Under the pieces are notes generated by a model that worked only from the letters and a program-made list of their open reading frames with translations, ran no database searches and was not told the DNA's origin. From assembly GCA_947373225.1 (NCBI GenBank), contig CANBWX010000001.1, positions 1 through 64,000 of the forward strand: 64,000 nucleotides of DNA, written 5' to 3'. The position numbers were made by a program, and so were the translations under genes. This document shows, piece by piece, positions 1 to 64,000 of this stretch (positions are counted from its first letter, which is position 1; the number at the start of each line of letters is the position of its first letter). Source of the DNA: Flavobacteriaceae bacterium (lineage in GTDB: Bacteria; Bacteroidota; Bacteroidia; Flavobacteriales; Flavobacteriaceae).

Positions 1-121
1 TGGACGCTGATAAAACGGATTCGCCAAAGCGAAAACACGGATAAAAACGGATTTATTTAAAACAATTTAAAAATCAGTTTTTATCCGCGTCTTTACGAAG
101 TAAATCCGTTTTATCCGTGTA
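1..121. repeat. Imperfect inverted repeat built from ATAAAACGGAT / ATCCGTTTTAT arms
   Basis: Left part gctgataaaacggatt...cacggataaaaacggattta is the imperfect reverse complement of right part atcagtttttatccgcgtc...taaatccgttttatccgtgt; related fragment at ~7250. Confidence 0.7.
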
Positions 122-128
122 CCATATT

Positions 129-896
129 CTATTTATAAAAAACGTCATACGAAAACCGAATCAAGGTTCCGATCACCACAATCAAAAAGAAAATACGTAT
201 AAACTGATTTCCTTTATTAATGGCTAGTTTTGCGCCAAGCCAACCACCAAAAGCATTGCAAAAAGCCATCGGAATTGCGATTGCCCACAATATTTTACCT
301 TTCAACATAAATAAACAAATCGAACCGAAATTGGTTGCCAAATTGACCATTTTAGCATTGGCGGAAGCATGCAAAAAATCAAATCCCATCAAGGCGATAA
401 AGGCCAGAACTAGAAAACTTCCTGTTCCAGGACCAATAAACCCGTCATAAAAACCAACAACAAAACTAATGAGAACCGCATAAAAAACCTGAGTTCTAGC
501 CGAATGTGTTTTGACAATATGTTGCCCAAAATTTTTCTGAGCGTACGTATAAATCACCAAAAAAGAAAGAACAACCAATAGCAAAGGTTTCATGAAATCA
601 TTGCTTACATAAGTCAATAAAGTGGATCCTAAAAACGCGGAGGGAAATGCCAGAACCATCATAATTATCAATAGTTTCCAGTTCATATCAACTTTTTTTA
701 GGTACTGAAAAGCGGCAAATGAAGTGCCACTAAAAGCGGGTACTTTTAAGGTTCCAATAACGGTAGAAACGGGAAGATTGGGCAACATAATCAATCCAAC
801 TGGAGTTTGAATCAATCCGCCACCGCCCACAATCGCATCAATAAATCCGGCAGCAAAAGCGGCTAGGCAAAGCAAAATTATGATGTAGGATTCCAT
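129..896 (-). CDS. Sulfite exporter TauE/SafE family membrane protein
   Basis: N-terminal GFIDAIVGGGGLIQTP and internal GFYDGFIGPGTGSF repeat typical of TauE/SafE; polytopic. Confidence 0.88.
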   Translation of the reverse strand: MESYIIILLCLAAFAAGFIDAIVGGGGLIQTPVGLIMLPNLPVSTVIGTLKVPAFSGTSFAAFQYLKKVDMNWKLLIIMMVLAFPSAFLGSTLLTYVSNDFMKPLLLVVLSFLVIYTYAQKNFGQHIVKTHSARTQVFYAVLISFVVGFYDGFIGPGTGSFLVLAFIALMGFDFLHASANAKMVNLATNFGSICLFMLKGKILWAIAIPMAFCNAFGGWLGAKLAINKGNQFIRIFFLIVVIGTLIRFSYDVFYK

Positions 897-980
897 TTAA
901 ATAAAATTTTTCCAAATGTAATCTATAAATTTATTTGTTTATTCGTTAATTTGCGTTGGTTAATAAAATTAAAATCACAA

Positions 981-1502
981 ATGGATTCGACGCGAATAAT
1001 AGAACTACTAAGTTATACTTTACCAACACTAATTATGGCACTTATAGCCTATAATTTCTTTGAACTTTACACAAAAAACGAGTCTGAAAAAAGAAACTAT
1101 TTATTGCAAAAAGACACAAGACCCGATACTTTATCTTTGCGTTTACAAGCATACGAGCGCATGACATTGTTTTTAGAACGTATCAATCTTTCGCAATTAT
1201 TGGTTCGAATTGCACCCATTTCTAATGCTAAAAATGATTATCAAAATTTTATAATTGCACAAATCGAACAAGAATTCGAACACAATATTACGCAACAAAT
1301 TTATTTAAGTGATGAATGTTGGTCTGTGATTATGACTGCTAAAAATGCTACAATTCAAATGATATTATTGGCAACAAACAACGAAAAAATTGTTGATGCC
1401 AACCAATTGAGAGAATATATGCTAAAAGATTTATTCGATAAACCATCTCCAAGTGGAACTGCATTATCATTCATCAAAGAAGAAGTAGCAAAATTGTGGT
1501 AA
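981..1502 (+). CDS. Conserved hypothetical membrane-anchored protein
   Basis: ORF 951..1502; start moved to ATG MDSTRIIELLSYTLP at 981; one N-terminal TM segment then soluble domain. Confidence 0.7.
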   Translation: MDSTRIIELLSYTLPTLIMALIAYNFFELYTKNESEKRNYLLQKDTRPDTLSLRLQAYERMTLFLERINLSQLLVRIAPISNAKNDYQNFIIAQIEQEFEHNITQQIYLSDECWSVIMTAKNATIQMILLATNNEKIVDANQLREYMLKDLFDKPSPSGTALSFIKEEVAKLW

Positions 1503-2405
1503 TTATTGCTTATTATCGTTCATAATTTCGCTCTTATTTTGCGCATATTCATAGCCTTCTTCCCACCACTTTTTCATCGTTTTTTTATTGAAAATGAGAG
1601 CGTTATTTGTCAATTTTGTCGGAGTGTAATACAAATTGAGTTTAACATTTTTATTTGTTGCGAGTAGTTTACCAATAGCAATATTATGTTTTTCGACTTG
1701 ATCCAACGTAATTCGAAACAAATCAATCAATAATGAAAATGGATTTTTTCCTGTTGAAAATTTGCTCATTGTAATTTCTGTTTCCAAAATAACAACATCA
1801 ATTTCCGTCGCACCACGATTAATTGCTTCTTGAATGGGGACTAAACTCGAAAATCCTCCATCGCCATATTCATTTCCGTTTTTGGTAACCAAACTCATAA
1901 ACGGGACGTAATTACTTGAAATCCAAGTCCATTCGCAAAATTCATCATAGGTACAATCATTGATCGATTTGTATTCGGCTTCATTGTTCGAAATATTGGT
2001 AACGGTAACAACAACATCCGTTTTTGAAGATTTCAGTTCATTAAATTCAGAAACAGAGAAATTACGTTTAATGTTTTTTAGCAAATTATTGCTTTCGCCA
2101 AAGGTTCTTTTGCCCTTCAAAAACTGCCAGATAACACTAAAGTGGTTTATCGTAACAATGTCAATTCCGTTTCTAGACTTGACAATAAACGGATTAATAT
2201 CGAATATTTTAGTCATATTGACATTCGTAAAAATTCGATGTATTTTATCAATTTTACCTAAAGCCAAATGAGAAATAAGCAAACTTCCGGTTGAAGTTCC
2301 TATGAATAAATCGTATTTATTTTTTTCGTTTTCTAAAAGATATTGGGCTACACCGCCAGCAAATGCGCCTTTGCTTCCTCCTCCCGAAATTACTAATGCT
2401 CTCAT
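1503..2405 (-). CDS. Patatin-like phospholipase family protein
   Basis: GGGSKGAFAGG oxyanion motif, GTSTGS nucleophile elbow, DGG motif (YGDGGFSS). Confidence 0.9.
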   Translation of the reverse strand: MRALVISGGGSKGAFAGGVAQYLLENEKNKYDLFIGTSTGSLLISHLALGKIDKIHRIFTNVNMTKIFDINPFIVKSRNGIDIVTINHFSVIWQFLKGKRTFGESNNLLKNIKRNFSVSEFNELKSSKTDVVVTVTNISNNEAEYKSINDCTYDEFCEWTWISSNYVPFMSLVTKNGNEYGDGGFSSLVPIQEAINRGATEIDVVILETEITMSKFSTGKNPFSLLIDLFRITLDQVEKHNIAIGKLLATNKNVKLNLYYTPTKLTNNALIFNKKTMKKWWEEGYEYAQNKSEIMNDNKQ

Positions 2406-2412
2406 AGAATTA

Positions 2413-4482
2413 TTATTTTTCTTTCAACAATCGGTTTAATTGAAATTTTTCTTTCTCGTCTAAATTAAGTAAAATTCGTTCAAAAGAAACTCTCATTTCC
2501 GGTTTTTTTAGTAAAACTCTAATATTGTCTCTGCCAAATTTAGAAAATTGCCACATTGAATTCGTTGTTGCATTGACTAAATTTTTCAAAACCGTATCAT
2601 TTATTAAATGAAAAGAGATCAACTTTTCTAAAGCATTTTGTCGTGTTGTGGCTTCAAAATTGGTTGAAGAATAATCAATCAATTCATTGATTAAAATTTC
2701 CTTGTTCCCCAAATATTCATGTGTTGACAAAGCCAGAGATAACCATAAAGTCCTTAGATTATAATCATTAAAACCAATCCATTTTTTCGATTTATCTAAA
2801 TATTCTGTACGATGTTCCGGGAAATTATTCCATAAATTGTACAAAGCAATTTCTTGATTTTGATACGATTTGTCGTTTAATAAACTTTCGTATTGAATTC
2901 TAAATTCTTCTGGAATTTTAGTCAAAATACTAGTAACTACTTGACGAACCTGTACGTTTTTAGTTTCCAAAGCAAGAATTAATAATGATTTTGAATCTTC
3001 AAAATTCTCGTTTTTCAATTGATAAACAATCGCTTCTTTTACAGAAAAATACGCATTTGATTGAAGGATTTTGGCAAAGAATGCTGCTTTTTCAGATAAC
3101 GGTGTATTTCGAAGTTTATTAATTTCAAAAAGTGTTTGCATTGATTTATTTTTAAAAAGTAAATCATTGATTATTTTAAAGTTAAAGTTTGATGATTCAA
3201 GCCATACTTTACTAAAATTATCTAAATCATAATTGGAAACTTTCTTAATTTCTACAAAGAAATCTTGCGTATTTACACTTTCGAATGAATGCTTTTTTAA
3301 ATAATTTAGAACCGCTTTTCTAAAGTTTTTTTCTCCAATTCCTTCTCGCAAAACATGCAACGCCAAAGCTCCTTTTTGATAAAAACTTAACGAACTTGCC
3401 TTTGGATTTAGTATTGGAATTGTATCCGTTTTTGAAGCTTGTTTTATTTCTTGTGCATATTCATATAATTGGGAATAAAAATAATCGTCGCCATAAATTT
3501 GCTTTTCGGCAAGCAAAGCATAATAAGTGGCAAATCCTTCCTGAAGCCAATGATCTTTTCCACTTTCGGCAGTGACTAAATCGCCAAACCATTGATGTGC
3601 CAATTCGTGAGCATTGACATTCGTGTAATTTCGATCTTCAAAGCCCGTAGAATCCACCACATACCGACTCGAAAAAAGTGTAGCCGAAGTGTTTTCCATT
3701 CCTGCATACAAGAAATCCCGAACAGGAATTTGCTTGTATATTTTCCAAGGATATTGCACTCCTATTTCCTTTTCCAGAAAGTCAAATATTTGTTTTGAAT
3801 ATCGAAAAGTAGGTTCAAATTGGGCCGAATCCTTCGGTTCGTAATACATTTCTAATGGAATTTCTGAATTTGAATACTCCACTTTTTTGTCGAATTTTCC
3901 AATGGCAAGCATCAATAAATAAGAGCTCATTGGCTTTTGCATGGTGTATTTCCAATAAGTCGAGTTATCATGTTCCACTTTATTTTGCAAAACTCCGTTC
4001 GAAATCACTTGGTATTTAGAATTGAAAACAACGTCTAAATTAAAAATCATTTTTTCGTTAACATCGTCAAAACTCGGAAACCAATTGCTGGTATATTTCC
4101 CTTGACCTTGTGTCCAAATTTGTAAATTATTTGTGGCTTCGGAACCAACAAAATATAAAGTTTGTTTCGGAATTGCTTTATATTTTAAACTAATTGTGTT
4201 TTTTCCTTTTTGGAACGGATAAATCAACAAAAGTTGATTTCCGTTGGTCGTAAATTGGATTTTCTTTTCATTCATTTCTACCTGAGAAAATATCATATTC
4301 TGAGCATCAATTTTGATGGTATCAATAGGTTTCAAGACATCAAACCAATACCGAACCGCTCCCGAAACTGATTTTTCCTCTGAATTAATCGTCACTTGAC
4401 CTGAAACCGATTTGAAATCGACAAATTTCGTTTGCTGCGCAAATGTTAGGGTAGTAATTAAAAGGAAAAGATATTTCATCAT
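2413..4482 (-). CDS. M1 family metallopeptidase (aminopeptidase)
   Basis: GMENTSAT (GXMEN-like), HELAHQWFGD...WLQEGFATY zinc site. Confidence 0.92.
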   Translation of the reverse strand: MMKYLFLLITTLTFAQQTKFVDFKSVSGQVTINSEEKSVSGAVRYWFDVLKPIDTIKIDAQNMIFSQVEMNEKKIQFTTNGNQLLLIYPFQKGKNTISLKYKAIPKQTLYFVGSEATNNLQIWTQGQGKYTSNWFPSFDDVNEKMIFNLDVVFNSKYQVISNGVLQNKVEHDNSTYWKYTMQKPMSSYLLMLAIGKFDKKVEYSNSEIPLEMYYEPKDSAQFEPTFRYSKQIFDFLEKEIGVQYPWKIYKQIPVRDFLYAGMENTSATLFSSRYVVDSTGFEDRNYTNVNAHELAHQWFGDLVTAESGKDHWLQEGFATYYALLAEKQIYGDDYFYSQLYEYAQEIKQASKTDTIPILNPKASSLSFYQKGALALHVLREGIGEKNFRKAVLNYLKKHSFESVNTQDFFVEIKKVSNYDLDNFSKVWLESSNFNFKIINDLLFKNKSMQTLFEINKLRNTPLSEKAAFFAKILQSNAYFSVKEAIVYQLKNENFEDSKSLLILALETKNVQVRQVVTSILTKIPEEFRIQYESLLNDKSYQNQEIALYNLWNNFPEHRTEYLDKSKKWIGFNDYNLRTLWLSLALSTHEYLGNKEILINELIDYSSTNFEATTRQNALEKLISFHLINDTVLKNLVNATTNSMWQFSKFGRDNIRVLLKKPEMRVSFERILLNLDEKEKFQLNRLLKEK

Positions 4483-5028
4483 TTATCTTTCTTCAAACAT
4501 TTTCAACAATTGCGTCACCGTATTCCAATTCCGAATTGTAGCTGTTACATTCAATTTTTTTTCAATATATTTCTGGTCAAATCTTGTTTTTCCTGCTCCA
4601 ACGGCATATTTAATGTAAATTCTACTCCCATCAATACTGGCTTCGTCTGGTTTGAATTGGCTAATTTTCAATTCATTGATAGCATCACTTTTTAATTCTT
4701 TCGAAACAAAGGCTACGTATAATTTTTTTGTATCCAATGCCGCTTCTTTCAAAAAAGGATTGTTTTTTAAACAGGCTTCTAAATCGGCAGCGCCAATAAC
4801 CACAATGGGAACTTCGTGACCAAAAACCTTAAAGATTTCTTGTTTGATTTGGAAACCTACTTTGGCAGCATTTTCTTCTTCGGTATCAATAAAAACATTT
4901 CCTGATTGAATGTAAGTTTGTACATTTTGGAAACCAATGGCTTCTAAAGTTGTTTTCAAAGCCTCCATTTTTATCATGTTGTGACCGGAAACATTGATGC
5001 CACGTAGCAATGCGAGATGAGTTGTCAT
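4483..5028 (-). CDS. DUF1697 domain-containing protein
   Basis: LLRGINVSGHNMIKM...YIQSGNVFI characteristic of DUF1697. Confidence 0.88.
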   Translation of the reverse strand: MTTHLALLRGINVSGHNMIKMEALKTTLEAIGFQNVQTYIQSGNVFIDTEEENAAKVGFQIKQEIFKVFGHEVPIVVIGAADLEACLKNNPFLKEAALDTKKLYVAFVSKELKSDAINELKISQFKPDEASIDGSRIYIKYAVGAGKTRFDQKYIEKKLNVTATIRNWNTVTQLLKMFEER

Positions 5029-5127
5029 TTATTAGTAATTTTATATTGTTCAAAAATACCAATTTTATTACTCTATTTTCAATTTATCTCATTTCCTATT
5101 TTCCAAACAAAAAACTATCTTCGCAGT

Positions 5128-7236
5128 ATGCAGCAAAACCTCCTAGAAACTCCCATCGAATACCTCAAAGGCGTCGGTCCTAACCGTGGCGCATTACTTC
5201 GCAAGGAATTGGGAATTCATAAATATGGTCATTTGCTCAATTTTTTTCCGAATCGGTATATAGACCGGACACGCTATTACAAGATTAATGAATTGCAAAA
5301 TAATGCTGCCGAAGTCCAAATTATTGGTAAAATAATCAACGTAAAAACCGTTGAATTTGGCAAAAACCAGAAACGATTGGTTGCTACTTTTGCGGATGAA
5401 ACGGGTCAAATGGAACTCGTTTGGTTTCAAGGTCACAAATGGATTCGGGAAAGTTTGAAATTGAATGAAATATGTGTCATTTTCGGGAAATGCACTTCGT
5501 TTGGGAATACTTTCAACATGGCGCATCCCGAAATTGAGTTGATGACCGAACACGAAAAAAGCTTGCGTTCAGCGATGCAAGCCGTTTATCCTTCGACAGA
5601 AACTTTGGCAAATCGTGGGATTTCGAATCGGGTGATGAATAAACTAATGCAACAATTATTTCAGGAAACACAAGCTCAATTCTCTGAAACTTTACCCGAT
5701 TATTTGATTGCCGAATTAAAACTGATTCCGAAAAATGCCGCCTTATTCAACATTCATTTTCCAAAAAGTGCCGAAGCTTTGGCGAAAGCCCAATTCCGAT
5801 TAAAATTTGAGGAATTGTTTTACATCCAATTACAATTAATCACCAAAAATCTGATTCGGAAACATAAAATAAAAGGGCATCCATTTACCAAAGTGGGGGC
5901 TTATTTTAATGATTTTTACAATAATCATCTGCCTTTTGAATTGACAAATGCTCAAAAAAGAGTGATTAAGGAAATCCGAATTGATATGGGAAGCAACGCC
6001 CAAATGAATCGATTATTACAAGGTGACGTGGGTTCCGGAAAAACAATTGTGGCGCTGATGAGTATGCTTATTGCCTTGGATAACGGCTTTCAATCCTGCT
6101 TGATGGCACCAACAGAAATCTTGGCAAATCAGCATTTCAATGGCTTAACCGAATTAGCCAAAGATCTGAATATCAATATAAAAATATTGACTGGTTCAAC
6201 CAAAATTGCAGCTCGCAGAATCATTCACGAAGAACTCGAAAACGGAACTTTGCATATTCTAATTGGTACACACGCTTTATTAGAAGACAAAGTAAAATTT
6301 CAAAATTTGGGCTTGGCAGTGATTGACGAACAACATCGTTTTGGAGTTGAACAACGCTCGAAACTTTGGAAAAAAAACGAAATTCCTCCACATATTTTGG
6401 TGATGACCGCCACGCCTATTCCGCGAACTTTGGCGATGAGTTTGTACGGCGATTTAGATATTTCGGTGATTGATGAATTGCCTCCAGGACGAAAACCCAT
6501 TCAAACTGTACATCGTTTTGATAGTAATCGCTTAAAAGTGTGGAAATTTATTCGAGATGAAATTGCTTTAGGTCGCCAAATTTATATTGTTTATCCGTTG
6601 ATTCAGGAATCAGAAAAAATGGATTTCAAGGATTTAATGGACGGTTACGAAAGTGTTTCTCGTGATTTTCCGTTGCCACAATATTCCATTTCTATTCTTC
6701 ACGGAAAAATGAAACCAGCCGATAAAGATGCCGAAATGAAACGCTTTGCCGAAGGGAAAACAAATATTATGGTCGCTACAACGGTGATCGAAGTCGGTGT
6801 GAATATTCCAAATGCCAGCGTTATGATTATCGAAAGTGCGGAACGTTTTGGATTGTCACAACTGCATCAATTACGTGGTCGCGTAGGTCGTGGCGCAGAA
6901 CAAAGTTATTGCATTTTGATGACGAGCCACAAATTGAGTGTCGACAGCAAAACCCGAATGGAAACCATGGTGAGCACAAATGATGGTTTCGAAATTGCCG
7001 AAGTTGATCTCAAGCTTCGTGGTCCAGGTGATTTGATGGGAACGCAACAAAGTGGTGTTTTGAATCTTCAGATTGCAGATATTGTTCGGGATCGCGATAT
7101 ATTGATGTTGGCACGAAATTATGCGCTTAAAATTCTAAAAGACGATGCGCCTATGCAAAAGCCAGAAAATACCATTTTGAGAACTACTTATATCGAATTG
7201 ACCAAAAAGAAAAATATCTGGAATTATATTAGTTAA
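5128..7236 (+). CDS. recG: ATP-dependent DNA helicase RecG
   Basis: Wedge/OB and SF2 helicase motifs: GDVGSGKT, DEQHRFGV, TATPIPRT, QLRGRVGRG; start moved from 5017 to ATG at 5128 (MQQNLLETPIEYLKGVGP). Confidence 0.93.
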   Translation: MQQNLLETPIEYLKGVGPNRGALLRKELGIHKYGHLLNFFPNRYIDRTRYYKINELQNNAAEVQIIGKIINVKTVEFGKNQKRLVATFADETGQMELVWFQGHKWIRESLKLNEICVIFGKCTSFGNTFNMAHPEIELMTEHEKSLRSAMQAVYPSTETLANRGISNRVMNKLMQQLFQETQAQFSETLPDYLIAELKLIPKNAALFNIHFPKSAEALAKAQFRLKFEELFYIQLQLITKNLIRKHKIKGHPFTKVGAYFNDFYNNHLPFELTNAQKRVIKEIRIDMGSNAQMNRLLQGDVGSGKTIVALMSMLIALDNGFQSCLMAPTEILANQHFNGLTELAKDLNINIKILTGSTKIAARRIIHEELENGTLHILIGTHALLEDKVKFQNLGLAVIDEQHRFGVEQRSKLWKKNEIPPHILVMTATPIPRTLAMSLYGDLDISVIDELPPGRKPIQTVHRFDSNRLKVWKFIRDEIALGRQIYIVYPLIQESEKMDFKDLMDGYESVSRDFPLPQYSISILHGKMKPADKDAEMKRFAEGKTNIMVATTVIEVGVNIPNASVMIIESAERFGLSQLHQLRGRVGRGAEQSYCILMTSHKLSVDSKTRMETMVSTNDGFEIAEVDLKLRGPGDLMGTQQSGVLNLQIADIVRDRDILMLARNYALKILKDDAPMQKPENTILRTTYIELTKKKNIWNYIS

Positions 7237-7455
7237 AGTAAACTGAATAGCACACAGATAAAACGGATTTTAAATTTATAGTTAAACCATTTTCCTTTTT
7301 TGTAGTCTTAAAAACGGTTAATTTATAGGAATATTAAAATTCATCTTTAACAGTTGTTAAAATAATGTTCAAAACGCTATTATTCCAAATTCTAAAACCT
7401 AAATTTGTTTTTTATCCCAAACAAGAGAAGTCTAATATTACTTTTTAAATAAATT

Positions 7456-8514
7456 ATGAAAATAAAACATGTTGTTTATACCTTATTAATTGTCGGATTA
7501 GGCGCTTTTATCGCTTATAGAATTAGTTCCAATAAAAGCAAAAACGATGATTCTAAAGATAAGGCCGGAAAAAATAAAGCTATAAATGTTAGCGGAATGG
7601 TTGTTCACTCTCAAACATTCGATAATAATCTTTCGCTTTCAGGATCAATAGAAGCCAATGAACAGGTAGAAATTCGTTCTGAAGTTTCTGGAATTGTCGA
7701 AGAAATTCATTTTAATGAAGGAGCTACTGTAACTAAAGGACAAGTGCTATTTAAAGTCAATGATTTAGAATTAAGAGCACAATTAGGACAAGCTACCACC
7801 AAAGAAAATTTGGCATCGGAAAACGAAAGAAGAGCCAAACTTTTACTTCAAAAAGAAGCCATTAGTCAAGAAGAATTTGATATTGCAAGAGCTGATTTTA
7901 AATCTGCTCAAGCACAAAGCCAATTGATAAAAGCTCAAATTGCAAAAACTTCGGTTCGTGCACCGTTTTCTGGAAAAATAGGATTGCGTTCTATTTCGCC
8001 AGGAACTTATATTACTCCAAGTATTTTGGTAGCCAAATTAGTCAACATTGGAAAATTAAAAATTACTTTCTCCATTCCTGAAAAATATGCGAGTCAAGTT
8101 AAAATGAATTCTACAATTCATTTTACTGTAGCAGGTTCTACAGAAAAATTCGAAGCCAAAGTTTATGCTATTGAGCCCGAAGTTCAAGTAGCGACAAGAA
8201 CATTACAAGTTCGTGCCATTGCCGAAAACAAAACCGGGAAATTATTGCCTGGTACTTTTGCCAATGTCGAATTGCCTTTGGATATTATTAAAGACGCAAT
8301 CGTGGTTCCTACAGAAGCTATTGTTCCAGTACAAAACGGTAAAAAAGTCTTTATTTCAAATAAAGGAAAAGCGAAAGAAGTTATGATAGAAACTGCCACC
8401 AGAACAGATGCTTCAATTATCGTTCTTTCAGGTTTAAAAACTGGCGATACTCTAATTACTACAGGAGTTATGTCTTTAAAAGCAGATGCTCCCGTAAAAG
8501 TGAAAGTGAAATAG
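7456..8514 (+). CDS. RND efflux periplasmic adaptor subunit
   Basis: MFP family architecture: EANEQVEIRSEVSGIVEEIHF, hairpin region, VRAPFSGKIGLRSISPG; followed by RND permease and TolC. Confidence 0.92.
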   Translation: MKIKHVVYTLLIVGLGAFIAYRISSNKSKNDDSKDKAGKNKAINVSGMVVHSQTFDNNLSLSGSIEANEQVEIRSEVSGIVEEIHFNEGATVTKGQVLFKVNDLELRAQLGQATTKENLASENERRAKLLLQKEAISQEEFDIARADFKSAQAQSQLIKAQIAKTSVRAPFSGKIGLRSISPGTYITPSILVAKLVNIGKLKITFSIPEKYASQVKMNSTIHFTVAGSTEKFEAKVYAIEPEVQVATRTLQVRAIAENKTGKLLPGTFANVELPLDIIKDAIVVPTEAIVPVQNGKKVFISNKGKAKEVMIETATRTDASIIVLSGLKTGDTLITTGVMSLKADAPVKVKVK

Positions 8515-8586
8515 ATTTCAGTTGTCAGTTCTCAATAGGCAGCAAATCTAAATTCTAAAATCAGCAATCTCAAATCTTAAATCTCA

Positions 8587-11500
8587 ATGAGTTTATCCAC
8601 CATAAGCATAAAAAGACCTGTATTAACAATCGTTCTGAATTTAACGATTATTTTGTTTGGTATTATTGGTTATAGTTTTCTTGGCGTAAGGGAATTTCCT
8701 TCGATAGATCCAGCACAAATTTCAATTAGAACGGATTATGCCGGAGCGAATTCTGATATTATCGAATCTCAAATTACGGAGCCACTCGAAAAAGCAATTA
8801 ATTCGATTGATGGAATTAAAAATATAACTTCATCAAGTGTTCAGGGAACCAGCACAATTACTGTCGAATTCAACTTAAACAAAGATTTAGAAACAGCTGC
8901 AAATGATGTTCGTGATAAAGTAGCTTTGGCAGCAAAAACTTTACCCAAAGATATTGATGCACCACCTGTCGTTTCTAAAGCTGATGCCAATGCCGATGCT
9001 ATTATTTCGATGACTTTACAAAGTGACAGCCGAAGCGATTTAGAATTGAGTGATTATGCAGAAAATGTAATCGGACAACGATTAGAAACTATTCCAGGTG
9101 TAAGTGGAATTCAAATTTGGGGTCAGAAAAAATATGCGATGCGCTTGTGGATAGATCCCATAAAACTTTCATCCTATAATTGTACCGTTTCGGATGTAAA
9201 AGATGCACTAAACCAACAAAACGTCGAATTACCTTCAGGAAAATTGACGGGTAATAATACCGAACTCACCGTAAAAACTGTAGGTAATCTTTCGAAAGCA
9301 GAAGAATTCAACAATATTATTATTAAAACTGAAGGAGATAAAACAGTTCGTTTTAGTGATATTGGTACAGCTATTCTTGGGCCAGAAGTTGTCGAAACTA
9401 AAATGAGCCAATCTGGCTTACCAATGGTAGGTGTTGCTATTGTACCACTTCCAGGTTCAAATTATTTAGACATTTCCAAAGAATTTTACAAAAAATTTGA
9501 AGTTTTAAAAAAAGAACTTCCCAAAGATATTAAACTTAATATTGTTATTGATAATACTCTTTTTGTAAAAAAATCAGTACTTGAAGTAGCAGAAACATTA
9601 GGAATTTCTTTGATTCTGGTAATTTTAATTATTTATTTATTTTTTAGGGATTGGGCAATTGCCTTTAGACCATTAATAGATATTCCAGTTTCGTTGATTG
9701 CTACTTTCTTTATCATGTGGCTATTTGGATTTTCGATAAATGTATTAACTTTATTAGCCATTGTATTAGCAACAGGATTAGTTGTTGATGATGGTATTGT
9801 AGTTACCGAAAATATTTTCAAAAAAGTAGAAGCAGGAATGTCGCCAATCGAAGCAGCCATAAAAGGTTCGAACGAAATATTTTTCGCAGTAATTTCGATT
9901 TCGATAACATTAGCAGCAGTTTTCTTGCCTGTAATTTTCCTTGAAGGATTCGTGGGAAGGTTATTTAGGGAATTTGGAGTTGTTATTGGAGCTGCTGTAT
10001 TAATTTCGGCATTTGTTTCATTGACTTTAACACCAATGTTGAATGCTTATTTGATGAAAGGCGGAGAACAAAAAAAATCTAAATTTTATATTGCTACCGA
10101 ACCTTATTTTCAAAAACTAAATACTGGTTATGCCAATGCTTTAGCTCGTTTTATGAAAAGAAAATGGTTGAGTTTCCCTATATTAATTGCTTGTTTTGGA
10201 ATAATCTATTTGTTCTTTTCAATCATCAAAAAAGAGACAGCTCCTTATGATGACCGAAGTGGATTGATAATGAGTATTACAACTGCCGAAGGTTCCTCCT
10301 ATGAATATACTGATCGATTTATGCAGGAGATCTCTAGATTAATTGATGATTCTATTCCGGAGAAAAAAGTAAGTCTAGTGATAACGGCCCCAGGTTTTAA
10401 CGCTTCGGCAACAAACAGTGGACGTGTCAGAATTTCATTAACCGATCCAAGCGAACGAAAAAGAACCCAAAAAGAAATAGCCGATAAGTTGACAAAATGG
10501 ACTAAAAAATATTCGGATGCGAAAACTTCCGTGATGGAGCAACCTACAATTGCAGTGAATAAGCGTGGTGGTTTGCCTATTCAATACATTATTCAAGCAC
10601 CGACATTTGAAAAATTGCGTGAAAAAATTCCATTGTTCATGGACGAAGCGGCTAAGAATTCCACTTTTGCCATTACTGATGTCAATTTGAAATTTAACAA
10701 GCCCGAAATTAACGTTTCTATAGATAGAGAGAAAGCGGAAAGTTTAGGGATTTCGGTTATGGATATAGCGCAAACATTACAGCTTTCGTTAAGTGGTCAG
10801 CGTTTTGGGTACTTTATGAAGAATGGAAAACAATACCAAGTCATTGGACAATTTGAATTGAAAGACCGTTCTAAACCACTTGATTTAACCTCGATGTTTG
10901 TCAAAAATAATAAAGGAGAATTGATACAAATGGATAATGTGGTGAAAGTTGTAGAGAAAAGTAATCCTCCGCAATTGTACCATAATAATAGATATATGTC
11001 GGCAACAGTTTCAGCAAGTCTTGCTCCAGGCAAAAGTATCAGTGATGGAATTGAGGCTATGAATCAAATCAAAGCTAAAGTTCTTGACGATACTTTTACC
11101 ACCGATTTAGGTGGAGAATCCCGTGATTTTGTCGAAAGTAGTTCAAATACTTCTTTCGCTTTTGGACTGGCATTATTATTAATATTCTTGATTCTTTCTG
11201 CACAGTTTGAAAGTTTTATTGATCCGCTGATTATCATTTTGACTGTTCCAATGGCGGTTGCCGGTGCTTTATTCTCTTTATGGTTATTCGATCAAACTTG
11301 GAATATTTTTAGCCAAATTGGAACGATAATGCTGATTGGTTTGGTAACAAAAAACGGAATTCTGATTGTAGAATTCGCCAATCAATTACGAGAGCAAGGA
11401 AAATCAAAAATAGATGCTATTATGGAAGCTTCAGAATCAAGGTTACGCCCTATTTTAATGACAAGTTTAGCAATTTCATTAGGTGCATTACCTATTGCGA

Positions 11501-11682
11501 TGTCACTTGGTGCTGCTTCAACAAGTAGAATTGGTATGGGAGTTGTAATCGTAGGAGGAACAATTTTCTCCTTGGTTTTAACCTTATTTGTTATTCCATC
11601 CATGTATTTTATGTGGTCTAAAGCAAGAAAACATTACCCCGAATTTGACCATATTGACGAATATGAAAAAGAAAGTAAATAA
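8587..11682 (+). CDS. RND efflux inner-membrane permease (AcrB/MexB-like)
   Basis: 1031 aa, two TM/porter halves, GLVVDDGIVVTENI and GLVTKNGILIVEFAN motifs. Confidence 0.95.
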   Translation: MSLSTISIKRPVLTIVLNLTIILFGIIGYSFLGVREFPSIDPAQISIRTDYAGANSDIIESQITEPLEKAINSIDGIKNITSSSVQGTSTITVEFNLNKDLETAANDVRDKVALAAKTLPKDIDAPPVVSKADANADAIISMTLQSDSRSDLELSDYAENVIGQRLETIPGVSGIQIWGQKKYAMRLWIDPIKLSSYNCTVSDVKDALNQQNVELPSGKLTGNNTELTVKTVGNLSKAEEFNNIIIKTEGDKTVRFSDIGTAILGPEVVETKMSQSGLPMVGVAIVPLPGSNYLDISKEFYKKFEVLKKELPKDIKLNIVIDNTLFVKKSVLEVAETLGISLILVILIIYLFFRDWAIAFRPLIDIPVSLIATFFIMWLFGFSINVLTLLAIVLATGLVVDDGIVVTENIFKKVEAGMSPIEAAIKGSNEIFFAVISISITLAAVFLPVIFLEGFVGRLFREFGVVIGAAVLISAFVSLTLTPMLNAYLMKGGEQKKSKFYIATEPYFQKLNTGYANALARFMKRKWLSFPILIACFGIIYLFFSIIKKETAPYDDRSGLIMSITTAEGSSYEYTDRFMQEISRLIDDSIPEKKVSLVITAPGFNASATNSGRVRISLTDPSERKRTQKEIADKLTKWTKKYSDAKTSVMEQPTIAVNKRGGLPIQYIIQAPTFEKLREKIPLFMDEAAKNSTFAITDVNLKFNKPEINVSIDREKAESLGISVMDIAQTLQLSLSGQRFGYFMKNGKQYQVIGQFELKDRSKPLDLTSMFVKNNKGELIQMDNVVKVVEKSNPPQLYHNNRYMSATVSASLAPGKSISDGIEAMNQIKAKVLDDTFTTDLGGESRDFVESSSNTSFAFGLALLLIFLILSAQFESFIDPLIIILTVPMAVAGALFSLWLFDQTWNIFSQIGTIMLIGLVTKNGILIVEFANQLREQGKSKIDAIMEASESRLRPILMTSLAISLGALPIAMSLGAASTSRIGMGVVIVGGTIFSLVLTLFVIPSMYFMWSKARKHYPEFDHIDEYEKESK

Positions 11683-11684
11683 TT

Positions 11685-12998
11685 ATGATGAATTTTAAAA
11701 CGTTTCTTAAAAGCCTAGTTTTATTCTTCTTTTGCATTGCAAAAATGAATGCACAACAAGTTTTAACTATAGAAGATGCAGTAAAAATTGCATTAGAAAA
11801 TAATTACGAAATCAAAATTGCATCTAACAATTTAAACATTGATAAGGCAAATGTAAGCTCTGGTAACGCTGGAATGTTACCTGTAATTATTGCAAATGCT
11901 ACAGATAACAATAATTCTGTGAATAGCAAACAAACCAAGCAAGACGGTACAACAAGTCAGCTTTATAATGCAAAAAATAATACTTTAAATTATGGCGTTG
12001 GACTGGATTGGACGATTTTTGATGGGTTCAAAATGTTTGCCAAACTTGACCAACTAAAAGAGTTACAAAAACTTGGAGAAAGTCAATTAAAGTTGACAAT
12101 AATAACTAAAATTAGTAATGTAAATTCGACTTATTTTGACTTAGTCCAACAGCAGCAGCAACTGGTTGCTTTAGATACAACAATTGTAATTTCGAATCAG
12201 AGATTGGCTTTAGCACAAAATAGGTTTACCATCGGGAAAGCTTCAAAATTAGAAGTATTAAATGCACAAGTTGATTTGAATACCGATAAAGTAGCACTAT
12301 TAAGACAAAAAGAATTGTATGCAAATACAAAGGTTTTGTTGAACCAAATTCTTGCTAGAGATCCAAAAAAAGATTTTAAAGTCGTGGAAATGATTTCTGT
12401 TGACGAAAAATTATTGCTCCCTGAATTGATTTCTTTAGCAGAAAAACAAAATCCAATTCTCGAAACCCAGATTATCAATAAAAGAGTTTCGGAACTGCAA
12501 TTGAAACAAATTAAAGCGAATCGTTATCCAACTTTAGATTTACTTACAGGATATAATTTTGCTGAAACACAATCTGGGCTTGGTTTTATAGCGCAATCCT
12601 CTTCTCATGGACTAAGTTATGGATTTAATGCTACTTTAAATATATTCAATGGGTTTTCACAAATCAGAAATGAAAAAATAGCCAAAATTCAAATCGAAAA
12701 TTCGAAATTTGCAATCGAACAGCAAAATCAGTTATTGAATTCACAGCTAACGATGGCTTATCAAACCTATTTGACGAATATTCAATTAATAGAAATTGAA
12801 GTGAAAAACGTTTCAAATGCGAAGCAAAATCTAGATATTACGCTTGATAAATTCCACATTGGAACAATAACTACTCTCGAATTTAGAACTGCACAATTGA
12901 ATTATATCAATGCAAAAGTGCGTTATAGCAATGCGCAATTTCAAGCTAAATTATCTGAAATTTCTTTGAAAGAATTAGCTGGGAATTTATCGTTATAA
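11685..12998 (+). CDS. TolC family outer membrane efflux protein
   Basis: Signal peptide, LTIEDAVKIALENN, duplicated coiled-coil TolC pattern; third gene of efflux operon. Confidence 0.9.
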   Translation: MMNFKTFLKSLVLFFFCIAKMNAQQVLTIEDAVKIALENNYEIKIASNNLNIDKANVSSGNAGMLPVIIANATDNNNSVNSKQTKQDGTTSQLYNAKNNTLNYGVGLDWTIFDGFKMFAKLDQLKELQKLGESQLKLTIITKISNVNSTYFDLVQQQQQLVALDTTIVISNQRLALAQNRFTIGKASKLEVLNAQVDLNTDKVALLRQKELYANTKVLLNQILARDPKKDFKVVEMISVDEKLLLPELISLAEKQNPILETQIINKRVSELQLKQIKANRYPTLDLLTGYNFAETQSGLGFIAQSSSHGLSYGFNATLNIFNGFSQIRNEKIAKIQIENSKFAIEQQNQLLNSQLTMAYQTYLTNIQLIEIEVKNVSNAKQNLDITLDKFHIGTITTLEFRTAQLNYINAKVRYSNAQFQAKLSEISLKELAGNLSL

Positions 12999-13072
12999 GT
13001 TTTTTTTGCAAGATTTGTAATTGTTACGATTATTTTCAATAAATTTAATTTTTGCTTTCTAAAGTAGTTCAA

Positions 13073-13999
13073 ATGATAACCAATAACCGTGCTTTTATAA
13101 ATCCACCTCAATTGTCTAATGAGAAATCATTAAAAACTTTGGTGGAAAATAGAACCGTTTATTCTTTAAATCATTGTGAACTCAATCTATTTGAAACCTA
13201 TGAATCTTCGGCTTTAGTTCCATTAAAATTTAACGATTTGGTGGTAACAAGCATGCTTAGAGGTAAGAAAGTAATGCATCTTTTTGATGATCCAAGTTTT
13301 GAATATTTGCCTGGTGAAACCGTTGTTATTCCTTCAAAAGTCGAAATGAAAATCGATTTTCCAGAAGCTACATTAGATAATCCTACGCAATGTTTGGCTT
13401 TGGCGATAGACCAAACTAAAATTAGTGACACCTTGCATTTCTTGAATGAAAGGTATCCAAAAGAAGGTAACAACCAATTTTGGCATTTGAATTATCAGAA
13501 TTATTTTTTCTACAATAATGTTGAATTGACAACAACTATCAACAAATTGATAAAAGAATGTATGAGCACATCGATCACCAAAGATGTTCTAGCCGATTTG
13601 ACTTTGCAGGAATTATTGATTCGGATTATTCAAACTCAAACTTCAAAAGCTATAGATGACGGATTATTTTCTGATCCGAAAAATCCAATTACACCAGTCA
13701 TAGAATTCATTCGATTGAATTTAAAAGAAAATTTCACCATCAAACATTTGAGTGAAAAAGCATGTATGAGTACCGCTTCTTTTTACCGTTTTTTCAAAAG
13801 AGAATTAGGACAAAGTCCAATTGAATTTATTATTGACGAAAAAATAAGATGTGCCAAACAATTGTTGAAAAACCCAACGATACAAATCAACGAAGTTTGT
13901 TATTTGTCAGGATTTGAAGATTGTAATTATTTCATTCGATTATTCAAAAAGCATGAAGGAATTACGCCAAAACAATATCAATTGTTGCATGTAAATTAA
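13073..13999 (+). CDS. AraC family transcriptional regulator
   Basis: C-terminal double HTH (HLSEKACMSTASFYRFFKRELGQSPIEF...GFEDCNYFIRLFKKHEGITPKQY); start moved from TTG 13052 to ATG 13073. Confidence 0.88.
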   Translation: MITNNRAFINPPQLSNEKSLKTLVENRTVYSLNHCELNLFETYESSALVPLKFNDLVVTSMLRGKKVMHLFDDPSFEYLPGETVVIPSKVEMKIDFPEATLDNPTQCLALAIDQTKISDTLHFLNERYPKEGNNQFWHLNYQNYFFYNNVELTTTINKLIKECMSTSITKDVLADLTLQELLIRIIQTQTSKAIDDGLFSDPKNPITPVIEFIRLNLKENFTIKHLSEKACMSTASFYRFFKRELGQSPIEFIIDEKIRCAKQLLKNPTIQINEVCYLSGFEDCNYFIRLFKKHEGITPKQYQLLHVN

Positions 14000-14000
14000 A

Positions 14001-14375
14001 CTATTCGATATACTTTAAAGGCTCAAGAGTAAGCTCTTCCTCGGGAGTGAAAATTCGATATTCAATTTTGAATGTTTTTTTCAAAGGTGTTTCCAATGAG
14101 AACCCTCCTACCCCAAAACCCTCGATTACATCCAAAGTAAAATGAGCATGTTTCCAATATTCGAATAAATCTTTATCTACCCAAAACTCGGTATTTTCGA
14201 TTGTACCAATACAAACGTCACCAAATCTTTGGTAAAAACCTCCTTTTTCAAAACATTGTGGCTGCGTCCCTTCGCAACATCCACCCGCTTGATAAAACAT
14301 CAAATCACCGTGTTTTTCTTGTAAAATTTTGATTAATTCTACTGCTTTTTCTGAGGTATCAATTCGTCTTGTCAT
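14001..14375 (-). CDS. DUF779 domain-containing protein
   Basis: Cys-rich AGGCCEGTQPQCFEKG and DVCIGTIENTEFWVD; adjacent to aldehyde dehydrogenase as usual for this family. Confidence 0.9.
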   Translation of the reverse strand: MTRRIDTSEKAVELIKILQEKHGDLMFYQAGGCCEGTQPQCFEKGGFYQRFGDVCIGTIENTEFWVDKDLFEYWKHAHFTLDVIEGFGVGGFSLETPLKKTFKIEYRIFTPEEELTLEPLKYIE

Positions 14376-14394
14376 TTATATTTATTTAAAAATA

Positions 14395-14427
14395 AAACCT
14401 GACAAACTATAGAATCTGTCAGGTTTA
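14395..14427 (-). terminator. Intrinsic terminator-like hairpin after the aldehyde dehydrogenase gene
   Basis: aaaacctgacaaactatagaatctgtcaggttta. Confidence 0.7.
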
Positions 14428-14451
14428 AAATTAATCAATTTGTTGCAACTA

Positions 14452-15957
14452 CTAAAAGAAACCTAATTTCTTTTTATCGTAAGAAATCAACATATTTTTT
14501 GTTTGACGATAATGCCCTAACATCATTTTATGGTTTTCACGACCAATTCCTGATTGTTTGTAACCTCCAAAAGGCGCGCCAGCTGGGTAAGAATGATATT
14601 GATTTACCCAAACACGACCCGCTTGAATCGCTCTTGGAACCTGATAAATTTCGTGTGCATCACGTGTCCAAACTCCAGCTCCCAAACCGTACATGGTATC
14701 ATTTGCAATTTCAATCGCTTCTTCAGTTGTTTTGAAAGTAGTCACCGCCAATACAGGTCCGAAGATTTCTTCCTGAAAAATACGCATTTTATTATTTCCT
14801 TTGAAAAGTGTTGGTTTGATATAATAACCGCCTGAAAGATTTCCTTCCAAATCGTTTGCTTCACCTCCAATCAATACTTCAGCGCCTTCTTCTTTTCCTA
14901 ATTTAATGTACGAAAGAATTTTTTCTTTTTGAACCATTGACGTCTGAGCTCCCATCATTGTTGTTCTGTCTAATGGATTTCCTAATTTTATTGCTGCTGT
15001 TCTTTCGATTACACGAGCAATAAATTTTTCGTAAATATCTTCATGAATTAATAAACGAGAAGGACACGTACAAACTTCACCTTGATTTAAGGCGAATAAA
15101 ACAGCACCTTCAATCGCTTTATCGAAGAAATCATCGTCAGCATCGCCAACAGATTTCATGAATATATTAGGCGATTTTCCACCTAATTCTAAGGTTACAG
15201 GAATAATATTTTCGGTAGCATATTGCATAACCAAACGACCTGTTGGCGTAGAACCAGTAAATGCAGCCTTTGATACTTTTTTGTTGGTTACCAAAGCTCT
15301 TCCCAATTCAGCACCAAAACCATTAACGATATTTACAACTCCTGGAGGAAGTAAATCACCGATTAATTCCATCAATACTAAGATAGAAATTGGAGTACTT
15401 TCGGCTGGTTTTAAAACCACAGTATTTCCTGCTGCTAATGCTGGAGCCAGTTTCCAAACAGCCATTAATATTGGAAAATTCCAAGGAATAATTTGAGCAA
15501 TTACTCCCAATGGTTCGCTCAAAGCAATAGAAACCGTTTGATTGTCTAATTCCGCAATTGAACTTTCTTCTGCACGAATTACACCTGCAAAATATCTGAA
15601 ATGGTCTATCGCCAAAGGAATATCTGCCGCTAATGTTTCGCGAATTGCCTTACCATTATCAATAGTTTCAACAGTTGCAATATATTCAAGATTATCTTCA
15701 ATAACTTGTGCAATTTTATTCAAGAGATTACTACGTTCTGTAGCAGATGTTTTTCCCCATGTTTGAAAGGCTTCGTGCGCTTTGTCAACAGCCAAATCAA
15801 TATCAACTTTTGTTGAATGTGCCGCTCTTGTAAAAACTTTTCCATCAATAGGAGAAACAACATCAAAATATTGTCCCCCAATTGGCGCTACGAATTTTCC
15901 ACCAATGTAATTATCATACGTTGCCTTAAAATCAGGTCTTTTTACTATGTTATCCAT
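14452..15957 (-). CDS. Aldehyde dehydrogenase family protein
   Basis: [21 protein letters not shown] catalytic Cys region, [10 protein letters not shown]. Confidence 0.93.
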
Positions 15958-16057
15958 GTTATATTATTTATTTGTTTTTTCAAAAATAGTCCTATCCTAA
16001 TTATCAAAATAGCACAAATCATTCAACTAATAGCATAAAATTTTCATATGTGTTTTT

Positions 16058-16100
16058 TTATTTTAATATAATTATATAATGTGTAATTATATTAAAATAA
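16058..16100. repeat. 17-bp perfect inverted repeat, 9-bp spacer
   Basis: ttattttaatataatta - tataatgtg - taattatattaaaataa in the ALDH/pheT divergent intergenic region. Confidence 0.85.
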
Positions 16101-16222
16101 TATTACATAATTCTTAATTTAAATTTGATTCAAATACCCAAATTCAAGTATAAAAAACCAAATGATTTGTTTCTTACTCCAAACTGCAATCCTTATATTT
16201 GCAATCTTATTAAATTTGACAG

Positions 16223-18643
16223 ATGAAAATATCATATAATTGGTTAAAACAATTCATTAAAATAGACTGGAAATCCGAAGAAACGGCCGCTTTATTGACA
16301 GATTTAGGTCTGGAAGTAGAAGTTGTCGAAAAATATCAATCGGTAAAAGGCGGATTAGAAGGCATTGTTGTTGGCCACGTTCTTACTTGCATTCAACATC
16401 CTGACGCTGATAGACTGAAAATAACCACCGTAGATTTAGGCGATGGTATTCCAGTGCAGATTGTTTGTGGAGCTGCCAACGTAGCTGCAGGTCAAAAAGT
16501 ACCAGTTGCAACCATCGGAACAACATTATACGACAAAGAAGGAGTAGCTTTTCAAATAAAAAAAGGAAAAATTCGCGGACAAGAAAGCCACGGAATGATT
16601 TGCGCCGAAGATGAATTAGGCCTTGGCGAAAGTCATGAAGGAATCATGGTTCTTGATGATTCTATAGCCGCAGGAACAACTGCTGCGAGTGTTTTCAAAA
16701 TTGAAAATGATGAAGTTTTCGAAATTGGATTAACTCCAAATCGAGCCGATGCCATGAGTCACTTCGGAACGGCAAGAGATTTAAGAGCTGGTTTATTGCA
16801 AACGGGTGTCAATGTCGAATTGATTACACCGTCAGTTAGTAATTTTAGAGTAGATACAAGATCATTGAAAATTGATGTCAATGTTGAAAAAAGTTTATTA
16901 GCACCAAGATATTGCGGCGTTACGATTTCTGGAATTACAATAAAACCCTCTCCTGCTTGGTTACAAAACCGTTTGAAGGCTATTGGTATCAATCCGAAAA
17001 ATAATATTGTCGATGTAACTAATTACGTTTTACACGAATTAGGACAACCGCTTCACGCCTTTGATGCTGCCAAAATTAATGGCAAAATAATTGTAAAAAC
17101 CCTTCCTTCTGGAACTAAATTTACAACACTTGATGATGTAGAAAGAACTTTGCATGAAGAAGATTTAATGATTTGTGACGAAAAAGGTCCTTTATGTATT
17201 GCGGGAGTTTTTGGAGGAAAAGAATCTGGAGTTTCGGAAACTACAACTTCAATTTTTCTAGAAAGTGCTTATTTTAATCCTGTTAGCATTCGAAAAAGTG
17301 CCAAAAGACATCAATTAAATACCGATGCTTCGTTTCGTTTTGAAAGAGGAATCGATCCAAGTATAACTGCTTACGCCTTAAAACGTGCTGCTTTATTGAT
17401 TCAAGAAGTTGCCGGTGGCGAAATAACTTCGGATATTGTTGATATTTATCCAAAGAAAATTGAGGATTTTCCAGTAGTTTTAAATTTCAATAATGTAAAG
17501 AAAATTATTGGTCAAGAACTATCAAAAGAAATCATAAAAAACATTTTGGCTTCATTAGAAATCAAAGTGAATAGTGTTTCCGATGCTGGATTAGGTTTGA
17601 TAATCCCTGCTTATCGTGTCGATGTTCAAAGAGAAATTGATGTGATTGAAGAAATTCTTCGCGTTTATGGATATAACAATATCAAATTTTCGGAGAAATT
17701 GAATGCTACGGTTTCAATTGCTCCTAGAACCGAAGATTATAAAGTTCAAAACGTCATTGCAACTCAATTGAATTCACAAGGGTTTAATGAGATGATGGCC
17801 AATTCTTTGACTACTCCTTCTTATGTTCAATTATCCGAAAACCTAAAAGAGGAACATAACGTAATAATATTAAATCCGTTAAGCAATGATTTGTCGGCGA
17901 TGCGACAATCTTTATTATTCTCAGGGTTAGAAGCTATATCGTATAACATCAATCGTAGAAATGCAGATTTGAAATTTTTCGAATTTGGAAAAAGCTATCA
18001 CAAACTTCCTTCTGGTTACGAAGAAAATAAGCATTTAACAATGTTCATTACTGGAAACAGAAACCAAGAAAGCTGGACAAATACACAAAAACCTTCGGAT
18101 TTCTTTTTATTCAAAGGGTATATAAACGGAGTTCTTTCGAGATTAGGAATTCAAAAAACACAAAATCTGCCAATGACATCGGATGTGTTTTCGGAAGGAA
18201 TTGCAGTAGGTTTTGGAAATGAAATCATCGTAGAATATGGTGTTGTAAAAAAATCAGTTTTAAAACATTTCGATATTAAGCAAGAGGTTTTGTTCGCCGA
18301 TTTTAACTGGGCTTTGATTTTGAAATTACTTTCTAATAAAATCAAATTCACCGAAATTCCTAAATATCCAGAAGTTCGCAGAGATTTATCTTTATTATTA
18401 GATGACAACGTAACATTCGATTCTATTTATTCTATCGCTAGACAAACGGAGAAAGCGTTATTGAAAGACATTAGTTTATTTGATGTTTATCAAGGTAAAA
18501 ATCTTCCAGAAGGTAAGAAATCGTATGCGGTAAGTTTCTCCATTCAAGACACTACAAAAACCTTGACCGATGTTCAAATTGACAAAATCATGAGCAAATT
18601 GCAAAAGAATTTTGAAACGGAATTAGGTGCTAGTTTGAGATAA
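16223..18643 (+). CDS. pheT: Phenylalanine--tRNA ligase subunit beta
   Basis: MKISYNWLKQFI start, tRNA-binding domain, B3/B4 and FDX-ACB domains; 806 aa. Confidence 0.96.
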   Translation: MKISYNWLKQFIKIDWKSEETAALLTDLGLEVEVVEKYQSVKGGLEGIVVGHVLTCIQHPDADRLKITTVDLGDGIPVQIVCGAANVAAGQKVPVATIGTTLYDKEGVAFQIKKGKIRGQESHGMICAEDELGLGESHEGIMVLDDSIAAGTTAASVFKIENDEVFEIGLTPNRADAMSHFGTARDLRAGLLQTGVNVELITPSVSNFRVDTRSLKIDVNVEKSLLAPRYCGVTISGITIKPSPAWLQNRLKAIGINPKNNIVDVTNYVLHELGQPLHAFDAAKINGKIIVKTLPSGTKFTTLDDVERTLHEEDLMICDEKGPLCIAGVFGGKESGVSETTTSIFLESAYFNPVSIRKSAKRHQLNTDASFRFERGIDPSITAYALKRAALLIQEVAGGEITSDIVDIYPKKIEDFPVVLNFNNVKKIIGQELSKEIIKNILASLEIKVNSVSDAGLGLIIPAYRVDVQREIDVIEEILRVYGYNNIKFSEKLNATVSIAPRTEDYKVQNVIATQLNSQGFNEMMANSLTTPSYVQLSENLKEEHNVIILNPLSNDLSAMRQSLLFSGLEAISYNINRRNADLKFFEFGKSYHKLPSGYEENKHLTMFITGNRNQESWTNTQKPSDFFLFKGYINGVLSRLGIQKTQNLPMTSDVFSEGIAVGFGNEIIVEYGVVKKSVLKHFDIKQEVLFADFNWALILKLLSNKIKFTEIPKYPEVRRDLSLLLDDNVTFDSIYSIARQTEKALLKDISLFDVYQGKNLPEGKKSYAVSFSIQDTTKTLTDVQIDKIMSKLQKNFETELGASLR

Positions 18644-18714
18644 TATTTTTATCTAACCATCTAAGGCATTTAAGATCATTTAAGTTGAATGCTTTTCGAA
18701 TAGTATAAAATGTA

Positions 18715-18747
18715 AAAACTCCCAATTCGGAATTGGGAGTTTTTTTT
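18715..18747 (+). terminator. Intrinsic terminator after pheT
   Basis: aaaactcccaattcggaattgggagttttttttg. Confidence 0.85.
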
Positions 18748-18833
18748 GATACAATTCTAAGTGACTAAATGATTAAGTTCTTGAAAAATTGAAATTAGAA
18801 GCTATGAAATAATCTCTTAAAAAAGCAGATTCC

Positions 18834-18914
18834 CTAGCCCTGATAGCAACGGAAATCCTTTATGGTTTTTCTTTAAAACCATAAAGATTGAAGTGAATAG
18901 CAGGAGAAAGCTCC
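18834..18914 (+). repeat. Intergenic repeat family copy 1 (conserved flanks, variable hairpin)
   Basis: ctagccctgatagcaacggaaatcct-ttatggtttttctttaaaaccataa-agattgaagtgaatagcaggagaaagctcct. Confidence 0.75.
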
Positions 18915-18933
18915 TAATAAAAATGGTGTAAAT

Positions 18934-18964
18934 AAAAAAAACTCCGCAAATTGCGGAGCTTTAT
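18934..18964 (-). terminator. Intrinsic terminator after rpsA
   Basis: minus strand agctccgcaatttgcggagtttttttt. Confidence 0.85.
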
Positions 18965-18987
18965 ATATTCAAAAATAAGAAATTAGA

Positions 18988-20769
18988 TTATTTCTTTTTT
19001 TCGTTTTTTTCCATTTTTGCTTTAAGACCTGCAAGAATGTCATTTGCGTCACCTAAAGTTGCAGCTGGTGCATTTGTAGATGAGTTAGATGAAGTATTTT
19101 CAGTTACTGCTTTCACATTTTTCTCTTCTTCTTCACGGAAGATAGCTGTGTGAGACGCAACAACTCTTTTGAATTCTTTGTTAAATTCAATTACTTTGAA
19201 TTCAGCAGATTCGCCTTTTTTCAATTTCTTACCGTCTTCTTTTTCAAGGTGACGAGTAGGAATGAATGCAACGATATCATCACCAAATTCTACAGTAGCT
19301 CCTTTGTCAACGATTTCAGAAATTTCACCTGTGTGGATAGTTCCAACTGCGAAAGAATCTTCATATTGATCCCAAGGATTAGCAGTAGTTTGTTTGTGAC
19401 CTAAAGATAATTTACGTCCTTCAACATCTAATTCTAATACAACTACGTCAAGTTTTTCACCAACATTTACAAATTCAGATGGGTGTTTGATTTTCTTAGT
19501 CCAAGAAAGGTCAGAGATATAAATCAATCCGTCGATACCTTCTTCCAATTCTACGAAAATTCCAAAGTTTGTAAAGTTTCTAACAATACCTGTATGTTTA
19601 GAACCTACTGGGTATTTAGCAGTGATATCTGTCCAAGGATCTTGAGATAATTGTTTGATACCTAATGACATTTTACGGTCATCTCTATCTAATGTTAAGA
19701 TAACAGCTTCAACAACATCACCTACTTTTACGAAATCTTGAGCAGAACGTAAATGAGTAGACCATGACATTTCAGAAACGTGGATTAAACCTTCAACACC
19801 TTCAGCAACTTCGATGAAAGCACCGTAATCAGCGATTACAACTACTTTACCTTTTACTTTATCACCAATTTTAAGTTCAGCATTTAATGCATCCCATGGG
19901 TGAGCGTTTAATTGTTTCAATCCTAATTGGATTCTTGTTTTCTCATCATCAAAATCAAGGATTACCACGTTAAGAACTTGATCTAATTCAAGAACTTCAC
20001 TTGGATGGTTGATTCTAGACCAAGAAAGGTCAGTAATGTGGATTAATCCATCAACACCACCAAGATCAATAAAGACACCGTAAGAAGTAATGTTTTTAAC
20101 AACACCTTCTAATACTTGACCTTTTTGTAATTTTCCGATGATTTCTTTTTTCTGTACTTCAATATCCGCTTCAATAAGCGCTTTGTGAGAAACAACAACG
20201 TTTTTGAATTCGTGGTTAATTTTCACCACCTTGAATTCCATCATTTTGTTTACATATACATCGTAGTCTCTAATTGGTTTAACATCAATTTGAGAACCTG
20301 GTAAGAAAGCTTCGATACCGAAAACGTCAACGATCATACCACCTTTAGTTCTGCATTTTACAAAACCATTAACGATTTCTCCTGTTTCGTTAGCCGAAAT
20401 AACTCTATCCCATGATTTGATAGTACGTGCTTTTCTGTGAGATAATACTAATTGACCTGTTTTATCCTCACGGATGTCAATCAATACTTCTACTTTGTCA
20501 CCTACTTTTAATGCTGGATTGTAACGGAATTCGTTCAAAGAAATAACACCTTCCGATTTTGCGTTGATATCAACGATAACGTCTCTATCTGTAATTCTAA
20601 CAACTACACCTTCTACTACTTCTTCTTGGTCAGTAGCGATGAAAGTTTTTGAAACTAAGTCTTCGAATTCTTGTAAGTTTTTCTCATCAACAGCATCAAT
20701 ACCTTCTTCGAAATTGTGCCAGTTAAAATTTGCTAAAAACTCTTCTTGTGATTTTAATTGTTCAGACAT
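18988..20769 (-). CDS. rpsA: 30S ribosomal protein S1
   Basis: 593 aa with multiple S1 domains (GVFIDLGGVDGLIHITDLSW, GAFIEVAEGVEGLIHVSEMSW, etc.). Confidence 0.96.
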   Translation of the reverse strand: MSEQLKSQEEFLANFNWHNFEEGIDAVDEKNLQEFEDLVSKTFIATDQEEVVEGVVVRITDRDVIVDINAKSEGVISLNEFRYNPALKVGDKVEVLIDIREDKTGQLVLSHRKARTIKSWDRVISANETGEIVNGFVKCRTKGGMIVDVFGIEAFLPGSQIDVKPIRDYDVYVNKMMEFKVVKINHEFKNVVVSHKALIEADIEVQKKEIIGKLQKGQVLEGVVKNITSYGVFIDLGGVDGLIHITDLSWSRINHPSEVLELDQVLNVVILDFDDEKTRIQLGLKQLNAHPWDALNAELKIGDKVKGKVVVIADYGAFIEVAEGVEGLIHVSEMSWSTHLRSAQDFVKVGDVVEAVILTLDRDDRKMSLGIKQLSQDPWTDITAKYPVGSKHTGIVRNFTNFGIFVELEEGIDGLIYISDLSWTKKIKHPSEFVNVGEKLDVVVLELDVEGRKLSLGHKQTTANPWDQYEDSFAVGTIHTGEISEIVDKGATVEFGDDIVAFIPTRHLEKEDGKKLKKGESAEFKVIEFNKEFKRVVASHTAIFREEEEKNVKAVTENTSSNSSTNAPAATLGDANDILAGLKAKMEKNEKKK

Positions 20770-20950
20770 GCTGATTAAAAATTTGTATTCTGTATTCTCT
20801 CGAGTTTCTTAAAGTGCTAGAAAACAACAGAAGTTGTTGAATTGAATTGTTTATACCTTAAGGAAACTCTTATTCACCAAAAGGTGTGCAAAAGTAATTC
20901 TTTTTTATTGATCTGCAAAATATTTTCAAACAGATAATCAATTGATTTTT

Positions 20951-21092
20951 AGGAGCAGAACGTTTTTTTGTTTTTATCACCATTGCTCCCGCTTTTCGTT
21001 GCAAACGAAGTTCACTGAACTCCAAAAAAATAGAAGTAAAGTGAAGTAATCTCCCGAAAAAAATCGGGAGGATTTCCACTGCAATCGGGGCT
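20951..21092 (-). repeat. Intergenic repeat family copy 2
   Basis: minus strand agccccgattgcagtggaaatcct-cccgatttttttcggg-agattacttcact...ggagttcagtgaacttcgtttg...gctcct. Confidence 0.75.
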
Positions 21093-21156
21093 AATTTGTA
21101 CGTTTGGTAGTTTTAAGAACTTTGGAAAAGATTAGAATTCAAAAAAATCAGTTAAT

Positions 21157-21759
21157 TCAATTTGCATTTTTAATTATATCTGGAATCAAAGCTTTCAAAT
21201 AATCAGGGATTTTTGTTATTGAAGAAATTTTTCCTGATTCAATTGATAAAATATGAGTTGGATGCTTGAGGTATTTTGATGAATCAAATAAATCTATGTA
21301 ATCAAAATAATTGAAAAAGGAATTTAGATTAGCATATCCATCATTATACCGTTTTTCTATTTCATTTTCAGGCACATAATGACCTCCGTTTTCCACTCGG
21401 ATGGCTACCCTTTTTTTAGCTTCTTGTATGGAGTCAAGACACAAAAAGACAAGGTGCAAATCATATCCATTATTTTTAAATATTTCAGGCCAGTGAAGAG
21501 GTGTCGAATTGAAGTTAGTTTCATAGCAAAAGCTGATTTTGTTATCGATTGCTGTTTTTATCTGGCTTTCTAATTCATTAAATGCCATCCTATGAGCCAT
21601 AGTTTCTTTCATGTCCGAATCAATCAAAGAATTATAGAATCTTAAAAATTGATAATCATAATCAAAAGGTATAAAATTATCAGGAGCTAACGGTTTAGAA
21701 AAAGTTGATTTTCCAGACCCATTGCATCCTGCTATGATAAGCAAAACAGGCTTAGACAT
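21157..21759 (-). CDS. Zeta toxin family / AAA P-loop kinase
   Basis: AGCNGSGKSTFSKPL Walker A, ETNFNS, RVENGGHYVPENEIEKRYNDGYANL zeta-like signature. Confidence 0.85.
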   Translation of the reverse strand: MSKPVLLIIAGCNGSGKSTFSKPLAPDNFIPFDYDYQFLRFYNSLIDSDMKETMAHRMAFNELESQIKTAIDNKISFCYETNFNSTPLHWPEIFKNNGYDLHLVFLCLDSIQEAKKRVAIRVENGGHYVPENEIEKRYNDGYANLNSFFNYFDYIDLFDSSKYLKHPTHILSIESGKISSITKIPDYLKALIPDIIKNAN

Positions 21760-21916
21760 TCTTGAATTGTGGAGCTATAGTAGGCTTTTTTTGATTTTTT
21801 CCCAATTGCAGGTTTTTTTCATAAACAGCCACTTGTACCTTAACTGAAGGCATTACTTTTTTCATTTGCTTTAAAGCAAATTGTACTCTTTGGTTTGTAT
21901 TTGAAATATCTTTCAT
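21752..21916 (-). CDS. Unannotated 54-aa small protein overlapping the zeta-like gene start
   Basis: Own translation: MKDISNTNQRVQFALKQMKKVMPSVKVQVAVYEKNLQLGKNQKKPTIAPQFKNV*; stop overlaps downstream ATG (AATGTCTAA); promoter-like TTTG-N18-TAAATTTG immediately upstream. Confidence 0.65.
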   Translation of the reverse strand: MKDISNTNQRVQFALKQMKKVMPSVKVQVAVYEKNLQLGKNQKKPTIAPQFKNV

Positions 21917-21921
21917 AATGA

Positions 21922-21951
21922 CAAATTTACAAAAAAATTAAATAGTACAAA
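21922..21951 (-). promoter_or_regulatory. Bacteroidota-type promoter (TTTG-N18-TAAATTTG) for small ORF-zeta pair
   Basis: CAAATTTA 21922-21929 and CAAA 21948-21951 on + strand; ATG begins 6 nt downstream of the -7 box. Confidence 0.55.
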
Positions 21952-22007
21952 TGAGCGAACATAAAAAAAACACCTCTTTAGTTATTGTTGTTTTTAATTT
22001 AACCCGA

Positions 22008-22068
22008 TCGCTCGGATATGCTATAAACATCTCACATATGGCTAGCGCGGTTTTGCAAACCGTGCCCA
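22008..22068. repeat. REP-like palindromic pair
   Basis: ccgatcgctcgg and gcgcggttttgcaaaccgtgc (9-bp stem with one wobble, TGC loop). Confidence 0.5.
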
Positions 22069-22120
22069 TAAATACAAGTAAATGTTCCAGACTTTAAAAA
22101 GCTGTAAGATTTATAAAACT

Positions 22121-22156
22121 AAAAACCCGACAAGCTTTAAAAACTTGTCGGGTTTG
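22121..22156 (-). terminator. Intrinsic terminator after nucleoside permease
   Basis: aaaaacccgacaagctttaaaaacttgtcgggttt. Confidence 0.85.
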
Positions 22157-22173
22157 AAATATAAAATAGGTTC

Positions 22174-23427
22174 TTAACCAACTACTTTTTCCAATTCGTT
22201 AGGATTGTGTTTGTGTTTGAACAAAATAGCAAAAGCAATCGCAACTACCAAAGCATAACCCGCAAAAGAAAGCCAGATATTGTGCCAATCTCTAACGCCA
22301 TTGTGAGTAAAAAAGGTATCAATAACTTGTCCGCTAATGATTCCACCAAAGAAAGCACCAAAACCATTCGACATCATCATAAATAATCCTTGAGCGCTTG
22401 AACGCATGGTATTATCAGTAGAAGTTTCGATAAACAACGAACCCGAAATATTAAAGAAATCGAACGCCATTCCGTAAACAATGCAAGACATAATAATCAT
22501 CCATAAACCGTCGGCAGGATTTCCGTAAGCAAACCATCCAAAACGTAAAACCCAAGCCAGCATCGAAATCAACATTACTTGTTTAATTCCAAATCGTTTC
22601 AAGAAAAACGGAATCGCCAAGATAAACAGCGTTTCCGATATTTGTGAAATCGACATAATTATAGTAGAATATTTCACCACGAATGAATCGGCATATTGAG
22701 GAACTTTGGCAAACTCCGAAAGATACGTATCGCCATACATATTTGTTAATTGCAAAGCGCCACCAAGAAACATGGAGAATATAAAAAACAACGCCATTTT
22801 GTAGGTACCAAATAATTTAAAGGCATTCAAACCTAATTTTTTGGCAAAAGAAGCATCTCCATCAATTTGTTTTTGTGGAGGACATTTTGGCAACGCAAAA
22901 GCATAAATTCCTAATATGAAAGCAGCAATAGCAGCAATGTAAAACATATTCGCTGAAGCTTTGTTTCCTGATAAATTCGTAATCCACATTGCGGCAATAA
23001 AACCAACAGTTCCCCAAACACGAATAGGCGGAAAAACTTTGACAACGTCGTAATCGTTATTTTTTAAAATCGTATAAGCCACTGAATTCGATAATGAAAT
23101 AGAAGGCATATAACAAAGCATTGCTCCAAAAATAACCCAATAAAATGTGGTAGGATTATCCACCTGCGGAAGATAACAAAGTGCTAAACCGCCTAAAATA
23201 TGTAAAATTCCGTATAATTTTTCGGCGTTAACCCAGCGATCGGCAATAATTCCTGTGAGTGCCGGCATCAATATAGATGAAATTCCTAAGGTCGAAAATA
23301 CAGCTCCAAATTCGGCTCCGCTCCATTGTTTTGTTGCAAACCAATAATTTCCAATAGTAATTAACCAAGCTCCCCAAACAAAAAACTGAAGAAAACTCAT
23401 TACTGTTAGACGATTTTTAATATTCAT
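22174..23427 (-). CDS. Nucleoside permease (MFS, NupG/XapB-like)
   Basis: MNIKNRLTVMSFLQFFVWGAWLITIGNYW; start moved from TTG 23436 to ATG 23427. Confidence 0.87.
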   Translation of the reverse strand: MNIKNRLTVMSFLQFFVWGAWLITIGNYWFATKQWSGAEFGAVFSTLGISSILMPALTGIIADRWVNAEKLYGILHILGGLALCYLPQVDNPTTFYWVIFGAMLCYMPSISLSNSVAYTILKNNDYDVVKVFPPIRVWGTVGFIAAMWITNLSGNKASANMFYIAAIAAFILGIYAFALPKCPPQKQIDGDASFAKKLGLNAFKLFGTYKMALFFIFSMFLGGALQLTNMYGDTYLSEFAKVPQYADSFVVKYSTIIMSISQISETLFILAIPFFLKRFGIKQVMLISMLAWVLRFGWFAYGNPADGLWMIIMSCIVYGMAFDFFNISGSLFIETSTDNTMRSSAQGLFMMMSNGFGAFFGGIISGQVIDTFFTHNGVRDWHNIWLSFAGYALVVAIAFAILFKHKHNPNELEKVVG

Positions 23428-23527
23428 AGTAATCAAACTTAAATTTATGTTTTAGACATTTATTATCTATAGCGTAAATCTAATGATAAATTAAGAAATT
23501 CAAATTAGATTATTTAAATAATAGTCA

Positions 23528-23562
23528 TAAAAAAACCATCAGGCAAGCCGTGATGGTTTTTC
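23528..23562 (-). terminator. Strong intrinsic terminator (11-bp stem) between pdxH and permease
   Basis: aaaaaccatca ggcaagccg tgatggttttt; U-rich tract on minus strand. Confidence 0.8.
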
Positions 23563-23608
23563 TACTAATCATAAACAAACAAAATCTCAATTATTATTTC
23601 GTATTATT

Positions 23609-23650
23609 AGGCTAAGTTTTAAGTAGATTGTGGGGCAAACTTCTTAAATT
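23609..23650 (-). repeat. Triple repeat, unit A
   Basis: ggctaagttttaagtagattgtggggcaaacttcttaaa. Confidence 0.85.
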
Positions 23651-23683
23651 CATTCTAATTGAGAACATCATTCATAAATAGCA

Positions 23684-23730
23684 TGTTAAGTTTTAAAATA
23701 AATTGTTTGGAGCAAACTCTTTTAAATCTT
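23684..23730 (-). repeat. Triple repeat, unit B (diverged)
   Basis: tgttaagttttaaaataaattgtttggagcaaactcttttaaatctt. Confidence 0.75.
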
Positions 23731-23744
23731 TATTATATTTTAGT

Positions 23745-23790
23745 AGGTTAAGTTTTTAAGTAGATTGTGGGGCAAACTCTTTTAAACTCT
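23745..23790 (-). repeat. Triple repeat, unit C
   Basis: aggttaagtttttaagtagattgtggggcaaactcttttaaactct. Confidence 0.85.
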
Positions 23791-23815
23791 TATTTTTTGT
23801 TCTTATTTCTTAGAT

Positions 23816-23848
23816 CAAATATACAACAATCATTAGATTAAAAACAAA
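23816..23848 (-). promoter_or_regulatory. Bacteroidota-type promoter TTTG-N21-TATATTTG
   Basis: CAAATATA 23816-23823 and CAAA 23845-23848 on + strand. Confidence 0.55.
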
Positions 23849-23941
23849 TATAATCGATGATATACACAAATTTACAATAATAATATATAATTTCTTACTA
23901 AAATATAAATAATAGTAAGCGCTTTAAAAAAAAATGCAGTT

Positions 23942-24586
23942 CTAAGGGGCGAGTCTTTCTATTTTCCAAGAATAATCCTCTTGCAAATGATAGCGAATTC
24001 TATCATGCAATCTATTGGGACGACCTTGCCAAAATTCAACTTCTATAGGACGAACTAAAAAACCACCCCAAAATTGAGGTCGAGGAATTTCTTTTCCTTC
24101 GAAATCTTTTTCTAATTGTTTTAAACCATCTTCAAGAACAACTCTCGATGAAATCACCTCACTTTGGTTAGAAACAATAGCCCCTAATTTGCTTCCCGTG
24201 GGTCTGGATTCAAAATAACCATCCGAAGTATTCTCAGATGTTTTCTCAGCAATCCCTTTTATAATCACCTGACGCTCCATAGAATGCCAGAAAAAAGAAA
24301 GACAAATATTGGGATTATTGGCAATAGCTCTCCCCTTTTCGGAATTATAATTGGTATAAAAAATAAAACCTTCATAGGTGTATTGTTTCAAAAGTAAAAC
24401 GCGCGATTTCGGAAAACCATCTAATCCAAAAGTTGAAACCGTCATCGCATTTACTTCGTCTACACCTCCAAAATCTTCCACTTCATGAAACCATCTATTG
24501 AATAAATTAATTGGATCTTCCGGAATATTAGTTTCCAAAAGCTCGCTTTTTTCATACGATTTTCTATAATTGCCTAACTCTTTCAT
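23942..24586 (-). CDS. pdxH: Pyridoxamine 5'-phosphate oxidase
   Basis: NAMTVSTFGLDGFPKSRVLLLKQY, FYTNYNSEKGRAIANNP, C-term RPNRLHDRIRY...ERLAP; start trimmed to MKELGNYRKSY. Confidence 0.94.
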   Translation of the reverse strand: MKELGNYRKSYEKSELLETNIPEDPINLFNRWFHEVEDFGGVDEVNAMTVSTFGLDGFPKSRVLLLKQYTYEGFIFYTNYNSEKGRAIANNPNICLSFFWHSMERQVIIKGIAEKTSENTSDGYFESRPTGSKLGAIVSNQSEVISSRVVLEDGLKQLEKDFEGKEIPRPQFWGGFLVRPIEVEFWQGRPNRLHDRIRYHLQEDYSWKIERLAP

Positions 24587-24664
24587 TTCTTGGATTATAT
24601 TTATTGGATGCAAATTTAATGAAACTAATTCTCATTTATACTAGCTCATTTCTTAGTTATACTT

Positions 24665-24728
24665 TTCGCCACAGATTAATTAATCTTTAGCCGAAAAAAT
24701 CTTTTTAATCCTTTAAATCTGTGTCAAA
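24665..24728. repeat. Inverted repeat with CACAGATT...AATCTGTG arms
   Basis: cgccacagattaattaatctttagccgaaaaaatctttttaatcctttaaatctgtgtc. Confidence 0.6.
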
Positions 24729-24762
24729 AAATTAAGTTTATGTTTTTTTAATTTTTTATAAA

Positions 24763-25668
24763 TCAAAATTCAAAACTTCTACCATCATCAGCCAAAAGGA
24801 CATTTGGAAAAATGGTTACAGCTTGTTCTTTAAAAAGTTCTATATTTTCGTATCGCGTAGAATAATGTCCTAAAACCAATTGTTTTACATTGGCTTTCAA
24901 AGCAATAGTTGCTGCTTCTTTTGCTGTCGAATGCATCGTTTTTCCTGCCAAAGCTTCCTCTGAATCCAAAAATGTAGCTTCGTGGTACAACACATCCACT
25001 TCATTGATAATTGGAATAATGCTTTCGTCATAAGCCGTATCCGAACAAAAAGCATAACTCAAAGGCGGAACTGGGTCAAAAGTTAATTTGGCGTTTTCAA
25101 TAACACGACCATCTTCTAAAGTGATGTCTTTTCCGTTCTTTATATTTTGATAATAACATTTATCAATTTCATAATTTTGAACAGCATTCAAATCTAATTT
25201 TCGTTCTCTAATTTTTTCTTGAAATAGAAAACCATTGGTGTAAACCCTATGTTTTAAAGGAATTGTCTTAACGATTACTTTTTCATCTTCAAAAATAATT
25301 TCACTTACTTTGGATTCTAATTCATGAAAAAACAAACCATAACTGGTCCACGAATTCGATAATCGCAATTGCAGATTGATTATTTCTTTAATTCCTTTTG
25401 GACCATAAATATGTAAATCAGTAGTTCGATTGAGCAGCGCAAAAGTAGAAACCAAACCTACCAAACCAAAAAAATGATCTCCATGCAAATGCGAAATAAA
25501 AATATGATTGATTTTCGAAAACCGAATCTTGTTTTTGCGCAACTGTACTTGCGTACCTTCCCCACAATCTATTAGAAACAGTCTATTCCTGATTTCTAAA
25601 ACCTGCGAAGTTGGGTTGGTAAAAGTTCGTGGAGTCGCGGCATAACAGCCAAGGATAGTTAGATTCAA
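24763..25668 (-). CDS. rnz: Ribonuclease Z
   Basis: SHLHGDHFFGL zinc motif, CSDTAY, YHEATF, LGHYSTRY. Confidence 0.93.
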   Translation of the reverse strand: MNLTILGCYAATPRTFTNPTSQVLEIRNRLFLIDCGEGTQVQLRKNKIRFSKINHIFISHLHGDHFFGLVGLVSTFALLNRTTDLHIYGPKGIKEIINLQLRLSNSWTSYGLFFHELESKVSEIIFEDEKVIVKTIPLKHRVYTNGFLFQEKIRERKLDLNAVQNYEIDKCYYQNIKNGKDITLEDGRVIENAKLTFDPVPPLSYAFCSDTAYDESIIPIINEVDVLYHEATFLDSEEALAGKTMHSTAKEAATIALKANVKQLVLGHYSTRYENIELFKEQAVTIFPNVLLADDGRSFEF

Positions 25669-25681
25669 AGTTAAAGTTTAT

Positions 25682-25762
25682 TCGGTTAATCGGTTATTTG
25701 GTTAATCGCAAAGTTGTGCTATTACATTCGGTTAAACAATTAAACGAATCAAACAATTAACC
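25682..25762. repeat. Degenerate GGTTAATCGG / ATTCGGTTAA palindromic repeat
   Basis: ttcggttaatcggttatttggttaatcg...attcggttaaacaattaaacgaatcaaacaattaacc. Confidence 0.65.
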
Positions 25763-25766
25763 TTTT

Positions 25767-26099
25767 TTAAAACCCCAAATCCCGTTCTATTTCTTCCATT
25801 TCTATAATATCGTGAGCTTCCTGCAAGGATCGAACAACAGCTAATTTATCAGAAACAGCATTATGATCTAAATCTGAAGTGGCTATTACAAATGATTTTT
25901 TGGCTTTTTTATGAATTTTTGAAAGTGGTAAAAAACTGTTAATTGCTGCCACCGAAAGGTTTTTGTATGTCCTAATATCAATGATAATATTATGTTTTTC
26001 GAAAGTTTTATACTCATGAGTAACTTTCGCCAAGAAGGAATCTAAATTGCCTTGAGTGTCTTTTATACAAACAGTATGTCCTTTTTGATCTACTTTCAT
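25767..26099 (-). CDS. STAS-like small protein (anti-sigma antagonist-like; in my recollection often mislabelled ribonuclease Z)
   Basis: 110 aa, alternating beta-alpha STAS-like pattern; adjacent to rnz. Confidence 0.6.
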   Translation of the reverse strand: MKVDQKGHTVCIKDTQGNLDSFLAKVTHEYKTFEKHNIIIDIRTYKNLSVAAINSFLPLSKIHKKAKKSFVIATSDLDHNAVSDKLAVVRSLQEAHDIIEMEEIERDLGF

Positions 26100-26132
26100 T
26101 GTAGTTATATTTTATACTAATTAACGAATATT

Positions 26133-26795
26133 TTATGCGTTTTTGTAAAGGCGAATATCATTATTTTCAAATATTGTCTTTTCATTACCAATGCATCCAA
26201 TGTCTACCATGGTATTTGCTAATTTTTCACTAGTTACTCCAATGTTGGGATAAATTTTGCTCAAAAAAGGCTTGTATAAAATTCGAGTGATTTTATAAAA
26301 CAAATTAGGTTCTTCTCTTTGGGTTACCGGATAAATATAGCCGGGTCTAAAACTATACATTTCTTTAAAATTCAAATTAAACAGAATATTTTCTGCAATT
26401 CCTTTGTCTTTTGCGAACATCATTTTACTTTTTTCAGATGAATCTGCTCCTTGCCCACTTAAAAAACAAAAAGTTGTATTCTCATTATTTTTTCGCAAAG
26501 TTTGTGCAAATGCTCTAGTAAAATTAATTGTTATTTTAGCAAATTCGTCTGTTGAAACTTGCCCTGTATATACGCCAATGCAATAAAAACAAATATCTTG
26601 ATTCTTAAATTGGCTCTCAATTTCTGTAAAATCTTCAAAATTAGTATGAACAATTTCAATTAATTTTGGATGATTAATTCCAGATTTACGCCTAACAATC
26701 GAGGTGATTTTATTTATTTTAGGATTCGATAAGCAATTTTCAAGAATTAAATTCCCAATCATACCATTGCTTCCAGTGATAATTACATTTTTCAT
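26133..26795 (-). CDS. NAD(P)-binding Rossmann-fold oxidoreductase
   Basis: VIITGSNGMIGNLIL dinucleotide-binding motif, FCFLSGQGAD, YSFRPGYIYP. Confidence 0.8.
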   Translation of the reverse strand: MKNVIITGSNGMIGNLILENCLSNPKINKITSIVRRKSGINHPKLIEIVHTNFEDFTEIESQFKNQDICFYCIGVYTGQVSTDEFAKITINFTRAFAQTLRKNNENTTFCFLSGQGADSSEKSKMMFAKDKGIAENILFNLNFKEMYSFRPGYIYPVTQREEPNLFYKITRILYKPFLSKIYPNIGVTSEKLANTMVDIGCIGNEKTIFENNDIRLYKNA

Positions 26796-26803
26796 TTACG
26801 TTT

Positions 26804-27730
26804 TTACTGAATTTTTGACGCCAATAAATAAATTACCGCCATCCGGATAGCAACACCATTTTCAACTTGATTTAATATCACCGATTGTTTAGAATCGGCC
26901 ACATCCGAAGTAATTTCCACACCACGATTTATAGGTCCTGGGTGCATAATTATAATCTCTTTATTCAACGAATCAAGCAAGGTTTTATCTAGGCCGTATT
27001 GTTGTGCATATTCCCTTGTTGAAGGAAAAAAATTCACGTCCATTCTTTCGTTTTGAACACGCAACATATTGGCTACATCACACCATTCCAATGCTTTACG
27101 TAAATTAGGTTCAACGGTTACTCCAAGTGATTCTATATGCCTTGGAATTAACGTTTTTGGTCCACAAACTTTTACTTCAGCACCTTGCATTTGCAAAGCA
27201 TATATATTCGAAAGTGCTACTCGCGAGTGCAAAATATCACCTACAATTACTACTTTTTTACCGCCTACATCTCCTAATTTTTCTCTTATGGAATAACTGT
27301 CTAACAAAGCTTGTGTTGGATGTTCGTGCGCTCCATCACCAGCATTTACAATACTTGCTTTCACATTTTGCGATAAGAAATGTGCTGCTCCTGGATTAGA
27401 ATGTCGCATCACCACCATATCTACTTTCATCGAAAGAATATTGTTTACGGTATCAATCAGAGTTTCTCCTTTTTTTACCGAAGATTGTGCTGCCGAAAAA
27501 CTAATTACGTCTGCTGACAAACGTTTTTGTGCTAATTCAAAAGAAAGTTTGGTTCTTGTACTGTTTTCAAAAAAGATGTTAGCAATAGTAATATCCCTAA
27601 GTGAAGGCACTTTTTTTATGGGACGATTGATAACTTCTTTAAAATGGTCGGCAGTTTCAAAAATGAGGTCAATATCTTTCTTATTGATATACTTTATGCC
27701 TAATAAATGATTTACACTTAGCTCGCTCAT
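26804..27730 (-). CDS. pyrB: Aspartate carbamoyltransferase catalytic subunit
   Basis: FFENSTRTKLSFE, GDGAHEHPTQALLD, HPGPINRGVEI. Confidence 0.96.
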   Translation of the reverse strand: MSELSVNHLLGIKYINKKDIDLIFETADHFKEVINRPIKKVPSLRDITIANIFFENSTRTKLSFELAQKRLSADVISFSAAQSSVKKGETLIDTVNNILSMKVDMVVMRHSNPGAAHFLSQNVKASIVNAGDGAHEHPTQALLDSYSIREKLGDVGGKKVVIVGDILHSRVALSNIYALQMQGAEVKVCGPKTLIPRHIESLGVTVEPNLRKALEWCDVANMLRVQNERMDVNFFPSTREYAQQYGLDKTLLDSLNKEIIIMHPGPINRGVEITSDVADSKQSVILNQVENGVAIRMAVIYLLASKIQ

Positions 27731-27735
27731 TTTTA

Positions 27736-28278
27736 TTACTTATTATTTATTAAATACACGGCATCTTCACCGTCTTGTTCTTTCCAGCAAACCAAAACTT
27801 TTTCGTCGTTTATAGCATCTACCTGACGACCACGATAATCGGGTTGAATAGGCAAATGACGGCTAAATCGACGATCTATAAGAACTAATAATTCTATTTC
27901 TGATGGTCTTCCAAAGGATTGAATCGCTGTCAATGCGGATCGAATACTTCGACCTGTGTACAAAACATCATCTATAAAAACGACTTTTTTGTTTTCGACA
28001 ATTACATCCATTTGGGTTTTGTTAGCTTCTAAAGGCTTATTCGTTCTACGAAAATCATCTCTAAAGAAAGTAATATCTAAATATCCTAAAGCAATTTTGG
28101 AAATATTATATTCTTTTTCTAACAAATCCTTTAATCGCTCTGCCAAGAAAGTACCACGGGGCTGAATTCCGACCAAAATAGTATCCGAAAAATCAAGATG
28201 TTTTTCGATTAACTGACAGGCCAAACGGTGCAGAATGATATTGACTTCCTTCGAAGTGAGCAATACTTTTTGACTCAT
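27736..28278 (-). CDS. pyrR: PyrR bifunctional regulator / uracil phosphoribosyltransferase
   Basis: VGIQPRGTFLAERL, VVFIDDVLYTGRSIRSAL PRPP loop, RGRQVDAI. Confidence 0.93.
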   Translation of the reverse strand: MSQKVLLTSKEVNIILHRLACQLIEKHLDFSDTILVGIQPRGTFLAERLKDLLEKEYNISKIALGYLDITFFRDDFRRTNKPLEANKTQMDVIVENKKVVFIDDVLYTGRSIRSALTAIQSFGRPSEIELLVLIDRRFSRHLPIQPDYRGRQVDAINDEKVLVCWKEQDGEDAVYLINNK

Positions 28279-28356
28279 AATAAAGTGTTGTTTGGGTTGT
28301 AAAGATATACTATTTTTTGAAATTTATAATTTGCTTATTCCATAAAATTTTCCAAA

Positions 28357-28389
28357 AAAAATCCCACTATGACGAGCGGGAATTTTTAA
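28357..28389 (-). terminator. Possible intrinsic terminator after ABC-F gene
   Basis: aaaaaaatcccactatgacgagcgggaattttta. Confidence 0.5.
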
Positions 28390-28408
28390 TTATAAATTTT
28401 TATTTCTT

Positions 28409-30034
<1,626 letters not shown>

Positions 30035-30312
30035 TTATTAATTTTTGCAAAAGTACAAAAAAATACACATTTTATTAAACATATCAATTATAGATTTCAA
30101 TGTCTAATTGGAGTTACAGAATCAAAATAAAAAAAACAAATATCCTGAAATTAATGAGAAAAAATCAGTCATTGCTTCAAAACGACATATTTACTATAAT
30201 TTTAATAAATTTTTATCCAAATTATTTTTTTTTAATTCACATTCCCAATATATTTACTGCTTATCCGATCATATAAATGATTAATCTAAAAACCAAAAAC
30301 CAATTTTAAATT

Positions 30313-31782
30313 ATGAATTCAGAAAATGTACAAACCAAATGGGGACAATTTATTTCCCTCGTAATAGTATTCTTCTTTTGGGGATTTGTTGGCTCCGCCA
30401 ATGATATTTTGATCCCAGTTTTCAAAAAAGTATTTACCTTATCTCAAGTTCAATCACAATTAGTTGCTTGGGCTTTTTATGTTGCTTACTTTGTAGGAGC
30501 TATCATCTTCTTTCTTATTTCCTTGAAATCAGATGTTTTACAAAAATTCGGCTATAAAAAAACACTAGCTGCCGGATTGATTGTATCTGCAATTGGTTCG
30601 TTTTTATTTATTCCTGCAGCAACAATGGAAAGTTTTCCATTCTTTTTAACTGCGTTATTCACCGTTGGTTTAGGTTTTTCTATCCAACAAATTGTTGCAA
30701 ATCCATTAGCTATTAAAATGGGAAGCCCAGCAACCGGAGCTCACCGTTTGACATTAGCAGGGGGTGTAAACTCTTTTGGAACTACAATTGGAGCTATTTT
30801 ATTAGGAATTGCTTTGTTTGGAATGGGAGATAATAAAAAAACAGCTCTTTCTTTAGAAGATATTAAATTACCTTTTATCATTTTAGGAGTTGCTTTTATT
30901 TTAGTTGCAATTTTTATGCTTGTATCTAAAATTGAAGATCCAGCGAAGCAAGAAGAAGCTAAAATCGAACATGGACATAAAAATTTTAGTATTCTAGATT
31001 ATCCTCAGTTATACTTAGGAATGCTAGCCATTTTTATTTATGTTGGTACCGAAGTAACAATTATTAGTAACCTGCCTGCATTATTAAAAACACGTGAATT
31101 TGGAAGCATTTTAGAAGGTGCAATTCCTCCTTTTATAGCACTTTATTGGGGAAGTTTAATGATTGGTCGCTGGAATGGTGGGGTTAATGTTTTCAATACT
31201 TCAAAACTTCTAAATACAGTTCTTAAATTTATTGTTCCTGCTTTAGCTTTTGGAGTTATTATTGGTGCTAATATATTTGCAGGTCATGATGTTTCTGCTT
31301 TTTATATTTACCCAATCTGGATATTAATCTTTATTTTTGTAAGCTTTATTGGTGGCAAAAACGCTGGTAAAACGTTAATGCTTTTTGGACTGTCTGGTCT
31401 TTTAATGATGTTCTTTGGACTCGTTTGCCCTGATAAAGAAATTGCAAAATTCTTCTTCATCTCAGGCGGTTTGTTCGCTTCTATCATGTGGCCATCAATC
31501 TTTGACTTAGCCATTGCAGGTTTAGGAAAAAATACAGGAAAAGCTTCTTCTTTCTTAATTATGATGATTCTTGGTGGTGGAGTTATTCCTTTAATTCAAG
31601 GAAGTATTTGTGATTTTGACATAACTAGTCCTGGAGGAATAATGGGAATTACTTGGACCCATTTCTCCTATATAGTTCCACTTATTGGTTTTGGATATTT
31701 AGCATTTTATGGTTTCTACTGTCCAAAAATTCTAAAAAAACAAGGAGTTTACCATGTTGAAAGTGAAGGTGGAGGTCATTAA
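30313..31782 (+). CDS. Sugar MFS transporter (FucP/GluP family)
   Basis: FFFWGFVGSANDILIPVFKKVF, ANPLA, GGVNSFGTTIGA motifs. Confidence 0.88.
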   Translation: MNSENVQTKWGQFISLVIVFFFWGFVGSANDILIPVFKKVFTLSQVQSQLVAWAFYVAYFVGAIIFFLISLKSDVLQKFGYKKTLAAGLIVSAIGSFLFIPAATMESFPFFLTALFTVGLGFSIQQIVANPLAIKMGSPATGAHRLTLAGGVNSFGTTIGAILLGIALFGMGDNKKTALSLEDIKLPFIILGVAFILVAIFMLVSKIEDPAKQEEAKIEHGHKNFSILDYPQLYLGMLAIFIYVGTEVTIISNLPALLKTREFGSILEGAIPPFIALYWGSLMIGRWNGGVNVFNTSKLLNTVLKFIVPALAFGVIIGANIFAGHDVSAFYIYPIWILIFIFVSFIGGKNAGKTLMLFGLSGLLMMFFGLVCPDKEIAKFFFISGGLFASIMWPSIFDLAIAGLGKNTGKASSFLIMMILGGGVIPLIQGSICDFDITSPGGIMGITWTHFSYIVPLIGFGYLAFYGFYCPKILKKQGVYHVESEGGGH

Positions 31783-31802
31783 TTAATTCATAATTGCCCA
31801 AT

Positions 31803-31842
31803 AAAAAAGTCGCATTTCAATGAAATGCGACTTTTTTTATGC
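31803..31842. terminator. Bidirectional intrinsic terminator
   Basis: aaaaaagtcgcatttcaatgaaatgcgacttttttt between convergent genes. Confidence 0.88.
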
Positions 31843-31855
31843 TTAAGAATTTCTC

Positions 31856-32512
31856 TTATTTATTTCCTTTCTCGAAATCAGCAACAAACTGCGCCAATCC
31901 AATATCAGTCAAAGGGTGTTTCAACAAACCATAAATAGCCGAAAGTGGTCCAGTCATAACATCAGCACCAATTTTGGCACAGTTTACAATGTGCATCGTG
32001 TGACGTACCGAAGCAGCAAGAATTTGCGTTTCGTAACCGTAATTATCATAGATCAAACGGATTTCTTCAATAAGCGCCAATCCATCTGTAGAAACATCGT
32101 CTAAACGACCAATGAAAGGAGATACATAAGTAGCTCCAGCTTTAGCAGCCAATAAAGCCTGACCAGCTGAAAATACTAAAGTAACATTGGTTTTGATTCC
32201 TTTATCCGAAAAATATTTTGCCGCCATAACACCTTCTTTGGTCATTGGCAATTTAACCACAATTTGCTCATGCAAATCAGCTAATTCTTCACCTTCTTTC
32301 ACCATTCCGTCAAAGTCAAGCGCATTTACTTCGGCACTTACATCACCATCCACAAGGTTGCAAATGTCAACATAATGTTTCAAAATACTGTTTTTTCCAG
32401 TAATTCCTTCTTTCGCCATCAAAGATGGATTTGTCGTAACTCCGTCTAAAACTCCAAGAGCTTGTGCTTCTTTAATCTGAGCTAAATTCGCTGTGTCAAT
32501 AAAAAATTTCAT
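31856..32512 (-). CDS. fsa: Fructose-6-phosphate aldolase / transaldolase (TalC/FSA)
   Basis: [45 protein letters not shown], short 218-aa TalC subtype. Confidence 0.93.
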
Positions 32513-32543
32513 AAATATCTGTTTAATTGGGTGTTTATTTTTT

Positions 32544-32630
32544 GGGCGTGCCCCTTAGGGTCGGGCTTTACGTTACAATCTTTTACTTTTTCAAGAAAAG
32601 TAAAAGGATTTTCACTTCAATCCCTCACGC
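32544..32630 (-). repeat. Intergenic repeat family copy 3
   Basis: minus strand gcgtgagggattgaagtgaaaatcct-tttacttttcttgaaaaagtaaa-agattgtaacgtaaagcccgaccctaaggggcacgccc. Confidence 0.75.
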
Positions 32631-32645
32631 AGAATTCGTGCAAAA

Positions 32646-33449
32646 TTACAATTTATAATGATTCATTAACATTTTTTCATAGACTTTATCAGGAAGAATT
32701 CGTTTGAGAACAATCGAAAATTTCTGCATAAAAACACCTACTTTATAATGAATTTTTGGATTTGGATTTAAGATGATTTTATAAACAGCTTCTGCCATTT
32801 CGTTTGGATTGCTACCGCTATCAACATGCTCATTCATCATTTTAAGCGTATTTCCATACGGAATTTCATAAGCCGAATCCTTTATTAATGGCGCATGAAA
32901 CCGACCAGAAGCAATATTCGTAGCAAAATCTCCCGGAGCCACATTCGTAATATAAATCCCAAATGATTTTACTTCCATTCGCAACGCTTCGGTAATGAGT
33001 TCTAATGCACCTTTCGAAGCCGAATAAACGCTTCGATACGGCAAACCCATATAGGCTGCAATTGATGTAATATTAATTATCAACCCCGATTGTTGAACAC
33101 GCATTTGTGGCAAAACCGCTTTCATCACTTCAATAGGACCGAAGAAATTAGTCTCAAAATTATTCTTGATTTCATTCGCTGGAATTTCTTCCAAAGGACC
33201 AGTAATTCCAACACCAGCATTATTGATCACAATATCTAATTGACCTGTCAGAGCAATAACTTTGGCTACAGCCGTGACAATTGTATCGGTATTTCGAACA
33301 TCTAAAGCGACCAGCGGAAAAACAGAATTCAAAACCTGATCTGGATTCCGGCTTGTTCCATAAACGATGAAACCTTTATGGTGCAAAAACTCGCCAATAG
33401 ACTTCCCTATTCCCGAAGAACCTCCTGTAATTAAAACTACTTTATTCAT
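32646..33449 (-). CDS. SDR family oxidoreductase
   Basis: VLITGGSSGIGKSIG, VINNAGVG, YSASKGAL. Confidence 0.9.
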   Translation of the reverse strand: MNKVVLITGGSSGIGKSIGEFLHHKGFIVYGTSRNPDQVLNSVFPLVALDVRNTDTIVTAVAKVIALTGQLDIVINNAGVGITGPLEEIPANEIKNNFETNFFGPIEVMKAVLPQMRVQQSGLIINITSIAAYMGLPYRSVYSASKGALELITEALRMEVKSFGIYITNVAPGDFATNIASGRFHAPLIKDSAYEIPYGNTLKMMNEHVDSGSNPNEMAEAVYKIILNPNPKIHYKVGVFMQKFSIVLKRILPDKVYEKMLMNHYKL

Positions 33450-33527
33450 TTTTTGTTTGGAAATTAAGATTTAAAACCATCCAAAAATAAAAAAATCCTC
33501 CGTAAGGAAGATTAAATATATTGAAAA

Positions 33528-33551
33528 GATTGCTTTGTACCTCGCAATGAC
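33528..33551 (-). repeat. GTCATTGCGAGGTACAAAGCAATC repeat motif
   Basis: minus strand gtcattgcgaggtacaaagcaatc, 3' of SRP RNA. Confidence 0.65.
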
Positions 33552-33560
33552 TAAAAAAAT

Positions 33561-33653
33561 GGCAAGCGACCTACATCGCACCGCTCAACCACGTACCCTT
33601 GCTATGTTCCCATCCTGGGGGATTTTGCAGGAGCTGGTCGTGTAGGACTTGCC
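33561..33653 (-). ncRNA. ffs: Bacterial small SRP RNA (4.5S-like)
   Basis: minus strand ggcaagtcctacacgaccagctcctgcaaaatcccccaggatgggaacatagcaagggtacgtggttgagcggtgcgatgtaggtcgcttgcc; closing stem GGCAAG/CTTGCC followed by T-run. Confidence 0.9.
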
Positions 33654-33657
33654 GGTG

Positions 33658-33688
33658 CAAATATACAATCTATTTTATATTTTTGCAA
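33658..33688 (-). promoter_or_regulatory. SRP RNA promoter TTG-N20-TATATTTG
   Basis: CAAATATA 33658-33665, CAA 33686-33688 on + strand, ~5 nt upstream of RNA 5' end. Confidence 0.6.
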
Positions 33689-33742
33689 GGGCTTTGCGCC
33701 TATAAAATATCGTTGTATATTGCATCATCAAAATTTTAATTT

Positions 33743-34792
33743 ATGAAAAATTATAACTTCCTATTTATCATTTTATTAGGAATCACTTTGGCTAATTGTG
33801 GAGGTACAAAAAAAGGTGAAAATACTTTATTTACTTTCGATAATTCTAATTATAAAGCAAAATACCTCCCCCAAGACGTGGTACAATTAGGAGTCTTAAA
33901 CTCCAATTCGAAAGAAATTGATAGTATTGTTTACTTTGTCAATGATAAAAAAGTGGGGGCAACAAAAGGTTTTAGTAAATTACCATTTCCTCTAAAAGAC
34001 AGAAAACTTGGTTATCAAAATCTAAAAGCAACGGTATATTTTGGTGGTGAAAACTCGGATGCAATAGCAAGAATTGAGTTGGTTTCTGATATTTTACCAA
34101 AACCATTGAAGTATACAATTGTAAATACATTCGCTCACGACACGGCTTCATTTACGGAAGGATTTGAATTTCATAAAGACACATTATATGAAAGTACAGG
34201 TCTAAATGGTAAATCTTTTTTAAGAAAATATGATTATAAAACAGGAAAAGTGTTTAAACATGTCGATTTAGATTCAAAATATTTTGGAGAAGGAATTACT
34301 TTCATTAATAATAAAATGTACCAATTAACTTGGCAATCGAAAGTAGGTTTTATTTATAATGAAAACACGTTGAAATTAGAAAAAACTTTCGCTTTCGACA
34401 AAGATATTGAAGGTTGGGGAATGACAAATGATGGAAAATACATTTATCAATCTGACGGAACAGAGAAAATTTGGAAAATGGATCCCAACACTCAAAAAAT
34501 GATTGATCATATCAATGTTTATTCGGCGGATTCTAAAATAAAATCAGTTAATGAATTAGAATATATTAATGGGAAATTCTATGTGAATGTTTGGCAAAAA
34601 GACGCCATTGCAGTTGTGAATCCAGCTAATGGTGCTGTTGAAGGAATTTTGGATATGTCAGGATTGAGAAAATTAAGTAATGCAAAACCTGAAAATGTTT
34701 TAAACGGAATTGCCTACAATCCAAAAACTAAAACCATTTTTGTTACTGGAAAAAACTGGGATAAAATGTTCGAAATCAAGGTTTCGGAATAA
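33743..34792 (+). CDS. Glutaminyl-peptide cyclotransferase (beta-propeller type), lipoprotein
   Basis: LANCGGTKK lipobox; HDTASFTEGFEFHKDTLYESTGLNGKS, ELEYINGKFYVNVWQKDAI, NGIAYNPKTKTIFVTGKNWDKMFEI. Confidence 0.88.
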   Translation: MKNYNFLFIILLGITLANCGGTKKGENTLFTFDNSNYKAKYLPQDVVQLGVLNSNSKEIDSIVYFVNDKKVGATKGFSKLPFPLKDRKLGYQNLKATVYFGGENSDAIARIELVSDILPKPLKYTIVNTFAHDTASFTEGFEFHKDTLYESTGLNGKSFLRKYDYKTGKVFKHVDLDSKYFGEGITFINNKMYQLTWQSKVGFIYNENTLKLEKTFAFDKDIEGWGMTNDGKYIYQSDGTEKIWKMDPNTQKMIDHINVYSADSKIKSVNELEYINGKFYVNVWQKDAIAVVNPANGAVEGILDMSGLRKLSNAKPENVLNGIAYNPKTKTIFVTGKNWDKMFEIKVSE

Positions 34793-34891
34793 TTTCAAAA
34801 ATCGCAAATTCACAAATTATAAATCTAAAGTAAAAATTATAATTTGCGGATTTTCGGTATTTTTTTTTTAATCAAAATACTTTCACGTCAA

Positions 34892-36133
34892 ATGAAAACG
34901 CTAATCATCAACATCAAGGAATTACTTCAAGTGCGGGAAAATTGTGTTTTGAAAGTTTCTGGTGCCGAAATGGCGGTTTTACCAACAATCAAAAATGCGT
35001 ATTTGGTTATTCAAAACGGACTTATTTCCGATTTTGGTTCGATGGAAGATTTACCCGAAGAACTCAATCCCGAAAAATGTATTGATGTTGATGGAAAAAT
35101 AATTTTGCCCGCTTGGTGCGACAGTCATACACATATTGTATATGCCGGCAATCGAGAACAAGAATTTGTAGATCGCATCAATGGAATGACTTATGAAGAA
35201 ATTGCTAATCGTGGTGGTGGGATTTTAAATTCAGCCACCAAGTTGAACGAAACTTCCGAAGAAGAAATTTATAACCAATCGAAAGTACGATTAGAAGAAA
35301 TAATGCGCTTGGGAACTGGTGCTGTCGAAATAAAATCAGGCTATGGACTTACGGTTGAAGGCGAACTTAAAATACTTCGTATAATCAAGCGATTGTCAAA
35401 TGAATATCCAATAACAATAAAAACAACTTTTCTTGGTGCACACGCCATTCCAAAGGAATTTGCAGCGAATCGAAAAGCCTATATTGATTTGATTATAGAC
35501 GAAATGCTTCCTGAAATCGCCAAAAATAATCTGGCCGATTTTATCGATGTTTTTTGCGAAACGGGTTATTTTACCGTTGCTGAAACTGAACAAATTATAG
35601 AAGCGGGAATAAAATTTGGTTTAAAACCTAAAATTCACGTGAATCAGTTCAATTCGATTGGAGGAATTCAAGCTGCAGTTAAACACAACGCACTTTCGGT
35701 AGATCATTTAGAAATTATGAAACCCGAAGATATTGAAGTTTTGAAAAATTCCGAAACGATGCCAGTTGCTTTGCCTTCGTGTTCCTATTTCCTTGGGATT
35801 CCTTATACACCAGCACGCGAAATGATTACAAAAGGTTTACCAATTGCACTTGCAACCGACTTTAATCCAGGTTCAACTCCATCAGGAAATATGAATTTTG
35901 TAGTTTCAACAGCTTGCATAAAAATGAAAATGACTCCCGAAGAAGCCATAAATGCTGCAACAATAAATGGTGCTTATGCGATGGGAATTTCCGAAACCCA
36001 CGGAAGTATTACCATTGGCAAAAAAGCCAACCTAATTATAACAAAAACCATTTCTTCCTATTACCAACTTCCTTATGCTTTTGGCAGTAATTTAATAGAA
36101 TCTGTTATAATTGAAGGTAACTTTATTGCATAA
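34892..36133 (+). CDS. hutI: Imidazolonepropionase
   Basis: DSHTHIVYAGNREQEF, EIKSGYGL, DFNPGSTPSGNM; start moved to ATG at 34892. Confidence 0.94.
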   Translation: MKTLIINIKELLQVRENCVLKVSGAEMAVLPTIKNAYLVIQNGLISDFGSMEDLPEELNPEKCIDVDGKIILPAWCDSHTHIVYAGNREQEFVDRINGMTYEEIANRGGGILNSATKLNETSEEEIYNQSKVRLEEIMRLGTGAVEIKSGYGLTVEGELKILRIIKRLSNEYPITIKTTFLGAHAIPKEFAANRKAYIDLIIDEMLPEIAKNNLADFIDVFCETGYFTVAETEQIIEAGIKFGLKPKIHVNQFNSIGGIQAAVKHNALSVDHLEIMKPEDIEVLKNSETMPVALPSCSYFLGIPYTPAREMITKGLPIALATDFNPGSTPSGNMNFVVSTACIKMKMTPEEAINAATINGAYAMGISETHGSITIGKKANLIITKTISSYYQLPYAFGSNLIESVIIEGNFIA

Positions 36134-36163
36134 AAAAAGAGGAACAATTTGCTCCTCTTTTTC
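36132..36163. terminator. Intrinsic terminator between convergent hutI and coiled-coil gene
   Basis: aaaaaaagaggaacaatttgctcctctttttct. Confidence 0.8.
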
Positions 36164-36183
36164 TATATTAAACATTTACTCTT

Positions 36184-37074
36184 TTATTTTAAAGTGAAAC
36201 TAGTTTTAGAAACCAATTCATCTTTGTCAAAAACATTTACAAAATAAGTTCCTTTTGCAAAATCTTTACCCGGCAAATCTTGTGAAACTTGAACTGTTTT
36301 ATTTTCATACTTCACATTAGTTATAAAGCTATAAACCAAAGATTTATCTCCAAAATTTACAGTTTGCTTATCTCCAATAACACTAGCTTTACTATCGATT
36401 ATTTGCACATAATAGGATTTGTCGCCCGATTTTGCAATTTGGTTTTCAGCAATTGTAAAACTAATTTTAAGCATATTTACTCTTCCTGCTTTTTCAGTTT
36501 CAATTTGTTTTCCTGAACTTCTTACTTTATAAGCAGAAGCTTTCATATCTAAAACAGTTAATTTTGATCCTTTTTCAACAGTTTTTGAAAGTTCATCATT
36601 TTGACCCGCTAATACTTCATTATTTTTTTTAGATTCTCCAAGAACAACAACGGTACTATCTCGTTGAGTAGTTAATTTTGTGTTTTGCTTTTTCAAACCT
36701 TCATTTTCAGTCATCAAAACTTTCATATCTCCCTGTAATTTAACAAATTGAGTTTTGAATTTTGACATTGAAGCTACATCACCTTTAGATTTTTTGACTT
36801 CTTCAATTAAATTAACCACTTTATCTCTTTCTTTTTTCAATTCATCAGACATAGAGGTGTTTTCTGCAATAGCTGCATCATAAGTTGTTTTGAGTTCTTG
36901 CAAGTTTTTTACCACTGAATCTTTTTCGGAAACGGTTTTTGTTAACTCTGTTTGAACTGATTTTGCATCAGTCGTCACTTTGAAAATATAACCTAAACTT
37001 CCTATTAATAGTGCCGTTAATACCGCAATAACTACCTTTAAACTTGAACTTGACTTGTTTTGTTGATCTTCCAT
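36184..37074 (-). CDS. Hypothetical membrane-anchored coiled-coil protein
   Basis: N-terminal TM, long heptad-rich region, C-terminal beta domain (KGTYFVNVFDKDELVSKTSFTLK). Confidence 0.7.
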   Translation of the reverse strand: MEDQQNKSSSSLKVVIAVLTALLIGSLGYIFKVTTDAKSVQTELTKTVSEKDSVVKNLQELKTTYDAAIAENTSMSDELKKERDKVVNLIEEVKKSKGDVASMSKFKTQFVKLQGDMKVLMTENEGLKKQNTKLTTQRDSTVVVLGESKKNNEVLAGQNDELSKTVEKGSKLTVLDMKASAYKVRSSGKQIETEKAGRVNMLKISFTIAENQIAKSGDKSYYVQIIDSKASVIGDKQTVNFGDKSLVYSFITNVKYENKTVQVSQDLPGKDFAKGTYFVNVFDKDELVSKTSFTLK

Positions 37075-37162
37075 AATTTTTTTTAAAACAAATTTAATAA
37101 AATATATTTAATCAAATAACGTTTTCGCAACAATTATATTATATTTGAGCATTAAATATTCT

Positions 37163-38203
37163 ATGGAAAAACTTATCCCATTTTCAAGCAATGACCTTGC
37201 AAAGGTTACTAATCACAGGAGTGGTGAAATAAAATTTGGAGAAAAAATGCTAACTATTCCGAAAGGAACTGACTCATTATTATTCCTAAAAAATTGTGAT
37301 GCAAAATATGTATTGTTTGGTATTCCAGAGGACATTGGAGTTAGAGCAAATTTTGGTAGACCTGGAGCAGCATCGGCTTGGGATAGCGCCATAAAAAGTA
37401 TTGCCAATATTCAACATAATCGTTTTTGCAAAGGATATCAATTACTTGTTTTAGGACAATTAGATGTTTGTCAAGAAATGAAAGAGGTAGAAAATTTGAA
37501 TTTTCACGATGCTGATGATAGATCAAAATTAAGCAAACTGGTAGAAAAAATAGATAAAGAGGTTTCTCATATTATTTTTAATATTGTAAAATCAGGAAAA
37601 ACCCCGATTATCATTGGTGGTGGGCATAATAATTCTTATGGTAATATAAAAGGTACGGCTCTTTCCAAAGGAAAACCAATAAATGCAATCAATTTTGATG
37701 CTCATTCTGATTTTAGGATTTTAGAAGGACGCCACAGCGGAAACGGTTTTTCATATGCCTATGAGGAAGGTTTTTTGAAAAAATATTTTATTTTTGGTTT
37801 ACATGAAAATTATACTTCGAAAAGTGTATTGGATATTATCAAAAAAATTGAAGATCGAGTTCGTTATAATACCTACGATAGCATTAAAATCAGAAAAGAA
37901 AAAGAATTTAATCAAGAATTGGTTCAAGCAATTGAATTTATACAAAATGATTATTACGGAATAGAAATTGATCTTGATGCAATCCCGAATATTGCCAGTA
38001 GCGCCATGACTTTGAGCGGTTTTTCTATTGAAGAGTTAAGACAATTTGTTTCCTATTTTGGCAAAAACAAAAACGCTTCTTATTTGCATATTTGCGAAGG
38101 AGCGCCTGACTTGGGTGAAGAAAAAAATAATCATTTAATTGGGAAACTTATAGGCTATTTAGTAACCGATTTTATAAAATCGAATTCCAATATAATTCCA
38201 TAA
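37163..38203 (+). CDS. hutG: Formimidoylglutamase / arginase family
   Basis: IIIGGGHNNSYG, NAINFDAHSDFR, GIEIDLDAI metal sites; start moved to 37163. Confidence 0.85.
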   Translation: MEKLIPFSSNDLAKVTNHRSGEIKFGEKMLTIPKGTDSLLFLKNCDAKYVLFGIPEDIGVRANFGRPGAASAWDSAIKSIANIQHNRFCKGYQLLVLGQLDVCQEMKEVENLNFHDADDRSKLSKLVEKIDKEVSHIIFNIVKSGKTPIIIGGGHNNSYGNIKGTALSKGKPINAINFDAHSDFRILEGRHSGNGFSYAYEEGFLKKYFIFGLHENYTSKSVLDIIKKIEDRVRYNTYDSIKIRKEKEFNQELVQAIEFIQNDYYGIEIDLDAIPNIASSAMTLSGFSIEELRQFVSYFGKNKNASYLHICEGAPDLGEEKNNHLIGKLIGYLVTDFIKSNSNIIP

Positions 38204-38302
38204 ACTAAATACTAAAAGTATATTTTTATTCTTCAAAAATAATAAACCTATCTTTGTGCAACTATATCTGTAATTATTACAAGATATTTAATACAAAAAT
38301 TT

Positions 38303-39559
38303 ATGTTATTCGAAGATTTATCACTTTCAAAAAGTATACAAAGAGCCGTATTTGAAGAAGGCTACATAAGCCCTACTCCTATTCAAGAACAATCCATTCC
38401 ACTAGTTTTAGCAGGTCGCGATTTAATAGGTTGTGCTCAAACAGGAACAGGAAAAACGGCTGCATTTGCTATTCCAATCATTCATCAATTACACCGAATT
38501 GTTGGTTCATCAAAAAAAGCCAAAGTAATTCGGGCACTAATTGTTACACCAACTCGAGAATTAGCCGTTCAAATTGGCCAAAGTTTTGACACTTATGGCA
38601 AGTATACTAATTTGACACAATTGACAATTTTTGGTGGAGTATCTCAAAATCCGCAAGTAGATGCACTCCAAAAAGGAATCGATGTTCTTGTGGCAACACC
38701 GGGAAGATTACTCGATTTGCACAAACAAGGTTTTATAGATTTAGATAATTTACATACTTTAGTCCTTGATGAAGCAGATCAAATGCTCGACATGGGATTT
38801 ATAAATGATGTAAAAAAGATTGTAAAGCTTACGCCAAAAAACAGACAAACGTTATTATTTTCGGCAACAATGCCAATTGTGATTCGGGAATTAGCCGAAA
38901 TGTTCTTGACAGATCCTGCCAAAGTGGAAGTTTCTCCAGTATCATCTACTGCCGAAAATGTAGAACAACGTGTTTATTTTGTAGAAAAAGGCGAAAAGAG
39001 AAACTTGCTTTACCATTTAATCAAAAATGAAAATTTATCGGATGTTTTGGTTTTTTCAAGAACCAAACACGGAGCAGATAATGTGGTAAAAGCTTTGCGC
39101 AAAAACAATATTGCTGCCGAAGCCATTCACGGAGATAAATCACAAAATGCGAGACAACGTGTTTTAGATGCTTTCAAAAATAAAGAAGTTGGAGTATTAG
39201 TAGCCACTGATATTGCTGCTCGTGGAATTGATATTGACCAATTGCCGTTTGTAATTAATTTTGATTTGCCTAATATTCCAGAAACCTACGTACATCGAAT
39301 TGGTAGAACCGGTCGCGCTGGAAACGATGGAGTTGCAATTTCATTTTGTGGTAAAGATGAACATCAATATTGGAAAGACATTCAAAAATTAATCAAAGTC
39401 GATGTAAAAATCGTAAGCGATCATCCTTATCCTTGGCACTCTGGTAATCCTGAAACTGCACCGGGTACAAGTCAACAAAAAAACTCAAACCGAAGCGGTG
39501 GTGCTCATAAATCACGTAAATCTGACGCTTCAAAACAAAATAAAAAACGCTGGTATTAA
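38303..39559 (+). CDS. DEAD/DEAH-box RNA helicase
   Basis: [39 protein letters not shown], basic C-tail. Confidence 0.94.
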
Positions 39560-39569
39560 CCAGCGTTTC
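39545..39569. terminator. Bidirectional hairpin with both convergent stop codons in the loop
   Basis: aacgctgg-tattaa-ccagcgtt. Confidence 0.65.
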
Positions 39570-41769
39570 TTGCTTTATTTATTTGGTCATTGATTACTTG
39601 AAATAATTTTACGGGTTCAAAAGGTTTTATGATAATATCATTCATTCCTGCAGAAATAGCTTCTTCGGTTATTTCATCCTTTGCAAAAGCTGTTAAAGCT
39701 ATAACTGGAGTTTGAATTCCTTTGAGACGAATTTTCCTTGTCGTCTCAAAACCATTCATCTTAGGCATGTTTATGTCCATCAAAACTACATCAAAATTCT
39801 CCTTATTTAATATTTCTAAAGCTTGAAATCCATCATCTACAAGGACGCAACTACAATTATTATTTAGAATTATTTTTTTGGTAACCGTTTGATTAATCTT
39901 ATTATCTTCAACTACTAAAATCTTAAATATCTGGCTTGAACTCAAATCAACATTAATATTATTGATTATTTCATTGGTTTTGTATGGATCGTATTCAAAT
40001 GCTATCGTAAATTTAAATGTTGTTCCTTCTCCAATTTTACTATCAAGTGAAATTTCGCTTTTGAATAGTTCCAATAATCGTTTTACTATTGCTAAACCTA
40101 ATCCTGTACCTTGATAATCATTTTCTTTTTTGCCAACTTGAACAAATTTTTCAAAAATTTTATCCTGATCTGTAGAAGCAATTCCAATACCATTATCCTT
40201 GATTTTGAAATCAATAAAATGAGATTCATCCTCAACTTTTAACAAATTAGCAGTAATTATTACTTCTCCATTTTTTGTAAATTTCAATGCATTACTTACT
40301 AAATTCATCAAAATTTGTGAAAGTCTTAATTTATCACCAATCAGAAATTCAGGTATTTTGGGATCAATTATGACTTTTATTTTATTATTATTATTTTGTG
40401 CGATGAAGGAAAGTGAATTTTTTATTGAATTAATTTCATCTGAAACATTAAACGTTAAATTTTCAAGCACAATTCTGTTTTCTTCAATTTTGTTAATGTG
40501 AAGAATATCATTTACCAGTGACAATAAATATCTTGCCGAAAATTTAAGCGAACTCAAATGTGGACTACCTATCAATTCTTTATGTTCGTCTAAAAGCATA
40601 TTCGTAATCCCAATAACACCATACAAAGGGGTTCTTAATTCATGACTTATTGTAGATACAAATTGGGTTTTTAGTTGTGATGCTTCTTCTGCTTTTTCTT
40701 TAGAAATTTGCAGTTTTTCATTAGCAATTATAAGTTCTTTATTAACCTTTTTCTTGAAGTTGTTGTTCTTGTATAACGAATAAAAAAGCAGTAATAAAAC
40801 AAGCAAACCAATGATAAAGAGAGCTAAAATAATTTTTGATTGTTTTAAACTTCGGGCTTGCAAATTTTTCTCCAGTTCAATTTTATCAATCGTTCTTTTA
40901 TATTCGTCTAATTCAAGATTAATTCCTACTACATTTGCCTTTTTAAGTTTTTCTTGATTATAGAGTTCCTCGGTGATTTTATTATATAGAGACAAGTTTT
41001 CATAAGCATTTTTATAATCTCCCTTTTTAAATAAGAACTTAGAATATTCTTGGTGTGTATAAGACAAATTTTCCTTATCCTTTACTTTATTGCCTAATTG
41101 AATTGCATTTAAGAAATAAGAATTTGCTTTTTCATTTTCTCCTGCATATCCAAAATACATTCCGTTGAGCATGTTCAAAGGGACAATAGTAGATGCAACT
41201 TCTTTACCAAATTTCGGGTAATATTTATTAATAAATTCAAGATAAGGAAAGCCTTCTTTAAATTTTCCAATATCAAAATAAGCCCAAGCAATATTTAGTT
41301 TAGTGAGAACAATACTAATTGAATCTGCTTTTTTAGTACTGTACTCTAATGATTTTTTGTAGTAATTGATTCCAGTTTTTATTTGTTTTTTGTTAAAACA
41401 ATATATGTTACCTAAATTATTATTTATTCTATTTTTTAATTTGTCATTAGCAATTTTATCTGCATATGTTAAGCCTTTATTATAGTAAAAAATTGCTTTG
41501 TCATTTTCGGATAACTCATAATAATTCAATGCGATACAATTATAAGAAATCGCAATGAGAGAATCATTTTCAATTGTAATAGCATTATGTAAAGCTATTC
41601 TTGCTATCATTAAAGATTTTTCAAAATTAGCAGCTTTTCTATATTCGGAAGATTGATTTGTTAATTTTGTTATTTCTTCTTTTGAAAGTATTTTAGTTTG
41701 TGCAAATAGATTATTACTGATTGGGTTCAGTAGTAATAATAAAAATACAAAAATTCGAATATGAAACAT
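39556..41769 (-). CDS. TPR-containing hybrid sensor histidine kinase/response regulator
   Basis: TPR repeats, TM, HisKA ([16 protein letters not shown]), HATPase ([12 protein letters not shown]), REC ([14 protein letters not shown]). Confidence 0.92.
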
Positions 41770-41902
41770 AAGTAGTTAATGGGAAACCAAATATACAGTA
41801 ATAATTTATAAAAATGAATAGTTTATTAGTATAAAATTAGTAAAATATACTGTGATAATACCTTAAAAATAATTCTTATAAATAAGCAATGTTCTATATA
41901 AA

Positions 41903-41934
41903 TAAAAAATACCTGTTCAAGTTAATAAACAGGT
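41903..41934 (-). terminator. Intrinsic terminator after dicarboxylate symporter
   Basis: minus strand acctgtttattaacttgaacaggtattttttatt. Confidence 0.7.
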
Positions 41935-41961
41935 CAACTATATTTACTAAATAACTTTTAT

Positions 41962-43236
41962 TTATTCTTTTAAAACGGGTGTTTCTTCACCTTCCCATTT
42001 TCCCACTACCGATGTAGCCAAGGCATTTCCTAATACATTAGTAGCACTACGAAACATATCACAAAAATGGTCAATTGGAAGAATTAATGCAATTCCTTCG
42101 ATTGGAATTTTAAACATGCCACAGGTGGCGGCAACAACAACTAAACTTGCTCTGGGAACGCCTGCAATTCCTTTACTGGTTAGCATCAAGACCAAGAGCA
42201 TCGTCATTTGAGTTCCTAAATCGAGGTGAACTCCATAAGCTTGAGCGATAAATAAACTGGCAAAAGTCATATACATCATACTTCCATCTAAATTGAAAGA
42301 ATAACCCAATGGTAGCATAAAAGAAACAATTTTATCTTTGATGCCAAAACGTTCTAATTCTTCGGTAAGTTTAGGAAAAACGGCTTCGCTACTTGTAGTT
42401 CCAAAAGCAATAATTACTGGACCAATAATATGGTTCAACAATGTTTTCATTCTTTTTCCTAAGAAAACAAAACCAACAGCAATAAGAAAAATCCATAATG
42501 AACCAATTCCTACCAAAAATGAACTAAAGAATTTTACGTAAGTGATAAGCAAATCATTTAGGTTTTTTATGGCAAAAACACCTGCAATCGCTCCGAAAAC
42601 GCCAAGTGGAGCAAACTTCATTACATAATTTACCATTTTCAGAATAATGTGCGAAGTTTTGTCTAAAGCATTCACAACTGGTTTCGCAAAACTTCCAACC
42701 GAAGCAGCTGCTAATCCAAAGAATATAGAGAAAATTACAATTTGCAATATTTCATTATTTGCCATTGCTTCAAAAATACTTTTCGGAATAATATGTTCAA
42801 TAAAATTTTGTGCTGAAAAACCTTTTGTATTTCCTGTAACTTCGGCAGCAACGGATAAATCAACATTAGATAAATTTAATCCAACTCCTGGTTGCAAAAT
42901 ATTCACCCAAAAAAGTCCTATTAATAACGAAATAAAGGATGCCGAAAAAAACCATCCTAATGCCTTTCCCCCTATTCGACCAACGGTTTTGATATCCCCT
43001 AATTTTGCAATTCCAACTACTAATGTTGTAAATACTAATGGCGCAATTATCATTTGAACTAAACGAATGAAAACGGTTGCCAATATTTTGATGTTATCAC
43101 TAAATTTTATTGCGAATTCAACATCATAATTATCATGAATAAATATCCCTAAGCCCGCACCTAGGAACATGGCAATAAGAATTTGAACCGTAAGATTCCC
43201 TAATAATGATGATTTTTTGGTTTCGTTATGGTTCAT
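41962..43236 (-). CDS. Dicarboxylate/amino acid:cation symporter (DAACS)
   Basis: FGTTSSEAVFPKL, SFNLDGSMMYMTFASLFIAQAYGV, MLTSKGIAGVP. Confidence 0.93.
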   Translation of the reverse strand: MNHNETKKSSLLGNLTVQILIAMFLGAGLGIFIHDNYDVEFAIKFSDNIKILATVFIRLVQMIIAPLVFTTLVVGIAKLGDIKTVGRIGGKALGWFFSASFISLLIGLFWVNILQPGVGLNLSNVDLSVAAEVTGNTKGFSAQNFIEHIIPKSIFEAMANNEILQIVIFSIFFGLAAASVGSFAKPVVNALDKTSHIILKMVNYVMKFAPLGVFGAIAGVFAIKNLNDLLITYVKFFSSFLVGIGSLWIFLIAVGFVFLGKRMKTLLNHIIGPVIIAFGTTSSEAVFPKLTEELERFGIKDKIVSFMLPLGYSFNLDGSMMYMTFASLFIAQAYGVHLDLGTQMTMLLVLMLTSKGIAGVPRASLVVVAATCGMFKIPIEGIALILPIDHFCDMFRSATNVLGNALATSVVGKWEGEETPVLKE

Positions 43237-43251
43237 GTCAATTTATTTTTA

Positions 43252-43381
43252 GCCCAGATAGAAGGGAAAATCCTTTTTGCGAACTTGCTTCCGCCGTTCA
43301 CAAAAAAATTACTTCACTATGCTTTTATTTTTATAGGAGTTCAGTGAATTTCATTTGGAATGATAGCTGGAAATAGCTCCT
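43252..43381 (+). repeat. Intergenic repeat family copy 4
   Basis: gcccagatagaagggaaaatcct...attacttcactatgcttttatttttataggagttcagtgaatttcatttg...agctcct; 3' end meets the aroC stop codon. Confidence 0.75.
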
Positions 43382-44450
43382 AAATAGTACGAGAATAAGT
43401 TTTATTTATCAAGTAAAAATCGGCAAGAACTATAGCGGCCATGGCTTCAACGATAGGAACAGCGCGTGGTACAACGCAAGGATCGTGACGACCTTTTCCT
43501 GTCATTTCGGTTATATTGCCTTTATTATCTAATGATTCTTGTTTTTGCATTATCGTTGCCACAGGCTTAAAAGCTACGCGGAAATAAATATCCATTCCGT
43601 TGCTTATTCCGCCTTGAATACCGCCCGAAAGATTCGTTTTAGTCGTTCCGTCAGGGTTGTATAAATCATTATGTTCGCTTCCTTTCATTTTTGCTCCACA
43701 AAAACCGCTTCCAAATTCGAAACCTTTTACGGCATTTATAGAAAGCATTGCTTTGCCCAGTTCGGCGTGTAATTTATCGAAAACAGGTTCTCCTAAACCT
43801 ATCGGAACATTCTGGATTACACAAGTTACGGTTCCGCCCACGGTGTCACCTTGTTTTTTTATAAGTTTGATATATTCTTCCATTTTAGCGGCAGATTCTT
43901 CATCAGGACAACGAACAGGATTATTTTCTGTTTTTGAAAAGTCTAAATCTTGGTATGGCTTTTCTAAAAAAATAGGTCCTACAGAGGAAACGTAAGCATT
44001 AATTTTTATTTCGGGTAACATTTGTTTTGCAACGGCACCAGCCACTACTCTACTGGCAGTTTCGCGAGCTGAACTCCTACCGCCACCGCGATAATCACGT
44101 ACGCCATATTTTTTTTCATAGACATAATCAGCATGACTTGGTCTGTAATTATCTTTTATATGGGAGTAATCATCCGATTTTTGATTGGTATTTGGAATGA
44201 TAAAACCGATTGGTGTTCCTGTAGTTTTTCCTTCGAAAATCCCAGAAAGAAATTGTACGTCATCGGGTTCTTTACGTTGAGTAACTATTGCGGATTGTCC
44301 TGGTTTTCTTCGAGACATTTCTAGTTGAATTGCTTCTAAATCTAAAGTGATTCCGGAAGGACAACCGTCAATTATTCCGCCTAAAGCTTCTCCGTGCGAT
44401 TCTCCAAAAGTTGTTATTCTAAATAGTGTTCCGTAGCTATTTCCTGCCAT
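43380..44450 (-). CDS. aroC: Chorismate synthase
   Basis: [71 protein letters not shown]. Confidence 0.97.
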
Positions 44451-44645
44451 TATAATTAGTTTTTAACAAAAGTACTATTTTAGTTTAAAGTTTAAAAGTT
44501 TAAAGTACGAAGTTTTGAAAAGCTATTCCAAAAATCATCAATATTATCCTAGATTGAACATAATTATTATGAAACTTTTTTCTAATATCATATAATTTTT
44601 TTGATTTATGTTAGTTATATCTTTGTAGAAAACTAATACTTACTT

Positions 44646-45152
44646 ATGAAAAAAATCATTTTATCGGCTATAATGTTAATTGGATTAGCATTTACCACAC
44701 AGGCGCAAGACGTTTCGAATAACGCATTAGGATTACGATTAGGAGACAATTCTGGTTTTGGAGGCGAAATTTCGTATCAAAAAGGATTGTCAAAAAACAA
44801 CCGTCTAGAATTAGATTTAGGATGGAGAGACAGAACTAATTATAATGTTAATGGTTATAACGACAATGCCATAAAACTTGCTGGTTTATACCAATGGGTT
44901 TGGAATATTGACGGAGATTTCAACTGGTATGCAGGTGTTGGTGGCGGTTTAGGTAGTTATAGTAGCAAATATAATGGCATTGATAAAAGTGGCGCTTTTG
45001 TATTTGTCGCTGGAGATATAGGAATTGAATATGGTTTTAGAGAAATTCCATTATTAATTTCTTTGGATTTAAGACCTGAAATTGGCGGTAGCGGTTATTA
45101 TAGCAATAGCTATGGTTCGGATATTGCTTTAGGTTTGCGATACAAATTCTAA
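44646..45152 (+). CDS. Outer membrane beta-barrel-like hypothetical protein
   Basis: Signal peptide, alternating beta pattern, C-terminal aromatic ending (IALGLRYKF). Confidence 0.7.
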   Translation: MKKIILSAIMLIGLAFTTQAQDVSNNALGLRLGDNSGFGGEISYQKGLSKNNRLELDLGWRDRTNYNVNGYNDNAIKLAGLYQWVWNIDGDFNWYAGVGGGLGSYSSKYNGIDKSGAFVFVAGDIGIEYGFREIPLLISLDLRPEIGGSGYYSNSYGSDIALGLRYKF

Positions 45153-45164
45153 TTTTTAACTTTA

Positions 45165-45205
45165 GCAAAAAGCCTCATTTTCCTATGAAAAATGAGGCTT
45201 TTTTT
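45165..45205. terminator. Bidirectional intrinsic terminator
   Basis: gcaaaaagcctcattttcctatgaaaaatgaggcttttttt. Confidence 0.88.
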
Positions 45206-45629
45206 ATTTAATAATAATTTCTTTTTTAGAATTTACTTTGACAATACAATACGGATAAGTAAAAACCTGACTTACAGTTGAATGCGATTTTGGAGAAGTT
45301 TCTTTTACGGTGATAATTATGTTTTTATCTGTTTCTAAAATACTTTCAATACCAATTTTGCAACCTGCAGTTGCTTTTTCACCCATATTCAAAACAATAA
45401 AATTGGAAGTTTGAATATCATTTGAACTTATTTTATTTTTTAATTTGGCGTCATTTTGCAACATTTTAATTTCATTTGGTTCTGTGAGAATTTCAAAAAA
45501 TCGAATGTTGGCACCTCCATCATTTTGCTGAGTCAAAATTTCGAATAACGGCTTATTTGCTGAATTCTTAACCGATGTAGCACAAGAAAACAAAATTAAA
45601 GTCAAAAACAAAATACTAATTTTTTTCAT
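45204..45629 (-). CDS. Hypothetical lipoprotein
   Basis: Lipobox LFSCATS after hydrophobic N-terminus. Confidence 0.7.
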   Translation of the reverse strand: MKKISILFLTLILFSCATSVKNSANKPLFEILTQQNDGGANIRFFEILTEPNEIKMLQNDAKLKNKISSNDIQTSNFIVLNMGEKATAGCKIGIESILETDKNIIITVKETSPKSHSTVSQVFTYPYCIVKVNSKKEIIIK

Positions 45630-46759
45630 ATTAATTTATTTATTGCTTTTTCATACAGCGCTTCATATTGAGGCAAAATATTTTTGATGTCGAATTGTTT
45701 TGCAACAGACAAAGCATTTTTCTTGAACTCCGCTAAAACTGCATCATCTTCAAGAATTTTAATTGCATTCTCGGCCATTTCTTTGATTTTTCCAACATCA
45801 CTTAAATAACCCGAAATTCCATTAAAATTTACTTCGGGTAAACCTCCTGAATTACTAGAAATTACAGGAACTGACCAAGCCATAGCTTCTAAGGCAGCAA
45901 GACCAAAACTTTCGGTTTCAGATGGTAAAAGGAACAAATCGGTGTAACTTAATATTTTATCGATTTCATTACTGTTTCCGAAGAAAATTACCTTGTCTTG
46001 AATACCTAATTCTTGGCATAAATATTCAGCTTTTTCTTTTTCGGGTCCATCGCCAACCATCATTAATTTGGCAGGGATTTGTTTCTGAATTTTATTAAAT
46101 ATTTTTATAACATCTGGAATTCTTTTTACTTTCCTGAAATTACTAATATGAGTTATTATCCTTTCATTATTTGTAGCCATAACTGATCGACGGCAAGAAA
46201 TACTTGGATCAATTGTGTTTTTATCCAATTCTATAAAATTTGGAATAACCTGAATTTCATTTTTTATATTGAATAATTTAAGTGTGTCGTCTTTTAAGCT
46301 TTGGGAAACCGAAGTCACAAAATCAGATTTATTGATACTGAATGTTACCGCTGGTTTATAGAACGGATGATTACCCACCAAGGTAATATCTGTTCCGTGA
46401 AGTGTTGTTATCATTGGGATATTTATTCCTTCATCTGCCAGCATTTGCTTGGCCATATAACCTGCATAAGCGTGCGGAATTGCATAATGTACATGAAGCA
46501 ATTCTATTTTGTACAACTTTACCATATCGACCAATTTACTTGACAAAGCCAATTCATAAGGTTGAAAATGAAACAAAGGATATTCAGGAACATTAACTTC
46601 ATGATAATGAACGTTTGGGTTCAATAAAGCCAAACGAACAGGCTGACTATAGGTAATAAAATGGATTTCGTGTCCTCGACGTGCTAACTCAAGTCCTAAT
46701 TCTGTTGCGACAACTCCACTTCCTCCAAATGTTGGATAACAAACAATTGCTATTTTCAT
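45626..46759 (-). CDS. bshA: N-acetyl-alpha-D-glucosaminyl L-malate synthase
   Basis: MKIAIVCYPTFGGSGVVATELGLELARRGHEIHFITYSQPVRL; GT4 motif ETESFGLAALEAM. Confidence 0.93.
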   Translation of the reverse strand: MKIAIVCYPTFGGSGVVATELGLELARRGHEIHFITYSQPVRLALLNPNVHYHEVNVPEYPLFHFQPYELALSSKLVDMVKLYKIELLHVHYAIPHAYAGYMAKQMLADEGINIPMITTLHGTDITLVGNHPFYKPAVTFSINKSDFVTSVSQSLKDDTLKLFNIKNEIQVIPNFIELDKNTIDPSISCRRSVMATNNERIITHISNFRKVKRIPDVIKIFNKIQKQIPAKLMMVGDGPEKEKAEYLCQELGIQDKVIFFGNSNEIDKILSYTDLFLLPSETESFGLAALEAMAWSVPVISSNSGGLPEVNFNGISGYLSDVGKIKEMAENAIKILEDDAVLAEFKKNALSVAKQFDIKNILPQYEALYEKAINKLI

Positions 46760-46814
46760 GTATATTTTTTAATGAGACGAATTTAGGTAAAAATGTGTTT
46801 GATTAAAATTGAAA

Positions 46815-47723
46815 TTAACAATTATCATTACATTCAGCAATTTCAACCTGAAAAGTAGTATGATGAATATTTAAATGTTGCAAATCATGTTGCAATTTAT
46901 GTTTGACTTTTTCAAATTGAAACAAATCATTTTCTTCCAAAATAAAATGAGCCGTAAGTGCATTTTCGGTAGTACTTATAGCCCAAACATGCAAATGGTG
47001 CATCGATTTTATAGTTTCATTTTTTAAAATTACACTATTAATTTTCTCAATATCTACATTTTCAGGAACTCCGTCCAAGGAAAGTCTCAAACTATCTTTC
47101 AATAAGCTCCAAGTACTTACTATAATTACCAAACAAATAATAATACTCAATAATGGATCTATCCAATACAAATGAGTATAAAAAATCAGTATTCCGCCAA
47201 CTACTAATCCCAATGAAACCAAAGCATCGGCAGCTAAATGCAAAAAAGCACTTTTGACATTAATGTCTTTGTCTTTTTCTCTGAAAAACATAAAAGCAGA
47301 AATACCATTTATAAAAATACCAATTGCTGCAATAATAGCAATTATTTTCCCTGGTATAGGTTGAGGATTTTGAAATCTAAAAAAGGCTTCAAAACCAATA
47401 GCTCCTATAGAAATAAGTAAAACAACAGCATTTAATAATGATATTAAAATTGACGCTTTTTTATAGCCATACGTATATTTTGCGGTAGCCTTTGACTTAG
47501 CCAATTGAAAAGCAACCATGGCTAATGCCAATCCTGCTACATCCAAAAAATTATGTCCTGCATCCGAAAGTAATGATAACGAATTTATTTTCAGTCCAAT
47601 AACTATTTGAATAAAAACATAAGTCAAATTTAAAACTATCCCAACTATAAAAGCTTTCGTGATAGCTTTGATTTCGGGAGCATGGTGATGATGAGCGTGT
47701 GAATGATTATGATCGTGTGCCAT
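46815..47723 (-). CDS. Cation diffusion facilitator family transporter
   Basis: His-rich N-terminus, SLLSDAGHNFLDV, HLAADALVSLGLV. Confidence 0.92.
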   Translation of the reverse strand: MAHDHNHSHAHHHHAPEIKAITKAFIVGIVLNLTYVFIQIVIGLKINSLSLLSDAGHNFLDVAGLALAMVAFQLAKSKATAKYTYGYKKASILISLLNAVVLLISIGAIGFEAFFRFQNPQPIPGKIIAIIAAIGIFINGISAFMFFREKDKDINVKSAFLHLAADALVSLGLVVGGILIFYTHLYWIDPLLSIIICLVIIVSTWSLLKDSLRLSLDGVPENVDIEKINSVILKNETIKSMHHLHVWAISTTENALTAHFILEENDLFQFEKVKHKLQHDLQHLNIHHTTFQVEIAECNDNC

Positions 47724-47727
47724 TTTT

Positions 47728-49107
47728 TTATAATAATGTTCCTTTTAATAATATAGCTGCAATTGTAAAATAAATTATCAAGCCCGTTACATCTACTAAT
47801 GTTGCCACTAATGGAGCCGATGAAGTAGCTGGATCTAATTTGAATTTTTTTAAAACCATTGGAATCATTGATCCGCTTAAAGTTCCCCACATTACAATTC
47901 CTATTAAGGAGAAGAAGATTGTTAACGCCAATAAAAACCAATGAATTCCATAATCGTATAAATGCAGATTTTGCCATACTGCAATACGTATAAAACCTAT
48001 TGTTCCCAGAATAAATCCTAATGTTAATCCTGATAAAATTTCTCTTCGCATTACAAACCACCAATCTTTAACTGTTAATTCTCTTAATGCCATTGCACGT
48101 ATAATTAACGTTGCTGCTTGCGATCCGCTATTGCCACCACTAGAAATAATAAGTGGTACAAATAAAGCTAAAACAACTGCTTTTGAAATTTCGACATCAA
48201 AATACCCCATTGCTGTAGCGGTAAGCATTTCGCCAACAAAAAGGACGATTAACCAAGTGGCTCTTTTTTTTATAAGTGCAAAAAAACTGGTATTTACATA
48301 CGGATAATCTAAGCCTTCAACACCACCAAAATTTTGAATTTCTTTAGTATTCATTGCTTCCGCAACATCCATGACATCATCTATTGTGAGTACACCCATT
48401 AGTATATTTTCGCTGTTTACAACGGGTAAAACTACTCTGTCAAATTCTTTGAACTTATGTAATGCGTCTTCCTTAGTATCTGTTATTTTAAGTGATGTAC
48501 AATAACCGTCTAAAATTGAACTTACTTTTTTGCTTGGATCTGTCAAAACAAATCTTCTAACAGGAATGTCATCTATCAATTTTCCGTAGTTATCAACAAT
48601 ATAAATAACGTTGGCAGCTTCAGAATCTTTATGATTTTCTCTTAAATGCTTATTTGCTTCTGCAATTGTAAAATCAGGACTTATAGTAGCAAAATCAGTA
48701 TTAATTAATCGGGCAACACTATTAGCTGGATAGCCCAAAATAGTATGAACAGACTCTTTATTTTCAGTATTCAAAAATTCTAAATTATGAGATCTTTCGA
48801 CTCCACTTGAGGCTGAAAAAAATGTAATTCTATCATCCGAACTTAATTCGTTCAAAATTTGGGAAGCCTTAATTATAGTAATCGATTTGATAATGTATTT
48901 TTGCAATGGCATATTCAAATACGAAAACACTTTTATTTGTGTAGCATTTGATAATGATTCAAATCCTTTTAAAGCATCTTTTTTTGATACGTTTTCTAGC
49001 ATTATAGCCACTTCCGACGGATGAACAGCTTTACCACTATTTGAAAAATGCAATAAACTTTTAAAATCACCCACAAGCATTTTCTTCTTAATTTCTTTTA
49101 GATCCAT
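47728..49107 (-). CDS. mgtE: Magnesium transporter MgtE
   Basis: MgtE_N, CBS pair, SSGGNSGSQAATLIIRAMALREL. Confidence 0.93.
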   Translation of the reverse strand: MDLKEIKKKMLVGDFKSLLHFSNSGKAVHPSEVAIMLENVSKKDALKGFESLSNATQIKVFSYLNMPLQKYIIKSITIIKASQILNELSSDDRITFFSASSGVERSHNLEFLNTENKESVHTILGYPANSVARLINTDFATISPDFTIAEANKHLRENHKDSEAANVIYIVDNYGKLIDDIPVRRFVLTDPSKKVSSILDGYCTSLKITDTKEDALHKFKEFDRVVLPVVNSENILMGVLTIDDVMDVAEAMNTKEIQNFGGVEGLDYPYVNTSFFALIKKRATWLIVLFVGEMLTATAMGYFDVEISKAVVLALFVPLIISSGGNSGSQAATLIIRAMALRELTVKDWWFVMRREILSGLTLGFILGTIGFIRIAVWQNLHLYDYGIHWFLLALTIFFSLIGIVMWGTLSGSMIPMVLKKFKLDPATSSAPLVATLVDVTGLIIYFTIAAILLKGTLL

Positions 49108-49150
49108 ATTTTTTTTAATGACAATTTTTTATAGCAATCTTTTGATAATT

Positions 49151-52100
49151 TTATTTTACAATAGCTTCCTGAATTACTCTTTGAATATCTTCCCGAATAT
49201 TTTCTTTTGATAATACATTTACTGGATTTCCTGAAAAAGTTCTATTTGACAAAAATACATATACAATTTCGGTTTCGGGATCTACCCAAGCCATAATTCC
49301 AGTAAAACCAGTATGCCCAAAGCTTTCTTTAGATACACAATCACAAGTGGGACCATGTTCATGCAATAATTGTGGTTTATCAAAACCCAAACCACGACGA
49401 TTTCCTTCTGAACAAAAATAGCACGTATTGAAAGCATCAAATGTTTTTTCGGAAAAATATTGATGATTCCCATAATTCCCTTTTTGAAGATAAAGTTGCA
49501 TCATTTTGGCAACATCCATAGCATTGGAAAAAACTCCTGCGTGACCGGAAACACCACCTTCTAATGAAGCCGACAAATCGTTAACATAGCCTTGCAGCAT
49601 TTGATGACGGAAATAAGTATCATTTTCCGTTGGAGGAATCCTATTTTTATCAAACGTATTCAATGGATTAAAGGTAGAATTATTCATTCCCATTGAATGA
49701 TAGAAATTATCTTGAATTAAGACATCCAATGTTTTACCCGCTGCTTTTTCTAAATATTCCTTAAGAATCATAAAAGTAAGATCACTGTATTTATATTCTT
49801 TTTTAAGTGATAATTTACTATCAATAATCATTTTCATTATGGTGTCATTGAAATCATTTCTAATAAAAAGACTATCTCCTACTTGTTTAGAAAACGAAGA
49901 GTCGGGCAATTTTCTAAAATAGTTGTAAGATAGAGCATTTGATTTGTCCAATGTTGCTTTATAAAATGGAATCCCAGCTACAAGTCCTGCATAATGAGAT
50001 AATAATTCCTTGAAATGAATATTTTTTTTATCTGAATCATTAAAATTAGGCAACATTGTTCCTAAAGTTGTTTCCAAATTAATTTTATTCTGATCGTATA
50101 ACTGCATGATATTTGGCAAAGTAGCTAGGATTTTAGTCACAGAAGCTACATCATACAAATCAGAATTTATAACTTTTACCGTATTTTCATACGTATGAAA
50201 TCCATACGATTTTTGGTAAATAACTTTCCCTTTTCGAGCGACAAGAACTTGAATTCCAGGTGTCATTTTACCATCAATGGCCTTTTTGGCGAAAGCATCA
50301 ATTTTAGATAAAATTACTGGATTCATTCCCACATTTTCAGGTGAAGTAAATCCTAAACGATTCAGTTTTTGGGTCGATAAACCATCGTTTACCTTAAAAT
50401 TTGAATTTATGGAAACCGGAAGTTTTCCTTTTGCTTCAATGGCTCCAAAAATAAGTTCGGCAGAAACAACCTGAGCAACATCAGAGTTTTGATACGATTC
50501 TACTAATCCGGCAATATCCCCAAAATTGGCAATTTGCATCAACGAATAAGGTTTTGCCAAAACATCAAGAATTACCTTGTTGTTTTTGGCAATTTCTTGC
50601 AACCAAAATAGTTCAGCAAAAGTGAAATCTTGTTTTGCCCATGCTTTATCCGATTTATGAAAACCAATAATAACAGTGTCAAATTTTTTCAATTTCACAT
50701 TTAAACTGTCAATGTTTTTACTTGAAACTTCGGTGATTTCAGTATATTTTTTCAGTGTCGAAACAAATGAACTATTATCGTCATCGCCTAATTTTACATA
50801 AGCAATCTTGCTGTTTTCTAAGTTTTTTATTGGAAGAATATCCTCTTTATTCTTTAAAACGGTAATCGCATTTTCGAATAATTGATATTGTAATGCCTCA
50901 TTAGAAGTCGGATTCAAATCTTGATCTAAATTATTGATATCAATAGGTTTATATTTATTTAAACCGGCTTTAAATTTATAGTGCAAAATCTTTTTCACGG
51001 AATGCGCCAAACGTTCTTCAGTTATAATTTTATCATTATAGGCAGCACTAATTTTCTCAATTGCTATAGGAACATTTTGCGGAAAAAGTAAAATATCATT
51101 TCCTGCTTGAAAGGCTTTTAACTCAATATCTCCCGGTTTTGACGCAATAGTTGCAATTTCTCTGAAATTACTTACTCCTTTCATATTCAAGGCGTCAGTA
51201 AAAATTAAGCCCTCAAATTCCAATTCATTCTGAAGCAAATTAGTCACCACATTATATGAAAGTGATGTTGGATAATTAGGTCTAGGTTCTAAACTTGGCA
51301 CTTCGAGATGTGCCACCATTACCGAAGCCAAGCCTTCATCAAACATACGTTTGTAAGGATACAATTCAACTACATCTATATGTTCACGCGGCAAAGTTAC
51401 AAGCGGCAAAGAAGTATGAGAATCTGTTGAAGTATCTCCGTGACCCGGAAAATGTTTTCCAGTCGAAAAAACGCCTTGATTTTGAATTCCAGTCATTAAA
51501 GCAATCGCTTTATCGGCAACATTTACCTTGCTTTCGCCAAAAGAACGGCTTCCAATTATGGGGTTTTTAGGATTTGTATTGATGTCTAAAACGGGTGCAA
51601 AGTCAAAATGAACGCCCATGCGTTTGCTTTCTTTACCCATATTCACGCCCACTTTTTCTACCAATTTCAAATCCTGAATGGCACCAAGTGTCATATTCCA
51701 AGGATAATGATACGTAGAATCCAATCGCATACTTAAACCCCATTCAGCGTCGATACCTATGAATAAAGGAATTTTTGCTTTAGCCTGATAGCCATTTGTT
51801 AAATTAGCCTGACGAACTGGACCGCCTTGAAAGAAAATTAAACCACCAATTTTATTATCGGTGATTAGTTTATTTATTTCATTAACATGAGTAGAATCTC
51901 TGTTCGAATAAGCGGCAACCATAAAAAGTTGACCTACTTTTTCTTCTAAAGATAATTTGCCATAAATACTGTCTACCCAACGTGTTTCGGCATCAGAATC
52001 CTTGAAAAAAGTCTTTCTTTCGGATTTGATGTGAGGAATATAAATTACAGTATCTGTAATAATCGGTTTTACAAACGGCTGTGCTATTGTGTTTTTTTTA

Positions 52101-52168
52101 CTTGCGCAATTGGTTACCAAAAGCACCAAAAGAAGGAGGAAACCAATTCTGGCAAGAAAAATTTTCAT
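49151..52168 (-). CDS. GH3 family N-terminal domain fused to serine hydrolase (beta-lactamase/PBP-like) domain
   Basis: GH3 KHFPGHGDTSTDSHTSLP; C-terminal SxxK (SVTK), GFTGIMAWVDP; start moved to ATG 52168 to give lipobox VTNCASKK. Confidence 0.9.
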   Translation of the reverse strand: MKIFLARIGFLLLLVLLVTNCASKKNTIAQPFVKPIITDTVIYIPHIKSERKTFFKDSDAETRWVDSIYGKLSLEEKVGQLFMVAAYSNRDSTHVNEINKLITDNKIGGLIFFQGGPVRQANLTNGYQAKAKIPLFIGIDAEWGLSMRLDSTYHYPWNMTLGAIQDLKLVEKVGVNMGKESKRMGVHFDFAPVLDINTNPKNPIIGSRSFGESKVNVADKAIALMTGIQNQGVFSTGKHFPGHGDTSTDSHTSLPLVTLPREHIDVVELYPYKRMFDEGLASVMVAHLEVPSLEPRPNYPTSLSYNVVTNLLQNELEFEGLIFTDALNMKGVSNFREIATIASKPGDIELKAFQAGNDILLFPQNVPIAIEKISAAYNDKIITEERLAHSVKKILHYKFKAGLNKYKPIDINNLDQDLNPTSNEALQYQLFENAITVLKNKEDILPIKNLENSKIAYVKLGDDDNSSFVSTLKKYTEITEVSSKNIDSLNVKLKKFDTVIIGFHKSDKAWAKQDFTFAELFWLQEIAKNNKVILDVLAKPYSLMQIANFGDIAGLVESYQNSDVAQVVSAELIFGAIEAKGKLPVSINSNFKVNDGLSTQKLNRLGFTSPENVGMNPVILSKIDAFAKKAIDGKMTPGIQVLVARKGKVIYQKSYGFHTYENTVKVINSDLYDVASVTKILATLPNIMQLYDQNKINLETTLGTMLPNFNDSDKKNIHFKELLSHYAGLVAGIPFYKATLDKSNALSYNYFRKLPDSSFSKQVGDSLFIRNDFNDTIMKMIIDSKLSLKKEYKYSDLTFMILKEYLEKAAGKTLDVLIQDNFYHSMGMNNSTFNPLNTFDKNRIPPTENDTYFRHQMLQGYVNDLSASLEGGVSGHAGVFSNAMDVAKMMQLYLQKGNYGNHQYFSEKTFDAFNTCYFCSEGNRRGLGFDKPQLLHEHGPTCDCVSKESFGHTGFTGIMAWVDPETEIVYVFLSNRTFSGNPVNVLSKENIREDIQRVIQEAIVK

Positions 52169-52181
52169 TGATGATTTTTTT

Positions 52182-52664
52182 TTAGAAAAAACGACTGTGC
52201 CAGCTGTCCATGGCTGGAACTTCCCAAGATTCATTGAATTCTTGAACATTATTTACCAAATTATTGAAAACGATTGTGTTTTCGGTAACGGCTTTTTCTT
52301 TTGCCATTTTTTTGAAATCAATCAAGGATTTGTGCGCAATATGTTCACCATTCTTGAAAGTAACATTCATTTTATCTAATAAATCAACGTTGTATTTTTG
52401 TTCCAATTTTTGAATAAATTGAACTGATTTATCAATCGAGCAACCTGTTGCAGCTTGAACATCTTGATTAACAGCAATGATTATGAATCGATTGTATTTT
52501 AATTGATATGAAGATTCGAGACCTACGCTATGAGCTTCCCAATTTTCGAGAAAGGATATTAGATCGGTTTCTATTTCAGAAAATTCTGCATCAGAAAATT
52601 TTCTATTGGATTGATAAATCCATATTTTGGATTCTTCGGGTAAATTTTCGAAAGGAATTAGCAT
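52182..52664 (-). CDS. Conserved hypothetical protein
   Basis: 160-aa ORF, no clear motif; typical small cytosolic Bacteroidota family. Confidence 0.7.
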   Translation of the reverse strand: MLIPFENLPEESKIWIYQSNRKFSDAEFSEIETDLISFLENWEAHSVGLESSYQLKYNRFIIIAVNQDVQAATGCSIDKSVQFIQKLEQKYNVDLLDKMNVTFKNGEHIAHKSLIDFKKMAKEKAVTENTIVFNNLVNNVQEFNESWEVPAMDSWHSRFF

Positions 52665-52729
52665 TTTAATATGAATTATGAGTTATAAATTATAAGTTTT
52701 GGAATCGTAAATCAATACTTTTATTAGAT

Positions 52730-53521
52730 TTACAAATCCTGTGCATTTGCAATTAATTCGGCGATATCAAACACTTTTATTTCGCCTTCTTTTTCTTTAT
52801 TTTTAATTCCGTCCGTCATCATGGTATTGCAAAATGGACATCCGGCTGCAATAATATCCGGTTGGGTTTCTAAAGCATCTTCGGTTCTTTCTACATTTAT
52901 TTCTTTATCGCCTGGTTCCGAATCTTTGAACATTTGGGCGCCACCCGCGCCACAGCATAATCCGTTGGCACGAGAACGTTTCATTTCGACCAATTCGGCG
53001 TCTAGTTTCTGAATTAAATCGCGTGGTGCTTGATAAATATTGTTAGCTCTTCCTAAATAACAAGGATCGTGAAAAGTAATTCTTTTTCCTTTGAATTGTC
53101 CGCCTTCAATGGTTAATCTTCCGTCGTCGAGCAAAGATTTCAAGAACTCGGTATGATGAAAAACTTCATATTTTCCGCCTAATTCCGGATATTCATTTTT
53201 CAAGGTATTGAAACAATGCGGACAAGCAGTAACTATTTTTTTGACTTCGTAGGCATTCAAAACTTCGATATTTGTCATTGCCTGCATTTGAAACAAAAAC
53301 TCGTTTCCGGCTCTTTTTGCGGGATCGCCTGAACAACTTTCTTCGGTACCAAGAACCGCAAAGGAAACATTGGCACGATTTAGAATTCGGACAAATGCTT
53401 TTGTAATTTTCTTGGCTCTATCATCAAAACTTCCTGAACAACCTACCCAAAACAAAACTTCGGGTTGCTTGCCTTGAGCTAGCATTTCTGCCATTGTGGG
53501 TACTATTAAAATTTCTTGCAT
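52730..53521 (-). CDS. CCG-domain (Fe-S)-binding protein, HdrB-like
   Basis: VTACPHCFNTLKNEYP, HDPCYLGR, GLCCGAGGAQMF, GCPFCNTMM. Confidence 0.9.
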   Translation of the reverse strand: MQEILIVPTMAEMLAQGKQPEVLFWVGCSGSFDDRAKKITKAFVRILNRANVSFAVLGTEESCSGDPAKRAGNEFLFQMQAMTNIEVLNAYEVKKIVTACPHCFNTLKNEYPELGGKYEVFHHTEFLKSLLDDGRLTIEGGQFKGKRITFHDPCYLGRANNIYQAPRDLIQKLDAELVEMKRSRANGLCCGAGGAQMFKDSEPGDKEINVERTEDALETQPDIIAAGCPFCNTMMTDGIKNKEKEGEIKVFDIAELIANAQDL

Positions 53522-53529
53522 TTATTTTT

Positions 53530-53577
53530 GTTTAATCGGTTAATCGGTTAAACGTTTAACCGATTAACCGATTAAAC
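53530..53577. repeat. Perfect 48-bp palindrome built of TTAATCGG units
   Basis: gtttaatcggttaatcggttaaac / gtttaaccgattaaccgattaaac. Confidence 0.97.
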
Positions 53578-53592
53578 TCTTAAACTTTTAAA

Positions 53593-54927
53593 CTATATTT
53601 CATTTTTCCAATTTAATCGGTCTTGCTGGTTGTATTGCCATGGCGCGCCATTGTTTTCGATATTGGTCATCATAGCATTTATAGGCGTTGGCGCTGCACT
53701 TTGTTCCATTACTAAATAGCGTCGCATGTCAATAATTATTGAAAGCGGACTGATATTTACGGGACATTCCTCGACACAAGCGTTACATGATGTACAAGCC
53801 CAAAGTTCTTCGGGTGTGATGTAATCGTTTAATAATGATTTGTTATCTGGCATAAAAACACCTTTGTTGGCATCGATATTTTTGCCTACTTCTTCGATCC
53901 TATCTCTAGTTGCCATCATAATTTTACGAGGCGATAATTTTTTTCCGGTGATATTCGCAGGACATGCTGATGTGCATCGACCACATTCGGTACAAGTATA
54001 AGCATTCATCAATTGTACCCAATTTAAGTCTTGAATGTCACTTGCGCCAAATTTACTTGGAACAGCATTTTCGTTTGCAGGTGTTACTGCATAAGGATCG
54101 GCGTTGGGGTCCATCATTAATTTCACTTCATTGGTAACGGATTCTAAATTATTCAGTTGCCCTTTTGGATTCAAATCTGCAAAATAGGTATTGGGGAAAG
54201 CCAACAGAATATGAAGGTGTTTTGAAAAATATAAATAGTTCATAAAAATCAAAATACCGATAATATGCAACCACCAAAAAAATTCGTTTAAGAGCATTAC
54301 TAACTCATTTGAAGTTCCATTAAATAAGGGTTCTATGAAATGACTAATAGGAAAACTACCTGCTTTTATGAAATGAGAAAATCCTCCTGGAATGTTTTGC
54401 AAATGCAAATCAGAAGCGTTCATTAATAGAAATAACGACATCAAAACAACTTCGAAATACAGAATATAATTGGCGTCTTTTTTTGGAGAACCAGCTAAAT
54501 CTTTGTTAGCAAATCGTTTCAGTTTGATTATATTTCTTCTAGTCCAAAAAGTAAATACGGCTACCAAAACCAATAAAGCCAATATTTCGAAGGAACCAAT
54601 AAGCACATTGTAGAAAGTTCCTAAAAAGGCGAAAACACGATGCGTTCCGAATAAACCATCAATAATGATTTCTAATAATTCTACATTTATGATGATAAAA
54701 CCAACGTAAACTATGATGTGAAGGAATCCTGCAACAGGTCTTTTTACCATTTTTGACTGTCCGAGAGCAATCATTGCCATGTTCTTCCAACGAGCTTTAG
54801 AATTGTCTTTGCGATTTATGGCAGTACCAAGATTAATATTTCTTATGATTTTTTTGATATTGGAATAGAAATATCCAAAACCTAAAACCAGAATTATTGC
54901 AAATAAAACATTGTCTAAATAGCTCAT
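53593..54927 (-). CDS. Membrane-bound 4Fe-4S dicluster protein (HdrE/HdrC-like fusion)
   Basis: N-terminal TMs; CTECGRCTSACP and CTSCNACVEECPV ferredoxin motifs. Confidence 0.9.
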   Translation of the reverse strand: MSYLDNVLFAIILVLGFGYFYSNIKKIIRNINLGTAINRKDNSKARWKNMAMIALGQSKMVKRPVAGFLHIIVYVGFIIINVELLEIIIDGLFGTHRVFAFLGTFYNVLIGSFEILALLVLVAVFTFWTRRNIIKLKRFANKDLAGSPKKDANYILYFEVVLMSLFLLMNASDLHLQNIPGGFSHFIKAGSFPISHFIEPLFNGTSNELVMLLNEFFWWLHIIGILIFMNYLYFSKHLHILLAFPNTYFADLNPKGQLNNLESVTNEVKLMMDPNADPYAVTPANENAVPSKFGASDIQDLNWVQLMNAYTCTECGRCTSACPANITGKKLSPRKIMMATRDRIEEVGKNIDANKGVFMPDNKSLLNDYITPEELWACTSCNACVEECPVNISPLSIIIDMRRYLVMEQSAAPTPINAMMTNIENNGAPWQYNQQDRLNWKNEI

Positions 54928-54932
54928 AATTG

Positions 54933-55898
54933 CTAGTTTTTAACTTTTGAAACCGTATCTTTTACAGGTTCTACATAAGGCTTATTTTTCTTTCCAAAGA
55001 GAGAAACATTTACATAACGCGTTGGATAAAGTCGTACATCTTGCAACAATAATTCTAACTCTTTTGAAGTCTTGGCTAAATTATTATAGAGAGCTTCATC
55101 GTTCAACATTTTGCCCATTGTACCTTTCCCAGCTTGAAGATTAGCCATCATTTTATCGACATTGGCTAAAGTTTTCTCTAGGTTTTTGGCAGTTTTTCCT
55201 AAATTGGCTTTGCTCAAAGAATCCGAAATTTTAGAAAAATCACTTGATACTTTATTAAAATTGGAAACAACTCCTTTTATTTGAGTTTTATTTTCGTCTA
55301 AAAGTGTATTTACACTTCCAGAAGCTTTGTGAAACTGTTCGATAGTTTTACTTAATTCCGAAAGGCTCTTTTTTATATCTTCCTGTCCTTTTTTATCCAG
55401 AACATTATTGACTCCAGAAATTAGAACATCGGCATTTGCCATTAATTTTTCTAATTTTTCCTGAACAGGAACTAACTTTTCGCCTACAGAATCAGTTAAT
55501 CCTAATTTTGTTTTTCCAAGAAGTTTTTGTCCATCTTCGGCAATAGATTTATCGCTAAAATTTGGAATTATAGCAATTTGTTTTCCTCCAATAAAACCTG
55601 GCTCATAAATACTTGCCGTGCTCGTTTTCGAAATTGGGAAATCAGTTTTTAGTTGCAATTCAACTAATAATTTTCCTGAGTTAGGATCTATTTTAATGCT
55701 GTTTACTTTTCCAATGGTTAAACCATTCAAAGTAACTGGAGCAGATTTGGGCAACCCCTCCACATTATCATATTCTACGTAGAAAGTTTTGTAATTGGCA
55801 AAAAGATCTCTTCCTTTTAGAAAACTATATCCCCAAATAAATAGTAAAATAGCCGAAATGACTAATATGGCAGTTTTTATTTCTCTTGTTAATTTCAA
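54933..55898 (-). CDS. MlaD/MCE family protein
   Basis: Single N-terminal TM then VEYDNVEGLPKSAPVTLNGLTIGKV MCE domain. Confidence 0.9.
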   Translation of the reverse strand: MKLTREIKTAILVISAILLFIWGYSFLKGRDLFANYKTFYVEYDNVEGLPKSAPVTLNGLTIGKVNSIKIDPNSGKLLVELQLKTDFPISKTSTASIYEPGFIGGKQIAIIPNFSDKSIAEDGQKLLGKTKLGLTDSVGEKLVPVQEKLEKLMANADVLISGVNNVLDKKGQEDIKKSLSELSKTIEQFHKASGSVNTLLDENKTQIKGVVSNFNKVSSDFSKISDSLSKANLGKTAKNLEKTLANVDKMMANLQAGKGTMGKMLNDEALYNNLAKTSKELELLLQDVRLYPTRYVNVSLFGKKNKPYVEPVKDTVSKVKN

Positions 55899-55949
55899 AA
55901 TTTAAGTGTTTTGACAAATTTAATATAAAAAATTTAAACTTGTCGTTAA

Positions 55950-57080
55950 TTAATTATTGAGAGCGTCTTGAACACTAATTTTTTCTCCGTTTTTAAATGC
56001 AATCAAATAAGCCGAAGAATAACCTTTTGACTTTGCTTCCTTCAACTGTTTTTTGGCTTCATCATAATCAGAAGTTCCTCCATAAATGTATTTATATATT
56101 TTATTATCAGACTCCATTGAAATATTTTTCAAGCCTTTAAAATTTCTAGGAGATAATTCCATCTTCTTTGGACTTGCAGATAATTGTACTTTATAAAAAA
56201 TACCTTCAGATACTTTATTTTTATCTTCTTTTTTAGATACTGAATTATCTAATATCAATTTAGGCTTTGTTTGCGAAGCTGTGTCTTTTGCTGGTATTTC
56301 ACTGATTTCTGAGTTATCACTACCAAAATATTCGGCTTTATAACTTAAAATAGCATTAGCAATTGCTCTTGCTCTTGCATTTTGTCCTTCGTCAGAATCT
56401 AAATTATTACCCTCGGTAGGATTAGAGACAAAACCGGTTTCAATTAAAACTCCAGGCATAACGGAAGCATCTAAAACCCATAGAGGCTCTTGCTTAACCC
56501 CCCTAGAATCTAACTTCTCATTTATAAAATTATCTTGAATTTTTGACGCAAAACTAATACTGTTTGCTAAATTATTTTCTTGCATTAATTTCAAACCTAT
56601 CAATGTTTCTACATTGTTGGGGTCAAATCCTTTATAAGTTTGTTTATAATTATCTTCTAAAAAGATTACTGAGTTTTCCGTTTTGGAAACTTCAAAATTC
56701 ATACCAGTTCTAGACATTCCCATTACATAAGTCTCGGTACCAGAAGCCGCAGGACTTCTATTGGCATTACAATGAATACAAACAAACAAACTGGCTTTTG
56801 CTTTATTTGCAATATTTGCTCTATCTTTTAATGTTACGAAAACATCCGTTTTTCTGGTATAAATAACCTTTATTGCAGGATTCTGTTCTAAAATTTTTCC
56901 GACTTTTAATGTTATTGCTAGTGCTATATTTTTTTCAACATGTCCATAATAATGAGCCCCAGCATCATGACCTCCATGACCAGCATCTAAAATAACCTTA
57001 AAAACATTTGACTGGCTAAAAGCAGTAAAAGATAATATTGTAAATAAAAAAGTGAACAGAACTTTATTTTTATGAAACAT
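55950..57080 (-). CDS. N-acetylmuramoyl-L-alanine amidase (Amidase_3)
   Basis: VILDAGHGGHDAGA, CIHCNAN, GVLIETGFVSNP. Confidence 0.93.
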   Translation of the reverse strand: MFHKNKVLFTFLFTILSFTAFSQSNVFKVILDAGHGGHDAGAHYYGHVEKNIALAITLKVGKILEQNPAIKVIYTRKTDVFVTLKDRANIANKAKASLFVCIHCNANRSPAASGTETYVMGMSRTGMNFEVSKTENSVIFLEDNYKQTYKGFDPNNVETLIGLKLMQENNLANSISFASKIQDNFINEKLDSRGVKQEPLWVLDASVMPGVLIETGFVSNPTEGNNLDSDEGQNARARAIANAILSYKAEYFGSDNSEISEIPAKDTASQTKPKLILDNSVSKKEDKNKVSEGIFYKVQLSASPKKMELSPRNFKGLKNISMESDNKIYKYIYGGTSDYDEAKKQLKEAKSKGYSSAYLIAFKNGEKISVQDALNN

Positions 57081-57219
57081 GTGTATAAAACTATTTATAA
57101 TTATATTTAAAACTCTAAGGTTATAAATTTATTAATTGATTATTTTTGCCAAAAAATTATATGTAAGTTTGACACGTCAATAAACAAGCCAAATTTTTAC
57201 AAAAATAGCATTAAAACCT

Positions 57220-59913
57220 TTGAATACAAACTTATTTAATATCGTTTTATTATCAATTTTCCTAACACTAGGATCTGCTAAACTATATTCGCAAGATATA
57301 ACGAAAAAAACAACAGTTTTACCAGCCAAAAAACAAAAAGAAACTACCGGTATTATTGCTGATCCAGTCAATAAATCGAATCCAATTGCTAAAAATGAAA
57401 CAGACACAATAAAGAAAGATACTATAAAAGTAAAAGCTTTTCTTGATGGCAAAGTAAAATATAGAGCTCAAAAATATGCCAAAATTGAGCAAAAGAAAAA
57501 ACTCATTACTTTATATGACAAAGCCGAACTTTATTATCAAGATATTGAACTAAAGTCGGGTGTTATTGTTATGGATTACGAAAAAAACGAAGTTTATGCC
57601 GGAAGAATTAAAGATTCTACAGGAGCTTATACCCAATATCCAAATTTTAAACAAGGATCAAATGTAATTCAACCTGATTCTATTCGGTTTAATTTCAAGA
57701 CAAAAAAAGCTTTAATTTGGAATTCTAGAACTGAACAAGGTGAATTTAAAGTAAAAGCTGCTATTACTAAAAAAGAAAATGATTCCGTTTATTTCTTAAA
57801 AGGCGCACGATTTACTACCTCTAAAGATGTAGATAATCCTGAATATTATTTTCAAACGAATAAAGTAAAATTCATTCCCGGCAAAAAAGTAGTTACAGGC
57901 TTGACTAATATGGTAATTGCTAACGTGCCTACTCCTATTGCATTACCTTTTGCTTTTTTTCCTATGGGGAAAGAAACCAGTATTTCGGGAGTAATATTAC
58001 CAAGCTACAATGATTCAAATACCAGAGGATTTTCACTTCAAAATGGGGGATACTATTTTGCTTTAAGTGACAATTATGATCTAACTGCTTCAGGCGATTA
58101 TTACACCAATGGAAGTTATGCAATGCGATTTCAATCTAATTATGCCGAACGATATAATTATAGAGGTAATGTTAATATACGATTCGAAAATTTGATAAAT
58201 AGCGAAAGAGGTTATCCTGATTATTCGAAGCAAAATATATACAATATACAATGGTCGCATTCGCGGGATGCAAAATCAAACCCTAATTCAAGTTTTTCTG
58301 CTTCTGTAAATCTTGGAAGTAGTAAGTACTATAAACAATCTATAAATCAATCAAATATAGGATCTAACTTAAACAACACTTTAAGTTCTTCTGTTTCCTA
58401 TAGTACAACTTTTAGTGGTATTCCACAAGCGAGATTATCTTTGACAGCCACACATTCTCAAAATACTCAGACTTCAGTAATAGATATGACTTTGCCAAAT
58501 GTGCAATTCAGCGTTGACCGAATTTATCCTTTCGTCGGGAAAGATGGTGTTAAAAAAGGCTTCTTTAAGAATATAAATTTACAATATAATTTAAGCGGAA
58601 AAAATAGTTTTACCACAACAGATTCCTTGTTTTTCAAAAAAGAAATGTTCAATAATGCCAAAGTAGGACTTCAACAAAGTATTCCGATAAGCACAAACTT
58701 TAAATTGTTCAAATATTTTAGCGCTTCAACTTCAGCAAATTATGAAGAAGTTTGGTACATAAAAACCCTAAAAAGAAGCTATGATGCTACTCAAAGCAAG
58801 GTTTTAGATCAAGTTGTAAATGGTTTTGATGCTTATAGAACGTATTCCTTTTCCTCAAGTGTAGGAACTACCATTTATGGAACATTTAATTTTGGAGATG
58901 ATAAAATTATAAAATCAATTAGACATGTAATGCGACCTTCGATTTCTTATGGTTATACACCAAGTTTTGCCAAATATTATGATACTTATGCAACGGATGC
59001 CAGCGGAACAATGACAAAACAATACACTCGTTTTGAGGGAGGAGTTTTTGGAGCTCCTGGTTTGTCAAATTCTAATACAGTTGGTTTTGATTTGAGTAAT
59101 ACTTTCGAAGCAAAAGTAGCCGATAGAGACACCACAAAAACAGAAGCTAAAAAAATCATGCTTCTTAATAATTTAAATCTTTCGACAAGTTATAATCTTG
59201 ATGCTGACGGAAAAACAACTCTAGCATGGTCACCTATCAGAGTAAGTGGTGGCACGCAACTTTTTAACAATAAGATGAATGTGAATTTTGGAGCTACTTT
59301 AGATCCTTATGCGATTGATAACTCCGGAAATCGAATTAATGTTTATAATATTGATAATGGTGGTAGTTTATTCAGGATGACAAGTGCCAATATGACTTTA
59401 AATTATTCTATTTCAAGCAAAAAAAACGATACTGGTAAGAAAGATAAAAATGATCAAGGTCAAAGAAATGGTGGTCGAGAAGATGATTTATTTGGTAAAA
59501 CTACCGATATAAATGATTTAAGCAAAAGCCAATTTAAGAAAAGTGAGGATGATGGTGTAGATAAAATTTCTGAATTTTTTAGCTCAAAATTACCTTGGGA
59601 TATGACATTTGCCTATTCGCTTACCTATGGAAATAGTAAAAGAGAAAATGCAATTGTATCTAATTCATTGATGGTTTCGGCCAATACTGATATTACTCCG
59701 AAATGGAAAGGTGGAATTTCTACCGGTTATGATTTTGTTCATAATGGAGTCACCTTTACACAACTTCGTTTTGAGAGAGATTTATTAAGTTGGCGAATGA
59801 GTTTTAACTGGACACCATTTGGAACAAATGCAAATTGGAATTTCTTTATTGGAATAAAATCAGGTGTTTTAAGCGATATAAAATGGGATAAACGAAGCAC
59901 TAGTTTAAGATAA
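57220..59913 (+). CDS. Putative LPS assembly protein LptD
   Basis: 897 aa, signal peptide, OstA-like N-terminal region and beta-barrel; no ATG near start (TTG 57220 or upstream ATT/ATA in frame). Confidence 0.85.
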   Translation: MNTNLFNIVLLSIFLTLGSAKLYSQDITKKTTVLPAKKQKETTGIIADPVNKSNPIAKNETDTIKKDTIKVKAFLDGKVKYRAQKYAKIEQKKKLITLYDKAELYYQDIELKSGVIVMDYEKNEVYAGRIKDSTGAYTQYPNFKQGSNVIQPDSIRFNFKTKKALIWNSRTEQGEFKVKAAITKKENDSVYFLKGARFTTSKDVDNPEYYFQTNKVKFIPGKKVVTGLTNMVIANVPTPIALPFAFFPMGKETSISGVILPSYNDSNTRGFSLQNGGYYFALSDNYDLTASGDYYTNGSYAMRFQSNYAERYNYRGNVNIRFENLINSERGYPDYSKQNIYNIQWSHSRDAKSNPNSSFSASVNLGSSKYYKQSINQSNIGSNLNNTLSSSVSYSTTFSGIPQARLSLTATHSQNTQTSVIDMTLPNVQFSVDRIYPFVGKDGVKKGFFKNINLQYNLSGKNSFTTTDSLFFKKEMFNNAKVGLQQSIPISTNFKLFKYFSASTSANYEEVWYIKTLKRSYDATQSKVLDQVVNGFDAYRTYSFSSSVGTTIYGTFNFGDDKIIKSIRHVMRPSISYGYTPSFAKYYDTYATDASGTMTKQYTRFEGGVFGAPGLSNSNTVGFDLSNTFEAKVADRDTTKTEAKKIMLLNNLNLSTSYNLDADGKTTLAWSPIRVSGGTQLFNNKMNVNFGATLDPYAIDNSGNRINVYNIDNGGSLFRMTSANMTLNYSISSKKNDTGKKDKNDQGQRNGGREDDLFGKTTDINDLSKSQFKKSEDDGVDKISEFFSSKLPWDMTFAYSLTYGNSKRENAIVSNSLMVSANTDITPKWKGGISTGYDFVHNGVTFTQLRFERDLLSWRMSFNWTPFGTNANWNFFIGIKSGVLSDIKWDKRSTSLR

Positions 59914-59938
59914 TCCTCTAACCATAATATCAAAATTT

Positions 59939-60319
59939 ATGAAAAAAATAATCTTTACCGAAAATTCTCCAGCTCCAATTGGCCCTTATAATCAAGCAAT
60001 TCTTAAAGGAAATACGCTTTATACTTCGGGGCAAATAGGAATAAATCCAGCAACGGGAGAATTAGTAAACGCAACTATAGAAGCTGAAACTGAACAAGTA
60101 ATGCAAAACATGAAAGCTGTTTTAGAAGCTGCCGGGATGACATTTGAAAACGTAGTAAAATCAACTATATATATTATGAATATGAATGATTTTGCGAAAA
60201 TAAATGACGTTTACGGTTCCTATTTTAACGAAAAAACCGCTCCAGCTCGTGAAACGGTTCAAGTGGCATGTTTGCCAAAAAACTTAAATATTGAAATTTC
60301 TATGATTGCAGTGCTATAG
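59939..60319 (+). CDS. ridA: RidA family protein (2-iminobutanoate deaminase)
   Basis: APIGPYNQAILKGNTLYTSGQIGINPATGEL, C-term ARETVQVACLPKNLNIEISMIAV. Confidence 0.93.
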   Translation: MKKIIFTENSPAPIGPYNQAILKGNTLYTSGQIGINPATGELVNATIEAETEQVMQNMKAVLEAAGMTFENVVKSTIYIMNMNDFAKINDVYGSYFNEKTAPARETVQVACLPKNLNIEISMIAVL

Positions 60320-60674
60320 CATTTAATAATAACTGAGCTGTAGCTTCGTTTGTAGCAATTGGAATATTGTGAACATCACACACACGAAGTAACATATTAA
60401 TATCGGCTTCATGGGCATGACTTGACAAAGGATCTTTAAAAAAGAAAACCATTTTAGTTTTGCCCTCGGCTACTCTACCTGCAATTTGTGCATCGCCTCC
60501 CAAAGGTCCCGAAAGCATCTTTTTTACTTTAAAACCAGCATTTTCAGCTTTGCTCCCAGTTGTTCCGGTTGAAATAAGTTTAATATTCTCCTGAAGTAAG
60601 ACAGCTGCATTTTTATTCAAAAACTGAACCATATCCACTTTCTTACCGTCGTGAGCAATAATAGCAATTTCCAT
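60300..60674 (-). CDS. mgsA: Methylglyoxal synthase
   Basis: IAHDGKKVDMVQF, STGTTGS, SGPLGGDAQIAGRVAEG. Confidence 0.93.
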   Translation of the reverse strand: MEIAIIAHDGKKVDMVQFLNKNAAVLLQENIKLISTGTTGSKAENAGFKVKKMLSGPLGGDAQIAGRVAEGKTKMVFFFKDPLSSHAHEADINMLLRVCDVHNIPIATNEATAQLLLNAIALQS

Positions 60675-60677
60675 AAA

Positions 60678-61529
60678 TTATTTATTTATAATATGGTAAG
60701 CAATAAGTCCATCAATTGGTCTTCTTAATACATTACCTAATTGTAATTCGTATTTATCAAAGGTTATTTGTAATTCCTCTTTTAAATAAAAGGCAATTGA
60801 ACCTACGAAATGTACAGGAACTTCTTTGCAATTATCATATTGTTTAATATAATTTTTTACAAATGATTTCATTCCTTTGAAGATGATTTTTTTACAAAAT
60901 TCATGTTCTTTATTCTGAATCAAGAACTTTGCAAAAGTGGCTAAATAAGCATTAGGATTGGCTTCTTTATATAATTTACTTTTAATATAATCTGGATCTA
61001 CATTATATTCTTTTTCAAATTCAACTGCCAATTCTTGTGGCATTTTATTGAAATAATATTTTCTTATTAATTCTTTTCCAAAAACGTTTCCACTACAATC
61101 ATCCATAACAATATAGCCAAGTGATTGTACTTTTTGATGCAAATCTTTTCCATCAAAATAGCTACAGTTTGATCCAGTTCCTAGAATACTTACAATAGCT
61201 TTTTCTCCTTTTGGAGTTGTTGCATAAACGGCTGCATAAGTATCTTCTTCGACAACAACTATAGCATTTGGAAAATATTCTTGAAAAACTTGTGATAGCG
61301 TAATTTTCATTCTATCTGTTCCGCAACCTGCTCCGTAGAAAAATAAATGGGTAGCATTATTTTTATTTTGTAAAATATCAAAACGATCGTTCAAACGTTC
61401 TATAATTTCCTCTCCCTCAAGTATTTCAGGATTTAATCCTAAAGTTTGAGTAGTAAACAATACTTTTCCTTCTTCATCTATTGCAATCCAATCGGCTTTG
61501 GTAGAGCCACTATCAACTAATAATCTCAT
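60678..61529 (-). CDS. N-acetylglucosamine kinase-like (BadF/BadG ASKHA ATPase)
   Basis: VDSGSTKADWI, SILGTGSNCSYFDG, GSIAFYL. Confidence 0.85.
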   Translation of the reverse strand: MRLLVDSGSTKADWIAIDEEGKVLFTTQTLGLNPEILEGEEIIERLNDRFDILQNKNNATHLFFYGAGCGTDRMKITLSQVFQEYFPNAIVVVEEDTYAAVYATTPKGEKAIVSILGTGSNCSYFDGKDLHQKVQSLGYIVMDDCSGNVFGKELIRKYYFNKMPQELAVEFEKEYNVDPDYIKSKLYKEANPNAYLATFAKFLIQNKEHEFCKKIIFKGMKSFVKNYIKQYDNCKEVPVHFVGSIAFYLKEELQITFDKYELQLGNVLRRPIDGLIAYHIINK

Positions 61530-61598
61530 TTCGTTTGGTTTTTTTTGGTTTTTGGTTTTTTTTATTTTTCCCCTCTTTTAAAAAAGGAAACAAAAAAC

Positions 61599-61632
61599 AA
61601 AATCCCGTTAAATAAGTTTAACGGGATTTTAT
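61599..61632 (-). terminator. Intrinsic terminator after gap
   Basis: aaaatcccgttaaataagtttaacgggatttt. Confidence 0.85.
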
Positions 61633-61645
61633 TATATATTTATGA

Positions 61646-62662
<1,017 letters not shown>

Positions 62663-62716
62663 TTAATCGTTTATTACTATTTTAATTACTATTTCAAGGA
62701 CTAAACCTTAAATTTT

Positions 62717-63703
62717 TTATATTGACATTATATCAGAAACGCGCAATAAATCTCTGTCTATTTCTGTATGTCCTTTTATGGCTTGTTCTAATGGCGTAAG
62801 TTCAATCTTATCATTTAAAATTCCAACCATATAATTTGATTTTCCTTCTAATAAGGATTCTACAGCTCTAACACCTAATCTACTAGCAAGAACTCTATCA
62901 TAACAAGAAGGTGATCCTCCGCGTTGCATGTGTCCTAAAACCGAAACACGTACTTCGTACTCAGGTAAATTAGCTTCAACATAATCTTTTAATTCGAATA
63001 CATTTTTACCTATTTTATCTCCTTCGGCAATAACAACAATACTGGATGATTTTCCTGCTGCTTTACTTTTTCGAAGTGATTCTACTAATCTTTCCAATCC
63101 TAAGTCTTCTTCAGGAATCAAAATTTCTTCGGCACCAGCACCAATTCCGGCGTTTAATGCAATATGTCCTGCATCACGTCCCATAACTTCTACAAAAAAT
63201 AGACGATTATGTGAACTTGCAGTATCACGGATTTTATCAATACATTCTATAACTGTATTCAAAGCCGTATCATACCCTAAAGTATGACTGGTTCCAAAAA
63301 TATCGTTATCAATTGTACCAGGAATACCCATTACCGGAAAATTGTATTCATTATTAAAAATTTCAGCACCAGTAAAACTTCCATCTCCACCGATAACTAC
63401 GAAGGCATCTATTTCTGCTTTAACCAACTCTTCATGAGCTTTTTTACGACCTTCAACAGTCATAAACTCCTTAGAACGAGCAGATTTAAGTATTGTCCCT
63501 CCTTTATTAATAATATTATGTACACTTCTAGGCCCCATTTCTTTGAAATCTCCTTCGATCATTCCTTGGTATCCTCTATAAATTCCAACACATTGTATAT
63601 TGTGATAAGCACATGTACGTACTACTGATCTAATAGCTGCATTCATACCTGGTGAATCTCCACCTGAGGTTAGTACGGCAACTTTCTTAATTGTTTTTGG
63701 CAT
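62717..63703 (-). CDS. pfkA: 6-phosphofructokinase
   Basis: AVLTSGGDSPGMNAAIR, GGDGSFTGAEIF, GIPGTIDNDI, GHMQRGGSPSCYDR. Confidence 0.97.
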   Translation of the reverse strand: MPKTIKKVAVLTSGGDSPGMNAAIRSVVRTCAYHNIQCVGIYRGYQGMIEGDFKEMGPRSVHNIINKGGTILKSARSKEFMTVEGRKKAHEELVKAEIDAFVVIGGDGSFTGAEIFNNEYNFPVMGIPGTIDNDIFGTSHTLGYDTALNTVIECIDKIRDTASSHNRLFFVEVMGRDAGHIALNAGIGAGAEEILIPEEDLGLERLVESLRKSKAAGKSSSIVVIAEGDKIGKNVFELKDYVEANLPEYEVRVSVLGHMQRGGSPSCYDRVLASRLGVRAVESLLEGKSNYMVGILNDKIELTPLEQAIKGHTEIDRDLLRVSDIMSI

Positions 63704-63923
63704 TATTTAAGTATTAAAGTGTAAAATTAATAAACATTCAGCACTATTGAAGCTATGTTTTTAATAAATTAGTAATTGAGGGCTAAATTCAAACGTTTTA
63801 GTTAATAAGTTTATTTTTTACAAATAGGAATGTTACTAAGTAATATATATAAAAGTCAAATATTTTGATATAATATTCAAAATACTATATTATAGTCAAC
63901 AAATTGATGCTTTTTCTACTTAA

Positions 63924-64000
63924 TTAATCTTCTTCTGGTATAACTCCTTCTTGGTTTTGTTTCTGAATTTTAGTATTTGGCGTCTTAGATTTAGAAGAAT
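63924..64000 (-). CDS. C-terminus of an unidentified CDS truncated by the window edge
   Basis: Minus-strand open frame ...SSKSKTPNTKIQKQNQEGVIPEED* ; too short to assign. Confidence 0.5.
   Translation of the reverse strand, partial: SSKSKTPNTKIQKQNQEGVIPEED

Follow-up and report, generated by a model that had tools for sequence, protein, structure and literature searches.

In CsrB and RsmZ, variable numbers of repeated hairpins mimic the sites that mRNAs carry near their start codons. EutX/Rli55 from Enterococcus and Listeria is a small RNA (sRNA) that holds the hairpin site of mRNA leaders and thereby sequesters the RNA-binding regulator EutV (PMC5821096). In Bacteroides, the multicopy sRNAs FopS and GibS act near start codons and have been linked to an RNA-binding protein (PMC11697453), while Rfp18 of F. 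psychrophilum is conserved within Flavobacterium, contains several stem-loops and has a deletion phenotype on protease mRNAs; it was reported in F. psychrophilum and F. columnare (PMC9723704).

The window analyzed here, the whole stretch of 64,000 nucleotides from a Flavobacteriaceae bacterium, contains a predicted sRNA that recalls each of these systems in part. As in EutX/Rli55, a small RNA carries the hairpin site of mRNA leaders, and as in CsrB and RsmZ, with which it is alike in multiplicity only, it does so repeatedly. With Rfp18 it has in common several stem-loops and conservation in Flavobacterium, and with FopS and GibS the multiple copies, the occurrence in Bacteroidota and a connection to start codons. 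We propose that it derives from the leader of mRNAs for CAP-domain lipoproteins and may act as a titrating decoy of a factor that recognizes this leader, an account that we regard, taken as a whole, as evenly balanced between right and wrong.

Promoter, repeats and terminator in the window

The locus follows pdxH and precedes a gene for a nucleoside:H+ symporter (PF03825); its features are collected in Table 1. The initial annotation had described a candidate RNA of about 280 nt with its own promoter, three hairpin repeats, a strong terminator and no open reading frame, and this description was borne out in all its parts. TTTG-N21-TATATTTG is found on the minus strand exactly where the promoter had been placed, and the proposed length agrees with the predicted RNA. 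All three repeats were recovered, the middle one, which has diverged and contains a 2-nt insertion, being matched at E=7e-5 by a family model built from relatives and from the window's own copies, repeat 2 included. The other two repeats have an exact 21-mer in common, AGTTTGCCCCACAATCTACTT (23641-23621 and 23778-23758), for which the expectation was 0 in 100 shuffles. The arms of the terminator (23564-23551 and 23541-23528) are 93% complementary and accompanied by a T7 run, and no sizeable frame exists in the region, the longest one with an ATG comprising 19 aa and lacking conservation. As evidenced by the comparison to dinucleotide shuffles, the 288-nt RNA folds better than expected (z=-2.59, 3/200). 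Conservation of the repeats among related Flavobacterium, on which the proposal had been made to depend, is seen at about 20 orthologous loci. Note that a short frame, MN(D/K)VLN*, follows the middle copy in the window and in the orthologous locus L121, but is not conserved elsewhere.

Table 1. Positions of the features of the sRNA locus and its neighbors within the window.
Feature	Position	Strand	Remarks
pdxH, upstream syntenic anchor	23942..24586	-	PF01243, PF10590
Promoter region	23816..23868	-	conserved TGTGTATATCATCGATTATATTTG box; -33 TTTG 23848-23845; -7 TATATTTG 23823-23816; present in 19 CDS-less loci
Predicted sRNA, about 280 nt	23529..23808	-	predicted 5' end, placed by the -7 box; maximum ORF 19 aa
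Repeat 1, leader-mimic hairpin and tail	23745..23793	-	GTTTGCCCCACAATCTACTT at 23777-23758; model 56.5 bits, E=1.7e-7
Repeat 2, diverged copy	23683..23733	-	GTTTGCTCCAAACAATTTATTTT; model 44.7 bits, E=7e-5
Repeat 3, leader-mimic hairpin and tail	23608..23656	-	GTTTGCCCCACAATCTACTT at 23640-23621; model 56.5 bits, E=1.7e-7
Conserved 3' linker, last repeat to terminator	23561..23592	-	AATTGAG...GATTAGTAGA; conserved within the sRNA clade
Intrinsic terminator	23528..23564	-	14-nt arms and T run; compensatory changes in 5 pairs, 15 species
Promoter-like site of the nucleoside:H+ symporter	23475..23504	-	TTTG 23504-23501, N18, TAGATTTA 23482-23475; seen in the window and also in relatives; 3' of the sRNA terminator

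A search of the whole window with Rfam 15 at gathering score gave no family match to the sRNA region, and at E<=5 the region itself returned sub-threshold chance matches only. The gathering matches in the window are two Flavo-1 RNAs and a small SRP RNA, at 18832-18911 (+), 32555-32646 (-) and 33556-33661 (-). BLAST searches against phages and plasmids likewise yielded chance matches only, and thus nothing that would indicate a mobile or phage element.

The leader element of CAP lipoprotein genes

The repeat sequence occurs twice more in the genome of the window (contig C93), each time just 5' of a gene for a CAP-domain (PF00188) lipoprotein of about 167 aa, and these two are the only CAP genes found in that genome. 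Adjoining them, the contig encodes a long protein built from numerous near-identical repeats CYQTATWNPTTCQYDVTGEQPAAPTV (L006 7628-10336, -). Scanning a single genome for each species gave 113 stretches with the element, almost all from Flavobacterium, a set that includes bins labelled otherwise but with flavobacterial-looking content. The ATG of a CAP lipoprotein gene follows the element at 38-41 nt in nearly every one of these stretches. Over 92 loci this distance is 37-43 nt with a standard deviation of 1.0, whereas the distance from promoter motif to element is far looser (standard deviation 18, obtained with a rough pattern and indicative only). Because of this difference we regard the element as tied to the start of translation, and a role in cis that concerns translation and is exerted at the level of RNA is indicated.

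Beyond the genus, no element was found in 398 other genomes of the family (E<=1e-5, strict filters), and exact matches in Emticicia and Hyphomonadaceae records, with no CAP gene downstream, look like chance. Many loci originate from metagenome bins, part of which bear incorrect species names, and the E-values of the models are rough. Contigs labelled as Klebsiella, Bifidobacterium and Lentimicrobium MAGs (L066, L109, L042, L056) carry Flavobacterium genes and are mislabelled or contaminated bins. In the window's own genome the hairpin model also matches, with E=0.009, the start of a rhodanese-like gene (C45:13204-13251, L134), where EVCPTST is encoded through GTTTGCCCCACATCTACT, probably a coding coincidence.

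The consensus of the element is a hairpin, UUUAAAG.AG.U.UUG-CCCCA-CAA.U.CU.CUUUAAA, with the tail ACUUAA. In a structure alignment of 64 diverse copies the hairpin is paired in 83.8% of cells and shows 29 double-change cells, compared to 12.3+-2.6 after shuffling (0/500); it also exceeds slid controls in its score for pairing and covariation, and its CCCCA loop is close to invariant. An alternative stem, AAGUUU/AAACUU, was rejected, with 1 double-change pair against 2.9 in shuffled alignments and thus no excess of covariation. Note that RNAalifold did not arrive at a consensus structure for these 64 copies, so that the stem, which is AU-rich, is weak and its structural support moderate. In several Flavobacterium loci the CAP mRNA itself contains two tandem leader hairpins at a distance of 42-51 nt (L020, L027, L032, L046, L074, L095, L096, L107, L108, L113, L122, L126), and duplication therefore occurs in cis as well.

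The CAP genes and the sRNA loci also share a promoter element. Allowing at most one mismatch, its pattern is found in the window's genome only at the window locus and at the first of the two CAP genes, the other one following at 2 mismatches; other matches to the promoter element in this genome (C14, C167, C44) were discarded, as the stretch shown contains no leader hairpin. Repeated TCGATT/AATCGA half-sites extend over the -33 region (e.g. window 23868-23829, -), and since this element with its half-sites is common to CAP genes and sRNA, a dedicated transcription regulator is suggested.

CDS-less loci and the origin of the sRNA gene

Loci in which the element follows pdxH without an adjacent CAP gene comprise the window, 15 cases from the pattern scan and 4 from the model search. 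These CDS-less loci contain 1, 2, 3, 4 or 6 copies of the element, and linker and terminator are conserved in all but L075, which is devoid of a terminator. In the 19 loci examined the promoter is invariably kept in place, the predicted RNAs range from 148 to 483 nt, and six of them do not contain a single ATG. The terminator stem covaries across 15 species, with 20 double-change cells, all within the terminator, compared to 7.0+-1.9 in shuffled alignments (0/500). A model of 138 positions separates the full-length sRNA from leaders alone, in that 17 of 397 Flavobacterium genomes score at 95-143 bits and the next matches are leader-only with at most 64 bits. Together with the conserved promoters and the covarying terminator, this distribution lends strong support to the earlier proposal of a discrete non-coding RNA of about 280 nt with a promoter and terminator of its own.

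Across the 19 loci the identity of the core is 0.99, a value inflated by the fact that 15 of them were found by exact pattern or are the window itself, and that of the tail, up to the would-be start codon, is 0.87, as compared to 0.65-0.70 in the spacers. The four loci found by the model (L146, L150, L153, L154) retain the same 15-nt core. That the core stayed nearly invariant after the loss of the coding sequence argues for a function of the sRNA in trans.

Most other Flavobacterium with the element have a CAP lipoprotein gene, complete with its leader, directly after pdxH. In a tree of 72 pdxH protein rows, a single branch splits the CDS-less from the CAP-gene state, corresponding to 1 change versus 17.0 in shuffled assignments; the tree is unrooted (midpoint-drawn), and the separating branch has an SH-aLRT support of 76%. 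As judged from record names, species with a CDS-less locus possess a CAP gene with leader elsewhere, several of them after cytidylate kinase, and a genome search confirmed this separate copy in F. alvei, F. fluvii, F. cellulosilyticum, F. soyangense and one MAG. In the genus scan, no CAP-leader match was listed for two genomes with the sRNA, whose completeness is 64% and 81%. As a single change of state is sufficient to explain the tree, the sRNA most likely has one origin, the loss of the coding sequence from a CAP mRNA after pdxH, and we infer that this loss is the derived state because the CAP gene occupies this position in lineages that are deep and diverse. To our knowledge, the emergence of a new sRNA gene can seldom be followed in sequence. 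In the present case one syntenic slot is occupied by the complete mRNA in the majority of element-bearing species and by the multiplied leader alone in one clade, and with both states found in the same slot, the steps of the birth of an sRNA become readable and testable.

Proposed mode of action and relation to known systems

In the mechanism that we propose, a gene for a CAP-domain lipoprotein would formerly have followed pdxH and lost its coding sequence, with the promoter and the translation-control hairpin of its leader retained, the hairpin multiplied to 1-6 copies and a terminator closing the transcript. The surviving CAP genes elsewhere in the genome have kept the same leader 37-43 nt 5' of their start codons. 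A putative factor in trans, most likely an RNA-binding protein, would recognize the CCCCA-loop hairpin along with the ACUUAA tail beside the CAP start codon and set the translation of the CAP mRNAs, and the sRNA, with multiple copies of this site and no start codon, would titrate the factor. As the promoter element is common to both, sRNA and CAP mRNAs would be co-induced, and the sRNA would rise with its targets and buffer their control. At the level of sequence the locus has an independent promoter and terminator, no coding sequence, and a structured site that also occurs in mRNA leaders of the same genome. This is the anatomy of a decoy, and from the mimicry and multiplicity of the site we infer that the sRNA may act as one; note that single-copy CDS-less loci exist and that multivalency is therefore not essential. 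Hfq was not detectable in the window's genome, and its one RRM protein is a candidate partner of leader and sRNA, nothing more. The finding points to a putative leader-binding factor that controls CAP lipoproteins in Flavobacterium, and we know of few RNA-binding regulators in this group.

Alternatively, the sRNA might base-pair in trans with its CCCCA loops as mRNA seeds, the CAP leader having already been a 5'UTR-derived sRNA whose function the pdxH locus kept. Some sRNAs typically use C-rich loops in several copies as their seeds, and the GCCCCAC loop hardly varies across the alignment and has outlived the loss of the coding sequence. A precedent is Rfp18, which was proposed to pair from one stem-loop (PMC9723704). 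We nevertheless consider such pairing unlikely, if deserving of attention. In a genome-wide test of 12-mer anti-sites with a reversed control, sites TTGTGGGGCAAA with up to one mismatch were not clearly enriched (26 in total, 22 besides the four exact element copies, versus 14 in the control), so that wide loop-mediated pairing is not favored, and the fixed spacing between element and ATG as well as the retained tail by the start codon are better explained by mimicry of a site that acts in cis. Good pairing of the 3' linker to a CAP start region is limited to one such region in three species: GATTAGTAG (window 23561-23592, -; L088, L121) complements CCUACUAUUAUG at the start codon of one CAP gene, and the pairing ranks at 0.01-0.05 among controls only in the three-species subclade of the window. 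In most species the linker ranks at 0.6-0.98 among control start regions, and antisense pairing to CAP starts was rejected there.

It is very improbable that the locus is a non-functional relic, a decaying leader array of deleted CAP genes that is transcribed without a role. Copy numbers from 1 to 6 and the divergence of some copies are in line with decay, but in spite of the single-change ancestry the core is 0.99 identical against 0.65-0.70 for the spacers, the promoter is kept in all 19 loci, and compensatory changes preserve the terminator stem. Marginally less credible again is an array at the level of DNA, with repeats that bind a DNA-binding regulator. Conserved tandem repeats do adjoin a promoter whose TCGATT/AATCGA half-sites are themselves repeated, but the former are always located 3' of it on the transcribed strand, their spacing is tied to the ATG, the hairpin covaries, and a conserved terminator lies downstream. 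The other option raised in the initial annotation, an attenuator or regulatory leader of the nucleoside permease, is co-directional with that gene and would end about 100 nt 5' of its ATG, but it can hardly be maintained, as the permease has a conserved promoter-like site of its own 3' of the terminator, two sRNA loci (L075 and L098) are without a permease downstream, and the repeats belong to CAP leaders.

If the sRNA does titrate a CAP-leader factor, EutX/Rli55 would be the closest known case by mechanism. EutX is gated by a cobalamin riboswitch and features a dual hairpin that controls termination, whereas the window sRNA has one CCCCA hairpin per unit, in 1-6 units, and its site is one that lies by a start codon. 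Searches with Rfam over the whole window and the region gave no riboswitch match that would place a cobalamin riboswitch upstream of the site, and in the absence of this switch and with a different hairpin the sRNA is not a member of the EutX/Rli55 family. The window-type full-length RNA is confined to the 17 of 397 genomes of the genus, and neither F. psychrophilum nor F. columnare has a record among the exact element matches of the one-genome-per-species scan, a collection in which the presence of these two species is unverified. Identity with Rfp18 is unlikely given this species distribution, and the two RNAs are probably distinct. FopS differs in being a dispersed single RNA with a single-stranded seed instead of tandem hairpins that mimic a leader. 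In contrast to CsrB and RsmZ, the loops of the window sRNA are CCCCA and not GGA, and it can be traced to a single identifiable mRNA leader. The more specific reading, in which the sRNA was born once by deletion of a coding sequence, the leader retaining and enlarging a function in trans, and as a multivalent decoy now controls those CAP lipoprotein genes that survived at other places, in the manner of CsrB and EutX but with a new RNA-binding partner, is put forward tentatively, as we hold it to be somewhat short of probable. If true, it would extend the principle of CsrB and EutX to the Bacteroidota.
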